A program made the translations under genes and the position numbers. The notes under the pieces are model-generated. The model searched no databases and was not told the DNA's origin. It was given only the letters and a program-made list of their open reading frames with translations. Source: Asanoa siamensis (GTDB lineage: Bacteria; Actinomycetota; Actinomycetes; Mycobacteriales; Micromonosporaceae). From it: a stretch of DNA of 64,000 bases. Below are positions 1 through 64,000 of the stretch, one piece after another. Where the stretch lies: the NCBI RefSeq assembly GCF_016862555.1, contig NZ_BONE01000044.1:1-64000 (forward strand). The letters are read 5' to 3'. Numbering within the stretch: the first letter of the stretch is position 1; each line of letters begins with the position of its first letter.

Positions 1-1
1 T

Positions 2-2212
<2,211 letters not shown>

Positions 2213-2224
2213 CCCCGCGTGTGT

Positions 2225-2248
2225 CCGGGGCCTCCACGGAGGCCCCGG
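2225..2248 (+). terminator. Intrinsic-terminator-like hairpin after eno
   Basis: Perfect 10-bp stem CCGGGGCCTC / GAGGCCCCGG with a 4-nt CACG loop, 12 nt after the eno stop. There is no U tract, as is common in high-GC actinobacteria. It may end eno transcripts or partly separate eno from divIC. Confidence 0.65.
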
Positions 2249-2282
2249 CGCGCCGGGACCTCGGGGGAGGGGGTGTCGGGTT

Positions 2283-2900
2283 GTGACGCAGCGGCGAATG
2301 CCGAGCGGGCAGGGGCCCTCCCGTCGCCCGAGCAGCGGTGGTGCCCGGGGCACCGCGGGCCGCGCAACCGGTCGGGCGACCACCCGGGAGACCGCCGCCG
2401 CGCCGGCTCGCACGGGCAACGCGCCCCGCAAGGCCACCCGCCCGGTCGCCACCCGGCGCACCAGCGGGGGCACCGAGTCGGGCACCGCCCGCCGCACCGC
2501 CGCACCGCAGCCGCGCCGGCTCACCGGCCGGGCGACCGTGCTGGTGGCGGTGTTGATCGCGCTCGCGCTGGCGTACACGTACCCGATCAGGGTTTATCTC
2601 AACCAGCAGTCCGACATCGCCGAGCTCGAGTCGGCGCAGGCCGCACAGCGCGAGACGATCAAGCGCCTGCAGGCCGAGGCCGAGCTCTGGAAAGACCCGA
2701 ACTACATCAAGACCCAGGCGAGGAGCCGCTTCTTCATGGTCCTCCCCGGCGAAGAGCTGTTGATCCTGCTCTCCGACCCGGACGGCGCCGCCCGCGACGC
2801 GGGCCTGCCGCCGCCGAGCGCCACCCCGCCCGAGCCCGACCCCTGGTACGACACGCTCTGGTCGAGCGTCGAGGCCGCCAACTCGGAGCGTGCCGGATGA
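2283..2900 (+). CDS. divIC: Septum formation initiator (FtsB/DivIC family)
   Basis: Small bitopic divisome protein of about 205 aa. The first ~80 residues are a basic, Ala/Arg/Thr-rich cytoplasmic tail. One membrane helix is at about 85-101 (TVLVAVLIALALAYTYP), followed by a short coiled coil (IAELESAQAAQRETIKRLQAEAE, about 111-134). The family-typical segment ELWKDPNYIKTQARSRFFMVLPGE comes next. FtsB/DivIC proteins bridge FtsL and FtsQ at the septum. GTG 2283 has GGGGGAGGGGG about 9 nt upstream; an in-frame ATG at 2298 is an alternative. The stop overlaps the DUF501 ATG, so translation is probably coupled. Confidence 0.88.
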   Translation: MTQRRMPSGQGPSRRPSSGGARGTAGRATGRATTRETAAAPARTGNAPRKATRPVATRRTSGGTESGTARRTAAPQPRRLTGRATVLVAVLIALALAYTYPIRVYLNQQSDIAELESAQAAQRETIKRLQAEAELWKDPNYIKTQARSRFFMVLPGEELLILLSDPDGAARDAGLPPPSATPPEPDPWYDTLWSSVEAANSERAG

Positions 2901-3412
2901 TCCCCCCACCTGTCCGCGAAGAGGCCTCGCAGCGCGACCGGGCCGCCGTCGCGGCGCAGCTCGGCCGTCCGCCACGGGCGATCCGGTCGGTCGCGCACCG
3001 CTGCCCGTGCGGGCTGCCCGACGTCGTGGAGACGACGCCCCGGCTGGCCGACGGCACCCCGTTCCCGACCCTGTTCTACCTGACCTGCCCGCGGACCACG
3101 GCGGCGTGCAGCCGGCTGGAGTCGGCCGGGCTGATGAAGGAGATGGCCGCGCGGCTCGCGGAGGACCCGGAGTTGGCCGCGCACTACCGGGCCGCGCACG
3201 AGGACTACCTCGCCCGGCGCGAGGCGGTCGCGCACGTCGAGGAGATCGACGGCATCTCGGCCGGCGGCATGCCCGGCCGGGTCAAGTGCCTGCACGTGCT
3301 GGTCGCGCACGCGCTCGCCGTCGGCCCGGGCGTCAACCCGTTCGGCGACGAGGCGCTGGCCCAGATCGGCTCGTGGTGGGACGGCGGCCCCTGTGTCGAG
3401 GTCGCCGACTGA
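2897..3412 (+). CDS. DUF501 family protein
   Basis: 171 aa, matching the actinobacterial DUF501 family that sits between ftsB and ppx in mycobacteria and streptomycetes; its biochemical role is unknown. Visible landmarks are HRCPCGLPDVVETTPRL, the PTLFYLTCPRTTAACSRLES segment, and the C-terminal GRVKCLHVLVAHALAVGPGVNPFGDEAL. The conserved cysteines and histidines could bind a metal (inference). ATG 2897 overlaps the divIC stop, and the gene's own stop overlaps the ATG of the next gene. Confidence 0.88.
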   Translation: MIPPPVREEASQRDRAAVAAQLGRPPRAIRSVAHRCPCGLPDVVETTPRLADGTPFPTLFYLTCPRTTAACSRLESAGLMKEMAARLAEDPELAAHYRAAHEDYLARREAVAHVEEIDGISAGGMPGRVKCLHVLVAHALAVGPGVNPFGDEALAQIGSWWDGGPCVEVAD

Positions 3413-3915
3413 TGGCCGACATCGTCGTCCGCCGGGCCCGCACCGGTGACGTGCGGGCCATCCGCCGGTTGATCGACGCGTTCAGCACCGGCGGCCGGCT
3501 GCTCAGCAAGGCGACGGTCACGCTGTACGAAGACGTGCTGGAGTTCTGGGTCGCCGTCGACGGCGAGACCGTGGTCGGCTGCGGCGCCCTGCACGTGATG
3601 TGGGAGGACCTGGCGGAGATCCGCACGGTCGCGGTCGACCCGGCCCACCAGGGCCGCAAGATCGGCTACGAGCTGGTGACCGCGCTGCTGGCCGCCGCGC
3701 GCGAGATCGGCGTCCGCCGCGTGTTCGTGCTCACGTTCGAGACCGAGTTCTTCGGCCGGTTCGGCTTCCGCGAGATCGACGGCGCCCCGGTGCCGCCGAC
3801 CGTCTACGAGCAGCTCCTGCGCTCGTACGACGAGGGTGTCGCGGAGTTCCTCGACCTCGAACGGGTGAAACCCAACACCCTGGGCAACACCCGGATGCTG
3901 TTGCACCTCTCGTAG
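3412..3915 (+). CDS. argA: Amino-acid N-acetyltransferase (short ArgA-type GNAT)
   Basis: 167 aa single-domain GNAT enzyme. It resembles the short N-acetylglutamate synthases of actinobacteria (Rv2747 type), which make N-acetylglutamate for arginine biosynthesis without an amino-acid-kinase domain. The acetyl-CoA loop is visible as VAVDPAHQGRKIGYELV, with LTFETEFFGRFGFREIDG after it and the C-terminal KPNTLGNTRMLLHL typical of the subfamily. Its ATG overlaps the DUF501 stop (TGATG), so it is part of the operon. Its place between DUF501 and ppx is additional to the basic mycobacterial order. Confidence 0.8.
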   Translation: MADIVVRRARTGDVRAIRRLIDAFSTGGRLLSKATVTLYEDVLEFWVAVDGETVVGCGALHVMWEDLAEIRTVAVDPAHQGRKIGYELVTALLAAAREIGVRRVFVLTFETEFFGRFGFREIDGAPVPPTVYEQLLRSYDEGVAEFLDLERVKPNTLGNTRMLLHLS

Positions 3916-3928
3916 TGTCGACCTTGTG
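3913..3928 (+). promoter_or_regulatory. Possible -10 box for leaderless ppx transcript
   Basis: TAGTGT at 3913-3918 lies 7 nt before the GTG of ppx and overlaps the argA stop. A TANNNT box 7 nt from the start codon is the usual geometry of actinobacterial leaderless transcripts. No -35 element is obvious. Confidence 0.35.
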
Positions 3929-4930
3929 ACGCGGGTAGCTGCCATCGACTGTGGGACCAACTCCATCCGTCTGCTCGTCGCGGACGTCGGCGACGACGGG
4001 CGCCTGACCGACGTGACCCGCCGGATGGAGATCGTCCGGCTGGGCCAGGGTGTCGACCAGACCGGCCGGCTGGCGCCGGAGGCCATCGAGCGCACCAGGG
4101 TCGCGCTCGCCGACTACACGGCGCAGATCAGAGCGTTGGGGGCATCCCGGGTACGGATGTGCGCCACCTCCGCCTCCCGCGACGCGGCCAACGCCGCCGA
4201 CTTCACCGGGATGGTGCTGACCACCCTCGGCGTGGCCCCGGAGGTCGTGACGGGCGACGAGGAGGCGCGGCTGTCCTACACGGGCGCGGTGCGCGGCCTG
4301 GTGGCGCCGGCACCGTTCCTGATCGTCGACATCGGCGGCGGCTCGACGGAGTTCGTCACGGGCTCGTCCGCCGCCGGCCCGGACGCGGCGATCTCGGTCG
4401 ACATCGGCTGCGTCCGGATGACCGAGCGCCACCTGCACAGCACGCCGCCCACGGCCGCCGAGGTGGCGGCGGCGGAGGCCGACATCGCCGCGGCGGTGGA
4501 CCGCGCTCTGGAAGCGGTGCCCGGCCGGGACGCGGCAACGCTGGTCGGCCTGGCGGGCTCGGTCACCACGGTGGTCGGGATCGCCCTGGACCTGCCGGGC
4601 TACGACCCGGCCCGGATCCACCACGCCCGGGTCTCGTACGACGACGTGGCCAAGGTGACCGCGGACCTGCTGGCCCAGACGCCGGCGGAGCGGATGGAAC
4701 TGCCGATCATGCACCCGGGCCGGGCCGACGTGATCGGCGCGGGCGCCCTGGTGCTCCGCATCATCATGGAACGTGCCGGCATGACCTCGGTGATCGCCTC
4801 GGAGCACGACATCCTCGACGGCATCGCGTACAGCCTGGTGCCGGCCGACACCGGTCCCGGGCGCGTCCGCGCGCTCGCCGCCGACGTGGTCGAGCGGGAC
4901 GCGGAGTTGTTGCGGCGGCTGGCCCAGTGA
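3926..4930 (+). CDS. ppx: Exopolyphosphatase (Ppx/GppA family)
   Basis: 334 aa ASKHA-fold phosphatase acting on polyphosphate and/or pppGpp. The phosphate-1 motif AAIDCGTNSIRLLVADVG is at the N-terminus, and the phosphate-2 motif IVDIGGGSTEFVTG is near residue 135. The length matches the short actinobacterial Ppx1 type (Rv1026-like), which lacks the C-terminal HD domain. It keeps the conserved position downstream of eno, divIC and DUF501. The stop overlaps the start of a Fic/Doc gene by 4 bases (GTGA), so the two are probably co-translated. Confidence 0.9.
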   Translation: MTRVAAIDCGTNSIRLLVADVGDDGRLTDVTRRMEIVRLGQGVDQTGRLAPEAIERTRVALADYTAQIRALGASRVRMCATSASRDAANAADFTGMVLTTLGVAPEVVTGDEEARLSYTGAVRGLVAPAPFLIVDIGGGSTEFVTGSSAAGPDAAISVDIGCVRMTERHLHSTPPTAAEVAAAEADIAAAVDRALEAVPGRDAATLVGLAGSVTTVVGIALDLPGYDPARIHHARVSYDDVAKVTADLLAQTPAERMELPIMHPGRADVIGAGALVLRIIMERAGMTSVIASEHDILDGIAYSLVPADTGPGRVRALAADVVERDAELLRRLAQ

Positions 4931-5304
4931 ACACGTACCTCGAGGTCGACGATCTCGTCGCGATCGCCGGCATCATGCTGGGCGAGGAACCGCAGATCCG
5001 CGACCTCGGGCTGCTCTCGTCGGCCGCCGTACGCCCTGGCACGGTCGCGTTCGGCCAGGAGGCCTACACCGACCTGTGGACCAAGACCGCCGCGCTGCTG
5101 CATTCGATCTGCATGAACCACGCCCTGATCGACGGCAACAAGCGGCTCGCCTGGGTGGCCGCCCGGGTCTACCTGGCGCTGAACGCGGTGCCGGTCCGGG
5201 ACGTCGACGTGGACGAGGCCGAGGCGCTGGTCATGGCGGTGGCCAGCGGCGCGATGACCGAGGTCCCGGAGATCGCCCGCGCGTTGCGCGCGCTCTACGC
5301 CTGA
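4927..5304 (+). CDS. Fic/Doc-family protein (death-on-curing-like)
   Basis: 125 aa single Fic domain of the Doc size class. The catalytic motif is HALIDGNKRLAWVAA (canonical HxFx(D/N)GNKR), so the catalytic His and the phosphate-binding GNKR are present, with Leu for Phe. Doc phosphorylates EF-Tu and Fic AMPylates targets; the substrate here is unknown. No Phd-type antitoxin precedes it. Instead its GTG overlaps the ppx stop by 4 bases, so it is expressed as the last gene of the eno-ppx run. It could be a domesticated toxin. The terminator follows directly. Confidence 0.82.
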   Translation: MNTYLEVDDLVAIAGIMLGEEPQIRDLGLLSSAAVRPGTVAFGQEAYTDLWTKTAALLHSICMNHALIDGNKRLAWVAARVYLALNAVPVRDVDVDEAEALVMAVASGAMTEVPEIARALRALYA

Positions 5305-5308
5305 GCGA

Positions 5309-5340
5309 AAAGGGGCGCCCCCCGGCGGGGGCGCCCCTTT
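5309..5340. terminator. Strong bidirectional intrinsic terminator
   Basis: Perfect 13-bp stem AAAGGGGCGCCCC / GGGGCGCCCCTTT around a 6-nt loop, lying between the convergent ends of the Fic/Doc gene (+) and ndh (-). The A and T runs at the stem ends give it a U-tract on either strand. Confidence 0.9.
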
Positions 5341-5342
5341 CG

Positions 5343-6731
5343 TCATCTGCGGCCGGCTGTCACCGGTTCCCGGTCGTGTTTCGGTGGCAGCGGCACCGAC
5401 GGCGGCGGGTCGATGTGCGGTGTCACGTCGAAGAACTCGTCCTTCGGCGCGTGCAACTGGCCCAACGAGACCGCCTCGCGGCGCAGGAAGAACGCCAGCA
5501 CCCAGTCGAACAGCACCCGGACCTTGCGGTCGAAGGACGGGATCCGGCTGAGGTGGTACGCGCGGTGCATCAGCCAGGCCAGCGGGCCGGTGAGCTTGAT
5601 GCCGTACACCTGGGCCACGCCCTTGTGCAGGCCCAGGCTCGCGACGCTGCCGACGTGCTTGTGGCGGTAGTCGACGGGCTTGCGGCCCCGGATCACCGCG
5701 CGGATGTTGTCGGCGAGCCGGTTGGCCTGCCGCACCGCGTGCTGGGCGCTCGGCGAGCAGGTCGCACCCGGCACCGTGCTGGTCAGGTCCGGCACCGCGG
5801 CGCAGTCGCCGGCCGTCCAGGCGCCCTCGACGACCTCGTCGCCGTCGACGATCTGCAGGGCGGCGTTGGCCGTCAGGCGGCCGCGCTGGTCACGCGGGAG
5901 GTCGACGAAGTCGAGCATCGGCGACGGCTTGACGCCCGCGGTCCAGACGATCGTGTCGGCCGGGAAGCTGTCGCCGTCGGAGAGCTTGACGACGCCGTCG
6001 ACGCACGACTCGAGGCGGGTGCCGAGCCGGATGTCGAGCTTGCGCTTGAGCAACTGCTGCACGGTGTACGCGCCCATGTCGCGGTCGACCTCGGGCAGCA
6101 CCCGGTTGGTCGCCTCGACCAGCACCCAGTGCATCTCGCCCTTGGCGATCTCCGGGTAGTAGCGCTTCGCGGCGTCGCGGGCCATGTCCTCCATCTCGGC
6201 CAGCGCCTCGATGCCGGCGTAGCCGCCGCCGACGAACACGAAGGTGAGCGCGCGCTTGCGGACCTCCGGGTCCGTGGTCGCGGCCGCGACGTCGAGCTGG
6301 TCGAGCACGTGGTTGCGGAGGAACGTGGCCTCGCCGATGGTCTTGAAGCCGATGCCGTGCTCGCGCAGGCCCGGGATCGGCAGCGTGCGGGAGACCGAGC
6401 CCGGCGCGAGCACGATGTGGTCGTACTCGATCTCGCGCGGCGGGCCCACGATCGGCTGCACCGTGGCGACCTTGCGGGCGTGGGAGACGTCGGTGACGGT
6501 CCCGGCCACGATCGTGCAGTGCTTGAGCTCCCGGCGCAGCGGCACCACGGAGTGCCGGGGGGAGATGTTGCCCGCCGAGGCCTCAGGCAGGAACGGCTGG
6601 TAGGTCATGTGCGGCTGAGGATCGACGACGATCACCTCGGCCTCACGGGAGCGGAGCTTCTTCTGCATGCGAAGAGCCGCGTAGAGCCCGACGTGCCCGG
6701 CACCGACCACAAGAATCCGTTGAGGTCTCAC
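5343..6731 (-). CDS. ndh: Type II NADH dehydrogenase (NDH-2)
   Basis: 462 aa FAD-dependent pyridine nucleotide:quinone oxidoreductase feeding electrons to menaquinone without pumping protons. The N-terminal FAD dinucleotide fold ILVVGAGHVGLYAAL is followed by the second Rossmann fold FVFVGGGYAGIEALAEM (about 175-195) for NADH. The FAD-binding WTAGDCAAVPD and AQHAVRQANRLADNI segments are present. The C-terminal LAWLMHRAYHLSRIPSFDRKVRVLFDWVLAFFL forms the membrane-anchoring helices. GTG 6731 gives the FAD fold at residue 5, as expected. A coenzyme F420- or carotenoid-related oxidoreductase is unlikely given this tail. Confidence 0.88.
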   Translation of the reverse strand: MRPQRILVVGAGHVGLYAALRMQKKLRSREAEVIVVDPQPHMTYQPFLPEASAGNISPRHSVVPLRRELKHCTIVAGTVTDVSHARKVATVQPIVGPPREIEYDHIVLAPGSVSRTLPIPGLREHGIGFKTIGEATFLRNHVLDQLDVAAATTDPEVRKRALTFVFVGGGYAGIEALAEMEDMARDAAKRYYPEIAKGEMHWVLVEATNRVLPEVDRDMGAYTVQQLLKRKLDIRLGTRLESCVDGVVKLSDGDSFPADTIVWTAGVKPSPMLDFVDLPRDQRGRLTANAALQIVDGDEVVEGAWTAGDCAAVPDLTSTVPGATCSPSAQHAVRQANRLADNIRAVIRGRKPVDYRHKHVGSVASLGLHKGVAQVYGIKLTGPLAWLMHRAYHLSRIPSFDRKVRVLFDWVLAFFLRREAVSLGQLHAPKDEFFDVTPHIDPPPSVPLPPKHDREPVTAGRR

Positions 6732-6818
6732 GACGACAACGATCCTCTTGTCAAGGATGAAACGCGCACTCAGAAGGGCGATTTGTGATGGAGGACAACC
6801 ATGTGACCTCCACTACTG

Positions 6819-7385
6819 TCACGCCCGGCGCTTGACCAGCCAACCGAGCAGCGCGGCGATCGTGACGGCCACCACCAGACCGCCCAGCGCGGCCACCGTG
6901 AGCACCTCGCCGTCGCCGGATCCGGCGATCGAGACCAGCAGCACGCCGCAGACCGCCGCGGCCAGCACGACCGCCGCCGCCCGGGCCACCCAGCGGGCCA
7001 GCACCTCGGTCGCGACCACCGCGTCGCTGGGCAGCGCCGCCGCCAGGGCGGCCAGGGTGTGCGCCAGGTAGAGCGAGGTGGAGAGCCCGAGCAGCCGCCA
7101 GAGTTGGATGCCGTCGACCGACTGCGCCGTCACCGCGACCCAGCCGACCACGATAGCCACGATCAGCAGCGTGGTGGTCACCCCGCGCGGGGCCAGCGCC
7201 GGCAGGACCGCGACCACGACCAGGGCGGCGACGGTACGCCCGAAGAACAGCGCGGGCGGGAACGCGAACCCCATCGCGGCCAGGAACGCGGCGAAGATCG
7301 CGACTCGGACCAGCAGCGGGATCAGCGTGGCCCGACTGATCTTGGTGTGCAGGCGGCGGAGGGACCCGGTCATCGCGCCGATCAT
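6819..7385 (-). CDS. Membrane protein, last gene of MoxR operon
   Basis: 188 aa integral membrane protein with about six hydrophobic helices, for example LIPLLVRVAIFAAFLAAMGFAF, TVAALVVVAVLPALAP and AAAVVLAAAVCGVLLVSIA. It has no enzymatic motif I recognise. ATG 7385 overlaps the DUF58 stop (ATGA); a second Met at 7373 is possible. Position at the end of the moxR-DUF58 operon suggests it is a partner or assembly factor of that system (inference). Confidence 0.75.
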   Translation of the reverse strand: MIGAMTGSLRRLHTKISRATLIPLLVRVAIFAAFLAAMGFAFPPALFFGRTVAALVVVAVLPALAPRGVTTTLLIVAIVVGWVAVTAQSVDGIQLWRLLGLSTSLYLAHTLAALAAALPSDAVVATEVLARWVARAAAVVLAAAVCGVLLVSIAGSGDGEVLTVAALGGLVVAVTIAALLGWLVKRRA

Positions 7386-8734
7386 CGGCCCACCGCCTTC
7401 GGTGCGGAGGCCAGCCGGGCGACGTCGCGCAGCACCATGTCGAGGCTGCCGGCGCCGGCCCAGGCGACGACGGGGACGCCGTGCTCGCGAAGCTGGCCGA
7501 TCATGTTGTCCCGCTCCAGCCGCCAGACCCCGTGGGCGATCTCGGTCCACGGCCCGCGGGCGGGCGGGGCGGCCTTGGCGGGCAGGGTGTCGACGGCGAC
7601 CACGTACCGGCCGGACCGGGCCAGCTTGGCCAGCATCTCCGCCGAGCGGTTGTCGATCAGCGGGGTGAGCACGACGACCAGCGCGTTGTGGGAGAGCACC
7701 TGGGAGCCGAAGACCGTGTCGTAGGGCTGGAACTCGGCCGGGTAGACCTTCACGTCCAGCAGCCATTCCAGCACCGTGAGGTATTGCCGGCGGCCGGTGG
7801 CGGGGCGCAGGCGGCGGGCGATCGGACCATATTCGAGCAGCGAGACCCGGTCGCCGCGGTGCAGGTAGTGCTCGGCGATGGCGGCCGCCGAGCGGACCGT
7901 CGTGTCGATGACCGAGGCGGAGCCCTTGACCCCGCCGGAGCGGCCGGCCTCGTTGAGCACGTCGAGCAGCAGCACGACCTCGGCGTCGCGGTCGGAGAGT
8001 GTCGCGGCCACGTGCAGGCGCTCGGTGCGCAGCGAGACCCGCCAGTCGATGCGGCGCAGCCGGTCGCCGGGGCCGAAGATCCGCACGCCGGCCAGCTCGC
8101 CGCCCTCGCCGGGGCGCCGGGAGCGGTGGCCGCCGACCAGGCCCGCCGCGCGGGGCATGGCCTCGTCGGCGTCGAACGGCTCGGTCATCGGGTAGACCCG
8201 GACGTTGCGGGCGCTGCTGACCACCGGCCGGCCGGCGATCAGGCCGTCGCAGGCGGTGATCCGGGCGGAGGCCGGGCCCAGCGGGTGCCGGCCCCAGCGC
8301 AGCGCCTCGCCGTCGAGCTCGATCTCCTTGGTGCCGCCGCGGGGCACGGTGACGACGTGCGGGCGGTCGGCCTTCTCCACGGCGAGCCAGGGCGAGACGA
8401 GGGTACGCACGACCACCAGGTCGTACCCCACGGTGTCGCGGTTGACGACCTGTACGCCCGCGGTCAGCGCGGCGCCCTCGACGTGGTGGGTGTCGTCGGT
8501 GCCGAGGCGCGCCTTGGGCACCGCGACGGGGCGACGGCGCAGGGCGAACGCGGTGCCGATCGCGAACGGCGTCGCGAGCACGACGAGGTCGACCCGGCCG
8601 AGCAGCACGCCGGCGATCAGCAGCAGGCCGGTGAGCAGCACCGCCCGCCCGAGCGCACGGGTCGGCACCCACTGCGGCTCGGTCTGCTCCTCGACCGGCG
8701 ACTCGACGACGGGCCGTTCCTCGAGAAGGGTCAT
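7382..8734 (-). CDS. DUF58 domain-containing protein
   Basis: 450 aa. Two N-terminal membrane helices (about 31-62, ALGRAVLLTGLLLIAGVLLG and LVVLATPFAIGTAFAL) precede an extracytoplasmic-type domain. The DUF58 core follows with the hallmark FGPGDRLRRIDWRVSLRTERLHV, then a VWA-like segment VLLLDVLNEAG and ALVVVLTPLID. DUF58 proteins pair with MoxR AAA+ ATPases, as here, where the ATG overlaps the moxR stop. The family is thought to act with MoxR in maturation of metal-dependent or envelope complexes; the specific client is unknown. Confidence 0.85.
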   Translation of the reverse strand: MTLLEERPVVESPVEEQTEPQWVPTRALGRAVLLTGLLLIAGVLLGRVDLVVLATPFAIGTAFALRRRPVAVPKARLGTDDTHHVEGAALTAGVQVVNRDTVGYDLVVVRTLVSPWLAVEKADRPHVVTVPRGGTKEIELDGEALRWGRHPLGPASARITACDGLIAGRPVVSSARNVRVYPMTEPFDADEAMPRAAGLVGGHRSRRPGEGGELAGVRIFGPGDRLRRIDWRVSLRTERLHVAATLSDRDAEVVLLLDVLNEAGRSGGVKGSASVIDTTVRSAAAIAEHYLHRGDRVSLLEYGPIARRLRPATGRRQYLTVLEWLLDVKVYPAEFQPYDTVFGSQVLSHNALVVVLTPLIDNRSAEMLAKLARSGRYVVAVDTLPAKAAPPARGPWTEIAHGVWRLERDNMIGQLREHGVPVVAWAGAGSLDMVLRDVARLASAPKAVGR

Positions 8735-9786
8735 TGCGAAGCGTGCCGTGATGGCGCCGGCACCTCGGCCAGGCGGACCCCGGGGTTGGTGTCGGTCAGC
8801 GCGTTGTAGCTGGGCAGCGCGCCGCTGGCCGGGGCCGGCGTCTGGGCCAGGACCTCGGAGACGACGAACGACGGGTCGACCCGGCGCAGCCACATCTCGG
8901 GCCGCAGCGTGATCCGGTGGGCCAGCGCCGGCACGGCCACCTCCTTGACGTCCTCGGGCACGACGTAGTCGCGGCCGGCGAGCACCGCCTTGGCCCGGGC
9001 CAGCAGCAGCAGCGCCAGCGAGCCCCGCGGCGACGCGCCGACCAGCACCGAGGCGTGCTCGCGGGTGGCGGCCGTCAGGTCGACGATGTAGCGGCCGATC
9101 GAGTCCTCGACCGCGACGTCCTCGATCGCGGCCTGCATGCCGCGCAGCGTGCCGGCGTCGACCACGGGCTCCAGCTCGGCCTCCTCGCGCCGGCGGGACA
9201 TCCGGCGCTGCAGCACCTCCCACTCCTCGTCGCGGTTGGGGTAGCCGAACGACACCCGGAGCAGGAACCGGTCGAGCTGCGCCTCCGGCAGGGGGTAGGT
9301 GCCTTCGTACTCGATCGGGTTCGCGGTCGCGAGCACGTGGAACGGCGGGTCGAGCCGGTAGGTGACGCCTTCGACAGAGACCTGCTTCTCCTGCATGGCC
9401 TCCAGCAGCGCCGACTGGGTCTTCGGCGGCGTCCGGTTGATCTCGTCGGCGAGCAGCAGGTTGGTGAACACCGGGCCGGCCCGGAAGCTGAAGTCCGCGC
9501 GCCGCTGGTCGTAGAGGAACGAGCCCGTGACGTCGGCCGGCAGCAGGTCGGGGGTGAACTGCAGCCGGCGGAAGTCGAGGCCCAGGGCCTGCGCGAACGA
9601 CCGGGCGGTCAGCGTCTTGCCGAGACCCGGCAGGTCTTCGAGCAGCACGTGACCGCCGGCCAGGATGCCGGCCAGGACCAGCTCCAGCGCGTCCCGCTTG
9701 CCGACCACCACGCTGCCGACCGAGTCGAGCACCGCCCGCGCCATCCGGCCGACCTCGTAGACGGGTACGGGGACCAGGTCCTTCAT
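8731..9786 (-). CDS. moxR: MoxR-family AAA+ ATPase
   Basis: 351 aa chaperone-like ATPase. Walker A is LPGLGKT at about 52-58, Walker B is NLLLADEINR at about 107-116, sensor 1 is ATANPIEYEGTYPLPEAQLDRF, and the lid domain carries GASPRGSLALLLLARAKA, all diagnostic for MoxR. ATG 9786 overlaps the stop of the upstream membrane protein, and the stop overlaps the DUF58 ATG, so the three are translationally coupled. MoxR proteins act on VWA-type partners; here the partner is probably the DUF58 protein. Confidence 0.92.
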   Translation of the reverse strand: MKDLVPVPVYEVGRMARAVLDSVGSVVVGKRDALELVLAGILAGGHVLLEDLPGLGKTLTARSFAQALGLDFRRLQFTPDLLPADVTGSFLYDQRRADFSFRAGPVFTNLLLADEINRTPPKTQSALLEAMQEKQVSVEGVTYRLDPPFHVLATANPIEYEGTYPLPEAQLDRFLLRVSFGYPNRDEEWEVLQRRMSRRREEAELEPVVDAGTLRGMQAAIEDVAVEDSIGRYIVDLTAATREHASVLVGASPRGSLALLLLARAKAVLAGRDYVVPEDVKEVAVPALAHRITLRPEMWLRRVDPSFVVSEVLAQTPAPASGALPSYNALTDTNPGVRLAEVPAPSRHASQ

Positions 9787-10421
9787 AGCCTCTCCAATGA
9801 CTGGATGTACGCCGCCGCGTCGCGCGGCGCCAGGTTGCGGGTGGGCGGGGTGGCCAGGTAGGCCCAGAGCTGTTCGCCGAGCAGGTCGCGGGCGCGGTCG
9901 GGGTCGCCGGCCCGGGTCAGGCCGTGCCGCTGGCGCAGCCGCTCGTCGACGACCTCGACCAGCGTGCGGTGCACCGCGCGGGCGGAGCCGTTGTCGTTGC
10001 CGGCCCGCTGCAACAACCGCTCCCACCGGCCGACCACCGTGCGCAGCGCGTCGCGGTCGGCGAAGTTGTAGGAGCCGTCTTCGGCCGTCGCCCCGGCGCG
10101 CCGCCGGTTGCGGGTGAGCTGGGGCGGGCGCAGCAGGCTGGTCACCCGGCGCAGGCCGATCAGCGCGACGATGACGCCGACGACCGCCGCCACGGGCACC
10201 GTGTAACCGAAGATCCGCAGGCCGAACACCACGACGGCGGCGCCTGCCGCGCCTGCCAGGGTCGCCTTGATCCACCAGCGCAGGCCGGTGCCGGCGCGGG
10301 CGGTGAGCGGGCCCGGCTCGTCGTCCTCCTCGAACGCGAAGAGGTCGTCGATCAGGGTCTCGTCGTCGACCCGACCGTCGAGGTCGTCGTCGTAGTCGGC
10401 GCCGGCCTGGGTCGTGGTCAT
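9783..10421 (-). CDS. Membrane protein of MoxR operon
   Basis: 212 aa. A strongly acidic N-terminal stretch (DDDLDGRVDDETLIDDLFAFEEDDE) precedes two membrane helices (about 50-90: WWIKATLAGAAGAAVVVFGLRIFG and VPVAAVVGVIVALIGL). A soluble C-terminal domain follows (RWERLLQRAGNDNGSARAVHRTLVEVVDERLRQRHG). No family identified. ATG 10421 overlaps the DUF4129 stop and its stop overlaps the moxR ATG. Its place suggests a membrane subunit of the same complex. Confidence 0.78.
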   Translation of the reverse strand: MTTTQAGADYDDDLDGRVDDETLIDDLFAFEEDDEPGPLTARAGTGLRWWIKATLAGAAGAAVVVFGLRIFGYTVPVAAVVGVIVALIGLRRVTSLLRPPQLTRNRRRAGATAEDGSYNFADRDALRTVVGRWERLLQRAGNDNGSARAVHRTLVEVVDERLRQRHGLTRAGDPDRARDLLGEQLWAYLATPPTRNLAPRDAAAYIQSLERL

Positions 10422-11131
10422 GCCGGCACCTCGCTGGTGGTGAGCTCGGTGCGGATGCGCTGTAGCGCGGACCGGGCCTGGGCGCGCATCCGGTCGTCGA
10501 CCGCGTGGGTGGCGTACCGCGCCTCGCGGTAGACGTCGGCGAACGCGGCCAGCACGTCGGCGCTGACCTGGTGGGCGTGCAGCAGACGGGCGACCAGGTC
10601 GGTCGGGCTGTCGCCGACCTGCCGGGGCGTGCCGGCCGCGGCCGCCGCCTGTTCGAGCCGGAGCCAGCAGGCGATCACGGCGCGGCGCGGGTCGCCGTCG
10701 GTGTCCGACAGGTCGGTCAGGCCGGCGTCGACGGCCGCGACCACCTGGGCGGCGTCGGGCACGGCTGCGGGCTCGTCGGCGTAGCGCACCGGGCGGCGGC
10801 GCAGCCGGCGCAGACCGTCGCGGACCAGGATCCAGATGACCACGACGACGACCGCGAGCGCGACCGCGGCGCAGAGCACCATCGCGGCCGGCGCCAGCCA
10901 GCCGGGCAGCTCGCGGGGCTCGGCCGCGGCGACCTCCTCGGGCTCCGGCGGGAACGTCGGGGCGATCGGCGTGCTGAAGTCTTCCTGCGCACCGGCCGCC
11001 GGCGTGCTCACCGGGCGGGGCTCGGCCTGACCGATCTGCAGCGACGAGTGGCCCGCGGCCAGCGCGGCGAGGCCGAGGAGGCCCACCACCAGCGCGAGCG
11101 GCCACCAGCGGCGCAGGGATCCGAGATCCAT
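10418..11131 (-). CDS. DUF4129 domain-containing membrane protein
   Basis: 237 aa. An N-terminal helix (about 11-27) is followed by a Pro/Glu-rich extracytoplasmic stretch, a second helix (LAPAAMVLCAAVALAVVVVVIWIL, about 79-102) and a cytoplasmic DUF4129 domain (RRAVIACWLRLEQAAAAAG, DSPTDLVARLL, FADVYREARYATHAV). In other actinobacteria DUF4129 is the C-terminal part of, or neighbour to, TgpA-type transglutaminases in moxR-DUF58 clusters; no transglutaminase is encoded here. ATG 11131 is 2 nt from the UDG stop. Confidence 0.82.
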   Translation of the reverse strand: MDLGSLRRWWPLALVVGLLGLAALAAGHSSLQIGQAEPRPVSTPAAGAQEDFSTPIAPTFPPEPEEVAAAEPRELPGWLAPAAMVLCAAVALAVVVVVIWILVRDGLRRLRRRPVRYADEPAAVPDAAQVVAAVDAGLTDLSDTDGDPRRAVIACWLRLEQAAAAAGTPRQVGDSPTDLVARLLHAHQVSADVLAAFADVYREARYATHAVDDRMRAQARSALQRIRTELTTSEVPA

Positions 11132-11133
11132 GC

Positions 11134-11877
11134 TCAAGCCCCCCTGGCCAGCTCCTTCGCCCGAGCGAAGACCTCGTCGAGCATCGTGGGTGTCAGCCGG
11201 CCGGTGAAGGTGTTCTGCTGGCTGACGTGGTAACACCCGAGCAGGTGGGGTACTCCACCGTCCGGGCTCGTCCAGTGTGCCCCATGGCCGAACGCGGGGC
11301 GCGGACTGGGCGGGGTCCGGCCGTACACCCTGCTCATGGCCGGCCACCACGCGGCCCAGGCGAACGCACCCAGCGCGACCACGACGCGCACTGTCGGTTT
11401 TATCAGCTCGAGCTCGCGCCAGAGCCAGGGCGCGCAGGTGTCGCGCTCGATCGGCGTGGGCTTGTTGTCCGGCGGCGCGCACCGGACCGACGCGAAGATC
11501 CGCAGATCGTGCAGGGCGAGCCCGTCGTCGGCCGCCACGCTGGTCGGCTGGTTGGCCAGGCCCGCCCGGTGCAGTGCCGCGAACAGCACGTCACCGGAGC
11601 GGTCACCCGTGAAGATCCGGCCGGTGCGGTTGCCGCCGTGCGCCGCCGGCGCCAGCCCGAGGATCCCGATCCGCGCGTCCGCGACGCCGAAGCCGGGCAC
11701 GGGCCGTCCCCAGTAGACCTGGTCGCGGAACGCGGCCCGCTTCGTCGCCGCCACCTCCTCGCGCCAGGCGACCAGGCGGGGGCAGGCGAAGCAGTCGACG
11801 ATGCCGGCGTCGAGACCGGCCAGGTCGGCCGCGCCGGCCGCGTATCGCGCGACCTCGGCGGGGGAGTGCACCACCAC
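11134..11877 (-). CDS. Uracil-DNA glycosylase, family 5 (UDGb-like)
   Basis: 247 aa base-excision repair enzyme removing uracil (and, in family 5, other deaminated bases) from DNA. Motif 1 is [24 protein letters not shown] and motif 2 is the family 5-type [13 protein letters not shown]. Four cysteines that would hold a 4Fe-4S cluster are visible in CFACPRL, RCAPP and DTCAPW. Motif 1 lacks the catalytic Asp of family 1, as expected for family 5. GTG 11877 is the annotated start; GTG 11874 is equally possible. It is the first gene of the moxR operon, two bases before the DUF4129 gene. Confidence 0.85.
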
Positions 11878-11883
11878 CCGTTC

Positions 11884-12576
11884 TTACACCACGGTGGGCG
11901 CGAGCCTCCGGACGGTCTCGATCGTGCGCGCCCACGCGGTCACCGCGTCGACGCGGTCGTAGCTCTGCGGGTGGTCGTCGTTGAAGAACGAGTGCCGGCT
12001 GCCGGGGTAGTCGTAGAGCTTGACGGTGCCGCCGGCGCCCTCGATCGCGCTCGCGGCCGCCCGCACCTCCTCGGCCGACGAGGTGCCGTCCTCCTCGCAG
12101 CAGTGGATCACCGCGTGCTTGCCCGCGTAGCGGGACCAGTCGGGGCGCAGCGCCGACCAGCGGATCGACGGGTAGAAGCCGACGCCGGCGGTGATGCGGT
12201 CGGAGAGCGTCGGCGCCCAGAGCGCGAGGCTGCCGCCGATGCTGAAGCCGACGGCACCGATCTCGCCGGTGACGTCGGGGTGCGCGGCCAGGAGGTCGGC
12301 GGCGCCGGCGATGTCGCCGGCGGCCCGGTCGAGCGGCAGCGCCTCCTTGAGCCGGGCGGCCGTCTCGGGGTTGGCGGTCGACTCGCCGCGGTAGAGGTCG
12401 GGGGCGACGGCGACGAAGCCGGCCTCGGCGAACCGGTCGGCGATCGCGGTGATGTGCGGCGTGAGGCCCCACCACTCGTGCAACACGATCACGCCGGGGG
12501 CGCCGGCCACGCCGGGAAGGGCGAGGTAGGCCTCGGCGGTGTCTCCGTTGCTCGGGTAGCTGATGTTCGTACCCAT
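11884..12576 (-). CDS. Dienelactone hydrolase family protein
   Basis: 230 aa alpha/beta hydrolase. The DLH fold is clear: VIVLHEWWGLTPHI near the start, the nucleophile elbow GFSIGGSLALW near 110, and the C-terminal SRHSFFNDDHPQSYD with the catalytic His. True dienelactone hydrolases have Cys at the nucleophile (GxCxGG); here it is Ser. That makes hydrolysis of other esters or lactones likely. Start ATG 12576; the stop lies 7 nt before the UDG start on the same strand. Confidence 0.85.
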   Translation of the reverse strand: MGTNISYPSNGDTAEAYLALPGVAGAPGVIVLHEWWGLTPHITAIADRFAEAGFVAVAPDLYRGESTANPETAARLKEALPLDRAAGDIAGAADLLAAHPDVTGEIGAVGFSIGGSLALWAPTLSDRITAGVGFYPSIRWSALRPDWSRYAGKHAVIHCCEEDGTSSAEEVRAAASAIEGAGGTVKLYDYPGSRHSFFNDDHPQSYDRVDAVTAWARTIETVRRLAPTVV

Positions 12577-12677
12577 GGGCCTCTCCTGTCGGGGTCAGAC
12601 GTCGTCGGCTGCCTCTTGCGGTCCGCGGGTAGCGGTGTCAAAACCTTGCCATGCCGTCAAGGCGAACGAAAGACGAC

Positions 12678-12728
12678 GGCGACGTGGCATACACCTCGCT
12701 TTTCGCGCTCGGTGCACGCCACGTCGCC
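12678..12728 (-). terminator. Intrinsic-terminator-like stem-loop
   Basis: Perfect 11-bp arms GGCGACGTGGC / GCCACGTCGCC, with CACC/GGTG pairing inside the loop, 16 nt past the stop of the HAAS-type protein (minus strand). It insulates that operon from the dienelactone hydrolase gene. Confidence 0.7.
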
Positions 12729-12743
12729 CTCGATGACGGTCGA

Positions 12744-13745
12744 TCAGTTGGTCGGGGTCGCCCCCGGGGTGCCGGTCGGCGCCGCGGTGGCGCTCGGTTC
12801 CGGCACGGGAGACGCCGTCGGGGGCGCCTCGGTCGGGCCGTCCGGCGTCGGCGTGACGACCGCGCCGCGGTCGGGCACGCGCAGGCCGGGCTGCGGCGCG
12901 ATCAGGTACGGCAGCCGGTTCGGGCAGTGGGGATAGGTGGGACCGGTCGCGTCGACCTTCGCCTGGTAGTCGTCGACGTTCAGGCAGCGGTACGGGTCGC
13001 CGAGTTGGATCGGGTTGCCGTCCTGGTCGAAGAGCCGCACGTTGGACAGCGGGTTGCCGTTCTCGTCGTACGCGTAGACGTCCTGGACGTACTCGTACTG
13101 GTTGGTGGAGTAGGTCTGGTCGATGTAGACGGTGCCGTACTGGTCGGCCTTGTCGAAGCCGACCAGGCCGAACAGCACCAGGCCCACGCCGGCCAGGCCG
13201 AGGCCGACCCGCACCACCGGCCGCAGCCGGGCTTCGCGGCGGCCCAGCCAGATCGACGCCAGCACGCAGACCGTCAGCATCAGCACCGCGGCCAGCGTGC
13301 TCCCACCGAGCCGGGGCAGCAGGCCGAACTGGCTCGTGGTCAGCACGGTGATCGCCATCGCCACCAGGTAGCCGCGGAGCACCCACCAGGCGGGCAGCAG
13401 CAGCCGCAGGAACTCGCTGGCCTTGCCGTAGCCGAGGACCGGCCCCGCCTTGCGGTCGGCGACGCCGAGTGCCCCGCGGACCCGGCGGACAGCGACGGCG
13501 ATCCGGTCGTCGAGCCCGCGGGCGGGCGTGGTCGCCGCCCCGAGCCCGGCGGCCAGGCGCAGTTCGGCCGCGTACGCGTCGGGCGGCCCGAGCCGTTCCG
13601 CGAGTGACCCCTCGCCCTCGGCGGCCACCTCGGCCAGGTGCTCGGGCAGGTCCTCGAGCAGCTCCTCGCGCGTGGTCGGGTCGAGATCGGCGAGCGCGCG
13701 CTTGACGGCCTCGAGGTAAGCCTCCTGCTCAGTCGCGACGTTCAC
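12744..13745 (-). CDS. HAAS/DUF1700-type membrane protein
   Basis: 333 aa. The N-terminal helical segment (YLEAVKRALADLDPTTREELLEDLPEHLAEVAAE) is the HAAS-type domain commonly encoded beside PadR repressors. Four hydrophobic helices follow around residues 125-215. The extracytoplasmic part has Tyr/Asp-rich sequence (DKADQYGTVYIDQTYSTNQYEYVQDVYAYDENGNP) and a Pro/Thr-rich C-terminus. GTG 13745 overlaps the PadR stop, so the two are co-translated. Likely a membrane sensor or anti-regulator for the PadR partner (inference). Confidence 0.8.
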   Translation of the reverse strand: MNVATEQEAYLEAVKRALADLDPTTREELLEDLPEHLAEVAAEGEGSLAERLGPPDAYAAELRLAAGLGAATTPARGLDDRIAVAVRRVRGALGVADRKAGPVLGYGKASEFLRLLLPAWWVLRGYLVAMAITVLTTSQFGLLPRLGGSTLAAVLMLTVCVLASIWLGRREARLRPVVRVGLGLAGVGLVLFGLVGFDKADQYGTVYIDQTYSTNQYEYVQDVYAYDENGNPLSNVRLFDQDGNPIQLGDPYRCLNVDDYQAKVDATGPTYPHCPNRLPYLIAPQPGLRVPDRGAVVTPTPDGPTEAPPTASPVPEPSATAAPTGTPGATPTN

Positions 13746-14074
13746 GCCGCCACCCCCCGTTCGTCGAGCAGGGCGTCCATGGTGGACGCGAAGCCACGCC
13801 AGGTCTTGCCGGCGCGGTTGAGTTGGTCGCGACCGGCGGCGTTCAGGCCGTAGTACTTGCGGTGCGGCCCTTCCTCGCTCGGCACGACGTAGGTGTTGAG
13901 GAGCCCGGCCTGGAAGAGCCGGCGCAAGGTGCCGTAGACGGAGGCGTCGCCGACCTCTTCGAGCCCGGCCGTCCGGAGCCGGCGCAGGATGTCGTAGCCG
14001 TAACCGTCCTCGTCCTTGAGCACGGCCAGCACGGCGAGGTCGAGCACCCCCTTGAGCAACTGGGTGGTGTCCAC
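13742..14074 (-). CDS. PadR-family transcriptional regulator
   Basis: 110 aa winged-helix repressor with LLKGVLDLAVLAVLKDEDGYGYDILRRL and the wing segment ASVYGTLRRLFQAGLL, then EEGPHRKYYGLNAAGRDQLN, all typical of PadR. It lacks the long C-terminal dimerisation helix of large PadR proteins, placing it in the short PadR-s2 class. Co-transcribed with a HAAS-type membrane protein, the usual partnership. The effector is unknown. Confidence 0.9.
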   Translation of the reverse strand: MDTTQLLKGVLDLAVLAVLKDEDGYGYDILRRLRTAGLEEVGDASVYGTLRRLFQAGLLNTYVVPSEEGPHRKYYGLNAAGRDQLNRAGKTWRGFASTMDALLDERGVAA

Positions 14075-14139
14075 GGTGGAAGAAGCTACTTCGCAATGCG
14101 AGGTAGTGTCAAGAACGAGGTAGTTCGCCTACCGAAGGT

Positions 14140-14463
14140 CTAGAGGACGGCCCGGACGCCGGCGACGTCGCCGGCCGCGGCGACCAGCACCTCGGGGGAC
14201 GGGCCGGCGGCGACCAGATCCGCGGCCACCACCCGGAGTTGGTCGGGCAGCGACGTGTCGTTGTCGAGGCGGGGCACTTCCTGGCGGACCCGGCCCTCCA
14301 CGTCGGCGGCCAGGTCGGCGAGGCGCTGGACCAGGCGGTGGACCGCGTCGCCCCGGGTGCCGTCGCCCGCCGCGGCCGGTGCCGACCATCGGGGTGCCTG
14401 CCAGTGCGAGACCTGCCGGGTGAGCAGGTCGACGACCCGCCCGAGATCATCCTGATCCGTCAC
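14140..14463 (-). CDS. Hypothetical protein
   Basis: 107 aa, predicted all-alpha, with no recognisable family. It reads VTDQDDLGRVVDLLTRQVSHW and later VHRLVQRLADLAADVEGRVRQEVP, with regular heptad-like leucines and codon use like its neighbours. GTG 14463 is chosen; TTG 14472 is another option. It sits 10 bases from the stop of the Bax-inhibitor-like gene on the same strand and may be co-transcribed with it. Confidence 0.6.
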   Translation of the reverse strand: MTDQDDLGRVVDLLTRQVSHWQAPRWSAPAAAGDGTRGDAVHRLVQRLADLAADVEGRVRQEVPRLDNDTSLPDQLRVVAADLVAAGPSPEVLVAAAGDVAGVRAVL

Positions 14464-14473
14464 GCCCGCCAAC

Positions 14474-15235
14474 CTATCGCCGGATGTAGCTGAGCAGGCG
14501 GAGGATCTGCCAGTAGAGGAAGATCAGGCCGACCAGCATGCCGAACGCGCAGTACCAGGCGTAGCGGCGCGGCAGCCCGTAGCGGACGCCCTGCTCCACG
14601 GCGGCGAAATCGAGGATGAAGGTCAGCGCGCCGACGCCGATGCAGATCACCGCGAAGACGTACGGGATCCAGCCGACTTCGCCGGACTGCGTGTAGACCT
14701 CCAGGCCCTGCCGGCCGCTGACCCAGAAGATGATCAGGTTGGTGAAGCCGAGCACCACCACGCCGATCAGCGCGCCGATCACGAAGCGGGTGAACCGGGG
14801 TGTGGCCCGGATGATCCGGGCCCGGTAGAGCACACCCATGCCGAGGAACACCCCGAGCGTGCCGACCACCGCCTGGATGACGATCCCCGGATACAACTCC
14901 TCGAAGCCGCGGCTGGCCACGCCGAGCAGCACGCCCTGGAGGATCGCGTACAGGCTGATCACCGCCGGGTTGGTGATCCGCCGGAAGCTGATCACGAGGG
15001 CCAGCACGACGCCGGCGATCGAGCCGCCGATGATGGCGAAGCGCAGCGCCGGGCCGCTCTCGATGGTGAACCAGGCGACCGCGGCGACGGCGGCGGTCAG
15101 CACGATCAGGGCCACCGTGCGGACGACCACGTCGTCGACGGTCATCGCGCGGTCGACCGGAGCCTGGCCGAGGACCTGGCGCTCGGTGCGGGCGGTGTCG
15201 TCCAGGTGGGTCAGGACCGGGTTCGAACTCTGCAT
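14474..15235 (-). CDS. Bax inhibitor-1/YccA family membrane protein
   Basis: 253 aa with seven predicted helices from about residue 35 onward. BI-1 family features are VRTVALIVLTAAVAAVAWFTI, the conserved SFRRITNPAVISLYAILQGVLLG, IIRATPRFTRFVIGALIGVV and the C-terminal YCAFGMLVGLIFLYWQILRLLSYI. Bacterial BI-1/YetJ proteins are pH-sensitive calcium leak channels or modulators of membrane proteolysis (YccA-FtsH). Start ATG 15235. A paralogue lies just upstream on the same strand behind a terminator. Confidence 0.85.
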   Translation of the reverse strand: MQSSNPVLTHLDDTARTERQVLGQAPVDRAMTVDDVVVRTVALIVLTAAVAAVAWFTIESGPALRFAIIGGSIAGVVLALVISFRRITNPAVISLYAILQGVLLGVASRGFEELYPGIVIQAVVGTLGVFLGMGVLYRARIIRATPRFTRFVIGALIGVVVLGFTNLIIFWVSGRQGLEVYTQSGEVGWIPYVFAVICIGVGALTFILDFAAVEQGVRYGLPRRYAWYCAFGMLVGLIFLYWQILRLLSYIRR

Positions 15236-15272
15236 GGCGTACCCCCGGCTTCGACCATATCTGCCTAAAGCG

Positions 15273-15310
15273 GAAGCGCCCCCGCGTCTGCTCGACGTCG
15301 GGGGCGCTTC
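15273..15310 (-). terminator. Terminator between BI-1 paralogues
   Basis: 12-bp perfect arms GAAGCGCCCCCG / CGGGGGCGCTTC with a 14-nt loop, 16 nt after the stop of the upstream paralogue, followed on the minus strand by CTTTAGG. Confidence 0.75.
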
Positions 15311-15325
15311 GCGCGGTCAATCGGG

Positions 15326-16102
15326 TCAGTCGTCGCCCTGCAGGAAGCTGAGCAGGCGCAGCACCTCGAGGTAGAGCCAGATCAGGCTGACCAGGATGCC
15401 GAACGCGGCGACCCACGAGTAGCGCTCGGGCAGGCCCATCCGGACGCCCTCTTCGACCTCGTGGAAGCTGAGCACGAAGCTCAGCGACGCGATCACGATG
15501 CAGACCAGGCTGAAGCCGATGCCCAGCGCGCCGTTGTCGCGCAGCCCGGTGCTGAAGCCGAACAGCGAGAGCACCAGGTTGATCAGGATGATCGCGAAGA
15601 TGCCGGCCATCGCCGCGACGATGAACTTGACGAACCTGGGGGTGGCCCGGATGACCTTGAGCTTGTAGAGCGCGGCCATCACGAAGAACAGGCCGAACGT
15701 GGCGACGACGGCCTGCAGGACGATGCCGTCTTTGAACGATTCGAAGAACTTGCTGACGAGGCCGACGAACACGCCTTCGACCACCGCGTAGGTGACGATC
15801 AGCGCCGGGTTGGCCATGCGCATGAACGAGATGACCAGGCCGAGGACCAGGCCGACGATCGCGGAACCGATCCAGGCCGGGCCGAGCAGCGAGTCGGGGA
15901 TCAGGTTCCACGCGGCCGTGGCGGCGACGCCGACGATCGCGAGCAGTGCGACGGTCTTGATAACGACGTCGTCGATCGACATCGGTCGTACGGCGGGCGG
16001 TGCGGCCGGGTAGGCCCCCGTACCCGCCGGGTACGGCTGCGCGTACCCGGGCTGGGCGGCCTCGCGGCCCAGGCCCGCCAGCACCGGGTTGGACGTCTTC
16101 AC
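15326..16102 (-). CDS. Bax inhibitor-1/YccA family membrane protein (second copy)
   Basis: 258 aa paralogue of the 14474-15235 gene. Both start MxxSNPVL, and both have DDVVxxTVALxxxxxVA, MxNPALI/ITNPAVI, IRATPRF and an aromatic C-terminal helix. This copy has a Gln/Pro/Tyr-rich N-terminal cytoplasmic extension (YAQPYPAGTGAYPAAPP) absent from the other. GTG 16102 is preferred because AGGGAGG lies 7 nt upstream; an in-frame GTG at 16108 would be only 1 nt from that site. Seven predicted helices. Role as for the paralogue. Confidence 0.87.
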   Translation of the reverse strand: MKTSNPVLAGLGREAAQPGYAQPYPAGTGAYPAAPPAVRPMSIDDVVIKTVALLAIVGVAATAAWNLIPDSLLGPAWIGSAIVGLVLGLVISFMRMANPALIVTYAVVEGVFVGLVSKFFESFKDGIVLQAVVATFGLFFVMAALYKLKVIRATPRFVKFIVAAMAGIFAIILINLVLSLFGFSTGLRDNGALGIGFSLVCIVIASLSFVLSFHEVEEGVRMGLPERYSWVAAFGILVSLIWLYLEVLRLLSFLQGDD

Positions 16103-16197
16103 AGTCACGCCTCCCTGAGGACGAATTAGGTGCTCAAAGGGTAAGGGATGGGCGCCGCTAAGTGGGGAATCACATTCGCAGCGCTCCGCCCGCCGCG

Positions 16198-16213
16198 TAC
16201 GTTGGTGCGAATG
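16198..16213 (+). promoter_or_regulatory. Possible -10 box of sigma-factor gene
   Basis: TACGTT at 16198-16203 lies 7 nt before the ATG, the geometry of a leaderless transcript. No convincing -35 box. Confidence 0.3.
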
Positions 16214-17155
16214 GCACTCACGGACGCTGACCTCGTCCGCTCGGCACAGGCCGGCGACATCGGCTCCCTCGGGACCCTGCTCACCCGGCATCGACCGGCT
16301 CAGCTCGCCGTCGCGTACGCGATTCTCGGGCACACCCCCGACGCGGAGGACGCCGTCCAGGAAGCGGCGGTGGTGGCCCTGCGGCGGATCGGGGACGTGC
16401 GTGATCCGGCCGCCGTCGGCGCCTGGCTGCGGATGGTGGTCCGCAACGCCTGCCGGATGCGGCTGCGGGGCCCGGTCGACGCACCGCTGGAGGACGGGCT
16501 CGTCGCGGCCCTGCCCTCGACGGAGCCGGACCCGGCGGACCTGCTCGACCGGCAGGCCGGCCGGGACTGGGTCTGGCACGCGCTCGGCGAGCTGTCGCCC
16601 TCGTTGCGCCTGGTGCTGATGCTGCGGCACTTCACCGGGGTGACCAGCTACGCCGACATCGCCGACGTCTGCGGTGTGCCCGTCGGCACGGTCCGCAGCC
16701 GGCTCAACGAGGGCCGCCGGAAGCTCGCGGCCGCGCTGCTGGCCACCGCCGACGGCGCGCACGACGACGTGACCACGCTGACCGCCGCGCGCCGCCGCGA
16801 GGCCGAGGAGACCCTGGCGGCCGCGGACCGCGGTGAGATCGGGTCGGCGCTGACCCAGTACTGGTCGCCGACCGTCGAGTCGAACTGGCCGCGCGGCGTC
16901 CGCGCGACCGGTCACGGGTTCCTGATCCGCGGCCTCGCGTCGGACCTGACGGCCGGTGTCGCACACCGGCTGACCAACGTGGTGGCGAGCCAGGACCTGA
17001 ACATCTGGGAGCTCGACCTGGTCAACCCGCCGGAGAACCCGGAGCACTGCCCGCCGGGCGCCGTCTGGGTGCAGCAGGTCGAGCAGGGCCTGGTGCGGCG
17101 GTGCTGGCTGTACAACTCCCCGCGCCCCGCTCCCGAGGTCGCCCTCGCCGCGTGA
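16211..17155 (+). CDS. ECF-type RNA polymerase sigma factor with C-terminal extension
   Basis: 314 aa. Sigma region 2 is at about 9-80 (DLVRSAQAGDIGSLGTLLTRHRPAQLAVAYAILGHTPDAEDAVQEAAVVALRRI) and region 4 at about 130-175 (LSPSLRLVLMLRHFTGVTSYADIADVCGVPVGTVRSRLNEGRRKL). A C-terminal domain of about 120 aa follows, with DLNIWELDLVNPPENPEHCPPG and WVQQVEQGLVRRCWLYNS, of the SnoaL/NTF2-like kind that regulates several extended ECF groups. No anti-sigma factor is adjacent, consistent with control by the C-terminal domain. Divergent from the BI-1 gene. Confidence 0.8.
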   Translation: MALTDADLVRSAQAGDIGSLGTLLTRHRPAQLAVAYAILGHTPDAEDAVQEAAVVALRRIGDVRDPAAVGAWLRMVVRNACRMRLRGPVDAPLEDGLVAALPSTEPDPADLLDRQAGRDWVWHALGELSPSLRLVLMLRHFTGVTSYADIADVCGVPVGTVRSRLNEGRRKLAAALLATADGAHDDVTTLTAARRREAEETLAAADRGEIGSALTQYWSPTVESNWPRGVRATGHGFLIRGLASDLTAGVAHRLTNVVASQDLNIWELDLVNPPENPEHCPPGAVWVQQVEQGLVRRCWLYNSPRPAPEVALAA

Positions 17156-17210
17156 CCGGCGCCACGCTGCCACGACCGAACTTCTCTTCACGGGCCGCCA
17201 TCTTGGTCAC

Positions 17211-18032
17211 GTGACGATTGATGTGACCGCCTTGGTCGAGGGGGCCGAGGCGGAATCGATGTTCGCGTACGAGGCCGCGGCGCCGCCTTCGCTCGGCGCC
17301 GCGGCCGCCCGGATCGGGGGCGGGGTCGTGCTGTCCGTGCGGCACGACCCGTCCGGGTACTGGAGCAAGGCACTCGGGTTCGGCTTCACCGAACCGGTCA
17401 CCCGCGACCTGATCGACCGGGTCGTAGGGTTCTACCGGGACGAGGGGACGCCGCGGGCCACGATCCAAATCGCCCCGGCGGCGTTGCCTGCTGACTGGGC
17501 GGAGATCAGGTCCGCGTACGGCCTGGTCTCGGGTTCGCCCTGGGTGAAGCTGGCGGCGCCGCTGGACGAGGTCCGCGCCACCGGTCGCACCGCGCTGCGG
17601 GTCGCCGCCGTCTCGCCCGCGGACCGGGCGGCGTGGGCGCTGGTCCTGCTCCGCGGCTTCGGCATGCCGACCGAGGGTCTGGACCAGATGATCACGGACG
17701 GGCTGGCGAACCCGGCCTTCCGGCCCTTCGGCGTGTGGGACGGCGACGACCTGGTCGGGGTGGGGAATCTCTTCGTCGACGGCCCGGTTGCCGTCCTGAA
17801 CGGCGCGGCGATCCTGCCCGGCCATCGGAACCTGGGGGCGCAGTCGGCGCTGATCGCGGTCCGGGCCGAGGCCGCCCGGGCCGCCGGCTGCCGGTGGCTG
17901 GTCGCCGAGACCGGCAAGCCCGCCGCGGGCGCGACCAACCCGTCCCTGACCAACCTCGAGCGGGCCAGGCTGCGCGTCCGGTACGCCCGGCAGAACTGGA
18001 TCTGGCACAACGACGCAACGGGGGAACGTTGA
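17211..18032 (+). CDS. GNAT-like acetyltransferase
   Basis: 273 aa. The C-terminal half has GNAT features: AAILPGHRNLGAQSALIAVRAEAARAAGCRWLVAETG (acetyl-CoA loop RNLGAQSAL) and LERARLRVRYARQNWIWHN. The N-terminal half is a second, degenerate GNAT-like part. Substrate unknown. GTG 17211 starts the protein (MTIDVTALVEGAEAE). The stop is 1 nt before the start of the acyl-CoA dehydrogenase-like gene, so the two form an operon. Confidence 0.7.
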   Translation: MTIDVTALVEGAEAESMFAYEAAAPPSLGAAAARIGGGVVLSVRHDPSGYWSKALGFGFTEPVTRDLIDRVVGFYRDEGTPRATIQIAPAALPADWAEIRSAYGLVSGSPWVKLAAPLDEVRATGRTALRVAAVSPADRAAWALVLLRGFGMPTEGLDQMITDGLANPAFRPFGVWDGDDLVGVGNLFVDGPVAVLNGAAILPGHRNLGAQSALIAVRAEAARAAGCRWLVAETGKPAAGATNPSLTNLERARLRVRYARQNWIWHNDATGER

Positions 18033-18033
18033 C

Positions 18034-19161
18034 ATGTCCGACATCACCGCTGACCAGCTTCCGGAGCTGCTCCGGCCGGCGATCGAGAAGTACCGCGACG
18101 AGGCCGACGAGACCCGGCGGATGCCCGCCGGGCTGCTCGACGAACTGCGTACCGCCGGCGCGTTCCGGCTCAACGCCCCACGCGAGACCGGCGGGTTCGA
18201 GTTGCCGCTCGCGTCCGTGCTCGACCTGTACGAGCGGCTAGGGCGGATCGACGGGCCGACGGCCTGGGTGGTCTGGAACCTGAACTGGGGCTTCAGCGCG
18301 GCCATCCTGCCGCCGTCGGGGTTCGCCCGGATCGGGGCCGACGCGTTGATCGCGAACTCCGGCCAGCCGGGCCGGTTGGTGGCGGACGGCGCCGACTGGC
18401 GGCTGTCCGGCGCCTGGAAGATCGTCAGCGGCATCGAGTCGGCCGACTGGGCCGCGCTGCTGGCGATCGTGTTCGAGGGCGACCAGCCCCGGATGACGCC
18501 GGCCGGCCCGGATGTCCGGATCGTCTGGGTGCCGCGCTCCGCGGTGACGGTGCGCGACACCTGGCAGGTCGTCGGGATGCGGGGCACCAACAGCAACACT
18601 GTGGTCGTCGCGGACCTGACGGTGCCGGCGGACCTGGTCGTCCCGCTCTCCGTGACGCCGCGGATCGACCGGCCGGCGTACCGCGCACCGCTGGTGCACC
18701 TGGTTTTTCCGGGTTGTGCCGCGGTGCTGCTCGGCATGGCGCGGGCGGCGGTCGACGAGGTGGCCGCGCTGGCCGGGCGAAAGGTCGGGATGGACGGCGT
18801 GCCGCTGGCCGAGCAGCCGCGGCTGCAGGCGGCGGTCGGCCGGGCCGGCGCACAGGTGGGCGCGGCGCGGGCGCTGCTGCTGTCCTGCGCCGCCGAGCTC
18901 GACCGGGCCGGTGTGGCCACCACCGAGGCGCAGCGGGGCGAGTTGCGCGGGGCGATCTCGTACGCGGCCGAGACCGCGCGGTCCGTGCTGACCGCGATGT
19001 ACGAGGCCGGCAGCTCCGACCCGCTCTACGGGTCGAGCCGGCTCGGGCGGATCTTCCGGGACGGGATGGCGGCGGCCCAGCACGCCAACATGTCGGCGGC
19101 GCACTACGAACTCGCCGGGCGGACCCGGCTGGGCCTGCCGCCGAACGCCTTGCTCGTCTGA
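18034..19161 (+). CDS. Acyl-CoA dehydrogenase-like flavoprotein
   Basis: 375 aa. Fold of the acyl-CoA dehydrogenase / group D flavin monooxygenase family: the N-terminal helical part (AGLLDELRTAGAFRLNAPRETGGFELPLASVLDLYERLGRIDGPTAWVVWN), the beta domain (GAWKIVSGIESADW, GMRGTNSNTVVVADLTVP) and the C-terminal four-helix part. It lacks the catalytic Glu context of fatty-acid dehydrogenases and resembles HpaB/DszC-type reduced-flavin-dependent monooxygenases. Function therefore cannot be fixed. Paired with the GNAT gene 1 nt upstream. Confidence 0.75.
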   Translation: MSDITADQLPELLRPAIEKYRDEADETRRMPAGLLDELRTAGAFRLNAPRETGGFELPLASVLDLYERLGRIDGPTAWVVWNLNWGFSAAILPPSGFARIGADALIANSGQPGRLVADGADWRLSGAWKIVSGIESADWAALLAIVFEGDQPRMTPAGPDVRIVWVPRSAVTVRDTWQVVGMRGTNSNTVVVADLTVPADLVVPLSVTPRIDRPAYRAPLVHLVFPGCAAVLLGMARAAVDEVAALAGRKVGMDGVPLAEQPRLQAAVGRAGAQVGAARALLLSCAAELDRAGVATTEAQRGELRGAISYAAETARSVLTAMYEAGSSDPLYGSSRLGRIFRDGMAAAQHANMSAAHYELAGRTRLGLPPNALLV

Positions 19162-19175
19162 TCCTCAGTGGCCGG

Positions 19176-19256
19176 TGCCCGGAGCGGGACTCGAACCCGC
19201 ACGCCTTTCGGCAGCCGCTTTTAAGGCAGCCGTGTCTGCCATTTCACCATCCGGGC
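19176..19256 (-). tRNA. tRNA-Leu(UAA), bldA-type
   Basis: Class II tRNA read from the minus strand, starting GCCCGGA (19256) and pairing with TCCGGGC at 19177-19183. Anticodon stem GCTGC/GCGGC encloses the loop CTTAAAA, giving anticodon TAA. A long variable arm (TGCCGAAAGGCG) marks it as Leu, and the T arm is GCGGG TTCGAGT CCCGC. CCA is not encoded. This tRNA reads UUA, the rarest codon in such genomes; in Streptomyces its homologue is bldA, which controls development and antibiotics. It stands alone between the acyl-CoA dehydrogenase-like and membrane protein genes. Confidence 0.95.
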
Positions 19257-19356
19257 ATGTTCCTGACGATCAACGTTTGTGGGACGGTGACCGCCTGTCA
19301 CGGTAACCGGTGGCCGGCTACCGTGGAGGCGGCACCTCCGCCGTCACTTCGCATAC

Positions 19357-19372
19357 TAGGGTCTAGCGCGTG
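19357..19372 (+). promoter_or_regulatory. Possible -10 box, leaderless membrane-protein gene
   Basis: TAGGGT around 19358-19363 lies about 6-7 nt before the GTG at 19370. This matches the leaderless arrangement seen at several genes in this window. Confidence 0.35.
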
Positions 19373-21208
19373 ACCAGCACTGCCCGTGCCGCGCAGCAGG
19401 CCGACCCCGCCGACCCGCCACCGGCCTCGGGGCGGGTCGCACGCCGGTTGGCCGACCGGATCCGTCCGGGCCTGCCCGACCTGGGGATCTGCCTCGGCCT
19501 CCTGCTGATCGCCGGCTGGGTCATGCACGGGCTGTGGCCGTCGCCGACCGGCCGAGTGCTCGGCCTCAACCCCGAGGACCAGACCCTCTACGAGTGGTTC
19601 CTGGCCGTCGACTCGCGGATCCTGCACGGCGACTTCTCGCTGCTCACCGACCGGCTCAACGCGCCGGACGGGGTCAACCTGATGGCCAACACGACGGTCA
19701 TCGCGCTGGGCGCCCTGTTCTCGCCGGTCACGCTGCTGTTCGGCGCGCCGGTCACGTTCGCGCTGCTGGCCACGCTGACCCTCGGCGGCACCGCGGTCGC
19801 GTTCTACCTGCTGTTCCGCCGGGTCCTGCGGGCCAGCCGGCTGGCGGCGGCGATCGGCGGCGGGTTCTGCGGTTTCGCGCCTGGCATGATCTCCCAGAAC
19901 AACAGCCACCTGCACATGACGGCGCTGTGGCTGGTGCCGGTGCTGGTCTGGGCCGTGATCGGGATCGTCCGGGCCGCGGATCCGGAGGACCCGGTCAACG
20001 CGGGCCGCGACGGCCGCCGCGGCTGGCGCCGGATCATCGTGTTCGGCGTCGTCCTCGCGGTCACGGTGACGATCCAGGTGTTCATCGGCGAGGAGGTCCT
20101 GTTCCTCAGCGCGCTGACCCTGGTGATCATGACCCTGGTGTACGCGGGTGCGCAGCCGGCGTTGGCCCGCCGGGTGCTGGGCGGCGCGGCGGCCGGCCTC
20201 GGCATCGCGGTCGGGCTGTCGGTGCTGGCCCTGGCGTACCCTCTGTGGTTCCAGTTCAAGGGGCCACAGAGCGTGCCCAACGGGGTGTTCAGCCCGCACT
20301 TCTTCTCGGCCGACCTGGCGAGCTTCAAGACGGTGTCGCCGCTCTCGCTGTTCGGCCGCGACGAGGCGGCCCGGTTGAGCACCGGCCCGGCCGAATACAA
20401 CACGTTCCTCGGCTGGCCGCTGATCCTCGTGGCGATCGGCTGCGCGGCGTGGCTGATTCGCCGCCCGCTGGTGCTGGCGTGCACGATCGCGGCAGTCGTG
20501 ATGGCGGTGCTCTCGCTCGGCCCGCAGATCGTCGTCGACGGCGTCCGCACCTCGGTCTGGGGACCCTATCGGCTCCTGCTGGGCCTGCCGGTGGTCGACG
20601 GCGCGCTGCCGATGCGGTTCGCGCTGGCGCTGATCCCACTGATCGCGACGGTGCTGGTGGTCGCGATCGACGCGGCCCGCAAGCTCGACTGGCAGCCGGG
20701 CCGCATCCTGGTGCCGGCCCTTGTCGCGATCGCCCTGCTGCCGCTGTTCCCGAAGCCGCTGCCGGCCGTCGACCGGGCCCCGGTCCCGGAGTTCATCAGC
20801 GGCGGCCACTGGCGCGAGTGCGTCTCACCGGGTGGGGTGATGATCCCGGTGCCACCGGCGACCCCGAAGGAGCCATGGCCGATGCGCTGGTCGGCGGCGG
20901 CGGACGCGGCGTTCGCCATCCCGGAGGGCTTCTTCATCGCGCCCTACGGCGCCGACGGCACGGCGTCGATGGGCACCTACTCACAGCCGACGTCGGTGCT
21001 CTTCAAACAGGCGGCCACCGAGGGCGTGGTGCCGGGCATCGGCGACTTCCAACGGGCCCAGGCGCGCGAGGACTTCGCCTTCTGGAAGGCGGAGTGCGTA
21101 GTTCTGGCCGACGGCACGGTCAACGAGGCCACGCTCCGCACGACGCTGGAGCAGCTTCTCGGTCCAGGCAAGCGCATCGCGGACGTGACGACGTGGAAGG
21201 TCGGCTGA
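19370..21208 (+). CDS. Multi-pass membrane protein, GT-C glycosyltransferase-like
   Basis: 612 aa with about ten transmembrane helices between residues 40 and 475 and a C-terminal globular domain of about 140 aa. The loop after the first helix has NPEDQTLYEWFLAVDSRILHGDFSLLTDRLNAPDGVNLMANTT; an Asp/Glu-rich first extracytoplasmic loop with a later LYLLF-type helix is typical of GT-C enzymes using lipid-phosphate sugars. No precise family can be named. GTG 19370 is preceded by a likely -10 box. The cobalamin-binding-like gene follows 1 nt after the stop. Confidence 0.7.
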   Translation: MTSTARAAQQADPADPPPASGRVARRLADRIRPGLPDLGICLGLLLIAGWVMHGLWPSPTGRVLGLNPEDQTLYEWFLAVDSRILHGDFSLLTDRLNAPDGVNLMANTTVIALGALFSPVTLLFGAPVTFALLATLTLGGTAVAFYLLFRRVLRASRLAAAIGGGFCGFAPGMISQNNSHLHMTALWLVPVLVWAVIGIVRAADPEDPVNAGRDGRRGWRRIIVFGVVLAVTVTIQVFIGEEVLFLSALTLVIMTLVYAGAQPALARRVLGGAAAGLGIAVGLSVLALAYPLWFQFKGPQSVPNGVFSPHFFSADLASFKTVSPLSLFGRDEAARLSTGPAEYNTFLGWPLILVAIGCAAWLIRRPLVLACTIAAVVMAVLSLGPQIVVDGVRTSVWGPYRLLLGLPVVDGALPMRFALALIPLIATVLVVAIDAARKLDWQPGRILVPALVAIALLPLFPKPLPAVDRAPVPEFISGGHWRECVSPGGVMIPVPPATPKEPWPMRWSAAADAAFAIPEGFFIAPYGADGTASMGTYSQPTSVLFKQAATEGVVPGIGDFQRAQAREDFAFWKAECVVLADGTVNEATLRTTLEQLLGPGKRIADVTTWKVG

Positions 21209-21209
21209 C

Positions 21210-22301
21210 CTGCGCATCGTCTCGCTCCTCCCATCGGCCACGGAGATCGTCTACGCCCTCGGCCTGGGCCCCGACCTGGTCGGCGTGACCTTCGAGTGCA
21301 CGATCCCACCGTCGTCGCCTCCGGCGGCCGCGGGCCTCGTGCCGACCGCGCCGCCCTCGCTTTCAACCGCACCGGCGTCGCTCCCGGCGGCCTCGGCTCC
21401 GACGGCGCTGGCCTCGGCCTTAACCGCTCCGGCGTCGCTCCCGGCGGCCTCGGTCCCGACGGCGCCGGCCTCGACCGTGACCGGCCCGGCATCGGCTCCG
21501 GCGGCCCCGGTTCCGACCGCGCCGGCCCTCGGCCCGGCGGTCGTGGTCGGTGGGCGCGACACGCGGCGCATGACCCCGGCGGAGATCGACGCCTACGTCC
21601 GCTCGGCGGCGGCGTCCGGGGCGGATCTCTACACGCTGCATGCCGACGCGTTGGCGGACCTGCGGCCCGACCTGATCCTGACGCAGGACCTGTGCCGGGT
21701 ATGCGCGCTGCCGTCGGGTCGCGTCGCGGACGCCTTGGACCACCTGGGGTGCCGCGCGGACGTCGTCACCCTGGACCCGCACACCCTGGGTGAGGTGCTC
21801 GACTCGATCACGCTGGTCGGCACCCGTGCGGGCGCGCCCGACGCGGCCGCGACGCTGGTGCGCGCTCTCGACGATCGACTCGCGGCGGTCGAGGCGGCGG
21901 TGGCCGGTCGCCCCCGCCCGCGGGTAGCGGTGATCGAGTGGACCGACCCACCCTTCGGCCCGGGCCATTGGATCCCCGACCTCGTGACGGCCGCCGGCGG
22001 CACCGCCGTGGCGGCCCACCCCGGGGCCCGCTCGACTCCGACCACGTGGTCAACCTTCCAGCAGGCGAAACCGGACGTGGTCGTCGTGGCTCCCTGCGGC
22101 TACGACCTCGCGGGCGCGACCGCCCAGGCGACGGCCCTCGCGCCGCTCTTCCCGGGCACGCCGATCTGGGCGATCGACGCGGACGCCCTCGTCGTCCGCC
22201 CGGGCCGCCGCCTGATCGACGGCGTCGAGGCCATGGCCGCGATCCTCCACCCCACCGCGGTCCCGACCCCACCGCCGAACCACATCGCCCGCGCGGCCTG
22301 A
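21210..22301 (+). CDS. Cobalamin-binding-protein homologue (BtuF-like) with repeat insertion
   Basis: About 363 aa, helical-backbone substrate-binding fold of the BtuF/TroA kind without a signal peptide. The start LRIVSLLPSATEIVYALGL and the block VVVGGRDTRRMTPAEIDAYV...DLILTQDLCRVCALPSG..VTLDPHTLGEVL are characteristic of cytoplasmic actinobacterial cobalamin-binding proteins. The only start that keeps the conserved N-terminus is CTG 21210, 1 nt after the upstream stop; GTG 21285 would delete it. A Pro/Ala/Ser/Thr-rich stretch of about 65 aa, encoded by 57-bp tandem repeats, sits between FEC and VVVGG where relatives have a short linker. A TTA codon lies at 21420-21422. Confidence 0.72.
   Translation: MRIVSLLPSATEIVYALGLGPDLVGVTFECTIPPSSPPAAAGLVPTAPPSLSTAPASLPAASAPTALASALTAPASLPAASVPTAPASTVTGPASAPAAPVPTAPALGPAVVVGGRDTRRMTPAEIDAYVRSAAASGADLYTLHADALADLRPDLILTQDLCRVCALPSGRVADALDHLGCRADVVTLDPHTLGEVLDSITLVGTRAGAPDAAATLVRALDDRLAAVEAAVAGRPRPRVAVIEWTDPPFGPGHWIPDLVTAAGGTAVAAHPGARSTPTTWSTFQQAKPDVVVVAPCGYDLAGATAQATALAPLFPGTPIWAIDADALVVRPGRRLIDGVEAMAAILHPTAVPTPPPNHIARAA
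21342..21533 (+). repeat. 57-bp in-frame tandem repeat (3.4 copies)
   Basis: Units start at 21342, 21399, 21456 and 21513 (partial). Each encodes 19 aa of the form PTAxAS(x)xTAPASxPAASV, so the frame is preserved. Copies differ at several bases, showing the expansion is not brand-new. The unit in the second copy carries the TTA codon. Confidence 0.9.
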
Positions 22302-22314
22302 CGCCGACCCATCA

Positions 22315-22329
22315 CCTACGTTCCGTAGG
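22315..22329. terminator. Small hairpin after cobalamin-binding gene
   Basis: CCTACG TTC CGTAGG, a 6-bp stem with a 3-nt loop, 13 nt past the stop codon at 22301. A weak terminator candidate. Confidence 0.4.
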
Positions 22330-22334
22330 CACCG

Positions 22335-22835
22335 GCCAACGACGCGCCCGATCAGACCCGACAGAGGGCCACGTCGGATCCGTCCCACCGCCGGCGTTGG
22401 CTCGGCGTCAGCCAGCGAGGTGCCGGATCAGACCCGGTCCGGGGCCCGGTTGGATCCGTCCCGTCTGTGGCGTTGCCTTGGGATCGGCCAGCGACGTGCC
22501 GGATCGGTCCTGGCCCGGGGGCCCGATTGGATCCGTCCTGCGTGCGGCGTTGCCTCGGGATCGGCCAGCGTCGCGTCCGATCAGACCCGACACGGGGCCA
22601 GGCCCGATCCGTCCTACTGCCGGCGTTGCCTTGGCGCCAGCCGACGATGTGCTGGATCAGGCTCGGTATGGGGCGCGGTCGGATTCGTCCCGCCTGCGGC
22701 GTTGCCTTGGGCCGGCCAACGACGTGGCGGATCAGAGCCGAGGCGCGGTCGGGTCCGTCCTGCCTGCGGCGTTGCCTCGGAGATGGCCAGCGACGCGGCC
22801 GATCGGACCCGGCACCGGGCCGGGTCCGATGTGGG
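22335..22835. repeat. Array of ~76-bp imperfect tandem repeats, non-coding
   Basis: Units begin at 22335, 22411, 22487, 22564, 22640, 22715 and 22786 (last one partial), spaced 76, 76, 77, 76, 75 and 71 bp. Each starts GCCAGCGACG-like, carries CGGATCAGACCC, then GATCCGTCC, then GCGGCGTTGCCT. CGGATC and GATCCG in a unit are inverted and can pair, with further GC pairing inside, so each unit could form a hairpin. The period is not a multiple of 3 and no frame stays protein-like, so the frames open here are not genes. The remaining bases to 22939 hold nothing I recognise. Confidence 0.88.
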
Positions 22836-22939
22836 GTGAGCGCGGCCCAGCGCGGACCTGGCAGCGGAGCGAAGCGGAGCGGTGCCTGGCGGGAGCGACG
22901 GTCGCCCCCACCGCGAACCCGAGCCCGCCAAATCGTCGC

Positions 22940-24202
22940 TTAGCTCAACCGCTCCAAGACCATGGCCATCCCTTGCCCGCCGCCGACGCACATCGTTTCC
23001 AAGCCGATGGTCTTGTCGTTCCAGTCCAGCGAGTTGATCAGGGTGCCGGTGATGCGGGCGCCCGTCATGCCGAACGGGTGGCCGACCGCGATCGCGCCGC
23101 CCATCACGTTGAGCTTTTCGATCGGGATGTCCAGGTCCTGGTAGGACGGGATCACCTGCGCCGCGAACGCTTCGTTGATCTCGACCAGGTCGACGTCGGC
23201 CATCGTCATGCCGGCCCGCTTCAATGCCTGCAGTGACGCGCCCACCGGGCCCAGGCCCATGATCTCGGGGGAGAGTGCCGTCACGCCCGTCGAGACGATG
23301 CGGGCCAGGGGGGTGATGCCCAAATCGCGGGCGCGGCCCGCGCTCATCACGATGACCGCTGCCGCGCCGTCGTTGAGGGGGCAGCAGTTGCCCGCCGTGA
23401 TGCGGCCGTCCGGGCGGAACACCGGCTTCAGGCCCGCCACGCCCTCGACCGTCACGCCCGCGCGGGGGCCGTCGTCCTGGGAGACCACCGTGCCGCTCGG
23501 GGTGGTCACCGGGGTGATCTCGCGGGCCCAGAAGCCGTCGGCGATGGCCTTCTCGGCGAGGTTCTGGCTGCGTACGCCGAACTCGTCCATCTCCTCGCGG
23601 CTCACGCCCTTGACCTGTGCCAGGTTTTCCGCGGTCTGGCCCATCGCCAGGTAGATGTCGGGGAGCAGGCCGTCGCCGCGCGGGTCGTGCCAGACGTCGG
23701 CGCCGCCGGCCGCCCGCGCGACAGAGCGCGACCGGGCCGGGGCGAAGCGCGGGTTCTCCCAGCGGCCGCCGACCTGCTCCTGCACCTCCGGCGGGAGCGA
23801 GTCCGACGAGCCGCGGGCGAACCGCGACACGCACTCGACGCCGGCCGAGATGAACACGTCGCCCTCGCCCGCGCGGATCGCGTGGAACGCCATCCGCGTG
23901 GTCTGCAGCGACGACGAGCAGTAGCGCGTGATCGTGGCGCCGGGCAGGCCGTCGAGGTCGAGCATGGTGGCGACCACGCGCGCCATGTTGAAGCCCTGCT
24001 CGCCGCCGGGCAGGCCGCAGCCGAGGTAGAGGTCGTCGATCGTGGTCGGGTCCAGTTCGGGGACCTTGTCGAGCGCGGCCCGGACGATCGTGGTCGTCAG
24101 GTCGTCGGCCCGCAGCTCCCGCAGCGAACCCTTGACAGCCCGACCGATGGGCGAGCGAGCGGTGGCGACGATGACGGCGTCGCGGTCCGACTGGATGGCC
24201 AT
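22940..24202 (-). CDS. Thiolase (acetyl-CoA C-acyltransferase)
   Basis: 420 aa, catalysing thiolytic cleavage or condensation of acyl-CoA (beta-oxidation or acetoacetyl-CoA formation). Acyl-accepting Cys is at about 95 in RYCSSSLQT. NEAFA is at about 338, GHPFGMTGAR gives the catalytic His, and MCVGGGQGMA gives the second catalytic Cys near the C-terminus, so all active-site residues are present. ATG 24202; the apparent upstream frame is antisense to nothing conserved. Likely FadA-type; no hydratase/dehydrogenase partner is adjacent. Confidence 0.92.
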   Translation of the reverse strand: MAIQSDRDAVIVATARSPIGRAVKGSLRELRADDLTTTIVRAALDKVPELDPTTIDDLYLGCGLPGGEQGFNMARVVATMLDLDGLPGATITRYCSSSLQTTRMAFHAIRAGEGDVFISAGVECVSRFARGSSDSLPPEVQEQVGGRWENPRFAPARSRSVARAAGGADVWHDPRGDGLLPDIYLAMGQTAENLAQVKGVSREEMDEFGVRSQNLAEKAIADGFWAREITPVTTPSGTVVSQDDGPRAGVTVEGVAGLKPVFRPDGRITAGNCCPLNDGAAAVIVMSAGRARDLGITPLARIVSTGVTALSPEIMGLGPVGASLQALKRAGMTMADVDLVEINEAFAAQVIPSYQDLDIPIEKLNVMGGAIAVGHPFGMTGARITGTLINSLDWNDKTIGLETMCVGGGQGMAMVLERLS

Positions 24203-24264
24203 AACAAACGTTAACCCGACGTGAACCGCACGTGAGAATGCGATTGGTCTCAATCTCCGGTGTG

Positions 24265-25059
24265 TTACGACGCCGGTGAGCGCCCCAGCCCCGCGAGTGA
24301 CGAAACGGCCGGTAGCAGCGCGTGTGCCCACACCCGGTAGCCGTCGGCGGACGGGTGGAAGCCGTCGAAGCAGAGCGTGCCCGCGTCGGCGCGGAAGACC
24401 GCGCCGGTCTCGGCGGCCAGGTCGACCACGGCGCCGCCGGCGGCCCGGACCGCCCGGCCCTGGGCGGCCGCCGTCTGCCGGCCCCACCAGCCCGCGATCT
24501 CCCGTAGCGGCTGCTCGATCGCCCGGGCCGCGCCAAGGTCGGGGCACGTGCCCACGACCACCTCGACCCCCGCGTCGCGCAGCCGGCGGACCGCGGCCGC
24601 CAGGTAGGCCGCCGACTCGCCGGGGCGGCGCAGCGCGGTCGCGTCGTTGGCGCCGATCAGGATCACGGCCAGGTCGGGCCGCTCGCCGAGCAGTGCGCGG
24701 GCCACCTGGGTGGCCAGGTCCGTCGACCGCGAACCGGAGACGCCGACCGAGGACAGCCGCACCCGCAGCCCGGCGTCCTCGGCCAGGAGGCGGGCGAGCT
24801 GGCCGCCGACCGTGTCGTCGACGTCGTCGACGCCGACACCGAGCGATGTGGAGTCGCCGAGCAGCACCATCCGCAGCTCGGGGGCGCCCTCGCGGCCGAC
24901 CGCGGTGCGCAGCGCGAGCCCGAGCTGCGGCTGCGCGTAGCGCCGGTTGCGGGCGGCGACGAACTCGCCGGCCAGCAGGGCCGCGCTCGCGAGCGTGCCG
25001 GCGAACAGGGTCATCGCGGCCGTGCGGCCAATCCGGCCGACGAGACCGCGAGACGTCAT
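24265..25059 (-). CDS. SGNH/GDSL hydrolase (1)
   Basis: 264 aa secreted or membrane-anchored esterase-like protein. An N-terminal helix (about 14-35, AAMTLFAGTLASAALLAGEFVAA) precedes the SGNH blocks: VLLGDSTSLGVGV (Ser), SSVGVSGSRS (Gly), ILIGANDAT (Asn), and FDGFHPSADGY (Asp/His). All four catalytic positions are present. Substrate unknown; such enzymes act on acyl or acetyl groups of lipids or cell-wall sugars. ATG 25059 overlaps the stop of a second SGNH hydrolase upstream, indicating an operon of two related enzymes. Confidence 0.88.
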   Translation of the reverse strand: MTSRGLVGRIGRTAAMTLFAGTLASAALLAGEFVAARNRRYAQPQLGLALRTAVGREGAPELRMVLLGDSTSLGVGVDDVDDTVGGQLARLLAEDAGLRVRLSSVGVSGSRSTDLATQVARALLGERPDLAVILIGANDATALRRPGESAAYLAAAVRRLRDAGVEVVVGTCPDLGAARAIEQPLREIAGWWGRQTAAAQGRAVRAAGGAVVDLAAETGAVFRADAGTLCFDGFHPSADGYRVWAHALLPAVSSLAGLGRSPAS

Positions 25060-26174
25060 GCCAACTCCTCCACCGTGGACGGCTCCGCGTCGTCGCGGGC
25101 CGGCTCCAAGGGTAACGTCGGCGCGGCTCCGCGGAGGTTCCCGAACAGGCGACGAGCGCCACCCGGGCCGGGGTTGAACCACGCGGCCGGGCGACGGCGG
25201 AGCTGGGCCCAACGGCCCGCGGGGCCACGGTCGCGGCCTGCGACCTGGGTGCCGCTGACCTCGGTGCCGGGCTGGCGGGCGGCCTCCTGCGCGGCCTGCG
25301 GCAGCGACCGCACGCCCTCGCCGGCGCGCAGCGCGACCCGCTCCTCGGGCGCGCCGAGTGCGGCCAGCACGGTGGGCAGCATCGCCGCGGCGGCCAGCGC
25401 GTAGCCCTCGGCGGACGGGTGGAACCGGTCGAGGCTGAACATCCGCGCGGGCTCGGCCGCGAACCGGGGGCCGAGCAGGTCGCCGAGGGAGACCGTCGAG
25501 GCGCCCGCCTCGACGCTGGCCACGGTCTGCGCGGCGGCGAGTTGGCGGCTCCAGCGGCCGGCGAGCCAGCGCAGCGGCGGCTGGATCGGCTGGATCGTGC
25601 CGAGGTCGGGACAGGTGCCGACGACGACCCGGGCGCCCGCGGCGCGGAACTTGCGGACGGCGTTGACCAGGTGGCGCACCGCGATGTGGGTGCTCGTGCG
25701 GTGCGTGACGTCGTTGCCGCCGATGATGATCACGGCCAGGTCGGGGTGCGGCGTGCGCTCTAGCGCGGCCTCGACCTGGTGCGGCAGGCCCGCCGAGAGC
25801 GCGCCGACGACGGCGTGGCGGTGCAGCCGGACGGGCCGCTGCAGGCGGCGGGAGACGCCGGTCGCGAGCAGGGCGCCGGGGGTCTCGCGGGGCTTGTGCA
25901 CGCCGTAGCCGGCGGCGGACGAGTCACCGACCACGACCATCTCGATCGGCCTGCCGGGGTAGCGGGTGCCGTAGACACCGTCACCGCGTGGCGGTGGCTC
26001 CTGCGCCTGCGGGATGCGCCGACGGGCCTGCTCGGCCTGACCGACGATGAGCGCGGCGCCGGCCACCGCTCCGAACGCCGTGACCCCCGCGCCGACGGCC
26101 GTGAACCGCGCGACCGTCCGGGCGGCGGTGCGCCAGGCCGCTGCCTCGGCTGCCCCCATTGGCGTGCCCCCCAT
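25056..26174 (-). CDS. SGNH/GDSL hydrolase (2), with TTA codon
   Basis: 372 aa. An N-terminal helix (about 22-46) is followed by VVVGDSSAAGYGV (Ser), RHAVVGALSAG (Gly), IIIGGNDVT (Asn) and LDRFHPSAEGY (Asp/His), a complete SGNH set. A Pro/Arg-rich C-terminal tail of about 95 aa, not found in copy 1, carries an in-frame TTA codon (25113-25115) close to the end. The stop overlaps the ATG of copy 1. Start ATG 26174. The paralogues share the segment VVGTCPDLG, so they arose by duplication. Confidence 0.88.
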   Translation of the reverse strand: MGGTPMGAAEAAAWRTAARTVARFTAVGAGVTAFGAVAGAALIVGQAEQARRRIPQAQEPPPRGDGVYGTRYPGRPIEMVVVGDSSAAGYGVHKPRETPGALLATGVSRRLQRPVRLHRHAVVGALSAGLPHQVEAALERTPHPDLAVIIIGGNDVTHRTSTHIAVRHLVNAVRKFRAAGARVVVGTCPDLGTIQPIQPPLRWLAGRWSRQLAAAQTVASVEAGASTVSLGDLLGPRFAAEPARMFSLDRFHPSAEGYALAAAAMLPTVLAALGAPEERVALRAGEGVRSLPQAAQEAARQPGTEVSGTQVAGRDRGPAGRWAQLRRRPAAWFNPGPGGARRLFGNLRGAAPTLPLEPARDDAEPSTVEELA

Positions 26175-26306
26175 GTGTGATGTTTCGGCTACGAGGCTAA
26201 CGCCGTCACGCTCGAAAAGGTGCTCCCCGCTCCGGAGGGCCGAAACCTCGCGGCGATTGGGGGTGGCGCGTTCTGGGCATCATGGTGCGGAGGAGGTCGA
26301 TACGCG

Positions 26307-26663
26307 ATGGCGAAGACGTTGAAGCGCACCGCGGCGTTCGCCGCTCTGGGCCGGGCCCTCACCGCCGGCGCCCGCGGCGGCCCCGGGCTGGGCACGCGGC
26401 TCGCGGCCCTGCCCCGGATGATCAAGGCAACAGCGAGCGGCGAGTACGACGGTGGGCTGCGGCTGGCCATGATGACGGCCGCGACGATCTACGTGATCTC
26501 CCCGCTCGACTTCGTACCCGAGGCGTTCCTGGCGATTTTCGGGCTGGTCGACGACGTGGTCGCGGCGACCTGGCTCGCGGGCGCCGTGCTGGCGGAGACC
26601 GAGCGCTTCCTGGCCTGGGAGGCCCGCCAGAAGGGCGTGATACCCGGCACCGTGCTTCCCTGA
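26307..26663 (+). CDS. DUF1232 (YkvA-like) protein
   Basis: 118 aa with the DUF1232 hallmark IYVISPLDFVPEAFLAIFGLVDDVVAATWL (about 66-95), a conserved hydrophobic hairpin of unknown function. It is preceded by a small helical N-terminus (AAFAALGRALTAGARGG). ATG 26307 is chosen because GGAGGAGG lies about 10 nt upstream; the frame extends further 5' but with no family similarity. Probably membrane associated. Confidence 0.85.
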   Translation: MAKTLKRTAAFAALGRALTAGARGGPGLGTRLAALPRMIKATASGEYDGGLRLAMMTAATIYVISPLDFVPEAFLAIFGLVDDVVAATWLAGAVLAETERFLAWEARQKGVIPGTVLP

Positions 26664-26729
26664 CCTGCGCACGTAGGCTGGGATCGACCCGCCGACCCGG
26701 CGGGGCTGGACCCAGAAGGGCACAACGCC

Positions 26730-28100
26730 GTGCGCTACTACGACAACGTCGTCGACCTCATCGGTAACACGCCGCTCGTCCGGCTGCGCAACGTCGCCGC
26801 CGGCATCGACGCGACGGTGCTGGCCAAGGTCGAATATTTCAACCCGGGCGGCTCGGTCAAGGACCGCATCGCGGTACGGATGGTCGAGGCGGCCGAGAAG
26901 GCCGGCCTGCTCCAGGCCGGTGGCACGATCGTCGAGCCCACCAGCGGCAACACCGGCGTCGGGCTGGCGCTCGTCGCCCAGCTCAAGGGCTACCGCTGCG
27001 TCTTCGTCTGCCCCGACAAGGTCAGCGAGGACAAGCGCAACGTGCTGCGGGCGTACGGCGCCGAGGTGGTGGTCTGCCCGACCGCCGTCGCGCCCGAGGA
27101 CCCGCGGTCCTACTACAACGTCTCCGACCGGCTCGCCCGCGAGATCCCGGGTGCCTGGAAGCCCAACCAGTACGCGAACCAGGAGAACCCGCGCTCGCAC
27201 TACGAGACGACGGGTCCCGAGGTCTGGGAGCAGACCGGTGGCCGGGTGACGCACTTCGTGGCGGGCGTCGGCACCGGCGGCACGATCTCCGGCGTCGGGC
27301 GCTACCTCAAGGAGGCCTCAGCTGGTTCAGTGCGGGTGATCGGCGCTGACCCGGAGGGCTCCGTCTACTCCGGCGGCACCGGCCGGCCGTACCTGGTCGA
27401 GGGCGTCGGCGAGGACTTCTGGCCCGAGACCTACGACCGCTCGATCTGCGACGAGATCGTCGAGGTGTCCGACAAGACCTCGTTCGACATCACCCGGCGG
27501 CTGGCCCGCGAGGAGGGCCTGCTGGTCGGCGGCTCGTGCGGCATGGCCGTCGCGGCCGCGCTCGAGGTGGCGCACCGCGCCGGCCCCGACGACGTGATCG
27601 TCGTGCTGCTGCCCGACGGCGGCCGTGGCTACCTGTCGAAGATCTTCAACGACGACTGGATGGCCCGGTACGGCTTCCTGACCACCGGCGGCGCCGAGCC
27701 CACCGTGGCGCACGTGCTCGCCGGCAAGGGTGGCGAGATGCCCGAGCTCGTGCACGTGCACCCGACCGATCCGGTCCGCGAGGCGATCGACCGCATGCGG
27801 GAGTACGGCGTTTCCCAGGTGCCCGTCCTCAAGGCGGAGCCGCCCGTGGTGACCGGCGAGGTGGCCGGCTCGATCGTCGAGAAGGAGCTGCTCGACGCGC
27901 TGTTCACCGGACAGGCGCACCTGCACGACATGGTCGAGAAGCACATGCACGCCCCGCTGCCGATGATCGGCGGTGGCCAGCCGGTGAGCGAGGCGGTCGC
28001 GCTGATGGAGACGTCGGACGCGGCGCTGGTGCTGATCGACGGCAAGCCCAAGGGCGTGATCACGCGGCAGGACCTGCTCGCGCACCTCGGCGCGCGCTGA
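26730..28100 (+). CDS. cbs: Cystathionine beta-synthase
   Basis: 456 aa PLP enzyme condensing homocysteine and serine to cystathionine (reverse transsulfuration). The PLP lysine is in FNPGGSVKDRIAVRM (about residue 44), PTSGNTGVGLALVA binds substrate carboxylate and GVGTGGTISGVGRYL binds PLP phosphate. A C-terminal pair of CBS domains (about 335-455) follows, as in mycobacterial Rv1077. GTG 26730 has AGAAGGG about 10 nt upstream. metB lies 13.5 kb downstream on the same strand rather than adjacent as in mycobacteria. Confidence 0.9.
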   Translation: MRYYDNVVDLIGNTPLVRLRNVAAGIDATVLAKVEYFNPGGSVKDRIAVRMVEAAEKAGLLQAGGTIVEPTSGNTGVGLALVAQLKGYRCVFVCPDKVSEDKRNVLRAYGAEVVVCPTAVAPEDPRSYYNVSDRLAREIPGAWKPNQYANQENPRSHYETTGPEVWEQTGGRVTHFVAGVGTGGTISGVGRYLKEASAGSVRVIGADPEGSVYSGGTGRPYLVEGVGEDFWPETYDRSICDEIVEVSDKTSFDITRRLAREEGLLVGGSCGMAVAAALEVAHRAGPDDVIVVLLPDGGRGYLSKIFNDDWMARYGFLTTGGAEPTVAHVLAGKGGEMPELVHVHPTDPVREAIDRMREYGVSQVPVLKAEPPVVTGEVAGSIVEKELLDALFTGQAHLHDMVEKHMHAPLPMIGGGQPVSEAVALMETSDAALVLIDGKPKGVITRQDLLAHLGAR

Positions 28101-28204
28101 ACATTTCTCCGGTTTAAGGCAGTTAGGGCAAAACGCGAACTCTGTCCCATTCCAGGTGAATACTACCTCTTGGAGGTTTATTCGCTTCGGGGGGCGGTTT
28201 TCGC

Positions 28205-29959
28205 ATGGCCAGGAAAGCTCGATGGATGGCCGCGACGGCGGTGGGAGCCGTCGCGGCCGGCGCATCGCTGTGGATGTTGACGCCGGCGGCCGCGACCGGG
28301 CCGGTGAACCCGGTCGAGGGCGGCCTCGGTTTCCTCGTGCTCGTCGAGGGCGATGCCACGCTGACCGCCACCGAGAGCGAAGGTCCGCTGGCGGTCGGCG
28401 GTGACCTGACCTTCGGCTCCGCCTATCGGATCGCTTCCGAGCGGAACGTACGCGTCGGCGCCGGCGACAGCCCGCTGGTGATCGGCGGGCGGGCGCTGAT
28501 CGGGGCGCCGCCGGTCGTCGACGCCAAGGTGCTCGACGCCGACGGTGTCATCCGGGCCGAAGACCCGCCGCGCGCGCTGCCGGGCAACAAACGCAAGGCC
28601 AGCCTGGCGGCACAGGACGCCATCGACTTCGCCGGCGTGTTCGCCACGTTCCGGGAGCGCTCGGAGCGGTTCGGCACGTGCACCGAGACGGTGACGCTGC
28701 GAAACTCGGGCGGCGGGGAGTTGGCGCGGCCGATCAGCACACCGGACACCAAGGCGTACGTGTCGCTGACGCCCAACCAGACCAACGTGCTCAACCTGAC
28801 CGGCGCGGAGTTCAACAACCTGTCCGACCTGACGTTCAACACGCAGCCCAGCGCCGCGACGCCGCTGCTGGTCAACGTGGACACCGCGGCCGCGTACGAG
28901 TGGCGCACCGCGAACTTCGCCGGGATCAGCGACAACCAGGCGCCGTTCATCCTGATGAACTTCCCGAACGCCACGTCCCTCACCCAGGTCGGTGCCGACA
29001 CCGCGGAGGGCACCATCTACGCGCCGAAGGCGGCGTTCACCGACGTCAACACCGCCAACAACGAGGGCAACCTGGTGGTGCGCAGGTACACCCACGGCAG
29101 CGCGGCGACCAACGGGGGCGAGACGCACGACCTGGCCTTCAACACCACGCTGCGGTGCGGTGCGGCCGACCCGATGCCGGCGGCGAGCGGCCCGGCCCGG
29201 ACGCTGCCGGCGGCGGCCGCGTCGACGGTGGTGACCCCTGCGAGCGCGCCCGCGTCACGCCCGGCCGCGGCGCGGCCGACGGCCTCGCCGGCGGGCGAGG
29301 AGCCGGAGCCGCTGGACAGCAAGTTCCCGTGGACGTGGCCGAGCGAGCCGCACTACCTGCCGGGCGCACCGTCGGCCTCGGCGCCGGTGGCGGCGGAGCC
29401 CAGCCGGCCGGCGGGCGGCACGACCTCGGGGCAGCCGGGGTCCGCGCCGGCGCAGCCGGGTGACACGGCCGCGCAGCCGGGTGACGCCGGGCAGCCGGCC
29501 GGCGGCGAGCCGGCGGGGGGCGAACCCGCGGGCGGCAACCCTGCTGGCGGCAATCCGTCCGGCGGTGACCCGTCCGGCGGTGACCCGGCGGCTGGTGACC
29601 CCGCCGGTGGGGACCCTGCGGCAGGCGAGCAGCCGGCGGCGGGTGACGACCCGGCCGTCGGTGGCGAGCCGGCGGGTGACGGCGGCGACCTGCCGTTCTT
29701 CCCGTCCGCGGATCCGTCGATCTCGGCGAGCGCGGCGGCGAGCACCTCGGCGAGTCCCGCGGCCACGCCGTCGGGCAGCACCGAGCCCGCGGTGGTCGCC
29801 AACTACGGCCCGCTGCCGGGCCAGGGCGCCGCCGAGGGCGGCGAGGCGCTCAACCGCCCGTCCAACGTCCGGCTGCTCATCGCCGGCCTGTCCATCCTGG
29901 TCGTCAGCACCGCACTGCTCCTGCTGGGCCGGCGCCGCAAGCGCCGCCACGCACTCTGA
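28205..29959 (+). CDS. Choice-of-anchor A surface protein
   Basis: 584 aa. Signal peptide of about 30 aa (MARKARWMAATAVGAVAAGASLWMLTPAAA), then an adhesin-type choice-of-anchor A domain (about 35-320: FLVLVEGDATLTATESEGPLAVGGDLTF, then FNNLSDLTFN, EGTIYAPKAAFTD). A long Pro/Ala/Gly-rich stalk with pentapeptide repeats GG(E/N/D)P(A/S) follows, then a C-terminal membrane helix and RRRKRRHAL positive tail. It lacks an LPxTG motif, so it is anchored by the helix. Preceded by an AT-richer leader with a possible promoter and CCTC/GAGG hairpin. Likely an exposed binding protein; ligand unknown. Confidence 0.82.
   Translation: MARKARWMAATAVGAVAAGASLWMLTPAAATGPVNPVEGGLGFLVLVEGDATLTATESEGPLAVGGDLTFGSAYRIASERNVRVGAGDSPLVIGGRALIGAPPVVDAKVLDADGVIRAEDPPRALPGNKRKASLAAQDAIDFAGVFATFRERSERFGTCTETVTLRNSGGGELARPISTPDTKAYVSLTPNQTNVLNLTGAEFNNLSDLTFNTQPSAATPLLVNVDTAAAYEWRTANFAGISDNQAPFILMNFPNATSLTQVGADTAEGTIYAPKAAFTDVNTANNEGNLVVRRYTHGSAATNGGETHDLAFNTTLRCGAADPMPAASGPARTLPAAAASTVVTPASAPASRPAAARPTASPAGEEPEPLDSKFPWTWPSEPHYLPGAPSASAPVAAEPSRPAGGTTSGQPGSAPAQPGDTAAQPGDAGQPAGGEPAGGEPAGGNPAGGNPSGGDPSGGDPAAGDPAGGDPAAGEQPAAGDDPAVGGEPAGDGGDLPFFPSADPSISASAAASTSASPAATPSGSTEPAVVANYGPLPGQGAAEGGEALNRPSNVRLLIAGLSILVVSTALLLLGRRRKRRHAL
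29491..29645 (+). repeat. 15-bp coding repeats (GG[E/N/D]P[A/S] stalk)
   Basis: About nine tandem 5-residue units in the choice-of-anchor A stalk, running from AGGEPAGGEPAGGNP to GGDPAAGEQPAAGDD. The third to fifth residues of the unit vary, and the end units degenerate. Confidence 0.8.
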
Positions 29960-29976
29960 CCCGCACCGCACCGGCC

Positions 29977-30009
29977 GAGCCGGCTCCCTTCGGCAGGGGG
30001 AGCCGGCTC
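29977..30009 (+). terminator. Hairpin after choice-of-anchor A gene
   Basis: 12-bp arms GAGCCGGCTCCC / GGGAGCCGGCTC around a 9-nt loop, 18 nt past the stop. No U tract. The rest of the 30010-30239 spacer shows nothing I can name. Confidence 0.65.
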
Positions 30010-30239
30010 GACCACGTCCGGGGCAGGCCCGCCCGGTCCGGATGGCGATCGACCCGCCCGCCGAGGCGGGTCGGACATGGCAAACCGGGACCGGGGGAGG
30101 GTGGGGCCGCCCGGCTCGGGTGGCGACCGCCCGCCGGCAGGGGTGGGTCGACACGACACCAGTATCCGACCCACCCCGCCACCACCCCCGTCCCGGGACC
30201 TCGCCGGGGCGCACGGCCCCACGGGCCCCCGGACGGGCT

Positions 30240-31208
30240 CTACCGGGTGCTCAGCTCCGCGGGGACCGCGACCACGTCGACGAAGGCGTTGCGGCGTAGG
30301 AGGGTGACCGGGAGGCGGTTGCCGATTGCTGGGCCCAGCATCAGGCGCTGCAGCGACTGGACGCTCTGGATCTGCTGGCCGCCCGCCGTCAGCAGGATGT
30401 CGCCCAGGTAGATCCCGGCCACGCCGGCCGGGCTGCCCGGCACCACCTCAACGACCCGCAGGCCCGTGCGCTGGCCCGTGCGGGCCGCCACCTGCGGCGG
30501 CAGCGGCACGGGCACGCCGGCGACGCCGAGCCAGGCGCGGCGTACCCGGCCGTCCTGGATCAGGTCGCCGATGATCTGCCGTGTGTTGCGGTTGATGGGC
30601 ACGGCGAGGCCGAGCCCGTACCCGGCGACCGCGGTGTTGACCCCGATCACCTGGCCGGCGGAGTTGACCAGTGCGCCGCCGGAGTTGCCGGGGTTGAGCG
30701 CCGCGTCGGTCTGGATGACGTCGTCGATGAGGCGGATCGCGCGACCCTCCCGGGCCGGCAGCGACCGGCCGAGGCCCGAGACCACGCCCGCGGTGACCGA
30801 GCCGGCGAGGCCCATCGGGTTGCCGACGGCCACGACGAGCTGCCCGATCTTGAGCTGGTCGGCGTCGCCGAGGGGGGCCGGGCGGGCGCCCGGGTTGCGT
30901 ACCCGGAGCACGGCGAGGTCGGAGAGCGGGTCCCGGCCGACGACGTCGAAGCCGGCCTCGGCCCCGTCGCCGAAGGTGGCCGTGCCGCCGGACGCGCCCT
31001 CGACCACGTGGGCGCTGGTGAGCAGGAATCCGTCGTCGGTGAAGGTCACCGCCGATCCCGCGCCGGCGCCGCGGCTCGTACGCACCGAGACCGCGGCCAC
31101 GCTGGGCAGGATCTGTGCGGCCACCGTCGTGACGACCCGCGAGTACGCGTCGAGCGCGGCAGCCTCGTCGCGCTCTGGTTCGGTCCGTTCGGTATCCACG
31201 CCTCCCAC
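30240..31208 (-). CDS. Trypsin-like serine protease with PDZ domain (HtrA-like)
   Basis: 322 aa. The protease domain has His in SAHVVEGASGG, Asp in DPLSDLAVLRV and Ser in LNPGNSGGALVNSAGQ. A C-terminal PDZ domain (about 220-318: GLRVVEVVPGSPAGVAGIYLGDILLTAGGQQIQSV) follows. It looks like an HtrA/DegP quality-control protease, but the N-terminus (MGGVDTERTEPERDEAAALDAY) has no signal peptide or membrane helix. Start GTG 31208 is uncertain; GTG 31199 is in frame and no clear ribosome site is visible. Confidence 0.83.
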   Translation of the reverse strand: MGGVDTERTEPERDEAAALDAYSRVVTTVAAQILPSVAAVSVRTSRGAGAGSAVTFTDDGFLLTSAHVVEGASGGTATFGDGAEAGFDVVGRDPLSDLAVLRVRNPGARPAPLGDADQLKIGQLVVAVGNPMGLAGSVTAGVVSGLGRSLPAREGRAIRLIDDVIQTDAALNPGNSGGALVNSAGQVIGVNTAVAGYGLGLAVPINRNTRQIIGDLIQDGRVRRAWLGVAGVPVPLPPQVAARTGQRTGLRVVEVVPGSPAGVAGIYLGDILLTAGGQQIQSVQSLQRLMLGPAIGNRLPVTLLRRNAFVDVVAVPAELSTR

Positions 31209-31276
31209 AACACGCCGTGGCCAGCGCGAATGCCGCGGAACGGCGAGATTCGCTCAGAGCGAACGGGCGGGGTCGA

Positions 31277-32992
31277 TCAAGCGGCCGGCGCGACCGGCGA
31301 CACGGGCGCCACCGGCTCCAGGCAGACCGCCGGCAGGTCGAACCAGCGCAACGCCTCAAAACCGGGCGAAACGGCATGCCCGCCGTCGCCTTCGGCCGAC
31401 CCGCTGCCGTCGTACCCCTGGAAGATCGTCCTGGCCTGCTCCAGATAGCCGCGCAGCGCCTCCTCGGGCGCGCGTTCGGCGGGCGCCGCGTCCGCCCAGC
31501 GGACCCCGCCGCCGTCGAAGGTCAGCCCGGTCAGCCGCAGCGCCGGCTCGGCCGGCCCGCGGTGGTGCCGCCACAGCCCCGAGTAGGGGTCGAACCGGTA
31601 GTCGGGCAGCAGCTTCCAGCCCTCCCGGGCGATCAGGTCGACCGCGTCCACGATGTAACGGCAGACGGCGTCGGTCAGGAAGTAGTTGAAGCTGACCCGT
31701 ACCCAGCCGGGCTTGATCCCCTCGCAGCCGCCCGCCACCACCTCCCGCTCGAACCGGTGCGAGTGGTCGAGGTCGATGCCGAGCAGCCGATGCCCGTACG
31801 GCCCGGCGCACGAGCAGCCACCCCGGGACTGGATGCCGAACAGGTCGTTGAGCAGCGCCACGACGAAGTTGTGGTGCAGGTAGCGGTCGCCGGGCCGGCG
31901 GACGACGAAGGAAAGGATGGAGAGCCGGTCGGCGCGCGGGTTGCCGAGCACCTCGATCGCCGGGTTCGCCGCCCAGGCCTCCATCGCGACGCGGCGGAAG
32001 CGCTCCTCCTGCGCGCGGATCAGGTCGGTGCCGACAGCCCGCTTGAGCTTGAAGACCATGCCCGCGCGGATCGACTCGACGATCGCCGGCGTGCCGCCCT
32101 CCTCGCGGTGCGCGGGGTCGCTCAGGTAGTGGTGCTCGGTCGCGTTGACGTAGTCGACGGTGCCGCCGCCGGGCACGGTGGGCACCCGGTTGCGCAGCAG
32201 GTGCCGGCGGATCACCAGCACGCCCGGCGTGCCGGGACCGCCGACGAACTTGTGCGGGGAGAGGAAGATCGCGTCCTTGCCGGCTATGTCGATGTCGACG
32301 TACGGGCCGGCGGCGGCGAAGTCCCAGCAGGCGAGGGCGCCGTGCGCGCGCAGCAGCGCGGAGATCGCGGCGACGTCGGTGATGATCCCGGTGACGTTGG
32401 AGGCCGCCGAGAACGAGCCGATCTTGAGCGGGCGGTCGGCGTACCGCGCGAGCTCCGTGGCCAGGGTTTCCTGGTCGACGTGGCCGTCGGCGTCCTCCGG
32501 GACGACCACGACGTCGGCGATCGACTCGCGCCAGGGGAGCTCGTTGGAGTGGTGCTCGTAGGGCCCGATGAAGATCACCGGCCGCTGGTCGGCGGGGATC
32601 ATCTCGCGGAACCCGTACACGTCGTCGAGCTCTGCCGGGATCCGGATGCCGAGGATCCGGACCAGCTTGTCGATCGCGCCCGTGGCGCCGGAGCCCGCGA
32701 AGATCACCACGGTGTCGTCGTCGCCGCCGACCGCGTCCCGGATCACCGCGCGGGCGTCCTCGCGCAGCCGGGTGGTCTGCCGGCCGGTGCCGGACGACTC
32801 CGTGTGCGTGTTGGCGTAGCGGGGGAGCACCTCGGCGCGGATGAAGTCCTCCACGAAGCCGAGGGAGCGTCCCGAGGCCGTGTAGTCCGCGTAGGTCACC
32901 CGGCGCGGCCCGTACGGGCCCCACATCACCTGGTCGTCGCCGATCACGCTCTCGCGGATCAGCCGCAGCAGCGGCGCCTCTGCGCTGGTCAT
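31277..32992 (-). CDS. Class V aminotransferase (cysteine desulfurase-like)
   Basis: 571 aa PLP enzyme. Blocks: VTYADYTASGRSLGFVEDFIR, SGTGRQTTRLREDARAVIRDAVGG, PYEHHSNELPWRE, and SPHKFVGGPGTPGVLVI with the PLP Lys. A further Cys-rich SRGGCSCAGPYGHRLLGI is positioned like the SufS/CsdA active loop. This long form (about 570 aa) is widespread in actinobacteria and unlike housekeeping SufS of about 420 aa. A C-terminal extension of about 100 aa is not recognisable. Activity as a desulfurase is possible but not certain. Start ATG 32992. Confidence 0.82.
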   Translation of the reverse strand: MTSAEAPLLRLIRESVIGDDQVMWGPYGPRRVTYADYTASGRSLGFVEDFIRAEVLPRYANTHTESSGTGRQTTRLREDARAVIRDAVGGDDDTVVIFAGSGATGAIDKLVRILGIRIPAELDDVYGFREMIPADQRPVIFIGPYEHHSNELPWRESIADVVVVPEDADGHVDQETLATELARYADRPLKIGSFSAASNVTGIITDVAAISALLRAHGALACWDFAAAGPYVDIDIAGKDAIFLSPHKFVGGPGTPGVLVIRRHLLRNRVPTVPGGGTVDYVNATEHHYLSDPAHREEGGTPAIVESIRAGMVFKLKRAVGTDLIRAQEERFRRVAMEAWAANPAIEVLGNPRADRLSILSFVVRRPGDRYLHHNFVVALLNDLFGIQSRGGCSCAGPYGHRLLGIDLDHSHRFEREVVAGGCEGIKPGWVRVSFNYFLTDAVCRYIVDAVDLIAREGWKLLPDYRFDPYSGLWRHHRGPAEPALRLTGLTFDGGGVRWADAAPAERAPEEALRGYLEQARTIFQGYDGSGSAEGDGGHAVSPGFEALRWFDLPAVCLEPVAPVSPVAPAA

Positions 32993-33174
32993 GGCGCAAT
33001 TATGTGAGCCGTTTACGGGTTACCGGTGGGTTGTCGCGCATCTAACGCCAGGCTGTGAAGGGCCTCAAAGCGGATTATTCCGGGAAGTCGCACAGACTGT
33101 CCGATTGCGGGCGACCACGAGACGGTTCCATATGCGTACGGCGGCCGGCGGGCCGCCGCGAACGAGGGGGACCG

Positions 33175-33453
33175 ATGGTCAGCGTCGACCATACCGTGCG
33201 GGCCAGTTCGGGCCGCGAAACCGCGCCGGAAGACGTTGTCGACCGGCTCCTCTGGCAAGACGCCCGGGAGATTCTCGGGCGGCACGCACGACCCCGCAGT
33301 GACGGTGGCTGCGACGGGTGCGGCGGGGCCTGGCCCTGTCACTCCCGGCGCGTCGCCGAGCACGCCCTGGCGGCCTCCCGCCGGTCATGGCGTGAAGGCT
33401 GGACGGCCCGGCACGACCTCAACAGCGTGCGCGCCGCCCTGTCGTTCAACTGA
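33175..33453 (+). CDS. Small Cys/His-rich protein
   Basis: 92 aa. Central motif GGCDGCGGAWPCHSRRVAEHA (CxxCx5CH) could bind a metal, while the rest is helical (VVDRLLWQDAREILGRHARP). ATG 33175 has GAGGGGG about 5 nt upstream. It is a conserved-looking small actinobacterial protein, but I cannot name a family. The region between it and the aminotransferase (32993-33174) is a divergent promoter stretch. Confidence 0.65.
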   Translation: MVSVDHTVRASSGRETAPEDVVDRLLWQDAREILGRHARPRSDGGCDGCGGAWPCHSRRVAEHALAASRRSWREGWTARHDLNSVRAALSFN

Positions 33454-33639
33454 AGACCTCCGCACCCGCGGTGACCGTCGCGTGCTCCGCCAGCACAGCG
33501 GCAATCCCGCAAACACCCACCCGCGGTCCGGACCGGCTAGCCTCCGCCGGTCACGATGCCTCCGGCCAGGCATCACCGGGCAACGGTTGGGTACGGCGGG
33601 CGAGGGTGCGTGACCAATCGGTTCCCCCGCATATCTCGG

Positions 33640-34164
33640 TCACGCACTCTCGCCCAGCCAGCCCCGCGCATAGCGAAGCTGGCGGGTGGGCGCCGCACCC
33701 ATCAACTCCTCGCGCTCCCGGCCGTCGGGCCGCCAGCCGCCCCGCTCGTAGAAGCGCCGGGCGTGCGCGTTGCCGTCGAGCACCCAGAGCACCGCACTGC
33801 CACAGCCCTGGTCGCGCATCGCGGCCAGGGCGTCGGTCATCAGCGCCCGCCCGAAGCCACGCCCCTGCGTCGCCGGGTCGAGATGGATCGCGTACAGCTG
33901 GCCGACCCCGGCGGTGTGCTCCTCCTCGGGGCCGACGTAGCTGAAGCCGACCGTCCGCCCGTCGACCTCCGCGACCGTCAGCCGGTGCGTCTCCGCCTCA
34001 TAGGTGAATCGTTCTCGCCACCAGGCGGACAGCATTTCCGGGGAGAGCGCCTGGAGCCCGGCAATCGGCACGAAGTCTCGATAGGCGGCAATCCGGGAGT
34101 CGTAGTGCAAGGTGCCAATCGCGTCGATGTCCGCGGCCTGTGCGGGACGTAGCGAGAGCGTCAC
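33640..34164 (-). CDS. GNAT acetyltransferase
   Basis: 174 aa. Starts VTLSLRPAQAADIDAIGTLHYDSRIAAYR, and has the GNAT core AIHLDPATQGRGFGRALMTDALAAMRDQGCGSAVLWVLDGNAHARRFYERGGWRPDG. The pattern (RxxGxG/A loop, NxxARxFYExxGF) is that of small-molecule or ribosomal-peptide GNATs. GTG 34164 is chosen because GGAG lies 8 nt upstream. Substrate unknown. The gene stands alone, divergent from the VWA gene. Confidence 0.85.
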   Translation of the reverse strand: MTLSLRPAQAADIDAIGTLHYDSRIAAYRDFVPIAGLQALSPEMLSAWWRERFTYEAETHRLTVAEVDGRTVGFSYVGPEEEHTAGVGQLYAIHLDPATQGRGFGRALMTDALAAMRDQGCGSAVLWVLDGNAHARRFYERGGWRPDGREREELMGAAPTRQLRYARGWLGESA

Positions 34165-34279
34165 GGAAATGGCTCCATAACGGCTGTCAGCCGATTGTCT
34201 GATCGGATCGAAGTTGGTCGTCCGGATGGGTCGCCTTTGCGGGCCGGGATAAACCCCTGGAATGACCCCGAATAGGGTT

Positions 34280-34346
34280 CGACCCCCGAGGGATGGCCGT
34301 GCGTGAGCACGGGCCGGCTGGACTATGGCCGGCACCTCGGGGGTCG
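34280..34346. other. Structured intergenic element with 12-bp closing stem
   Basis: Perfect 12-bp arms CGACCCCCGAGG (34280-34291) and CCTCGGGGGTCG (34335-34346) enclose 43 nt. Within them, GGCCGTGC-GTGA-GCAC-G-GGCC (34295-34315) forms an 8-bp hairpin with one bulge, and a smaller GGC/GCC pairing follows. The layout is a closed junction rather than a plain terminator, and it lies upstream of both flanking genes. It belongs to a 485-nt gene-free stretch (34165-34649), in which another small hairpin CTGTC AAG GACAG (about 34401-34413) is the only other feature seen. It could be a riboswitch-like leader, a small RNA or a DNA site. Confidence 0.55.
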
Positions 34347-34649
34347 GGTGGCTGCTTGAGTTTCGCCGCGCCGCTGCCACACGGTCTCGACGAACGGAAA
34401 CTGTCAAGGACAGCGGCTAGCGGGCAGCCACCTCACGAGTCCCAGTGCTATACAAAGCTGGACCACCTCCTTTCCCGTGTACGGCCACGCTATCCACGCG
34501 AAGAGGTGCCGAGCAACGGTTTTTTCTGGGTCATATGCCACTTTGGCGGCAACACAGAGATCGAAATTTCTGGGCAACGGCGGGTTGACGGCGGATCTGA
34601 CCGGTTCGCGGGGGACGGATCGGTCGGCGTCGAGGGGGGAACGCACGAC

Positions 34650-36329
34650 GTGATGGGTAAGCACGCGGCCCGCCGTGGGGTCGCCCGGCCGGCCGTGTTC
34701 GCCTTCCTCCTGCTCGGCCTGCCCGCTCTGGTCGCGGCCGGCATCGTGGTGGTCCGCGGCGACGGCTGGTCGGCGCTGGCTCCCGGCCGCGCGGCCTGCG
34801 GCCAGAAGATCAAGGTGGTGGCCGCCTCGTCGTTCGCCCCGGTGCTCGCGGCCCTGGCGCCCGACCTCGCCAAGGCCGACGAGTGCGTCCGGATGGACAT
34901 CGTGGTGGCCGACGGCCGCGCCGCGCCCGACACGGTCCGGCAGACGAGCGCCGACCTGTGGATCCCCGACGACACCTCGTGGGTCGGCACCGCGCCCGAT
35001 CTCGACCTGGCGCGGCTCGGCCCCGAGAACACGATCGGCGTGGGCGGCGCCGGCACCGTGGTCGCCGACAGCCCCATCTACATGGTCACCGACGCGCCGA
35101 CGGCGACGAAGCTGCGCGCCGCCGGCGACTCCTGGCTCGCCCTGGCCAATCTCCTGGACACCGATCCGGGGGTACGGCTGGCCGTGCGCGAGCCCGGCAC
35201 CTCCGGCGACGGCATGGTCGGCGCGGGCTCGATGGCCGAGACGATCTGGGAGGGCCAGGGCATGGACGCCTCGGCCCAGGTGCTGTCCCGGGCGTACACC
35301 AAGACCCGCACCGTGCGCGGCGGTGCGCTCGCGCTGCCGGAGAAGCCCGGCGAGGTCGGCCTGGTCGCCGAGTACGCCCTGGTGCCGCAGCTGAGCAAGC
35401 TCGGCCCGGACGGCGCGGTGCTGGCGGGCACGGACTGGCGGGTGTCGCTGCGCTACACCTGGTTCCCGACCAATGCCGCGCTGGCCGACGAGGGCCGGGC
35501 CGCGGCGCTGGGCCGGCTGCTCGACGCGCTGGCCACGCAGGACGGTTCGGCCGCGATCGCCGCCGCCGGCCTGCGCACCCCCCGCTCCGACGAGCCCGAC
35601 GAGCCGCCGCCGGGCGCCGAGCAACTGCCGGCGCTGGCCGGCAAGCAGATGCCGTACCTCGGCGCGCACCACGTCGACCACGTGCTGGCCACCTGGTACG
35701 CCGAGGATCGGCAGACCGACCTGCTCGTCGTGGTCGACGTGTCGGGCTCGATGGACGACCCGGCGCCGGGCTCCGACCAGTCGCTGATCCGGCTCGTCGC
35801 CGAAGGCTGCGCGCAACTGGAGAACCTGCTGCCCGACGACAGCCGGCTGGGCGTCTGGGAGTTCGGCGCGCAGCTCGACCCGCCGCGCGACCACCGCGAG
35901 CTGCTGCCGGCGGAGTCGCTGACGGCGTCGCATCGCAAGGCCACGGCCGAGGTGTGCGACGGGCTCAAGACCCATTCCAACGGCACGAAGTTGTACGAGA
36001 CGATCCTCGCCGCCTACAAGAGCGCGCAGGACAACGCCCGCAAGGACGTACCCAACCGGGTGTTGATCTTCACCGACGGCCGCAACCAGGACGCCGGCTC
36101 GAAGCTCACCCTGCCGGGCCTGACCGCGCAGCTCGCGGCGCTTGCCGACGAGGAGCGGCCGGTGAGCCTGAGCGTCGTCGTGTTCGGTGACGCCGAGGCG
36201 ACCAAGGGCTCGTCGGCGGAGCTCGAGAAGGCGCTGGAGCCGGCGCAGGGGTACGTCGACACGCTGGCGACGGCCAGCGAGGTGTCGGCGGTGTTCATCC
36301 ACGTCGCGGCGGGCGGCCTGCACGGCTGA
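34650..36329 (+). CDS. Substrate-binding/VWA-domain membrane protein
   Basis: About 559 aa. A basic N-terminus and one hydrophobic helix (about 11-35) anchor the protein. An extracellular solute-binding-like domain (ABC-type, about 45-330: AASSFAPVLAALAP, GTSGDGMVGAGSMAE) follows. A VWA domain at about 350-545 has a complete MIDAS: DVSGSMD, T in the middle and FTDGRNQD. GTG 34650 has GAGGGGGGA 9 nt upstream; ATG 34653 is the alternative. The fusion suggests a ligand-sensing adhesion or protein-binding role. Confidence 0.82.
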   Translation: MMGKHAARRGVARPAVFAFLLLGLPALVAAGIVVVRGDGWSALAPGRAACGQKIKVVAASSFAPVLAALAPDLAKADECVRMDIVVADGRAAPDTVRQTSADLWIPDDTSWVGTAPDLDLARLGPENTIGVGGAGTVVADSPIYMVTDAPTATKLRAAGDSWLALANLLDTDPGVRLAVREPGTSGDGMVGAGSMAETIWEGQGMDASAQVLSRAYTKTRTVRGGALALPEKPGEVGLVAEYALVPQLSKLGPDGAVLAGTDWRVSLRYTWFPTNAALADEGRAAALGRLLDALATQDGSAAIAAAGLRTPRSDEPDEPPPGAEQLPALAGKQMPYLGAHHVDHVLATWYAEDRQTDLLVVVDVSGSMDDPAPGSDQSLIRLVAEGCAQLENLLPDDSRLGVWEFGAQLDPPRDHRELLPAESLTASHRKATAEVCDGLKTHSNGTKLYETILAAYKSAQDNARKDVPNRVLIFTDGRNQDAGSKLTLPGLTAQLAALADEERPVSLSVVVFGDAEATKGSSAELEKALEPAQGYVDTLATASEVSAVFIHVAAGGLHG

Positions 36330-36368
36330 TCCTCTCGGGGTCCGGGGCCGAAATTTTCCGTTCTGGCT

Positions 36369-36386
36369 GAGAGCGCTCTCTTGACA
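36369..36386 (+). promoter_or_regulatory. LacI/CebR-like operator next to a -35 box
   Basis: Perfect 12-bp palindrome GAGAGCGCTCTC (36369-36380) directly followed by TTGACA (36381-36386). The palindrome matches the GAGCGCTC core of actinobacterial CebR/LacI-type operators that control glucan-degrading enzymes, and the gene downstream is a secreted glucanase. A -10 box is not convincing. Confidence 0.55.
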
Positions 36387-36459
36387 CGACGTTCGTCTAT
36401 CTGACAGGTTTCCAGATAGTTACGTCCGTCTCTATCTCATGCCTGAAGAGGTGATCGTC

Positions 36460-37704
36460 GTGCGCCGTCCCCGCACTTTGATCGCAGCCGCGGCGAGCGC
36501 CATGCTGGTGGCCACCGCGCTGACCATCCCGCTGGCCGCCAGCCCGGCCAGCGCGGCACCACCACCCGGGCCACTGGTCTGGTCCGACGAGTTCAACGGG
36601 CCCGCCGGCAGTGCCGTCGACCAGTCGAAGTGGCGCTTCGACATCGGCGGCAGCGGCTGGGGCAACAACGAGCAGCAGTACTACACCAACAGCACCCGCA
36701 ACGCCTCGATGGACGGCGCCGGCAACCTGGTCATCACCGCGCGCCGCGAGAACCCGGCCAACTACCAGTGCCACTACGGCACCTGCCAGTACACGTCGGC
36801 CCGGCTGCTGACCGCGGCCACCTTCAGCCGCACGTACGGGCGGTTCGAGGCCCGGTTGAAGGTGCCGCGCGGGCAGGGCATCTGGCCGGCGTTCTGGATG
36901 CTCGGCGCCCCGGTCAACTGGCCGACCAGCGGCGAGATCGACATCATGGAGAACATCGGCCGCGAGCCGAACATCGTGCACGGCACGATCCACGGCCCCG
37001 GCTACTCGGGTGGCGAGGGCATCGGCGCCGCCTACACGATCGGCGGGGCGTTCGCGGACGCGTTCCACACCTTCGCCGTCGACTGGTCGCCCAACCTGAT
37101 CATCTGGTACGTGGACGGCAACGAGTACCAGCGCCGTACACCTGCCGATCTTGGTGGTGACCGCTGGGTCTTCGACCACAACTTCTTCATGATCATGAAC
37201 GTGGCGGTCGGTGGCTACTGGCCCGGCTATCCGGACGGCTCGACCACCTTCCCGCAGTCGATGACCGTCGACTACGTGCGGGCGTACGCGCCGCCGGGTG
37301 GCACCAACCCGCCGCCGCCGACCGGTGGCAACCGGATCACGGGCGTCGGCGGCAAGTGCGTCGACGTCTCGGGCGCCAACCCGGCCAACGGCACCGCGGT
37401 GCAGCTCTGGGACTGCAACGGCACGGGTGCGCAACAGTGGACCTGGGCCGCCGACGGTTCGGTCCGCGCGCTGGGCAAGTGCCTCGACGTGCCGTCGGGT
37501 TCGACGGCCAACGGCGCGAAGCTGCAGCTCTGGGACTGCAACGGCAGCGGGGCGCAACGCTGGACCTTCACAGGCGCCAACGACATCGTCAACCCGCAGT
37601 CCAACAAGTGCATGGACGCCACGGGCAACAGTTCGGCCAACGGCACCAGGTTGCAGATCTGGGACTGCACCGGCGGTGCCAACCAGAAGTGGTCGCGCAG
37701 CTGA
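36460..37704 (+). CDS. Secreted GH16 beta-glucanase with ricin-type lectin
   Basis: About 414 aa. Signal peptide of about 32 aa ending SPASA, then a GH16 catalytic domain with the diagnostic EIDIMEN (nucleophile and acid/base Glu), after GRFEARLKVPRGQGIWPAFWM. A Pro/Gly linker leads to a C-terminal beta-trefoil lectin with three QxW repeats (AQQWTW, AQRWTF, NQKWSR). Expected action: hydrolysis of beta-1,3 or beta-1,3-1,4 glucans outside the cell. GTG 36460 is preferred over ATG 36439 because GAAGAGG lies 7-8 nt upstream of it and a normal signal peptide follows. Confidence 0.92.
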   Translation: MRRPRTLIAAAASAMLVATALTIPLAASPASAAPPPGPLVWSDEFNGPAGSAVDQSKWRFDIGGSGWGNNEQQYYTNSTRNASMDGAGNLVITARRENPANYQCHYGTCQYTSARLLTAATFSRTYGRFEARLKVPRGQGIWPAFWMLGAPVNWPTSGEIDIMENIGREPNIVHGTIHGPGYSGGEGIGAAYTIGGAFADAFHTFAVDWSPNLIIWYVDGNEYQRRTPADLGGDRWVFDHNFFMIMNVAVGGYWPGYPDGSTTFPQSMTVDYVRAYAPPGGTNPPPPTGGNRITGVGGKCVDVSGANPANGTAVQLWDCNGTGAQQWTWAADGSVRALGKCLDVPSGSTANGAKLQLWDCNGSGAQRWTFTGANDIVNPQSNKCMDATGNSSANGTRLQIWDCTGGANQKWSRS

Positions 37705-37729
37705 TCGCTGCCCGCCCGACCGCTTCGGA

Positions 37730-37766
37730 CGAAGGGGCCCATTTCCGTCCTGGGTGGGCCCCTTCG
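37730..37766 (+). terminator. Terminator after GH16 gene
   Basis: 12-bp arms CGAAGGGGCCCA / TGGGCCCCTTCG around a 13-nt loop, 25 nt past the stop and followed by TTCTG. Confidence 0.8.
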
Positions 37767-37806
37767 TTCTGCGGTGTTACACATGGCGGAGCGAGAGGAG
37801 TCCACC

Positions 37807-38478
<672 letters not shown>

Positions 38479-38526
38479 GCGCGAAAACTACGAGCGTGTC
38501 GACGGGCCGGCCCGCAGGATTGTCCG

Positions 38527-38910
38527 ATGAACCGTACTGATGCGTTGGCTCGCCTGCATGACGCGGCGGCGATGTGGAGTGCCGGCTTCGACGGCCCGGA
38601 ACCCGTCGTCCTCGCCGCCTGCGATGTCCTGGTGAGCGGCGACGACGGGCGGGCACTCTCGATGCTGGCCGCGTTGCCTCTCCGTACGCTCGATGATCGC
38701 GACGTCGAAGATCTGCTCGAGCAAGCGTTGGCTGAAGTCGGCCTGCCCTGCTTCGTGCCGCACAGCCGGGAGGCCGAGCAGGCGCGGCGCATCACGAACT
38801 ACGAGGTCAAAGCAGCTTCGAAGAACCCGAAGGGCGTGCCCGGCTCAGTCCCACCAGAAGCGCCAGAGGGGGCGGTGCATGATGGTCGCGGCGTAGTGCA
38901 GGAAATCTGA
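38527..38910 (+). CDS. Hypothetical protein, convergent-overlapping
   Basis: 127 aa. The first ~90 residues look like a real soluble helical protein (MNRTDALARLHDAAAMWSAGFDGPEPVVLAACDVLVSG, LRTLDDRDVEDLLEQALAEVGLP). The last ~22 residues overlap the 3' end of the convergent DUF4253 gene by 66 bp and have little character. The true C-terminus may have been altered by a shift or the tail may be unused. No family recognised. Confidence 0.5.
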   Translation: MNRTDALARLHDAAAMWSAGFDGPEPVVLAACDVLVSGDDGRALSMLAALPLRTLDDRDVEDLLEQALAEVGLPCFVPHSREAEQARRITNYEVKAASKNPKGVPGSVPPEAPEGAVHDGRGVVQEI

Positions 38911-39735
38911 GGGCTGGTCGGAGCGTTCTTCCGGCGGTTCGACCTCGGGGCAGAAGGCGAAGTGCTCCACCGCGACGCGCGCCGCGTGGTCGAGGGTGGT
39001 CGGGGGTGCGGCCACGCTCACCCAGAGGGTGCCCGAACCGACACCGAGCACGCGGGCGCCGAAGCGGTCCTCCCAGGTGCGGAGCACCGCCGAGAGCGCT
39101 CCGGGTGAATACGGCTCGTAGTCGGTCGCCGTCCAACCCGCGAGGCCGATCGCGTCGGCGCTGCGCGTGGCCGGGACCAGGGCGATTCCCGCCGGTTCCC
39201 GCGCCACCCGTTCTTCGGCGATCTGGTCGGCCAGCACGTCCGGGTCGACCCGCGTCCTGCCGGGCGACGCCGGGCCGGGCCAGGCGGCGGTTCCCAGGAC
39301 GCGGCGGTCGACCTTGGTCAGGCGTACGCCGCTGCTCGCCCACCATCCCGCCATCAGTGCCATGGGATCGAGCCGCGCCAGCGATGACTCGTCCTCCGCG
39401 TACCAGCCGAACCCGCCGGCTCCACGGAACACCAGCAACGGCCACAGCCCGGAGCGATGATGCTCGGCCCGCAGGTGGCTCCAGAGCCCGGCGGAGACCG
39501 GCCCGTCGGTGAGCCAACAGACCGGCGGGTGCGGCAGGCCGTCGTACATGGTCGCCGGCTTGGCCGCGTATGTCGGCCATTCCCGGCTCGCCCAGCGCTC
39601 CTCCGCGACCGGGCGCCGAGGCATCGCCGCGACCACGACGTGCCCCGGGGGCAGCGTGACGGCAGGCCGCCAGCCTCGAGCCCGCTCGGGCAACAACGAA
39701 GCCAGGTCCGCGCCCACGGACCGCAGCCTACGCAT
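38845..39735 (-). CDS. DUF4253 domain-containing protein
   Basis: 296 aa. DUF4253-type blocks PLLVFRGAGGFGWYAEDESSLARLDPMALMAGWW and later VATRSADAIGLAGWTATDY, with the C-terminal AVEHFAFCPEVEPP...LHYAATIMHRPLWRFWWD. Function unknown. Start ATG 39735 (MRRLRSVGADLASLLPERARG); the frame extends further but is unlikely to be coding. It overlaps the tail of the convergent hypothetical gene. Confidence 0.75.
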   Translation of the reverse strand: MRRLRSVGADLASLLPERARGWRPAVTLPPGHVVVAAMPRRPVAEERWASREWPTYAAKPATMYDGLPHPPVCWLTDGPVSAGLWSHLRAEHHRSGLWPLLVFRGAGGFGWYAEDESSLARLDPMALMAGWWASSGVRLTKVDRRVLGTAAWPGPASPGRTRVDPDVLADQIAEERVAREPAGIALVPATRSADAIGLAGWTATDYEPYSPGALSAVLRTWEDRFGARVLGVGSGTLWVSVAAPPTTLDHAARVAVEHFAFCPEVEPPEERSDQPSDFLHYAATIMHRPLWRFWWD

Positions 39736-39850
39736 GTCAATCTTCCGCGCAGTTCGGCGCGCACGCGCCAACGGGTCTGGGCGAGGGCTGTCACACTCCG
39801 CGGCGGAGGTGTGACGGATGTCGAATAAGGCTGGCGTTCTCCGCCCCTTC

Positions 39851-39870
39851 GTCCGTACGATTGTCCGTAC
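39851..39870 (+). promoter_or_regulatory. Direct-repeat operator candidate of TA pair
   Basis: GTCCGTAC occurs at 39851-39858 and 39863-39870, a 12-bp period, just upstream of the antitoxin gene. Short spaced repeats are typical of ribbon-helix-helix autoregulation. Confidence 0.45.
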
Positions 39871-39889
39871 AGCGACGGAGGGACGACAG

Positions 39890-40171
39890 ATGGCGACTGC
39901 AGCGTCAGCGCGGTTCGAGTTCCGGCTACGTCCCGAGGTCAAGAGCCGGATCGAGCGCGCCGCCGAGTTGGTCAACGAGACCACGTCAGACTTCGCGCGG
40001 ACTGCGACCGAGGAACGGGCCGAGCGTGTGCTCCACGAGCACGAGTCGGCGACGGTCGTGCCCGCCGACTTCTTCGACGAGTTGCTGCGCGCGCTCGACG
40101 CGCCCGCCCGACCCAACCCCGCGCTGCAGGCCGCCGCCCGGCGGGCGCGCTCCGCTGTGGAGGGACGCTGA
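39890..40171 (+). CDS. DUF1778/TacA-type antitoxin
   Basis: 93 aa. N-terminal ribbon-helix-helix (AARFEFRLRPEVKSRIERAAELVNETTSDFARTATEERAERVL) and a C-terminal toxin-neutralising tail (VVPADFFDELLRALDAP). The family pairs with GNAT toxins, as it does here. ATG 39890 has GGAGGG 7 nt upstream. The stop lies 1 nt before the toxin's GTG, so both are translated from one transcript. It should repress its own promoter through the direct repeat upstream. Confidence 0.87.
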   Translation: MATAASARFEFRLRPEVKSRIERAAELVNETTSDFARTATEERAERVLHEHESATVVPADFFDELLRALDAPARPNPALQAAARRARSAVEGR

Positions 40172-40172
40172 C

Positions 40173-40664
40173 GTGCCCTTCGCGGGAGAACCGCTGCATG
40201 ACCGACACGATCGCGATCGCTTCGAGAGCGGCAAGCCCGAGCTGGACGGCTGGCTTCGCGCGCACGCCCTGACCGTCGAGGCCCGCCGCACGGGGCGCAC
40301 CTTCGTCTGGCACGACAACGGCCGCGTGGTGGGCTACTACACCCTCGCGGCCCACCTGATCGTGCGCGAAGGCCTGCCGCGCTCGATCGGGCGCGGCAAC
40401 CCGACGCAGATCCCCGCGGTGCTGCTCGCCCGGCTGGCGCTCGACAAGTCGCTCCAGGGGCAGGGCCTGGGCGGCGCGCTGCTGGCCGACTCGCTCGCCC
40501 GGGTCGTGGCCGCCACCAGGACGGTCGCCGCCCGCTACGTCGTCGTCGACGCGATCGATCGCGCCGCCCAGTCGTTCTACGCCCACCACGGCTTCCGCGA
40601 GATCCCGTCCTCGCTTCGGCTGGTCCAGAAGATCACCGACATCGCCGCCGCGATCGGCGACTAG
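40173..40664 (+). CDS. GNAT toxin (TacT-like)
   Basis: 163 aa acetyltransferase of the TacT/AtaT class, which acetylates aminoacyl-tRNA and stops translation. Landmarks: FESGKPELDGWLRAHALTVEARRTGRTFVWHDNGRVVGYYTLAAH, LLARLALDKSLQGQGLGGALLADSLARVV and SFYAHHGFREIPSS. Length and order match the family. GTG 40173 is 1 nt after the antitoxin stop. The SDR gene ends immediately opposite. Substrate tRNA is unknown. Confidence 0.85.
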   Translation: MPFAGEPLHDRHDRDRFESGKPELDGWLRAHALTVEARRTGRTFVWHDNGRVVGYYTLAAHLIVREGLPRSIGRGNPTQIPAVLLARLALDKSLQGQGLGGALLADSLARVVAATRTVAARYVVVDAIDRAAQSFYAHHGFREIPSSLRLVQKITDIAAAIGD

Positions 40665-41519
40665 TCAGGATCGCCAGGTGAATTCGGGTTCGTAGCCCAG
40701 GACCCGTCGGGCTTTTTCGATCGACAGGAACGTGCCGTGGTCGCCCACGTCGTGGGTCAGCGGGATGTTCGGGAAGACCTCCGCCGCCAGGTCGGCGGAC
40801 TTCTGCGGCATCACCGTGTCCGCGTTGGCGATGATGAAGATGTCCATGCCCGTCGCGTCCAGTTCCAGGGACAGCCGCACCGCCTGGGCGCCGTCGCGGG
40901 CGTCGATGTAGGACCAGGCGTTCCAGCTTCGTAGGCGCGGGTCCGCCGCGTACGACGGGAACGCCGCGTAGTCCGCCGGCTCCATCACGTTCGAGAAGCG
41001 CAGCCCGATTATCTTCATCGCCGGATTCAAGCGGCAGAACTGTTCCGCCATCTTCTCTTCCAGATGCTTCGCCAGCGCGTACGACGACTGCGGGCGCGCC
41101 GGATACTCCTCGTCCACCGGCAGGTACGGCGGCGGGCACTCGAGGAACGGCAGGCCCAGCAGTGTCTCGCTGCTCGCCCACACCACGTTCGTGATCCCCG
41201 CGGCCCGGGCCGCCGCGAAGACGTGGTGGGTCGCCGTGATGTTGTGCGTGAACGTCGCCGCGTTTCCGGTCAGGCCGGGAGCCGGGATGGCGGCCAGGTG
41301 GACCACCGCGTCGACCGACGAGTAGCGGTCCTCGATCCCCGACAGCGCCTCGACGACCTGCCCATAGTCACCCAGGTCGATGCGGGTGAAACCCGCCACC
41401 GGGTCCGGCGACGGCACCCGGTCGACATTGTGAACCTCGTACCCGTGTGAAAGCAGATCTCGCACGACGGCGCGGCCCAGCTTGCCGCTGCCGCCCGTGA
41501 CGACGACGCGTGTTGTCAT
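40665..41519 (-). CDS. NAD-dependent epimerase/dehydratase (extended SDR)
   Basis: 284 aa. The Rossmann motif is VVVTGGSGKLGRAVVRDLL, DAVVHLAAIPAPG is the NNAG-like segment, and YALAKHLEEKMAEQF gives the catalytic Tyr-Lys pair (YxxxK). Extended SDR enzymes act on nucleotide sugars or related carbonyls; no substrate is suggested by neighbours. ATG 41519 starts it. The stop abuts the convergent TacT gene with no gap. Confidence 0.85.
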   Translation of the reverse strand: MTTRVVVTGGSGKLGRAVVRDLLSHGYEVHNVDRVPSPDPVAGFTRIDLGDYGQVVEALSGIEDRYSSVDAVVHLAAIPAPGLTGNAATFTHNITATHHVFAAARAAGITNVVWASSETLLGLPFLECPPPYLPVDEEYPARPQSSYALAKHLEEKMAEQFCRLNPAMKIIGLRFSNVMEPADYAAFPSYAADPRLRSWNAWSYIDARDGAQAVRLSLELDATGMDIFIIANADTVMPQKSADLAAEVFPNIPLTHDVGDHGTFLSIEKARRVLGYEPEFTWRS

Positions 41520-41611
41520 TCCGCAGAAACTACAGCGCCGAAAAGCCGGCGCACCATGGCGGGAAAACGGCAAAGCGGGCACCTCGCCCAGCGCACCGGA
41601 AGCAAAGGCGA

Positions 41612-41628
41612 CTAGCCTCCATCAGATG
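41612..41628 (+). promoter_or_regulatory. Possible -10 box, leaderless metB
   Basis: TAGCCT at 41613-41618 lies 7 nt before the ATG at 41626, again the leaderless geometry. Confidence 0.35.
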
Positions 41629-42768
41629 ACCTACGGTTTCGACACGCTCGCCATCCACGCCGGCCAGGATCCGGAGGCGCGCACCGGGTCGGTCGTCCCG
41701 CCGATCTTCCAGACCAGCACGTACGCCCAGGACGGGGTCGGCCAACCGCGGGAAGGCTACGAGTACAGCCGCTCCGGCAACCCCACCCGGGATGCCCTGC
41801 AGGAGTGCCTGCGCGCGCTGGAAGGCGGCCGTCGCGGCCTCGCGTTCGCGAGTGGGCTCGCCGCCGAGGACACGCTGCTGCGCACCGTCTGCCAGCCCGG
41901 CGACCACGTGGTCATCCCCGACGACGCGTACGGCGGCACGTTCCGGCTCTTCGCCAAGGTGGCGGAGCGCTGGGGGCTGACCTGGACGGCGGCGAGCATC
42001 CACCACCTCGACACGATGCGCGCGGCGATCCGGCCGGGGCAGACCAAGGTCATCTGGGTCGAGACACCGTCGAACCCGCTGCTCGGCGTCAACGACATCG
42101 CCGCGACCGCCGCGCTGGCGCGGGACGCACAAGCACTGCTGGTCGTCGACAACACGTTCGCCTCGCCCTACCTGCAGCAGCCGCTCAGCCTCGGCGCCGA
42201 CGTGGTGGTCCACTCGACGACCAAATACCTCGGCGGCCACTCCGACGTCGTCGGCGGCGCGCTGATCGTCAACGACGACGAGCTCGGTGAGCGGCTCGCG
42301 TACCACCAGAACGCGATGGGTTCCGTCAACGGGCCGTTCGACGCCTGGCTGACCATGCGGGGCATCCGGACCCTGGGCGTACGGATGGACCGGCACTGCG
42401 ACAACGCCGAGCGCGTGGTCGACTACCTACGCCACCACCAGGCGGTGTCCGAAGTGCTCTACCCGGGCCTGCCCACCCACCCGGGGCACGAGACCGCCGC
42501 GAAGCAGATGAAGCGGTTCGGCGGCATGGTCTCGTTCCGCGCCGCGGGCGGCGAGGACGCGGCGGTACGCATCTGCGAGCGCACGAAGCTGTTCATCCTG
42601 GCCGAGTCGCTCGGTGGGGTGGAATCGCTGATCGAGCACCCGGGCCGGATGACCCACGCCAGCGCCGCCGGTTCGCCGCTCGAGGTGCCCGGCGATCTGG
42701 TCCGCCTGTCTGTCGGCATCGAGACGGCCGACGATCTCCTGGCGGACCTGGAGCGCGCGCTCGGCTGA
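41626..42768 (+). CDS. metB: Cystathionine gamma-synthase/lyase
   Basis: 380 aa PLP enzyme joining O-acyl-homoserine and cysteine to cystathionine, or cleaving it. The PLP Lys is in VHSTTKYLGGHSDVVGG, YEYSRSGNPTRDALQE binds phosphate, and the C-terminal SLGGVESLIEHPGRMTHAS is the family tail. ATG 41626 (MTYGFDTLAIHAGQDPE) is the usual N-terminus. With cbs in the same window it could complete transsulfuration in either direction; sequence alone does not separate synthase from lyase. Confidence 0.88.
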   Translation: MTYGFDTLAIHAGQDPEARTGSVVPPIFQTSTYAQDGVGQPREGYEYSRSGNPTRDALQECLRALEGGRRGLAFASGLAAEDTLLRTVCQPGDHVVIPDDAYGGTFRLFAKVAERWGLTWTAASIHHLDTMRAAIRPGQTKVIWVETPSNPLLGVNDIAATAALARDAQALLVVDNTFASPYLQQPLSLGADVVVHSTTKYLGGHSDVVGGALIVNDDELGERLAYHQNAMGSVNGPFDAWLTMRGIRTLGVRMDRHCDNAERVVDYLRHHQAVSEVLYPGLPTHPGHETAAKQMKRFGGMVSFRAAGGEDAAVRICERTKLFILAESLGGVESLIEHPGRMTHASAAGSPLEVPGDLVRLSVGIETADDLLADLERALG

Positions 42769-42818
42769 CCTATTGAGACACTGGCGCGGTCAATGCGGCC
42801 CGATGGGGAGGGTGGCCC

Positions 42819-44210
42819 GTGCCAGAGAGTTGGGTTGGCGCCACCGCGCGCCAGATCGCCCGCGCCGTGCGGCGTGGTGACACCACCGCGACCCGGGTGG
42901 TCGCCGACCATCTCGACCACATCGCCGTCGCCGACCCGGTCGTGTCCGCGTTCCGGACCGTCCGGGCCGGCGCGGCGATCGTCGAGGCCGAGGAGGTCGA
43001 CGTCCTCGAGGACCTGTCGAGCCTCCCGCTGGCCGGCGTGCCGGTCGCGATCAAGGAGAACACGGCGATCGCCGGCGTGCCGATCTGGAACGGTTCCGCC
43101 GCCGCGCGTACGCCGGTGGCGGCCGAGGACCACGAGGTGGTCCGCCGGCTGCGTGGCGCCGGCGCGGTCGCGGTCGGCATCACCCGGATGCCGGAGCTCG
43201 CGCTGTTCGGCATGACCGACGACGAGACCGCCGTGACCCGCAACCCGTGGCGCACCGACCGCACGCCCGGTGGCTCGTCGGGCGGCGCCGCGGCCGCGGT
43301 CGCCAGCGGCATGGTGCCGGTCGCGCACGGCACCGACGGGCTCGGCTCGGTGCGCATCCCGGCCGCCTGCTGCGGCCTGATCGGGCTCAAGCCGGGCCGT
43401 GACGTCGTGCCCCGCGAGTTGGGTGCCGACGGGTGGTTCGGGCTGAGCGAGCACGGCGTGTTCGCGACCGCCGTGGCCGACGCGGCCCTGGTCTTCGCGG
43501 TGCTCGCCGGCCGCAACCCCGAGAAGCTGGTCGAGCCGGCCCGGCTGCGGTTCGCGGTGTCGACCCGCTCGCCGGTGGCCGGGGTCCGCGTCGACGGACC
43601 CAACCGCGACGCCGTCACCACCGCGTCGAAGCTGCTGGTCGACGCCGGGCACGACGTCGCCACCGTCGACCCGGCCTATCCGATGTCGCTCGGGCTCAAG
43701 GGCATGGCGCACTGGTTCGCCGCGGCCTCCAGCGACGCCGACTTCGACGCGCTCGACCGCGGCGCGCTGCAGCCCCGCAGCCGGCGGCACGCGGCGCTCG
43801 GCGACTGGGTCACCAGGCGCGGCTACGTCAAGGCGGCCGACCGTGAGGCGTGGCGGCAGCGGTCCATCGACTTCTTCACCGACCACCACGTCGACGTGCT
43901 GGTCACCCCCGCGCTGGCCGCGGCACCCCCGCCGGCCGACCGGTGGTCGACCCGGTCGTGGCGGGCCAACCTGCTGACGAGCCTGCGGTACGCCCCCTTC
44001 GCGGCGCCCTGGAACCTCGCCGGTCTGCCCGCCCTGGTCGTGCCGGTCGGCATGCGTCCCGAGGGCCTGCCGCTGGGCGTGCAGCTGGTCGGCCCGCCCG
44101 GCAGCGAGATGTCGCTGCTCGCGATCGCGGGGCAGTTCGAGGTGGCGGCGCCGTGGCCGCGCTACGCCCGCTCCTGGCCGCGCGTCGCCGACCCGGCCGG
44201 GACGGCCTGA
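42819..44210 (+). CDS. Amidase (amidase signature family)
   Basis: 463 aa Ser-cisSer-Lys hydrolase. The Lys is in GVPVAIKENTAIAG, the cis-Ser in TPGGSSGGAAAAVASG and the nucleophilic Ser in AHGTDGLGSVRIPAACCGLIGLKP, so all three catalytic residues are present (DGLGS in place of the common DTGGS). Amide substrate unknown; GatA is unlikely because no gatB/gatC is present and the length and C-terminus differ. GTG 42819 follows a GGGGAGGG tract. Confidence 0.87.
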   Translation: MPESWVGATARQIARAVRRGDTTATRVVADHLDHIAVADPVVSAFRTVRAGAAIVEAEEVDVLEDLSSLPLAGVPVAIKENTAIAGVPIWNGSAAARTPVAAEDHEVVRRLRGAGAVAVGITRMPELALFGMTDDETAVTRNPWRTDRTPGGSSGGAAAAVASGMVPVAHGTDGLGSVRIPAACCGLIGLKPGRDVVPRELGADGWFGLSEHGVFATAVADAALVFAVLAGRNPEKLVEPARLRFAVSTRSPVAGVRVDGPNRDAVTTASKLLVDAGHDVATVDPAYPMSLGLKGMAHWFAAASSDADFDALDRGALQPRSRRHAALGDWVTRRGYVKAADREAWRQRSIDFFTDHHVDVLVTPALAAAPPPADRWSTRSWRANLLTSLRYAPFAAPWNLAGLPALVVPVGMRPEGLPLGVQLVGPPGSEMSLLAIAGQFEVAAPWPRYARSWPRVADPAGTA

Positions 44211-44296
44211 TCGGCGTCGATATCCACCCGTCCGGTTGATCTCGATTCCCCGTGCGCACCGCAGAATCATCCGGTCCAAGATCACGGGGAGTGGGC

Positions 44297-45019
44297 ATGA
44301 AGAACGAGTTCGTCTACGAAGGACACAGGACCTATCGCGTACGGGCCGTCGGCGTCATCGCCATCGTCCTGGTCTGGCTGGCGGCGCTGGCGTACCTGGT
44401 CAACCCGGTGCTGGCCTGGACGGTGTCGGACGGCCTCTGGGTCGGCGACCTCGACCGGGCGGTCCGTGCCGAGGAGCAGATCCCGGCGGCCAGCCTCGCG
44501 GTCAACGCGGTGCAACTCCTCGCGCTGGCGGCGACGATCGTCTGGCTGTGGCGGGCGCGCAAGAACGTCGACGCGTTCCCCTACACCGAGGTGACCCTCG
44601 GCCCCGGCTGGGCGATCGGCGGCTGGTTCGTGCCGGGCGCCAACCTCTACCTTCCCGGCCGGATGGTGCACAACGTGACCCGGGAGAGCGTCACCGCGCC
44701 ATGGGCGCGCCGCGTCGCCGTCTTCTGGTGGCTCACGCTGGTCGGCTCGACCGCACTGGACCGGATCGCGTTCGTGGTCACGCTCAACCCCTTCATCGAT
44801 GAGAGGATCGAGAAGTCCGACGCCTACCTGCTGGCCACCCGGATCGAGGGAGCGGCCGCCGTCCTGGGGCTGCTCGCGGCCGCCGCGTTCGTCCCGGTGG
44901 TGCTGCGCGTCTGCGCGGCGCAGGAGGCCCGCATCCGGGCCGGGCAGGGCGGGGTGACGGGTGTAACAGCGGCACCCGACGCGCCGGACGCCGCCGGGAG
45001 TGCGACGATCGGGGCATGA
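44297..45019 (+). CDS. DUF4328 membrane protein
   Basis: 240 aa with four to five helices, e.g. GVIAIVLVWLAALAYLVNPVLAW, VQLLALAATIVWLWRARKNVD, VFWWLTLVGSTALDRIAFVV and AAVLGLLAAAAFVPVVLRVC. DUF4328 features visible are WLWRARKNVDAF and the GPGWAIGGWFVPGANLYLPGRMV block. Function unknown. ATG 44297. The stop overlaps the ilvA ATG, so it is translated with threonine dehydratase. Confidence 0.82.
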   Translation: MKNEFVYEGHRTYRVRAVGVIAIVLVWLAALAYLVNPVLAWTVSDGLWVGDLDRAVRAEEQIPAASLAVNAVQLLALAATIVWLWRARKNVDAFPYTEVTLGPGWAIGGWFVPGANLYLPGRMVHNVTRESVTAPWARRVAVFWWLTLVGSTALDRIAFVVTLNPFIDERIEKSDAYLLATRIEGAAAVLGLLAAAAFVPVVLRVCAAQEARIRAGQGGVTGVTAAPDAPDAAGSATIGA

Positions 45020-46227
45020 CGGACCTTGTCGGGCTGGCCGACGTCGAGGCGGCCCGCGAGCTGCTGGCCGGAGTCGTACGCACCACGCCGCTGGAACCAT
45101 CCCGGCCGCTGAGCGCCCGGCTCGGCGGCCCGGCCTGGCTCAAGTGCGAGAACCTGCAGCGTGCCGGCTCGTACAAGGTTCGCGGCGCGTACGTGCGGAT
45201 CGCCCGGCTGACCGACGCGGAGCGCGCCCGCGGCGTGGTCGCGGCCAGCGCCGGCAACCACGCCCAGGGCGTCGCCCTCGCCGCCGAGATGCTCGGTGCG
45301 AGCGCCACCGTCTTCATGCCCGAGGGCGCGCCGCTGCCTAAGGTGGCGGCCACCAAGGGCTACGGCGCGGCGATCGAGCTGGTCGGCGCGACCGTCGACG
45401 AGTCGCTGGTCGCGGCGCAGGAGTTCGCCGACCGGACGGGCGCGATCTTCATCCACCCGTTCGACCACCCCGACGTGATCGCCGGGCAGGGCACCGTTGC
45501 GTTGGAGATCCTCGAGCAGCTCCCGCAGGTCCGCACGATCGTCACCGGGGTCGGCGGCGGTGGGCTCGTCTCCGGTCTGGCGGTGGCGGCCAAGGCGCTC
45601 AACCCGCACGTACGCGTGGTCGGGGTGCAGGCCGCCAACGCCGCGGCGTTCCCGCCCTCGCTGATCGCGGGCTCGCCGACCCGGCTGGCCAGCTACTCGA
45701 CGATCGCCGACGGCATCGCGGTCGGCTGCCCCGGCGACCTCACCTTCGCGCACGTCGAGAAGCTGGTCGACGAGGTCGTCACGGTGACCGAGGAGGACAT
45801 CTCCCGGGCGCTGCTGATGCTGCTCGAACGCGGCAAGCTGGTCGTCGAGCCGGCCGGCGCGGTCGGCGTCGCCGCCCTGCTGGCCGGCGTGGTCGAGGCC
45901 GAGCCGCCGACCGTCGCCGTGCTCTCGGGCGGCAACATCGACCCGCTGCTGCTGATGCGGGTGATCGAGCACGGGCTGGCGGCGGCCGGCCGCTACCTGA
46001 GGTTCACGGTGCGCTGTGCCGACCGGCCTGGCCAGCTCGCCAACCTGCTCCGGCAGATCGCCGACCAGCACGCCAACGTCGTCGACGTCGTGCACCAGCG
46101 GCAGAACCCGCACCTGCGGCTCGGCGAGGTCGAGGTCGCGCTCTCGGTCGAGACGCGCGGCTCGGAACACTCCGACCAGGTGGTGGGTGCCCTGCGCGCG
46201 TGCGGCTACATCGTCTCGTTCGCCTGA
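45016..46227 (+). CDS. ilvA: Threonine ammonia-lyase
   Basis: 403 aa PLP enzyme deaminating threonine to 2-oxobutyrate, entry to isoleucine. PLP Lys is in RAGSYKVRGAYVRI, ASAGNHAQGVALAA and TGVGGGGLVSGLAVA bind cofactor, and a single C-terminal ACT-like domain (about 325-403: RFTVRCADRPGQLANLLRQIADQHANVVDVVHQR) is present. The length fits the short actinobacterial type. Overlaps the DUF4328 stop; greA is convergent 13 bp away. Confidence 0.92.
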   Translation: MTDLVGLADVEAARELLAGVVRTTPLEPSRPLSARLGGPAWLKCENLQRAGSYKVRGAYVRIARLTDAERARGVVAASAGNHAQGVALAAEMLGASATVFMPEGAPLPKVAATKGYGAAIELVGATVDESLVAAQEFADRTGAIFIHPFDHPDVIAGQGTVALEILEQLPQVRTIVTGVGGGGLVSGLAVAAKALNPHVRVVGVQAANAAAFPPSLIAGSPTRLASYSTIADGIAVGCPGDLTFAHVEKLVDEVVTVTEEDISRALLMLLERGKLVVEPAGAVGVAALLAGVVEAEPPTVAVLSGGNIDPLLLMRVIEHGLAAAGRYLRFTVRCADRPGQLANLLRQIADQHANVVDVVHQRQNPHLRLGEVEVALSVETRGSEHSDQVVGALRACGYIVSFA

Positions 46228-46240
46228 GCCTGCGGCGAGG

Positions 46241-46741
46241 TCAGCCCTCGAACGGCGCGAAGGTGACGACGGTGACCTTGATGTCGGCGCCGCTGGGGGC
46301 CGTGTAGGTCACGGTGTCGCCGTTGTGCGCGCCGAGGATGGCCTTGCCGAGCGCCGACTCGGGGCTGTAGACGGTCAGGTCGGTCGTCGCCGCGATCTCC
46401 CGCGAGCCGAGCAGGAACGTCTCGGTGTCGGCGGCGTCGTCGTCGAAGTGGATCGTCACGACGGTGCCGGGCGCGACGGCGTCGGCCGTGGGGGCGTCGC
46501 CGACCTGCGCGGTGCGCAGCAGTTCCTTGAGGTAGCTGATGCGGTGCTCCTGCTTGCCCTGCTCCTCGCGGGCGGCGTGGTAGCCCCCGTTCTCGCGCAG
46601 GTCGCCCTCCTCGCGGCGGGCGTTGATCTCGGCGGCGATCACGGGGCGGGCCGCGATCAGCTCGTCGAGCTCCGCCTGGAGCCGGTCATGCGCGTCCTGG
46701 GACAACCATGTGACGGGAGCCCCGCGGTCGGTCGTGGACAC
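46241..46741 (-). CDS. greA: Transcription elongation factor GreA
   Basis: 166 aa. The N-terminal coiled coil inserts into the RNAP secondary channel to stimulate cleavage of backtracked transcripts; its tip carries the acidic pair in REEGDLRENGGYHAAREEQ. The C-terminal FKBP-like domain ends TYTAPSGADIKVTVVTFAPFEG. GTG 46741 is preceded by AAGGAGAT 7 nt upstream. It lies in the usual actinobacterial neighbourhood of ilvA, DUF4307 and mca. Confidence 0.94.
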   Translation of the reverse strand: MSTTDRGAPVTWLSQDAHDRLQAELDELIAARPVIAAEINARREEGDLRENGGYHAAREEQGKQEHRISYLKELLRTAQVGDAPTADAVAPGTVVTIHFDDDAADTETFLLGSREIAATTDLTVYSPESALGKAILGAHNGDTVTYTAPSGADIKVTVVTFAPFEG

Positions 46742-46827
46742 AGACGATCTCCTTGGGTGGCGGGTGACAGGTACGAACTTCCAACTTACCAGCGATAGAC
46801 CATCAGTTGTCGCGCCCGAAACACCCG

Positions 46828-47262
46828 TTATCCCGCCGGCCGGCAGCGCAGCACTTCGCCGATGAACGGCTTGGCGGTCGTGACCAGGCGATGCGTGACC
46901 GCGGTGGCCCCGTCACCGGGCTGGTCGCTGACCGGCAGCTCCTGGGTGCCGACCGTCGCCCCGTCCTTGGCCCGCGCCCGCAGCACGCAGGTCGCCTGTC
47001 CACCATCTGGGATCGTGACCCGGAACCTGAGAGTCAGCCCGTCGTCGGCGATATCGGTGAAGTTGACTACCTGGGCGTCGTACGCCGGGTCGCCGTAGTT
47101 TTTGTAGAGCCGGACCGACACGAGGGCCCCGACGATCAGGGTGACCACGGCCAGTCCGGCGACCAGCCAGGGCCGGCGCCGGCGCGCGTCGCGCCGGTGG
47201 CCGTAGCGGCCGGGCGGGAACACCGGCGTGGCCGGTGTTGTTGATGTCGGCGTCTCGGTCAA
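46828..47262 (-). CDS. DUF4307 family membrane protein
   Basis: 144 aa with one N-terminal helix (about 33-53, [22 protein letters not shown]) and an extracytoplasmic beta domain ([35 protein letters not shown]). DUF4307 occurs next to greA and mca across actinobacteria; role unknown. TTG 47262 is chosen because AGAGG lies 8 nt upstream; GTG 47271 is possible. Divergent from mca. Confidence 0.85.
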
Positions 47263-47385
47263 CGGGGGCACCTCTGCGGTTGGTCCCGACGGAATTCCTG
47301 TCGGTGCGATCGGCCAGAATGGCAGGGTTCCATCCTCGCAGCCGAGGATGACCAGGCCCGAGGCAGGGACGAGGGGGAGCACTCC

Positions 47386-48267
47386 GTGGCAGAGCAGTTG
47401 CGTCTGATGGCCGTGCACGCACATCCCGACGACGAGTCGAGCAAGGGCGCCGCGTCGGCCGCGCGCTACGTCGCGGAGGGTGTCGACGTCCTGGTCGTCA
47501 CCTGCACCGGCGGCGAGCGCGGCAGCGTGCTCAACCCCAAGCTCGACCGCCCCGACGTCTGGGAGAACATCGCCGAGATCCGCCGCGCCGAGATGGACGA
47601 GGCCCGCGCGATCCTCGGCATCCGGCAGGCCTGGCTGGGCTTCGTCGACTCGGGCCTGCCCGAGGGCGACCCGCTGCCGCCGCTGCCCGAGGGCTGCTTC
47701 GCGCTTGAGCCGCTCGAGGTGGCCACGGCGCCGCTGGTGCGCCTGATGCGCGAGTTCCGCCCGCACGTCGTCACGACCTATGACGAGAACGGCGGCTACC
47801 CGCACCCCGACCACATCATGTGCCACAAGGTCAGCGTCGCGGCCTTCGACGCCGCCGGCGACCCGGAGCGCTACCCCGACCAGGGCGAGCCTTGGCAGCC
47901 GCTGAAGCTCTACTACAACATGGGCTGGAGCCGGGGCCGGCTGCTCGCGACCCACGAGGCGATGCTGGCGGCGGGCCTCGAGTCGCCCTACACCGACTGG
48001 ATCAAGGAGTGGGACAAGCGCGAGGACAAGGGCGACCGGGTCACCACCCGGGTCGAGTGCGGCGAATACTTCGAGACCCGCGACGACGCCCTGCGCGCCC
48101 ACGCCACGCAGGTCGACCCCGACGGCGCCTGGTTCCGGGTGCCGCTGGAGCTGCAGCGCAAGGTCTGGCCGACCGAAGACTTCGAGTTGGTCAAGTCGCT
48201 CGTCGACAGCCCGGTGCCCGAGTCCGACCTGTTCGCGGGCATTCGGGAGGCGGTGCACGCCCGCTGA
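47386..48267 (+). CDS. mca: Mycothiol S-conjugate amidase
   Basis: 293 aa zinc amidase cleaving mycothiol conjugates to glucosaminyl-inositol and mercapturic acids for export of toxins. The zinc ligands are in [10 protein letters not shown] and [11 protein letters not shown]. The C-terminal [55 protein letters not shown] is typical. It is longer than and distinct from MshB. GTG 47386 has GAGGGGGAG 7 nt upstream. Marks the host as mycothiol-producing. Confidence 0.95.
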
Positions 48268-48341
48268 GCGGGCGGGCGTAGCGTGAAGGGCCGTCCCCGC
48301 CCCCTCGGTGACGAGCCCCCGGTGAGAAGGAGTGTGCCGCC

Positions 48342-48590
48342 ATGCTGACGGTCGTCGACGTGCTCGCGGTCAACAACTTCGGCGACACCCGGGAGGGCGG
48401 CCTGGCCGGCCCGATGGGGCTGCTGCTGATCATTCTGCTGGGCACCGCGACCGTTCTGTTGATCCGCAACATGAACGGTCGGCTCAAGCGGTTGCCGGAG
48501 CGTTTCCCCGCGCAGGACGACAGTGTCGCGGATCCGACCGCGACGAAATCTGTCGCGGCGAAACCCATTGACCCGAATGACCGTTCCTGA
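48342..48590 (+). CDS. Small single-helix membrane protein
   Basis: 82 aa with one helix (about 25-42, MGLLLIILLGTATVLLIR) followed by a charged tail (NMNGRLKRLPERFP) and a hydrophilic C-terminus. Small proteins of this kind follow mca in actinobacteria. Start ATG 48342. A hairpin TCTGGA/TCCAGA (48596-48612) follows. The 48591-48851 spacer otherwise holds only promoter-like sequence for the next gene. Confidence 0.7.
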   Translation: MLTVVDVLAVNNFGDTREGGLAGPMGLLLIILLGTATVLLIRNMNGRLKRLPERFPAQDDSVADPTATKSVAAKPIDPNDRS

Positions 48591-48851
48591 CCAGCTCTGG
48601 ATTCGTTCCAGACTGGGCAATCTGGTGCTGACCAGGCACGACGGCATCCATTGACCACCAAACCAGACGTCTGCCCCCTGTTGCGCCCACTCCGTTTGGC
48701 TTAGCCTTCCGCCGTGGGGACCCGTGCGGGTTTCCGTGGCGTGCGCGGGAAGGGGGCCGCCGATGGGCATCACCGGCCGCTCCTGGCGCGACCGGTCGCA
48801 TGACGATCATCGTCAGCGTGCCGTGCGCGGTCCCGTGGGCGGGAGTCGGCG

Positions 48852-51371
48852 ATGAGCGCTCTGCGGGCCGGCCTGGGTCGGGTCGCCCGCGGCGCCGGGG
48901 ACGTGCCGGCGCGGGCGCACGCCTTCACCGGCTTCCTCATCGTCGGCGCGGTCGTCGTCACCATCGTCGGGCTCCTCTGGCCGGCGACGATCCCGACCGA
49001 TGACCCGCTGCCGCCCGCCGCCCGGTTCGGCATCGCCTGCGGCGTGATGGCCCTGGCCCAGCTCGCCAGCCTCCGACTACGCATCGGCTCCGGGCGACTA
49101 TCCGTCACCTGGGGCGAGGCCGCGCTGATCATCGGCCTCTACGTCGCACCATCCGGCTGGCTGGCCGCCGCCACGTTCGCCGGCGCCTTCGCCGCCTGGC
49201 TCCTCCTCGCGGTCTTCGCGAAGCTCCGCACCCCGATCGAGGTCGTGCACATCGCGGCCAGCCAGACCGTCGCGGTCGCGGCCGCGGTCACCGTCGCCTG
49301 CCGCCTCTCGGACCCGATCGGCGCACCGCTCACCCCGCCGCTGGCCGGCGCCCTGGTCCTGGGCGCGCTCACCTACCTGCTCGTCGGCGCGCTGCTCGCG
49401 GTGGTCTTCCTCCGCCTCGTCCACGGCGTCCCGGTGTTCGCGACGCTGCTCCGCGCGCTGCGCGACAAGATGCTGATGGTCGTCGGCAACGTCCTGGTCG
49501 GCCTCGCGGTGGTCGCGATGGTCGACAGCGACCCCCGCTGGCTGCTGCTGCTCCCGCCGGTGCTCTGGCTGCTCCACCAGACCTACGGGCAGCGCCTGCG
49601 GGCCGCCGACGAGCGGCGCGCCTGGGAGGAGTTCGCCGGCGCCACCAGCGCGCTCAAGAAGCTCGACGAGGACGAGGTGGCCACGGCCGGTGTCGCGGGC
49701 GCGCTGCGCCTGCTGGTCGCCGAGCGGGTCGACCTCGACGTGATCCGGATGGACGGCGGCTGGCGGCGCTACCACGGCGACGCCGACGGCGGTGGGGGAG
49801 CCGCCGACCTCGACGAACGGCCCGCCACCGAAGGCGACGAGTCCACCCTCGTCCGCGAGCTGACTGTCCGCGGCCAGCTCGTCGGCCAGATCCGGGTCGC
49901 GTTGCCGCGCCCCACGCTGCCGTCGGCCCGCGACGAGTTCGCGCTCCGCTCGTTCGGCGACACCCTGGCGGTGGCCCTGCACGACGCGGTCACCCACCGC
50001 GCCTGGGCGCTGCTGCGCGAACGCTCCTCGTACGACGCCGTGCACGACCGGACGACCGGGCTGCTCGACCGGACCGCCGTGGTCGCCCAGGGTGACGCCG
50101 CCCTGCGCCGGCTGGGCCGCGACCATCCGATCGCCCTGCTCGTCGTCGACATCAAGCAGTTCCGCACCGTCAACGACACGCTCGGCCACGCGGCCGGCGA
50201 CGAGTTGCTGGCCGCGACCGCCGCGCGGATGAACACGCTGACCGGCCCCGGCGAGCTGCTCGGCCGGCTCGGCGGCGACCAGTTCGCGCTGCTGCTCGCC
50301 GGGCCCGAGCGGATGACCACGTCGCGGGCGCTGGACCGGGCCGCGGAGATGGTCGAGGCCGTGGCGACGCCGACCGAGGTGCAGAGCATCCAGCTCGCGG
50401 TCGAGGCCTCCGCGGGCGTGGTCGTGGCCGCCGCCGGCAGTGCCAACGTGGCCGAGCTGCTGCGCAGGGCCGACATCGCGCTGCGCTACGCCAAGCAGGA
50501 CGGCGGCGCCAACACCGCCTGCTACGACCCGAGCCGCGACGAGAGCAGCACCGACCAGCTCACCCTGCTGGCCGAGCTGCGCGAGGCCCTGGAGGCCGAG
50601 GACCAGCTCGTGCTGGCGCTGCAGCCCGCCGTCGACCTGACCACCGGCGCCCCCACCGGCGTCGAGGCCCTGATCCGCTGGCGCCACCCGCGCCGCGGCG
50701 TCCTCAAGCCCGGCGACTTCGTCCGGGCCGCCGAGGAGAGCGACCTGCTGGGCGCCTTCACCCTCTACGTGATCGACCGCGCGCTGCGGGTCGCGGCCGA
50801 CGTGGCCGCGCACGGCATGGACGTGCCGATCGCGGTCAACCTGTCGGCGCACAACCTGCTCGACCAGCACCTGCCCAACGCCGTCGCCGAGTTGCTCCGC
50901 CAGCACGGCGTCGGGCCCGAACGGCTCGTCCTGGAGATCACCGAGACCGTGGTGATGAGCGACCAGGAGATCATCGACGAGGTGCTCGCGGGCCTGCGGA
51001 ACCTGGGCGTGCGGATCGCGCTCGACGACTTCGGCACCGGCTACTCGTCGCTGGCCTTCCTGGCCCGGGTGCCGGTCGACGAGGTCAAGGTCGACCGCTC
51101 GTTCGTCATGCGGATGGCCGAGTCGCCCCAGGCCGCCGCGATCGTCCGCTTCACCATCGGGCTCGGCCAGGAACTCGGGCTACGGGTCGTGGCCGAGGGC
51201 GTCGAGACGGCCGCCCAGCGCGCCGCGTTGGAAAACCTCGGGTGCGCGGCGGCGCAGGGCTACCACTTCTTCAAGCCGATGCCGGCCGACAAGATCGTGG
51301 CGGTGTTGAGCCAGCTCACCGACTCGGCGCGGGCCAAGGTCTTCCCGCTGCGGGCCGACGGATCGGCCTAG
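48852..51371 (+). CDS. Membrane-anchored GGDEF-EAL protein
   Basis: 839 aa. Seven or eight helices in the first ~245 residues form a MASE-like sensor, followed by a GAF-like region. GGDEF domain (about 400-560): the A-site reads LGRLGGDQFALLLAG, so the signature is GGDQF, and no RxxD inhibitory site is at its place. EAL domain (about 580-830): EALIRWRHPRRG, the two-Asp loop DDFGTGYSSLAFL, EGVET and QGYHFFKPM are intact, so c-di-GMP phosphodiesterase activity is likely. ATG 48852. Confidence 0.9.
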   Translation: MSALRAGLGRVARGAGDVPARAHAFTGFLIVGAVVVTIVGLLWPATIPTDDPLPPAARFGIACGVMALAQLASLRLRIGSGRLSVTWGEAALIIGLYVAPSGWLAAATFAGAFAAWLLLAVFAKLRTPIEVVHIAASQTVAVAAAVTVACRLSDPIGAPLTPPLAGALVLGALTYLLVGALLAVVFLRLVHGVPVFATLLRALRDKMLMVVGNVLVGLAVVAMVDSDPRWLLLLPPVLWLLHQTYGQRLRAADERRAWEEFAGATSALKKLDEDEVATAGVAGALRLLVAERVDLDVIRMDGGWRRYHGDADGGGGAADLDERPATEGDESTLVRELTVRGQLVGQIRVALPRPTLPSARDEFALRSFGDTLAVALHDAVTHRAWALLRERSSYDAVHDRTTGLLDRTAVVAQGDAALRRLGRDHPIALLVVDIKQFRTVNDTLGHAAGDELLAATAARMNTLTGPGELLGRLGGDQFALLLAGPERMTTSRALDRAAEMVEAVATPTEVQSIQLAVEASAGVVVAAAGSANVAELLRRADIALRYAKQDGGANTACYDPSRDESSTDQLTLLAELREALEAEDQLVLALQPAVDLTTGAPTGVEALIRWRHPRRGVLKPGDFVRAAEESDLLGAFTLYVIDRALRVAADVAAHGMDVPIAVNLSAHNLLDQHLPNAVAELLRQHGVGPERLVLEITETVVMSDQEIIDEVLAGLRNLGVRIALDDFGTGYSSLAFLARVPVDEVKVDRSFVMRMAESPQAAAIVRFTIGLGQELGLRVVAEGVETAAQRAALENLGCAAAQGYHFFKPMPADKIVAVLSQLTDSARAKVFPLRADGSA

Positions 51372-51374
51372 TTC

Positions 51375-51944
51375 CTAGGGCTGGATCAGCGTCGTGACCG
51401 CTGAGACGACCAAGGCGCGGCGGGTGGCGCGGTCCTGCGGGGCCGTCACGTGCATCTCGGGCGACAGCACCGACCACATGTTGGCGATGGTCAGCACGAG
51501 GGCCAGGATCTCCGCCGCCGTGTAGCGGGTCGTGATCAGGCCGGCGGCCTGGGCCCGCGCGATCGTGTCGACCTTGGCCTGGTTGGCGTCGAGCACCGCC
51601 TGGATCGGCGGCTGGTCGGCGGCACGCTCCAGGCGGTGCCAGGTGGCCAGGCGCAGCGCGTCGGGATGGGCCTCGGACGCGTCGAAGAGGCGACCGGCGT
51701 ATTCCGGGAGATCGGCGGCGTCGATCGGGGCCTCGGCCAGCGCCTGGCTCACGATCATCTCGAAGACCGCCGTGAACAGGCCGTCCTTGTTGCCGAAGTG
51801 AAAGTAGATGAGCGCCTTGTTGGCACCGGCCGCGGCCGCGATGCGGTCGACGCGCGCTCCGGCGATGCCGTGGGCGGCGAACTCGCGATAGGCGGCCTCC
51901 ACCAGGCGGCGGCGGGTTTCCTGGGCGTCTCCGGTCGGCGGCAT
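51375..51944 (-). CDS. TetR-family repressor
   Basis: 189 aa. N-terminal HTH (TRRRLVEAAYREFAAHGIAGARVDRIAAAAGANKALIYFHFGNKDGLFTAVF) and a ligand-binding all-alpha domain. Divergently transcribed from an SDR gene, with two inverted-repeat operators between the two starts. It probably represses both. Effector unknown. ATG 51944. Confidence 0.9.
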   Translation of the reverse strand: MPPTGDAQETRRRLVEAAYREFAAHGIAGARVDRIAAAAGANKALIYFHFGNKDGLFTAVFEMIVSQALAEAPIDAADLPEYAGRLFDASEAHPDALRLATWHRLERAADQPPIQAVLDANQAKVDTIARAQAAGLITTRYTAAEILALVLTIANMWSVLSPEMHVTAPQDRATRRALVVSAVTTLIQP

Positions 51945-51958
51945 GTCGCTGAGATTAC

Positions 51959-52016
51959 TTGACTAACCGGTTAGTTGACAATCGGGCCTCCGCAGGTTGA
52001 CTATCTAGTTAGTCAA
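51959..52016. promoter_or_regulatory. Two TetR operators between TetR and SDR genes
   Basis: Box 1 is ACTAACCGGTTAGT (51962-51975, perfect 14-bp palindrome within TTGACTAACCGGTTAGTTGAC). Box 2 is TTGACTATCTAGTTAGTCAA (51997-52016, near-perfect). They share TTGACTA and sit about 38 bp apart, centre to centre, covering both promoters. Confidence 0.78.
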
Positions 52017-52041
52017 CGACCGAGCGAGGAGGGGTACGACC

Positions 52042-52920
52042 ATGAAGATCGCCATCGTCACGGGGAGCACCGGCGGGATCGGGTACGTGACGGCCGCCGA
52101 GCTGGCCCGGCTGGGGCGGCACGTCGTCATCGCCGGCCGGCGGCCGGAAGCGCTGCGAGCCGCCGCCGCCCGGATCCGCGCCGCGTACCCCTACAGCACC
52201 GTCTCCACCGGCGAGCTGGACCTCGCCGACCTGACGTCCGTGCGCGCGTTCGCCGGCCGGATCCTGGTCGACCACCCCCGCGTCGACCTGCTGGTCAACA
52301 ACGCCGGCGTGATGGCCGTGCCGGAGCGGCGGCTGACCGCCGACGGCTTCGAGCTCACCTTCGGCACCAACCACCTCGGGCACTTCGCGCTCACGGGCCT
52401 GCTGCTGCCGGCCCTGCTCGCCGCCGACGCGCCGCGGGTGGTGACCGTGAGCGCCGTGATCGCCCGCCGGGGCCGGCTGGACTTCGAGAACCTCGACCTG
52501 CGCACCGGCTATCGCCCGATGCGCGCCTACAGCGCGGCCAAGCTGGCCAACGTGGCGTTCGCACTCGAACTCGCCGCGCGCGCCGACGGGCTGCGCAGCA
52601 TCGCCGTGCATCCCGGGACCGCGCCCACGGGCATCCAGCGGCACGTCTCGGGCCCGCTCCGGTTCCTCGCCGACCGGGTCGTCGCCCTGTTGGGGCAGAG
52701 CGTCGAGGACGCTGCCCGGCCGAGCCTGTTCGCCGCGACCGACCCCACGGCTTCCAGCGGCGCCTACTACGCGCCGCGCGGCTTCGGCGAGGGCCGCGGC
52801 CTCCCCGCGCCGGCCAGGATCCCGGCCGCCGCGCAGGACCCGTCGACGCGTACGCGTCTCTGGACGGCCTCGGAGCGGTTGACCGGCGTCTCGTACGACC
52901 TCGCCGCGCGGGCGGGCTAG
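52042..52920 (+). CDS. Short-chain dehydrogenase/reductase
   Basis: 292 aa classical SDR. Cofactor motif [23 protein letters not shown] (NADPH-type Arg at GRRPEAL), [23 protein letters not shown] with the catalytic Ser, and [16 protein letters not shown] with Tyr and Lys (YxxxK). Ends with a C-terminal tail of the retinol-dehydrogenase/WW-oxidoreductase-like type. Controlled by the divergent TetR. ATG 52042 with GGAGGGG close upstream. Confidence 0.9.
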
Positions 52921-53873
52921 GCGGCCGCCTCGCGGCAGGCCTTGGTGATGTTGAGGTCGGCCAGGTCGAGCATCCACCGCCGCTGCGGGAAGTCGGTCGT
53001 GGCGATCCGCAGCGGGCCCTCGACCAGCGCGAGCACCTGGGCGTAGCGGTAGAACGCCAGCCGCGCCGGGTCACACGCGACAGGTCCGAGGGCCGGGTAC
53101 GCGGCACCGAAGCGGAGCTGGAGGAACGCGTGCTCCCACTCCACGTCGAAATAGGACACGCCCTCGATGTCGATCAGGACCGGCTCGCCGTCGGCCGTGA
53201 CGAGCACGTGGTCCGGGCCCAACTCGGCGTGGATCAACGCGAACTCGTGGCGGGGCCGGACAGCGCCGTGCAGCCGGCGCGCGTGCGCCGCGATCGGCTC
53301 GCGCGCCGCGGCCATCCGGTCGTCGCGGGCGGCCGCGGCGTCGAGGTGGACGAGCGCACGGTCGAGGATCACGTCCTGCGCGGGCCGCTGGGCCGCGGTG
53401 TGGTCGATCTCCTCGAGCTTTCCGTAGCGCGGACCGAACGTCGTGTGCATCCGGCGCACCGCGTCGCCGAGAGCGGCCAGCGGCGCCGCAGCGGCCGCCG
53501 GATCACGCTCCAACAGGGTCTCCAGCGTCGTGCCGCCCGCGTCCTCGAGCAGCGCGACCGCACCGTCCGTCGTGATCAGTCGCGGCACCCGCACGCCCGC
53601 CGCGGTGAGCGCGGCATGGCTCGCCGCGAACAGTGCCGGGCCGGACGCGTTGACGAACGGGTCGCCCGGCACCACCGGCGGCGCCGGCCAGTAGTCCTCG
53701 TCGTCCGTCCACCGGTAGAGCACCGCCGAGGTCCCGTCGTCCAGCCGCAGCCGGTAGACGCCCTTCCTGCTGCCCCCGGCCAGCCGCCGCACGTCGAGCA
53801 GCCGACGTGCGGTGCCGAACTGCTCGGCCACCAGGTCGCGAAGCTCGTCGCCCCGCAGGAACTCCCGCGCCAT
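52917..53873 (-). CDS. Phosphotransferase-like (APH family) protein
   Basis: 318 aa kinase-like fold. Start [22 protein letters not shown] loop [15 protein letters not shown], then [13 protein letters not shown]. The catalytic loop reads [13 protein letters not shown] and the metal loop [16 protein letters not shown]. The usual HxDxxxxN is thus HxExxxxH, so Asp to Glu and Asn to His changes in the key positions. ATG 53873 is chosen with GGAGG 4 nt upstream; TTG 53897 is in frame. Its 3' end overlaps the SDR stop. Confidence 0.78.
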
Positions 53874-53963
53874 CCCGCCTCCAAGGTCGGCGGGCAATGC
53901 TGCCGAGCGACGCCGCGCGACGCAAACGAGTTACGGGGCGTCCGCTGTGACAGGCTAGGAACC

Positions 53964-54125
53964 GTGAACAGGCTCGCCAGCGCCACCTCGCCCTACCTCC
54001 TGCAGCACGCCGACAACCCGGTCGACTGGTGGCCGTGGGGAGCGGAGGCGTTCGCCGAGGCTGCCCGGCGCGACGTGCCCGTGCTGATCTCCGTCGGTTA
54101 CGCCGCCTGCCACTGGTGTCAGTGA
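53964..54125 (+). pseudogene. Truncated 5' end of DUF255 (yyaL) gene
   Basis: 53 codons: [38 protein letters not shown] ending GYAACHWCQ*. It matches the first 53 residues of the complete gene at 56425 with about 75-80% identity. The frame breaks right at the CHWC motif, after which sequence is unrelated. GC content and codons resemble the native flanks, so this is probably the original 5' end cut off by the insertion that follows. Confidence 0.88.
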
Positions 54126-54532
54126 ACTCGTCAAACCAGTAGTGGATCTGCTGGGGCTGGCGCCAGCGAGGTCGCAGATGATCGCGTACGACGACACGGT
54201 CGACGAGGAGATCGATCGCTGGGTTGCGGTTCGCTCGAACAGGCACCGGAACTCGGGGACGAGGCCATGGCGGCCCCTCCAGGTCCTCCTCCTCCGCGAG
54301 TCCGCGTCGCGAGAGTATCCGGTGACCGAAGTGGCACAGCCGCGGTGTCGCATGCCTTCGCAGCCGTCGTAGCGGCGCGCGTTGCTGGCGGACCACCCAG
54401 GTGCGCGAGTGCCACCCGAACTGGCGGCAGCTAGGGGCGGGCCGGCTAGAGGGTCGACGCCCGACGGTGGCGGGGCGTTGTTGGATTAGCTGATGTTGAC
54501 GGTCGGACAGCGTTTCGGCTGGCCCGAGCCGT

Positions 54533-54620
54533 GAGTATCTCGGCGATGTCGAGGCCGCCCAGACGGCTCACGCGATGCTCGATACCGCCCTCTACCTACC
54601 GAAATCCTGGGTGGCGACTT
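54533..54620 (+). pseudogene. Possible IS701-family transposase remnant
   Basis: One frame reads EYLGDVEAAQTAHAMLDTALYLPKSW, which resembles the conserved (I/L)DRALYLPxSW block of IS701 transposases. Stop codons and frame changes before and after show it is only a fragment. The match is short and may be chance. Confidence 0.35.
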
Positions 54621-54847
54621 TGCGCGGTCGGCGAACGCGACCCGTTCGCGCTGGAGGTCCATCCTGCGATCGACGCAAACGCGTTGCTGCAGCGTGCGTC
54701 GAGTCGCCCTTCGGCCACGGCCAGTATGCGCGGTCGTCCGCTTCCCGCCCGACGCAGTTTCTGGCCGCGGCTGCGGAGACATCGCGGGAGCGATGACAGC
54801 CGCCGGCGCCTGGCCGGCGGTCCGTCATCATCGGCATTAGGCGTTCG

Positions 54848-55249
54848 CTACAGGGCTTGGACGCATGCTTGAGCGATCTGCACGTCCTGTTCAGCGGTAC
54901 CGCCAGAGACGCCGACCGCGCCGACGATACTGCCGTCCACGGCGGTGAGAGGCAGGCCGCCGCCGAAGGAAACCAAGCCGTCGTTGCTCCACTCGATGCC
55001 GTAGACGGGACCACCCGGCTGCGACATCTCACCGAGCACGGAGCTGGGCATACAAAACAGGACTGAGGTTTTCGCCTTTTTCAGGGCAAGGTCGATCGAG
55101 CCGAGCCAAGCCTGGTCCATACGCGAGAAATACACCAGATGGCCGCCGCCATCGACAATGGCGATGTTCATCGCGGTGCCGTTCTCAGCCGCTGCCTTTC
55201 GACCTGCGGCGGCGATACGGTCAGCAGCTTCAAGAGTCAGCGCGGACAT
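54848..55249 (-). CDS. GlcG/HbpS-family heme-binding-like protein
   Basis: 133 aa of the GlcG/HbpS fold. It begins MSALTLEAADRIAAAGRKAAAENGTAMNIAIVDGGGHLVYFSRMDQAWLGSIDLALKKAKTSVLF, and ends GGGLPLTAVDGSIVGAVGVSGGTAEQDVQIAQACVQAL. HbpS binds heme and senses redox; GlcG members' role varies. ATG 55249 has GGAGGT 5 nt upstream. Divergent from an XRE regulator, which probably controls it. Part of the inserted segment. Confidence 0.83.
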   Translation of the reverse strand: MSALTLEAADRIAAAGRKAAAENGTAMNIAIVDGGGHLVYFSRMDQAWLGSIDLALKKAKTSVLFCMPSSVLGEMSQPGGPVYGIEWSNDGLVSFGGGLPLTAVDGSIVGAVGVSGGTAEQDVQIAQACVQAL

Positions 55250-55342
55250 GGAGTACCTCCGGAGAAGTGGTGCGATCAGTTCCCGACAAGCGTCAGCCCA
55301 GCTCGTCGCAGCAGCCAGAGGCGTGTGGTGACCGGCCACCGT

Positions 55343-55369
55343 GTTCCTGGGGAGCAGCACCCCAGGAAC
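55343..55369. promoter_or_regulatory. 27-bp inverted repeat between heme-binding and XRE genes
   Basis: GTTCCTGGGG (55343-55352) and CCCCAGGAAC (55360-55369), perfect 10-bp arms with a 7-nt spacer. It lies in the 150-bp divergent promoter region, so is most likely the operator for the XRE regulator. Confidence 0.65.
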
Positions 55370-55399
55370 AGGCGAGACACGGATGTGACACTGGGCGGC

Positions 55400-56341
55400 G
55401 TGAGCGAGCTCGGACACTTTTTGAAAGCCAAGCGAGCGGCCATCAGGCCGGAAGACGTCGGTCTGCCGGCGATCGGCAACCCACGACGGGTGGTAGGCCT
55501 TCGCCGCGAGGAGGTCGCCTACCTCGCTGCCGTTAGCGCCGACCACTACACCCGCCTCGAACAAGGCCGGGTAACCACAGCCTCCAATAACATCCTCGAC
55601 GGACTTGCTCGCGCCCTCAAGCTGACTGACGACGAACACGCGTACCTGAGGTTACTTACCCAGCCCGACAGCCGACGTCGCCCTGCTTCCCGATCAGCCC
55701 AAGTCGCCGCACCCGTCCAAGACTTGCTCGACGCACTCGGCCCCACGCCCGCGCTCCTGTTGGGGCGCCGCACCGACCTCCTCGCCTGGAACACCGCCGC
55801 CACCGCATTGTTCCTCGACTTTGCGGTCCTGCCGCGACAACACCGCAACCTCGTCCGCCTGGTTTTCCTCGAGCCCCGAGTCCGTGACCTCTATGCCGAT
55901 TGGAAGCGGGTCGCCGCCGAAGCCGTTGCCCGCCTGCGCATGGACGCCGTCCACACCCCCAACGACCCGCAACTGGCCCAACTCGTCGGCGAACTCTGCC
56001 TCCAAGACGATGACTTCCGACGGTGGTGGGCGGGCCATGACGTTCGCATCACCAGCGCCGGCCGCAAACGCCTGCACCATCCCCTGATCGGAACCGTCGA
56101 CCTCGACTGGCAGGCCCTGCGACTGTGCGCAACAGCTGATCAAACGCTCGTCACTTACACCGCGCCCACGGGCAGCGCCAGCCACGACGCACTATCCATC
56201 CTCAGCTGCTGGTCGAGCGACACGCACGCGGTCAACGACCGGAACCAAGCGCCACCCCCTTTTGCCGCCGCTCCGGAAGGAAGGTTTCAGGGCCAGCGTA
56301 GAGACGGATCCCGGTGGGCGGGTCCACGTGATGGCGCGTGA
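55400..56341 (+). CDS. XRE-family regulator with MmyB-like domain, TTA codon
   Basis: 313 aa. HTH region (LGHFLKAKRAAIRPEDVGLP...VVGLRREEVAYLAAVSADHYTRLEQGR) is followed by an MmyB-like ligand-binding domain (PTPALLLGRRTDLLAWNTAATALF, EPRVRDLYADWKRVAAEAVARLR, VTYTAPTGSASHDALSIL). MmyB-type regulators are thought to sense fatty acyl ligands or similar. Codon 85 is TTA (55652-55654), so translation needs the UAA-anticodon tRNA-Leu. GTG 55400 (MSELGHFLK). The divergent heme-binding-like gene is the likely target. Codon use is less biased than in flanking genes. Confidence 0.87.
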   Translation: MSELGHFLKAKRAAIRPEDVGLPAIGNPRRVVGLRREEVAYLAAVSADHYTRLEQGRVTTASNNILDGLARALKLTDDEHAYLRLLTQPDSRRRPASRSAQVAAPVQDLLDALGPTPALLLGRRTDLLAWNTAATALFLDFAVLPRQHRNLVRLVFLEPRVRDLYADWKRVAAEAVARLRMDAVHTPNDPQLAQLVGELCLQDDDFRRWWAGHDVRITSAGRKRLHHPLIGTVDLDWQALRLCATADQTLVTYTAPTGSASHDALSILSCWSSDTHAVNDRNQAPPPFAAAPEGRFQGQRRDGSRWAGPRDGA

Positions 56342-56424
56342 GTGGGTAGCGTCCAAATCGTATGGCCATGGGGCGGCTTCCGAATCCGGATATTCGCTCC
56401 TCCCGATGTGAGACGCTGGCCGAT

Positions 56425-58422
56425 GTGAACCGATTGGGCTCTGCGACCTCGCCGTATCTGCTCCAGCATGCCGAGAACCCGGTGGACTGGTGGCCGTGGT
56501 GCTCTGAGGCGTTCGAGGAGGCGAGGCGGCGAGATGTCCCGATTTTGGTCTCGGTCGGGTATTCGAGCTGCCACTGGTGTCACGTGATGGCGCACGAGTC
56601 GTTCGAAGATGCCGGTGTGGCGAAGCTGATGAACGAGGGCTTCGTCAGCGTCAAGGTCGACCGCGAGGAGCGGCCCGACGTCGACGCCGTCTACATGACC
56701 GCGACCCAGGCCATGACCGGGCAGGGTGGCTGGCCGATGACGGTGTTCGCGGCGCCCGACGGCACGCCGTTCTTCTGCGGCACCTACTTTCCCAAGGCCA
56801 ACTTCACCAACCTGTTGCGGTCGGTCACCGACGCCTGGCGCGACCAGCGCGAGGCGGTCATGCGGCAGGGCGCCGCGGTCGTCGAGGCCATCGGCGGGGC
56901 ACAGGCGCTCGGTGGCGCCAGCTCGCCGCTCACCGCCGACCTGCTCGACGCCGCCGCGGCGAAGCTGGCCACCGACTACGACAGCGAGAGCGGCGGGTTC
57001 GGGGGCGCGCCCAAGTTCCCGCCACAGATGAACCTGCTGTTCCTGCTCCGCCACTACCAGCGCACCGGCAACGCGCAGGCGCTCGAAATCGTGCGGCACA
57101 CCTGCGAGGCGATGGCCCGCGGCGGGATCTACGACCAGCTCGCCGGCGGTTTCGCGCGCTACAGCGTCGACGCGCGCTGGATCGTGCCGCATTTCGAGAA
57201 GATGTTGTACGACAACGGCCTGCTCGTGCGCGTCTACACGCACCTGTGGCGGCTGACCGGTGACCCGCTGGCGCGGCGGATCGCCGACGAGACGGCCCGG
57301 TTCATCATCCGCGACCTGGGTACGCCCGAGGGCGGCTTCGCGTCGTCGCTGGACGCCGACACCGACGGGGTGGAGGGCCTGACCTACGCCTGGACGCCCG
57401 GGCAGCTCACCGAGGCCCTGGGGCCCGAGGACGGCCCGTACGCCGCCGACGTCTTCGAGGTGACCGCGGCCGGCACGTTCGAGAAGGGCACCAGCGTGCT
57501 GCGGCTGGCCCGGGACATGGACGACGCCAACCCGCCCGTGGTCGACCGCTGGAGCGACGTGCGGGCCCGGCTGCTGGCCGCGCGCGACCAGCGTCCCCAG
57601 CCGGCCCGGGACGACAAGGTGGTCGCCGCCTGGAACGGCCTGGCGATCACCGGGCTGGTCGACCACTACTTCGCCACCGGCGGCGCCGAGTCGCTGGAGG
57701 CGGCTGTCCGGGCGGCCACCCTGCTGGCCGACCGGCACGTGGTCGACGGCCGGCTGCGCCGGGTGTCCCGCGACGGTGTGGTCGGCGACCCGCCGGGCGT
57801 GCTCGAGGACTACGGGGCGGTCGCGGAGGCGTTCTGCGCCGTGCACCAGGCGACGCTGGACGGGCGCTGGCTCGACCTGGCCGGCACGCTGCTCGACGCC
57901 GCGCTGGCCCACTTCCCGACCGGCAACGGGGGCTACTACGACACCGCCGACGACGCGGAGCGGCTGATCACCCGGCCGGCGGACCCGACCGACAACGCGA
58001 CGCCGTCCGGGCTGTCGACGCTGGCGGCGGCGCTGACGACCTACACGGCGCTGCGCGGGGAGCCGCGCTACCGCGAGGCGGCGGAGGCGGCGCTCGGCAC
58101 GGTCGCGCCGATCGTGGGGCAGCATCCGCGGTTCAGCGGCTACGCGGCGGCCACGGGGGAGGCGCTGCTGTCCGGGCCGTACGAGGTCGTCATCGCCACG
58201 ACGGCCGACCCGACCGGTGACCCGCTGGTCGCGACCGCGTACGAGCTGGCCCCGCCCGGCGCCGTCGTGCTCGTCGGCCCACCGGACGCGCCGGGCGTAC
58301 CCCTGTTGGCGGATCGCCCGCTGCTCGACGGCGCGCCCACCGCGTACGTCTGCCGCGGTTTCGTCTGTGACCGCCCGACCACGGCGGTGGCGGATCTCAC
58401 CGCGCAGCTCGCCCGCCGGTGA
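56425..58422 (+). CDS. yyaL: DUF255 / YyaL thioredoxin-like protein (chimeric 5' end)
   Basis: 665 aa, full family length. The N-terminal thioredoxin-like domain has [44 protein letters not shown] (CxxC), followed by an alpha/alpha-barrel N-acylglucosamine-epimerase-like part ([43 protein letters not shown]). Function unknown. GTG 56425 matches the start of the truncated copy. The first ~170 nt have lower GC and codons unlike the rest, so the gene seems rebuilt from foreign 5' and native 3' parts, joined near the CHWCH motif. Confidence 0.9.
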
Positions 58423-58430
58423 CCCGGCTA

Positions 58431-58449
58431 TAGGGTTTGTGGCGCTATG
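58431..58449 (+). promoter_or_regulatory. Possible -10 box of purK
   Basis: TAGGGT at 58431-58436 lies 10 nt before the ATG at 58447. This gives a very short leader or none. Confidence 0.35.
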
Positions 58450-59598
58450 GACTCCAGGACCGGACTGCCTGTCGTCGGCATGGTGGGGGCGGGCCAGCTC
58501 GCCCGGATGACCCACCAGGCCGCCATCGCCCTCGGCCAGTCGTTGCGCGTGCTCGCCGCTCATCCCGACGACGGCGCGGCCCTGGTCGCCGCCGACGTGC
58601 AGATCGGCGCGCACACCGACCTGGCCGCGCTGCGCACCTTCGCCAAGGCCTGCGACGTCGTCACGTTCGACCACGAGCACGTGCCGGAGGCGCACATCCG
58701 CGCCCTGGCCGCCGACGGCGTGAAGATCTTCCCGTCCGCCGACGCCTTGGTGTACGCGCAGGACAAGCGCCGGATGCGCGAGCGGCTGTCGGAGCTGGGC
58801 GCACCGGTGCCGCGCTGGACGCCGATCGCGTCGCCGGCCGACCTGACGGCGTTCGGCGCGCGGACCGGCTGGCCGCTCGTGCTCAAGGCGGCCCGGGGCG
58901 GCTACGACGGGCGCGGTGTCTGGGTCGTCGACTCGCTCGACGCGGCCGCCGAGGTGCTGGCCAGCGGCACCGAGCTGATCGCCGAGGAGCTGGTCACGCT
59001 GCGCCGCGAGCTGGCGGTGCAGGTGGCGCGGTCGCCGTTCGGTCAGGTGGCGGCGTACCCGGTCGTCGAGACCGTGCAGCGCGACGGCATCAACGTCGAG
59101 GTGCTGGCCCCGGCGCCGCTGCTGCCCGAGGATCTGGCGGTCGAGGCGCAGAAGCTGGCCATCGACCTGGCGACCGCGCTCGACGTGGTCGGCCTGCTCG
59201 CGGTCGAGCTGTTCGAGACGCCGGCCGGGCTCGTGGTCAACGAGTTGGCGATGCGCCCGCACAACTCCGGGCACTGGACGATCGAGGGCGCCCGGACGTC
59301 GCAGTTCGAGCAGCACCTGCGCGCCGTGCTCGACTACCCGCTGGGCGACACCGCGCTGGCCGCGCCGGTCGTGGTGTCGGCCAACGTGCTCGGCGGGCCG
59401 CCCGGCGGCATGTCGATCGACGAGCGGATGCACCACCTGTTCGCCGAGGACCCGGGCGCCCGGGTGCACCTCTACGGCAAGCAGACCCGGCCCGGCCGCA
59501 AGATCGGCCACGTGACGGTGCTGGGCGACGACCTCGAAACACTGCGCGCCCGCGCCGCCCGCGCGGCCTGGTGGCTCCGCGAAGGGACACACGAGTGA
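58447..59598 (+). CDS. purK: N5-carboxyaminoimidazole ribonucleotide synthase
   Basis: 383 aa ATP-grasp enzyme converting AIR, bicarbonate and ATP to N5-CAIR in purine synthesis. N-terminal [24 protein letters not shown]-grasp loops [18 protein letters not shown], and [13 protein letters not shown], and the metal-binding [22 protein letters not shown] 58447. The stop overlaps the purE GTG by 4 bases, linking the two consecutive steps. Confidence 0.95.
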
Positions 59599-60092
59599 CC
59601 GACGTCGGCCTGATCATGGGCAGCGACTCCGACTGGGCGACGATGCGCGCCGCGGCGGAGGCACTCGACGAGTTCGGCGTCGCCTACGAGGTCGGCGTCG
59701 TCTCGGCGCACCGGACCCCGGACAAGATGATCGCGTACGCCCGGACGGCCGCCGACCGCGGCCTGAAGGTGATCATCGCCGGTGCCGGCGGCGCCGCGCA
59801 CCTGCCGGGCATGGTCGCCTCGGCCACCCCGCTGCCGGTGATCGGCGTGCCCGTGCCGTTGAAATACCTCGACGGCATGGACTCCCTGCTGTCCATCGTG
59901 CAGATGCCGGCCGGCGTGCCGGTGGCCACCGTCTCGATCGGCGGTGCCCGCAACGCGGGGCTGCTCGCGGTCCGCGTGCTCGCCGCCGCCGACCCGGCGT
60001 TGCGGCAGCGGATGATCGACTTCCAGGCGGGCCTGGAAGTGCTGGTGGCCGAGAAGGAAGCCGCGCTCAAGGCATCGCTGCGGCCGGCCTGA
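59595..60092 (+). CDS. purE: N5-CAIR mutase
   Basis: 165 aa, class I PurE rearranging N5-CAIR to CAIR. The N-terminal [14 protein letters not shown] with the phosphate-binding [15 protein letters not shown] with catalytic His, [17 protein letters not shown], and [31 protein letters not shown]. It completes the pathway step started by PurK just upstream, with overlapping GTGA. Confidence 0.96.
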
Positions 60093-60114
60093 CGCGCCGC
60101 GCCGTCGGCCTGAC

Positions 60115-63100
60115 CTAGCGCATCCCGCGTAGGCTGCGGATCCGTTCCTGGGCCCGGCGGCGGTTCTCGTTGCTGGCGCCCAGGATCAGCAGGATGACGC
60201 CGATCGGCAGCACGACGTAGTACGGGCCGACCCGGGTCACGGTGAAGTGGATCGCCGAGACGGCGGTGACCACCGCGCCCACGATGAACGGCGCCTGCTG
60301 CTTGACCATCGAGCCGAAGACGAGCGTCGCCGCCGCGCCGACGAGCAGGAGCAGCTCGCGGGTGTCGTTGGTGTCGCGGGCGAGCACCAGCACCGTGGTC
60401 GGCAGGAACGCCGCCACCAGGGCCGGGCCGTACGCCACCCAGCTTCCGAGCGACGGGCGCTGGCGCAGCTCGATCACGCCGGCCACCAGGGCGACCGCGG
60501 CGAAGGGCAGGGTGTACGCCTCCAGCAGCCGCACGTCGGCCAGGTCCATCAGCAGCCACCAGGCGGCCACCTCGCAGCCCAGGCCCGTGTAGAAGATGAC
60601 CCGGCGGCGGGACGCCCGGCGCCCGGGCCGCCCGGCCGCCACGCTGAGCACGGCGCCCCAGGCGGCGAGCAGGCCGGCGAGGTGCGGTCGCGAGTCGAAG
60701 GCGAGCGCGAAGGCGATCAGGCCGGCCGCGTAGCCGCTCCACTCCACCGTGGTCGCCTCGCGCATCGCCTCGGGGCGGCGCAGCCGCGGCAGCAGGGCCG
60801 CGCCGATCAGCAGCAGGGCGCCGACCGCGAGCACACCGAACGCGGACGAGGTGCGCGGCAGGCCGCCGACCAGCCCGAGCGTCAGGACGAAGGCCTGACC
60901 CATGATCGCGGCGAACAGCCAGCCGAGGATGCGGGACCGCTCGGTCCTGCCGTAGAGCGCGGCGGTCGCGCCGACCAGCACCGCGCTGCCCAGCGTGAAG
61001 AGCGTCAGCCAGCGGGTGGCGAGGCTGCCGGCCAGGCCGGCGTTGCCGGCGGCGAGGCCGACCACGAAGGCGGCGATCCGGGCGGAGCGCAGCGACTGGG
61101 CCAGCTCCGACTCGGGTGGCGGCGGGGTCAGCGCGAGCCCGAGCATGCAGATCGCGAAGACGGCCAGGGCCGCCTGCGTGCTGTGCGGCCAGCCGAACCC
61201 GAGCGACACCGGGGTGATCAGGATGGTCACGGCGAGGCCGGGCAGCACGACGGGAATGGCCCGGGCGGTGCGGCCGCCGGAGAACGCCAGCGCCGCGAGA
61301 CCGGCGGCGACGGTGAGCAGCAGGGCGGCGAGCACGTTGGACGGCTCGACGGCGCCCGCCGGCGGATCGAGCAGCGCGGGCGGCGGACCCTCCCAGACGT
61401 GGTTGACCACCTGTAGCGGGTCGATCAGGGCCGCGACCAGCGCCGGGCCGAGGGCATAGAGGGCGAAGAGCGCACCGGGTACGGCCAGCAGCAGCGCACC
61501 CGTCGACGGGTCGAGCGACCACCGTCGCCCGGAGGCGCCCGACAGCCGGCGCCACTGCCCGGGGCCCCGCGCGCTCCAGCGGCGGACCTGCTCCTCCTCG
61601 CCGCCGGGCGAGACGGTGGAACGCAGCAGTTCGGCGAGGATGCCGAGCATGGCGGCGGCGGCCGCGTAGACGCCCGGGGAGACGCCGGTGGCCAGGGCGG
61701 TGCCGGCGGTGACCGTGGCGCCGCCGGCGAGGCCGACCGAGGCGTAGGACAGGAACGGCGCCATCCGGGCGCGGGACCAGGCCAGCAGGGCCATGCCGAG
61801 GCTGGAGCCGGCCAGGGCGGCGGTCAGGACCACGACGGCGGAACTGCCGACCGACGCGGCGAAGCCGGCGAGCGCGCCGGGGAGCGCCAGCAGCGCGCCG
61901 CCCAGGGCGAGGCCGCCGATGGTGTTGAGGTGGGGGGCGGCGAACTCGGCGGGTTCGTCGAGGCGCTCGGCGGTCGCGGCCGGGCGGGGGCGCGGCATGG
62001 TCGCGGTCGCGGTGCCACCGCCGGCGGGGGCACCCATCGGCGCGCCCGCGGGCACGGTGATCCTTTCTCCGCCGCCGCCGCCGGCGCCGGCCGCCGCGCC
62101 GGTCGTCGCGAAGCCGCCGACCGGGGGTGCCGATTCAGCGTCGGGGTAGCCGGACGACTCGGTGGTCGCGCGGCGGGGCTCGTCGTCCGGCTCCGCGTCG
62201 CCGGGCGGGCCGGCCACGACCGTGCCGGCCAGGGCGGCCACCACCACGCCGATCAGCACGATGATCGCGAGCGCGGCCGCCGTCGTCCACGGCCGCACGA
62301 CGCTGGCGCCGACCGCGTGCAGGGCGACCGCGGCGGCGACCCAGATCCGGGCGAGCCCGGCCCGCGGGTCGGTGGCCATCACCGCGGTCACGCCGTAGAC
62401 GGTGGCGACGGCGCCACCGACGACGATCGGCGAGTACCAGGGGAGGCCGAGGGCCGCCGGCGCGCCGATCGTGGCCAGGCCGACGAAGACGCCGGCGACG
62501 TCGTAGGACCACGGGCGGGGCAGCACGATCGCGGCCGCGCCGGCGAGCAGCACCAGGGCGACCGGGGCCTGCCAGGCGCCGGCCGTACCCGTGCTGCCGG
62601 GCCACTGGCTGAGATCCGCCTCCCACAGGGCCCCCGGGGTCGCCAGGATGCGCAGCCCGCCGGCCAGCGACTGGTAGCCGGCGATCAGCGCGATCACGCC
62701 CCCGCCGACCGCGATGCCGAGCGCCGGGCCCCGGCGCCAGTCCTCCGGCAGCGCCCGGACCACGATCGCGACGAGCAGGATCATCGCGGCCACGGTGGCG
62801 ATCTCACCGCCGGGCGCGAGGATCGCCGCGATCCGGGCCAGGGCGCCGATCAGCGCGGTGGTGGCGGCGGCCGACGCGAAGTCGGCACCGTCGAGCATCC
62901 GGTCGGCCCGCCGGCCGTGGTCGATCGACGGCGCCAGGAACAGCAGGACGGCCGCGACCAGCATCAGCGCGCCGACGAGCTTGTCGGCCGTCGTGGCCTG
63001 GCCGGCCGAGAACGCGGCGATCGCGACGACCATCGCGCCCAGCCCGGTGCCCACGGTCAGGGGGATGCTCAGATGCCGTTCGGCGACCTGGTTGAGCGCC

Positions 63101-64000
63101 GCGAAGCTGAGGGTCGCGCAGACCGCGAGGAAGGCGGTGGCCAGCACCGGCACGGTCGCGGCGTCGGCCGGCACGGTCGCAGCGACGAAGCTCGCGACGG
63201 CGCCGGGGAAGGCGAGCGCGGCGCCGCCGGCCGCCCACTCGCCGACCGGCTCGGCGCCGGCGTTGTCGCGGACGGCGGCGGTCCGCGCGGCCGCGGCGAT
63301 CAGCGCGCCGCTGGCGGCGATCACGAACAGCACGGCGGCGCTGAGACCCGGGCGGGCCGCGCCGGCTCCCGCGGCGGCCAGCCCGACCAGCGCGGCACCG
63401 GCGGCGTGGGCGATGCCGGCCCGGGTGGTGCGGGCCCACAGACCGGCCACGCCGATGGCGATCGCGGCGATCGCCGGGGGCCACGGCGCGGCGGCCCAGC
63501 CGAGGTTGAACGACGCGGGCGCGGCCAGCGCGGTCAGGGCGGCGCCGGCCACCGCGAGCTCGCGGCGGATCTCCGTCGGCGCGGCCAGCACGGCGGCGAC
63601 CGTGAGCAGGGCGGCCGCGACCGCCAGCTGCCACTGCGCGGTGCCGAGGGCCGCTGCCAGGCGCTCGTCGTAGACGGTCAGGTCGGCCTGCCACATCGGC
63701 AGCGCGGCGTCGATCGGCGCGATCGCGGCGCGCAGCGTGTTGCCGGCGATGACCATGCCGATCACGAGCAGCGCCGCGGTGGACGCGATCTGCGGCCCGC
63801 GGCGGGAGTCGTCGGGCAGCGCGCGCAGGGCGAGGCCGATCAGCGCGATGATCGCGGCGATCACGACCAGCGCGTGGCCGGGCAGCGCGACCGAGGCGAC
63901 CCGGCCGGCCGCGCCGATGATGGCCAGCGTCATGATGCCGCCGGCCACGTCGGGCAGCGGACGGCGGCGCAGCGAGAGCGAGCCGACCAGGCCCACGCCG
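60115..64000 (-). CDS. Giant multi-pass membrane protein, internally duplicated (5' end beyond window)
   Basis: At least 1293 aa, entering from the right edge, so its true start is not visible. Some thirty or more hydrophobic helices. Internal duplication is clear: RALPDDSRRGPQIA (about residue 58 of the visible part) matches RALPEDWRRGPALG (about 414); LPMWQADLTVY matches ALWEADLSQWP; GGAALAFPGAVASF (about 257) matches GGALLALPGALAGF (about 699); and LLLAVPGALFALYALGPALVAAL is a third trace. A Pro/Gly/Ala-rich soluble linker lies at about 595-685. No enzyme motif seen; function unknown. It converges on purE, 22 bp away. Confidence 0.75.
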   Translation of the reverse strand, partial: GVGLVGSLSLRRRPLPDVAGGIMTLAIIGAAGRVASVALPGHALVVIAAIIALIGLALRALPDDSRRGPQIASTAALLVIGMVIAGNTLRAAIAPIDAALPMWQADLTVYDERLAAALGTAQWQLAVAAALLTVAAVLAAPTEIRRELAVAGAALTALAAPASFNLGWAAAPWPPAIAAIAIGVAGLWARTTRAGIAHAAGAALVGLAAAGAGAARPGLSAAVLFVIAASGALIAAAARTAAVRDNAGAEPVGEWAAGGAALAFPGAVASFVAATVPADAATVPVLATAFLAVCATLSFAALNQVAERHLSIPLTVGTGLGAMVVAIAAFSAGQATTADKLVGALMLVAAVLLFLAPSIDHGRRADRMLDGADFASAAATTALIGALARIAAILAPGGEIATVAAMILLVAIVVRALPEDWRRGPALGIAVGGGVIALIAGYQSLAGGLRILATPGALWEADLSQWPGSTGTAGAWQAPVALVLLAGAAAIVLPRPWSYDVAGVFVGLATIGAPAALGLPWYSPIVVGGAVATVYGVTAVMATDPRAGLARIWVAAAVALHAVGASVVRPWTTAAALAIIVLIGVVVAALAGTVVAGPPGDAEPDDEPRRATTESSGYPDAESAPPVGGFATTGAAAGAGGGGGERITVPAGAPMGAPAGGGTATATMPRPRPAATAERLDEPAEFAAPHLNTIGGLALGGALLALPGALAGFAASVGSSAVVVLTAALAGSSLGMALLAWSRARMAPFLSYASVGLAGGATVTAGTALATGVSPGVYAAAAAMLGILAELLRSTVSPGGEEEQVRRWSARGPGQWRRLSGASGRRWSLDPSTGALLLAVPGALFALYALGPALVAALIDPLQVVNHVWEGPPPALLDPPAGAVEPSNVLAALLLTVAAGLAALAFSGGRTARAIPVVLPGLAVTILITPVSLGFGWPHSTQAALAVFAICMLGLALTPPPPESELAQSLRSARIAAFVVGLAAGNAGLAGSLATRWLTLFTLGSAVLVGATAALYGRTERSRILGWLFAAIMGQAFVLTLGLVGGLPRTSSAFGVLAVGALLLIGAALLPRLRRPEAMREATTVEWSGYAAGLIAFALAFDSRPHLAGLLAAWGAVLSVAAGRPGRRASRRRVIFYTGLGCEVAAWWLLMDLADVRLLEAYTLPFAAVALVAGVIELRQRPSLGSWVAYGPALVAAFLPTTVLVLARDTNDTRELLLLVGAAATLVFGSMVKQQAPFIVGAVVTAVSAIHFTVTRVGPYYVVLPIGVILLILGASNENRRRAQERIRSLRGMR

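Follow-up and report, generated by a model that had tools for sequence, protein, structure and literature searches.

An island without a detected integrase splits and restores yyaL in Asanoa siamensis, probably by site-specific integration

Results

An insertion divides yyaL and rebuilds it

The window, a stretch of 64,000 nucleotides from Asanoa siamensis (NZ_BONE01000044.1), carries two copies of yyaL that both match PF03190. The first has 53 codons and ends in CHWCQ followed by a stop codon, and the second is a complete open frame that runs across the right joint of the 2.46-kb insert lying between them. The 5' ends of the two copies (53942-54121 and 56403-56582) can be aligned with an identity of 72%, and the same 15 bp are found at both joints. 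The host gene of the island is thioredoxin-like. The features of the locus are as follows.

53964..54125, + strand: truncated native yyaL 5' end, attL-like left joint (PF03190, 4.1e-25; composition and genus-mate comparison)
54107..54121, + strand: 15-bp core CTGCCACTGGTGTCA at the left joint, within the CxxC codons (sequence)
54117..54142, + strand: end of the core and insert-borne arm TGTCAGTGAACTCGTCAAACCAGTAG, common to yyaL islands of other genera (arm matching)
54848..55249, - strand: gene for an HbpS-like haem-degrading protein, 133 aa (PF03928, 8.9e-40)
55342..55370, no strand: perfect 11-nt inverted repeat between two divergent cargo genes, a possible operator (found by eye)
55400..56341, + strand: MmyB-like XRE regulator (PF17765, 2.5e-55, and HTH_31); start chosen by eye in a frame open from 55139
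56403..56567, + strand: yyaL upstream region and start of the coding sequence, foreign and carried by the insert, with the start codon at 56425 (alignment, composition; nearest row G068, 0.91)
56568..56582, + strand: 15-bp core, attR-like right joint (sequence)
56583..58422, + strand: native yyaL remainder; the restored whole gene is 56425-58422 (Pfam, composition, genus-mate comparison)

The cargo comprises the HbpS-like gene, the MmyB-like regulator and ∼0.7 kb without recognized genes. The island is gene-restoring in that the 5' end it supplies is in frame with the native remainder. No transfer genes were recognized by Pfam among the insert frames scanned. Two recombinase profiles built here, with leave-one-out misses of 0/16 (tyrosine) and 1/11 (serine), detected no recombinase of either type in 53001-57500. 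An earlier note, made by reading the same DNA, had described an acquisition without an integrase, in agreement with this result.

The 5' end of the restored gene is foreign

The insert has a GC content of 0.657, compared with about 0.70-0.78 on either flank. GC3 is 0.92 in copy 1, drops to 0.81 in the 5' end of copy 2 and is back at 0.92-0.96 past the joint. Five genus mates each have a single yyaL match, with purK following the gene. Over 143 nt, copy 1 matches these mates at 111-120 positions, the 5' end of copy 2 at 100-107 and the stretch past the joint at 126-132; the mates match one another at 107-121 (5' end) and 123-130 (past the joint). Together with the reading frames and Pfam hits, these comparisons bear out what the earlier note had read from the sequence: a truncated native start, a lower-GC insert with genes of its own, a second yyaL made of a foreign 5' end and a native remainder, and identical 15-bp sequences at the joints. 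They also support its proposal that the acquired segment came with a yyaL 5' part of its own and thereby left the gene intact. Its expectation that a phosphotransferase gene and yyaL would be divergent neighbors in relatives did not hold: among the fetched mate loci, the two adjoin only in G001, where they share a strand.

Among the rows compared, the yyaL of G068, a genome from another genus of the same family, comes closest to the foreign 5' end (identity 0.91). In a tree of yyaL 5' ends, those borne by elements from several genera group together (13 rows, 5 changes compared with 12.2 after shuffling, 0/500), with labels that were assigned after identities were known. The foreign end of A. 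siamensis falls beside G068, outside a branch of eight element rows.

Two 5' ends could be compared in 14 genomes. They are 0.89-0.93 alike in five, a pattern compatible with gene conversion or local duplication, and 0.68-0.79 alike in the other nine, A. siamensis included. A rival explanation, in which the yyaL 5' end was duplicated in tandem on the spot and unrelated DNA was later inserted between the copies, would draw on the first group, but it is contradicted for A. siamensis by the identity of 0.75 between its own two ends and sits badly with the grouping of element-borne ends across genera. We consider it very improbable as an explanation of the locus.

The same codons are split in several families

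Several families of the class have yyaL split in this way, at the same Cys-x-x-Cys codons. Our surveys, which overlap, covered 354 genomes of the family, 394 of the class and 392 of one genus. Among 51 fetched genomes, selected for at least two yyaL matches, 47 contain truncated yyaL 5' pieces, 54 fragments in all that end by residue 60. The joint is unbroken over the first 100 codons of yyaL in 45 of the 51, a count for which the status of G194 comes from a separate comparison. A recheck within one genus covered 38 genomes, of which 31 were fetched. We left out G765, G942 and G998 (second piece extending to residue 72), G813 (single match), G973 (second piece 1.4 Mb away), G1112 (weak) and G1098 (consecutive pieces, as from one broken gene). 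Four genomes of the class survey with at least two matches are uncounted: G439, G449 and G542, whose pieces lie on separate contigs, and G472; of these four, only the G449 stretch was fetched. In the family survey, the second match of G031 is on another contig.

Many of the 44 islands listed (0.4-10 kb), each contained in one fetched locus, have common end modules and differing middles. Tandem arrays occupy the site in G768, G816, G712 and G1105. The presence of similar islands at the same spot in many relatives suggests that mobile DNA docks here at a previously undescribed site.

A conserved arm follows the core

The 21-nt arm of A. siamensis is matched at 14 or more positions in 17 of the 53 other fragments, from 17 genomes, a level reached by 0.46% of shuffled arms. 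Since 14 of these fragments come from one genus, they do not count as 17 independent cases. Arms had been chosen by eye as similar in earlier comparisons, and this later test took all fragments found by rule. The arm-bearing islands of these 17 genomes carry partly different cargo.

We also looked for dyad symmetry in the reconstructed attachment sites. The attP halves of G194 form an inverted repeat of 16/22 (1/3000 shuffles that high), and those of A. siamensis reach 13/22 (11/500 shuffles that high), but a value of 12 is obtained there with the native left half. The idea that foreign 5' ends were recoded as attP half-sites found no support in dyad matching: native left halves match the right arm about equally well. 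A codon string, GG[GA]TA[TC]TC, is found in 9/13 element ends, 5/33 natives, 1/14 fragments and 0/10 others, and serves as a lead only.

Prophages use the same point, and a plasmid carries an attP-like site

Among the loci searched, serine recombinases adjoin a yyaL joint only in G194 and G778. The two proteins have Resolvase and Recombinase domains (PF00239, PF07508) and are 66% identical. Both lie in prophages with portal and tape-measure genes, at the left joint in G194 and the right joint in G778, and both prophages break yyaL without restoring it. Their arms match that of A. siamensis at 11/21 (G194) and 12/21 (G778) positions, compared with a shuffled mean of 10.2, and are not the A. siamensis arm. 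In an attP-like arrangement on a Nocardia plasmid, the core and an arm follow a degraded yyaL 5' end, all three resembling those of a chromosomal insertion in G712. The plasmid's 5' end is 0.91 identical to that at the G712 joint, and similar arms follow in both.

None of the 44 small islands yielded an integrase. A search for relics of the G194 recombinase in 50001-60000 and the loci then in hand gave nothing above chance. At a threshold of 1e-30, close relatives of this recombinase occur in 7/354 family genomes, G194 itself included, and the other six have no yyaL piece in the fetched surroundings. No close relative was found in GTDB contigs by a pattern-based scan; pattern scanning of these contigs gave 57 stretches, 3 of them at yyaL. 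Two yyaL hits came from viral contigs (65-66% over the N-terminus, 39% over a longer match), with no fragment pair among them. One record labeled as a phage that contains a yyaL 5' end, MT839133, was set aside, as its translated genes look by eye like those of a bacterial contig.

Discussion

The reuse of the joint, the arm in 17 other genomes, the recombinase-bearing prophages and the attP-like plasmid point to site-specific integration. We therefore favor, with a probability of roughly 0.78, the view that the A. siamensis insert is a site-specifically integrated island, now without an integrase, that restores its target gene. In this scenario, attB would be the part of yyaL coding for the Cys-His-Trp-Cys active site, and a circular island would carry, in this order, a spare start region and 5' end of yyaL, the core and the conserved arm. 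A single crossover in the core would split the resident gene, whose native 5' end would stay at the left joint as a dead stub, and would fuse the island's 5' end in frame to the native remainder. The joint was presumably made by a serine recombinase or another enzyme with the same target, probably supplied in trans or later lost.

The earlier note had instead read the locus as a one-off recombination at a conserved motif. Homologous or homology-facilitated recombination, in which crossing-over at this motif brought in a circular or linear donor with the yyaL 5' end of a relative, would be in keeping with two 5' ends that are 72% alike over 180 nt, with a foreign end whose closest counterpart is the yyaL of a different genus in the family, with an insert in which no integrase was detected and with the near-identical 5' ends of five genomes. 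However, homology extends across ∼150 nt and the breakpoint is constant in many cases. The conservation between genera of a non-coding arm past the core already weakens this explanation, and recombinase genes at the same point in two prophages weigh further against it. We judge it unlikely.

The small islands could be live, non-autonomous cassettes moved in trans by prophage or plasmid integrases that share the site, rather than decayed relics. Their common end modules with differing middles, the tandem arrays, the shared arm with partly different cargo, the attP-like site on a plasmid and the failure to find an integrase in small islands when two large prophages have a serine recombinase at the same point would all fit such cassettes. 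On the other hand, no autonomous element with the A. siamensis arm was found, and autonomous elements that decayed and then accreted would leave nearly the same picture. We regard live cassettes as possible, at somewhat less than even odds. With similar reserve, we propose that the yyaL CxxC codons may be a class-wide docking site for a family of small integrase-less cassettes that have a conserved arm, swappable toxin-antitoxin, defense or other cargo and a yyaL 5' end of their own that would make insertion harmless, and that are moved in trans by integrases of phages or plasmids that recognize this target as well.

If true, a hotspot in a protein gene would join the known ones in tRNA and tmRNA genes, and the spread among Actinomycetes of small cargo without a recognized mobility gene would be explained. 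It would also offer an attachment site, open to testing, whose sequence must at the same time code for a functional active site. For finding unknown defense genes and gene clusters, a yyaL stub upstream of yyaL is a simple anchor.

Our literature search found no report of a yyaL CxxC attachment site. Several known systems share parts of its organization. SXT is a gene-restoring island in the 5' end of prfC that encodes its own integrase. The yyaL island likewise provides its target with a new 5' end, but the target gene differs and no integrase was found in it.

Cis-mobilizable elements (CIMEs) and accretion arrays, according to excerpts of one account, retain attL and attR, are devoid of integration genes and form tandem arrays at one site (PMC5704250). 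The yyaL islands resemble them in all three respects; in A. siamensis, judged by sequence, the core is kept at both joints and the conserved arm at the left. Unlike CIMEs as portrayed there, they insert into the codons for the active site of a protein and rebuild its gene, and their descent from a conjugative element is hypothetical. The Dehalococcoides ssrA islands, in the excerpted description, are also arranged in tandem at one conserved gene, some with a serine recombinase and 15 without an integration module (PMC3146451). This mixture is seen at yyaL too, but ssrA is a tmRNA gene, whereas yyaL encodes a protein and is occupied in several families of Actinomycetes.

The Streptomyces serine-integrase phages phiJoe and SV1 have attB inside conserved genes, and the phiJoe site can hold a mobile element (excerpts of PMC5311408, PMC4068962). 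The yyaL prophages similarly pair a conserved gene with a serine recombinase. These phages use attB sites in genes other than yyaL, and according to the excerpts SV1 lacks any homologue or fragment to make up for its target gene, unlike the yyaL island. Finally, Tycheposons, as excerpted, bring variable cargo to a conserved tRNA gene by means of a tyrosine recombinase (PMC10872708); yyaL islands also carry variable cargo at one conserved gene, which in their case encodes a protein.

Two yyaL 5' ends around a foreign-looking insert

The yyaL locus in the window comprises the following features, the core being a 15-bp sequence over the Cys-x-x-Cys (CxxC) codons.

53964-54125, truncated yyaL start of 53 codons (copy 1, the stub at the left joint)
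56425-58422, full yyaL (copy 2, running across the right joint)
54107-54121 and 56568-56582, core CTGCCACTGGTGTCA, at both joints

The two 5' ends are 72% alike over 180 nt, ungapped, at a distance of 2461 bases from each other, and the insert has a GC content of 0.657 against about 0.70-0.78 in the flanks. Over 143 nt, the matches with five genomes of the same genus number 111-120 for copy 1, 100-107 for the copy-2 5' end and 126-132 beyond the joint; these genus mates compared among themselves give 107-121 for the 5' part and 123-130 beyond the joint. On these counts, copy 1 and the remainder of yyaL look native and the copy-2 5' end looks foreign. An earlier note, made from the sequence alone, had proposed this native/foreign/native make-up, and its description of the stub, the full gene, both joints in the core and the lower-GC insert agrees with ours. 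It had also expected yyaL and the adjacent phosphotransferase gene (52917-53897) to be divergent neighbours in relatives, which did not hold: they are divergent in the window, but lie on the same strand in G001, the only genus mate in which that gene was found near yyaL. The phosphotransferase gene is variable at this place among genus mates. In all five, yyaL gives a single match and is placed before purK.

Two divergent genes in the insert code for an HbpS-like protein (PF03928) and for an MmyB-like XRE regulator (PF17765); an 11-nt inverted repeat lies between them. No gene was recognised among the frames scanned in 54126-54850, and no Rfam family reached threshold between 50000 and 60000. 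Serine and tyrosine recombinase profiles built for this analysis found no integrase in the insert, in line with the earlier note.

Truncated yyaL starts recur at the same codons

Three overlapping surveys were run with the yyaL N-terminus as query. In the family, 347 of 354 genomes matched, 14 of them at least twice; on closer reading, 12 of these 14 have a 5' piece ahead of yyaL and on its strand, counting G081, whose pieces lie on two contigs. The class survey (304 of 394 genomes matched) added the arrangement in 7 further genomes. The survey of one large genus gave matches in 389 of 392 genomes, 40 of which, counted by eye, matched two or more times; 38 were rechecked and 31 fetched, the remaining two (G736 and G534) being already in the set.

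Among the 51 fetched genomes, picked for having at least two yyaL matches, an automatic rule found 54 truncated 5' fragments in 47. The four outside the rule are G412 and G959, whose pieces align past the joint, G1072, with a short piece, and G022, with none. Most fragments end at the CxxC codons; a few (e.g. G1016, G883 and G906) are too decayed for the core to show. Two fragments stand in tandem in G768, G816, G712 and G1105. In G022 (stretch L142), 27 extra nt that include a stop lie in yyaL at its CxxC codons; no fragment was found upstream, and the locus resembles a scar.

Variable cargo between common ends

Forty-four islands of 0.4-10 kb, each within one fetched locus, were compared. 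Among the matches listed, many share end modules and differ in their middles. At least seven of them (G1105, G985, G995, G920, G789, G771 and G902) have a left module of roughly 740 bp in common; the copy in G995 (L241:3800-4560) contains genes, identified by eye, for a PIN-like toxin and an antitoxin-like protein. Several islands, among the matches listed, have such a pair just inside the left joint. A right-end frame, assigned to Uma2 by Pfam in G736, is present in at least 17 of the 44, those listed all being of one genus. Lying directly before the right joint (L204, L231, L236 and others), this Uma2-type frame is possibly part of the mobility machinery. Pfam and PADLOC identified NYN, RAMA, Fic, MazE with PIN, TOTE primase-helicase, caspase and GmrSD_N among the island frames submitted, many of which had no match in either.

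Larger stretches also lie between stub and gene. G821 (L219-L222) has an open frame of 5270 aa there, and G1018 (L232-L233) a frame of 2250 aa adjoining AMP-binding and radical-SAM proteins; because of such very long frames, the site may also hold biosynthetic clusters. A record labelled as a bacteriophage (MT839133, L203) has nusA and rimP genes that look bacterial, and its end falls inside yyaL.

Island-borne 5' ends and repair of the gene

The yyaL frame, checked over its first 100 codons, is intact across the joint in 45 of the 51 genomes and broken in six (G022, G081, G107, G778, G1018 and G194). In the 14 genomes compared, identity between the two 5' ends is 0.68-0.79 in nine and 0.89-0.93 in five, which may have been homogenised, given this likeness. 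Element-borne 5' ends, 13 rows in all, cluster on a tree (5 changes against 12.2 shuffled, 0 of 500), the labels having been assigned after the identities had been seen. One branch unites eight rows from seven genomes and four genera (support 89/94); the foreign 5' end of the window falls outside it, beside that of G068, to which it is 0.91 identical.

A conserved arm after the core

In the window, the insert sequence directly after CACTGG is TGTCAGTGAACTCGTCAAACCAGTAG. The last 21 nt of this non-coding arm have at least 14 matching places in 17 of the 53 other fragments, which were compared without selection; the 17 come from 17 genomes (top match 18/21). This is a level reached by 0.46% of shuffled arms. 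The 17 cases are not independent, since 14 share one genus and three (G046, G104 and G106) the family of the window. Further arm families are found in G712 (twice) together with a Nocardia plasmid, in G412 with G354, in the g15 genomes and in G081.

The earlier note had ascribed the insertion to recombination at a conserved catalytic motif, with a donor 5' end repairing the gene. The repair stands, the frame being open through the joint; chance homologous recombination leaves the conserved arm unaccounted for. We favour an island that would integrate site-specifically at the CxxC codons of yyaL and repair the gene with its own 5' end.

Recombinases and an attP-like plasmid copy

Prophages with portal and tape-measure genes occupy the site in G194, where a terminase gene was also found, and in G778, which has a major head gene; stub and gene are 53 and 57 kb apart, respectively. 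A serine recombinase (PF00239, PF07508) adjoins a joint in each (the left joint in G194, the right one in G778), and the two proteins are 66% identical. Both prophages are among the six cases with a broken yyaL. G194, G778 and G1018 have in common a right joint (attR) with GCTTCT upstream of the core, and the site halves of G194 match as an inverted repeat at 16/22 places (1 of 3000 shuffles equally high). In a 24-kb stretch of G1094, a tyrosine integrase (L227:17452-18975) is distant from both joints and perhaps belongs to a nested element.

A 329-kb Nocardia plasmid carries a yyaL 5' end with a decayed frame, followed by core and arm. This 5' end is 0.91 identical to that at the chromosomal joint of G712, and the arms are alike. 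The layout is what the attachment site of a circular form (attP) should look like.

Full-text searches of a largely open-access library on yyaL, DUF255 and thioredoxin domains gave no report of this site, the few papers matched being judged unrelated from their listings; "thioredoxin" and "DUF255" are absent from the main texts of PMC9513070, PMC3218068 and PMC12924846. Judged from sequence, site-specific integration with an island-borne 5' end would account for a breakpoint that stays in one place and an arm that is conserved, as well as for the recombinases and the form seen on the plasmid. The small islands may be relics or elements moved in trans. The convergence of several arm families on a single point suggests that several recombinases share this target.
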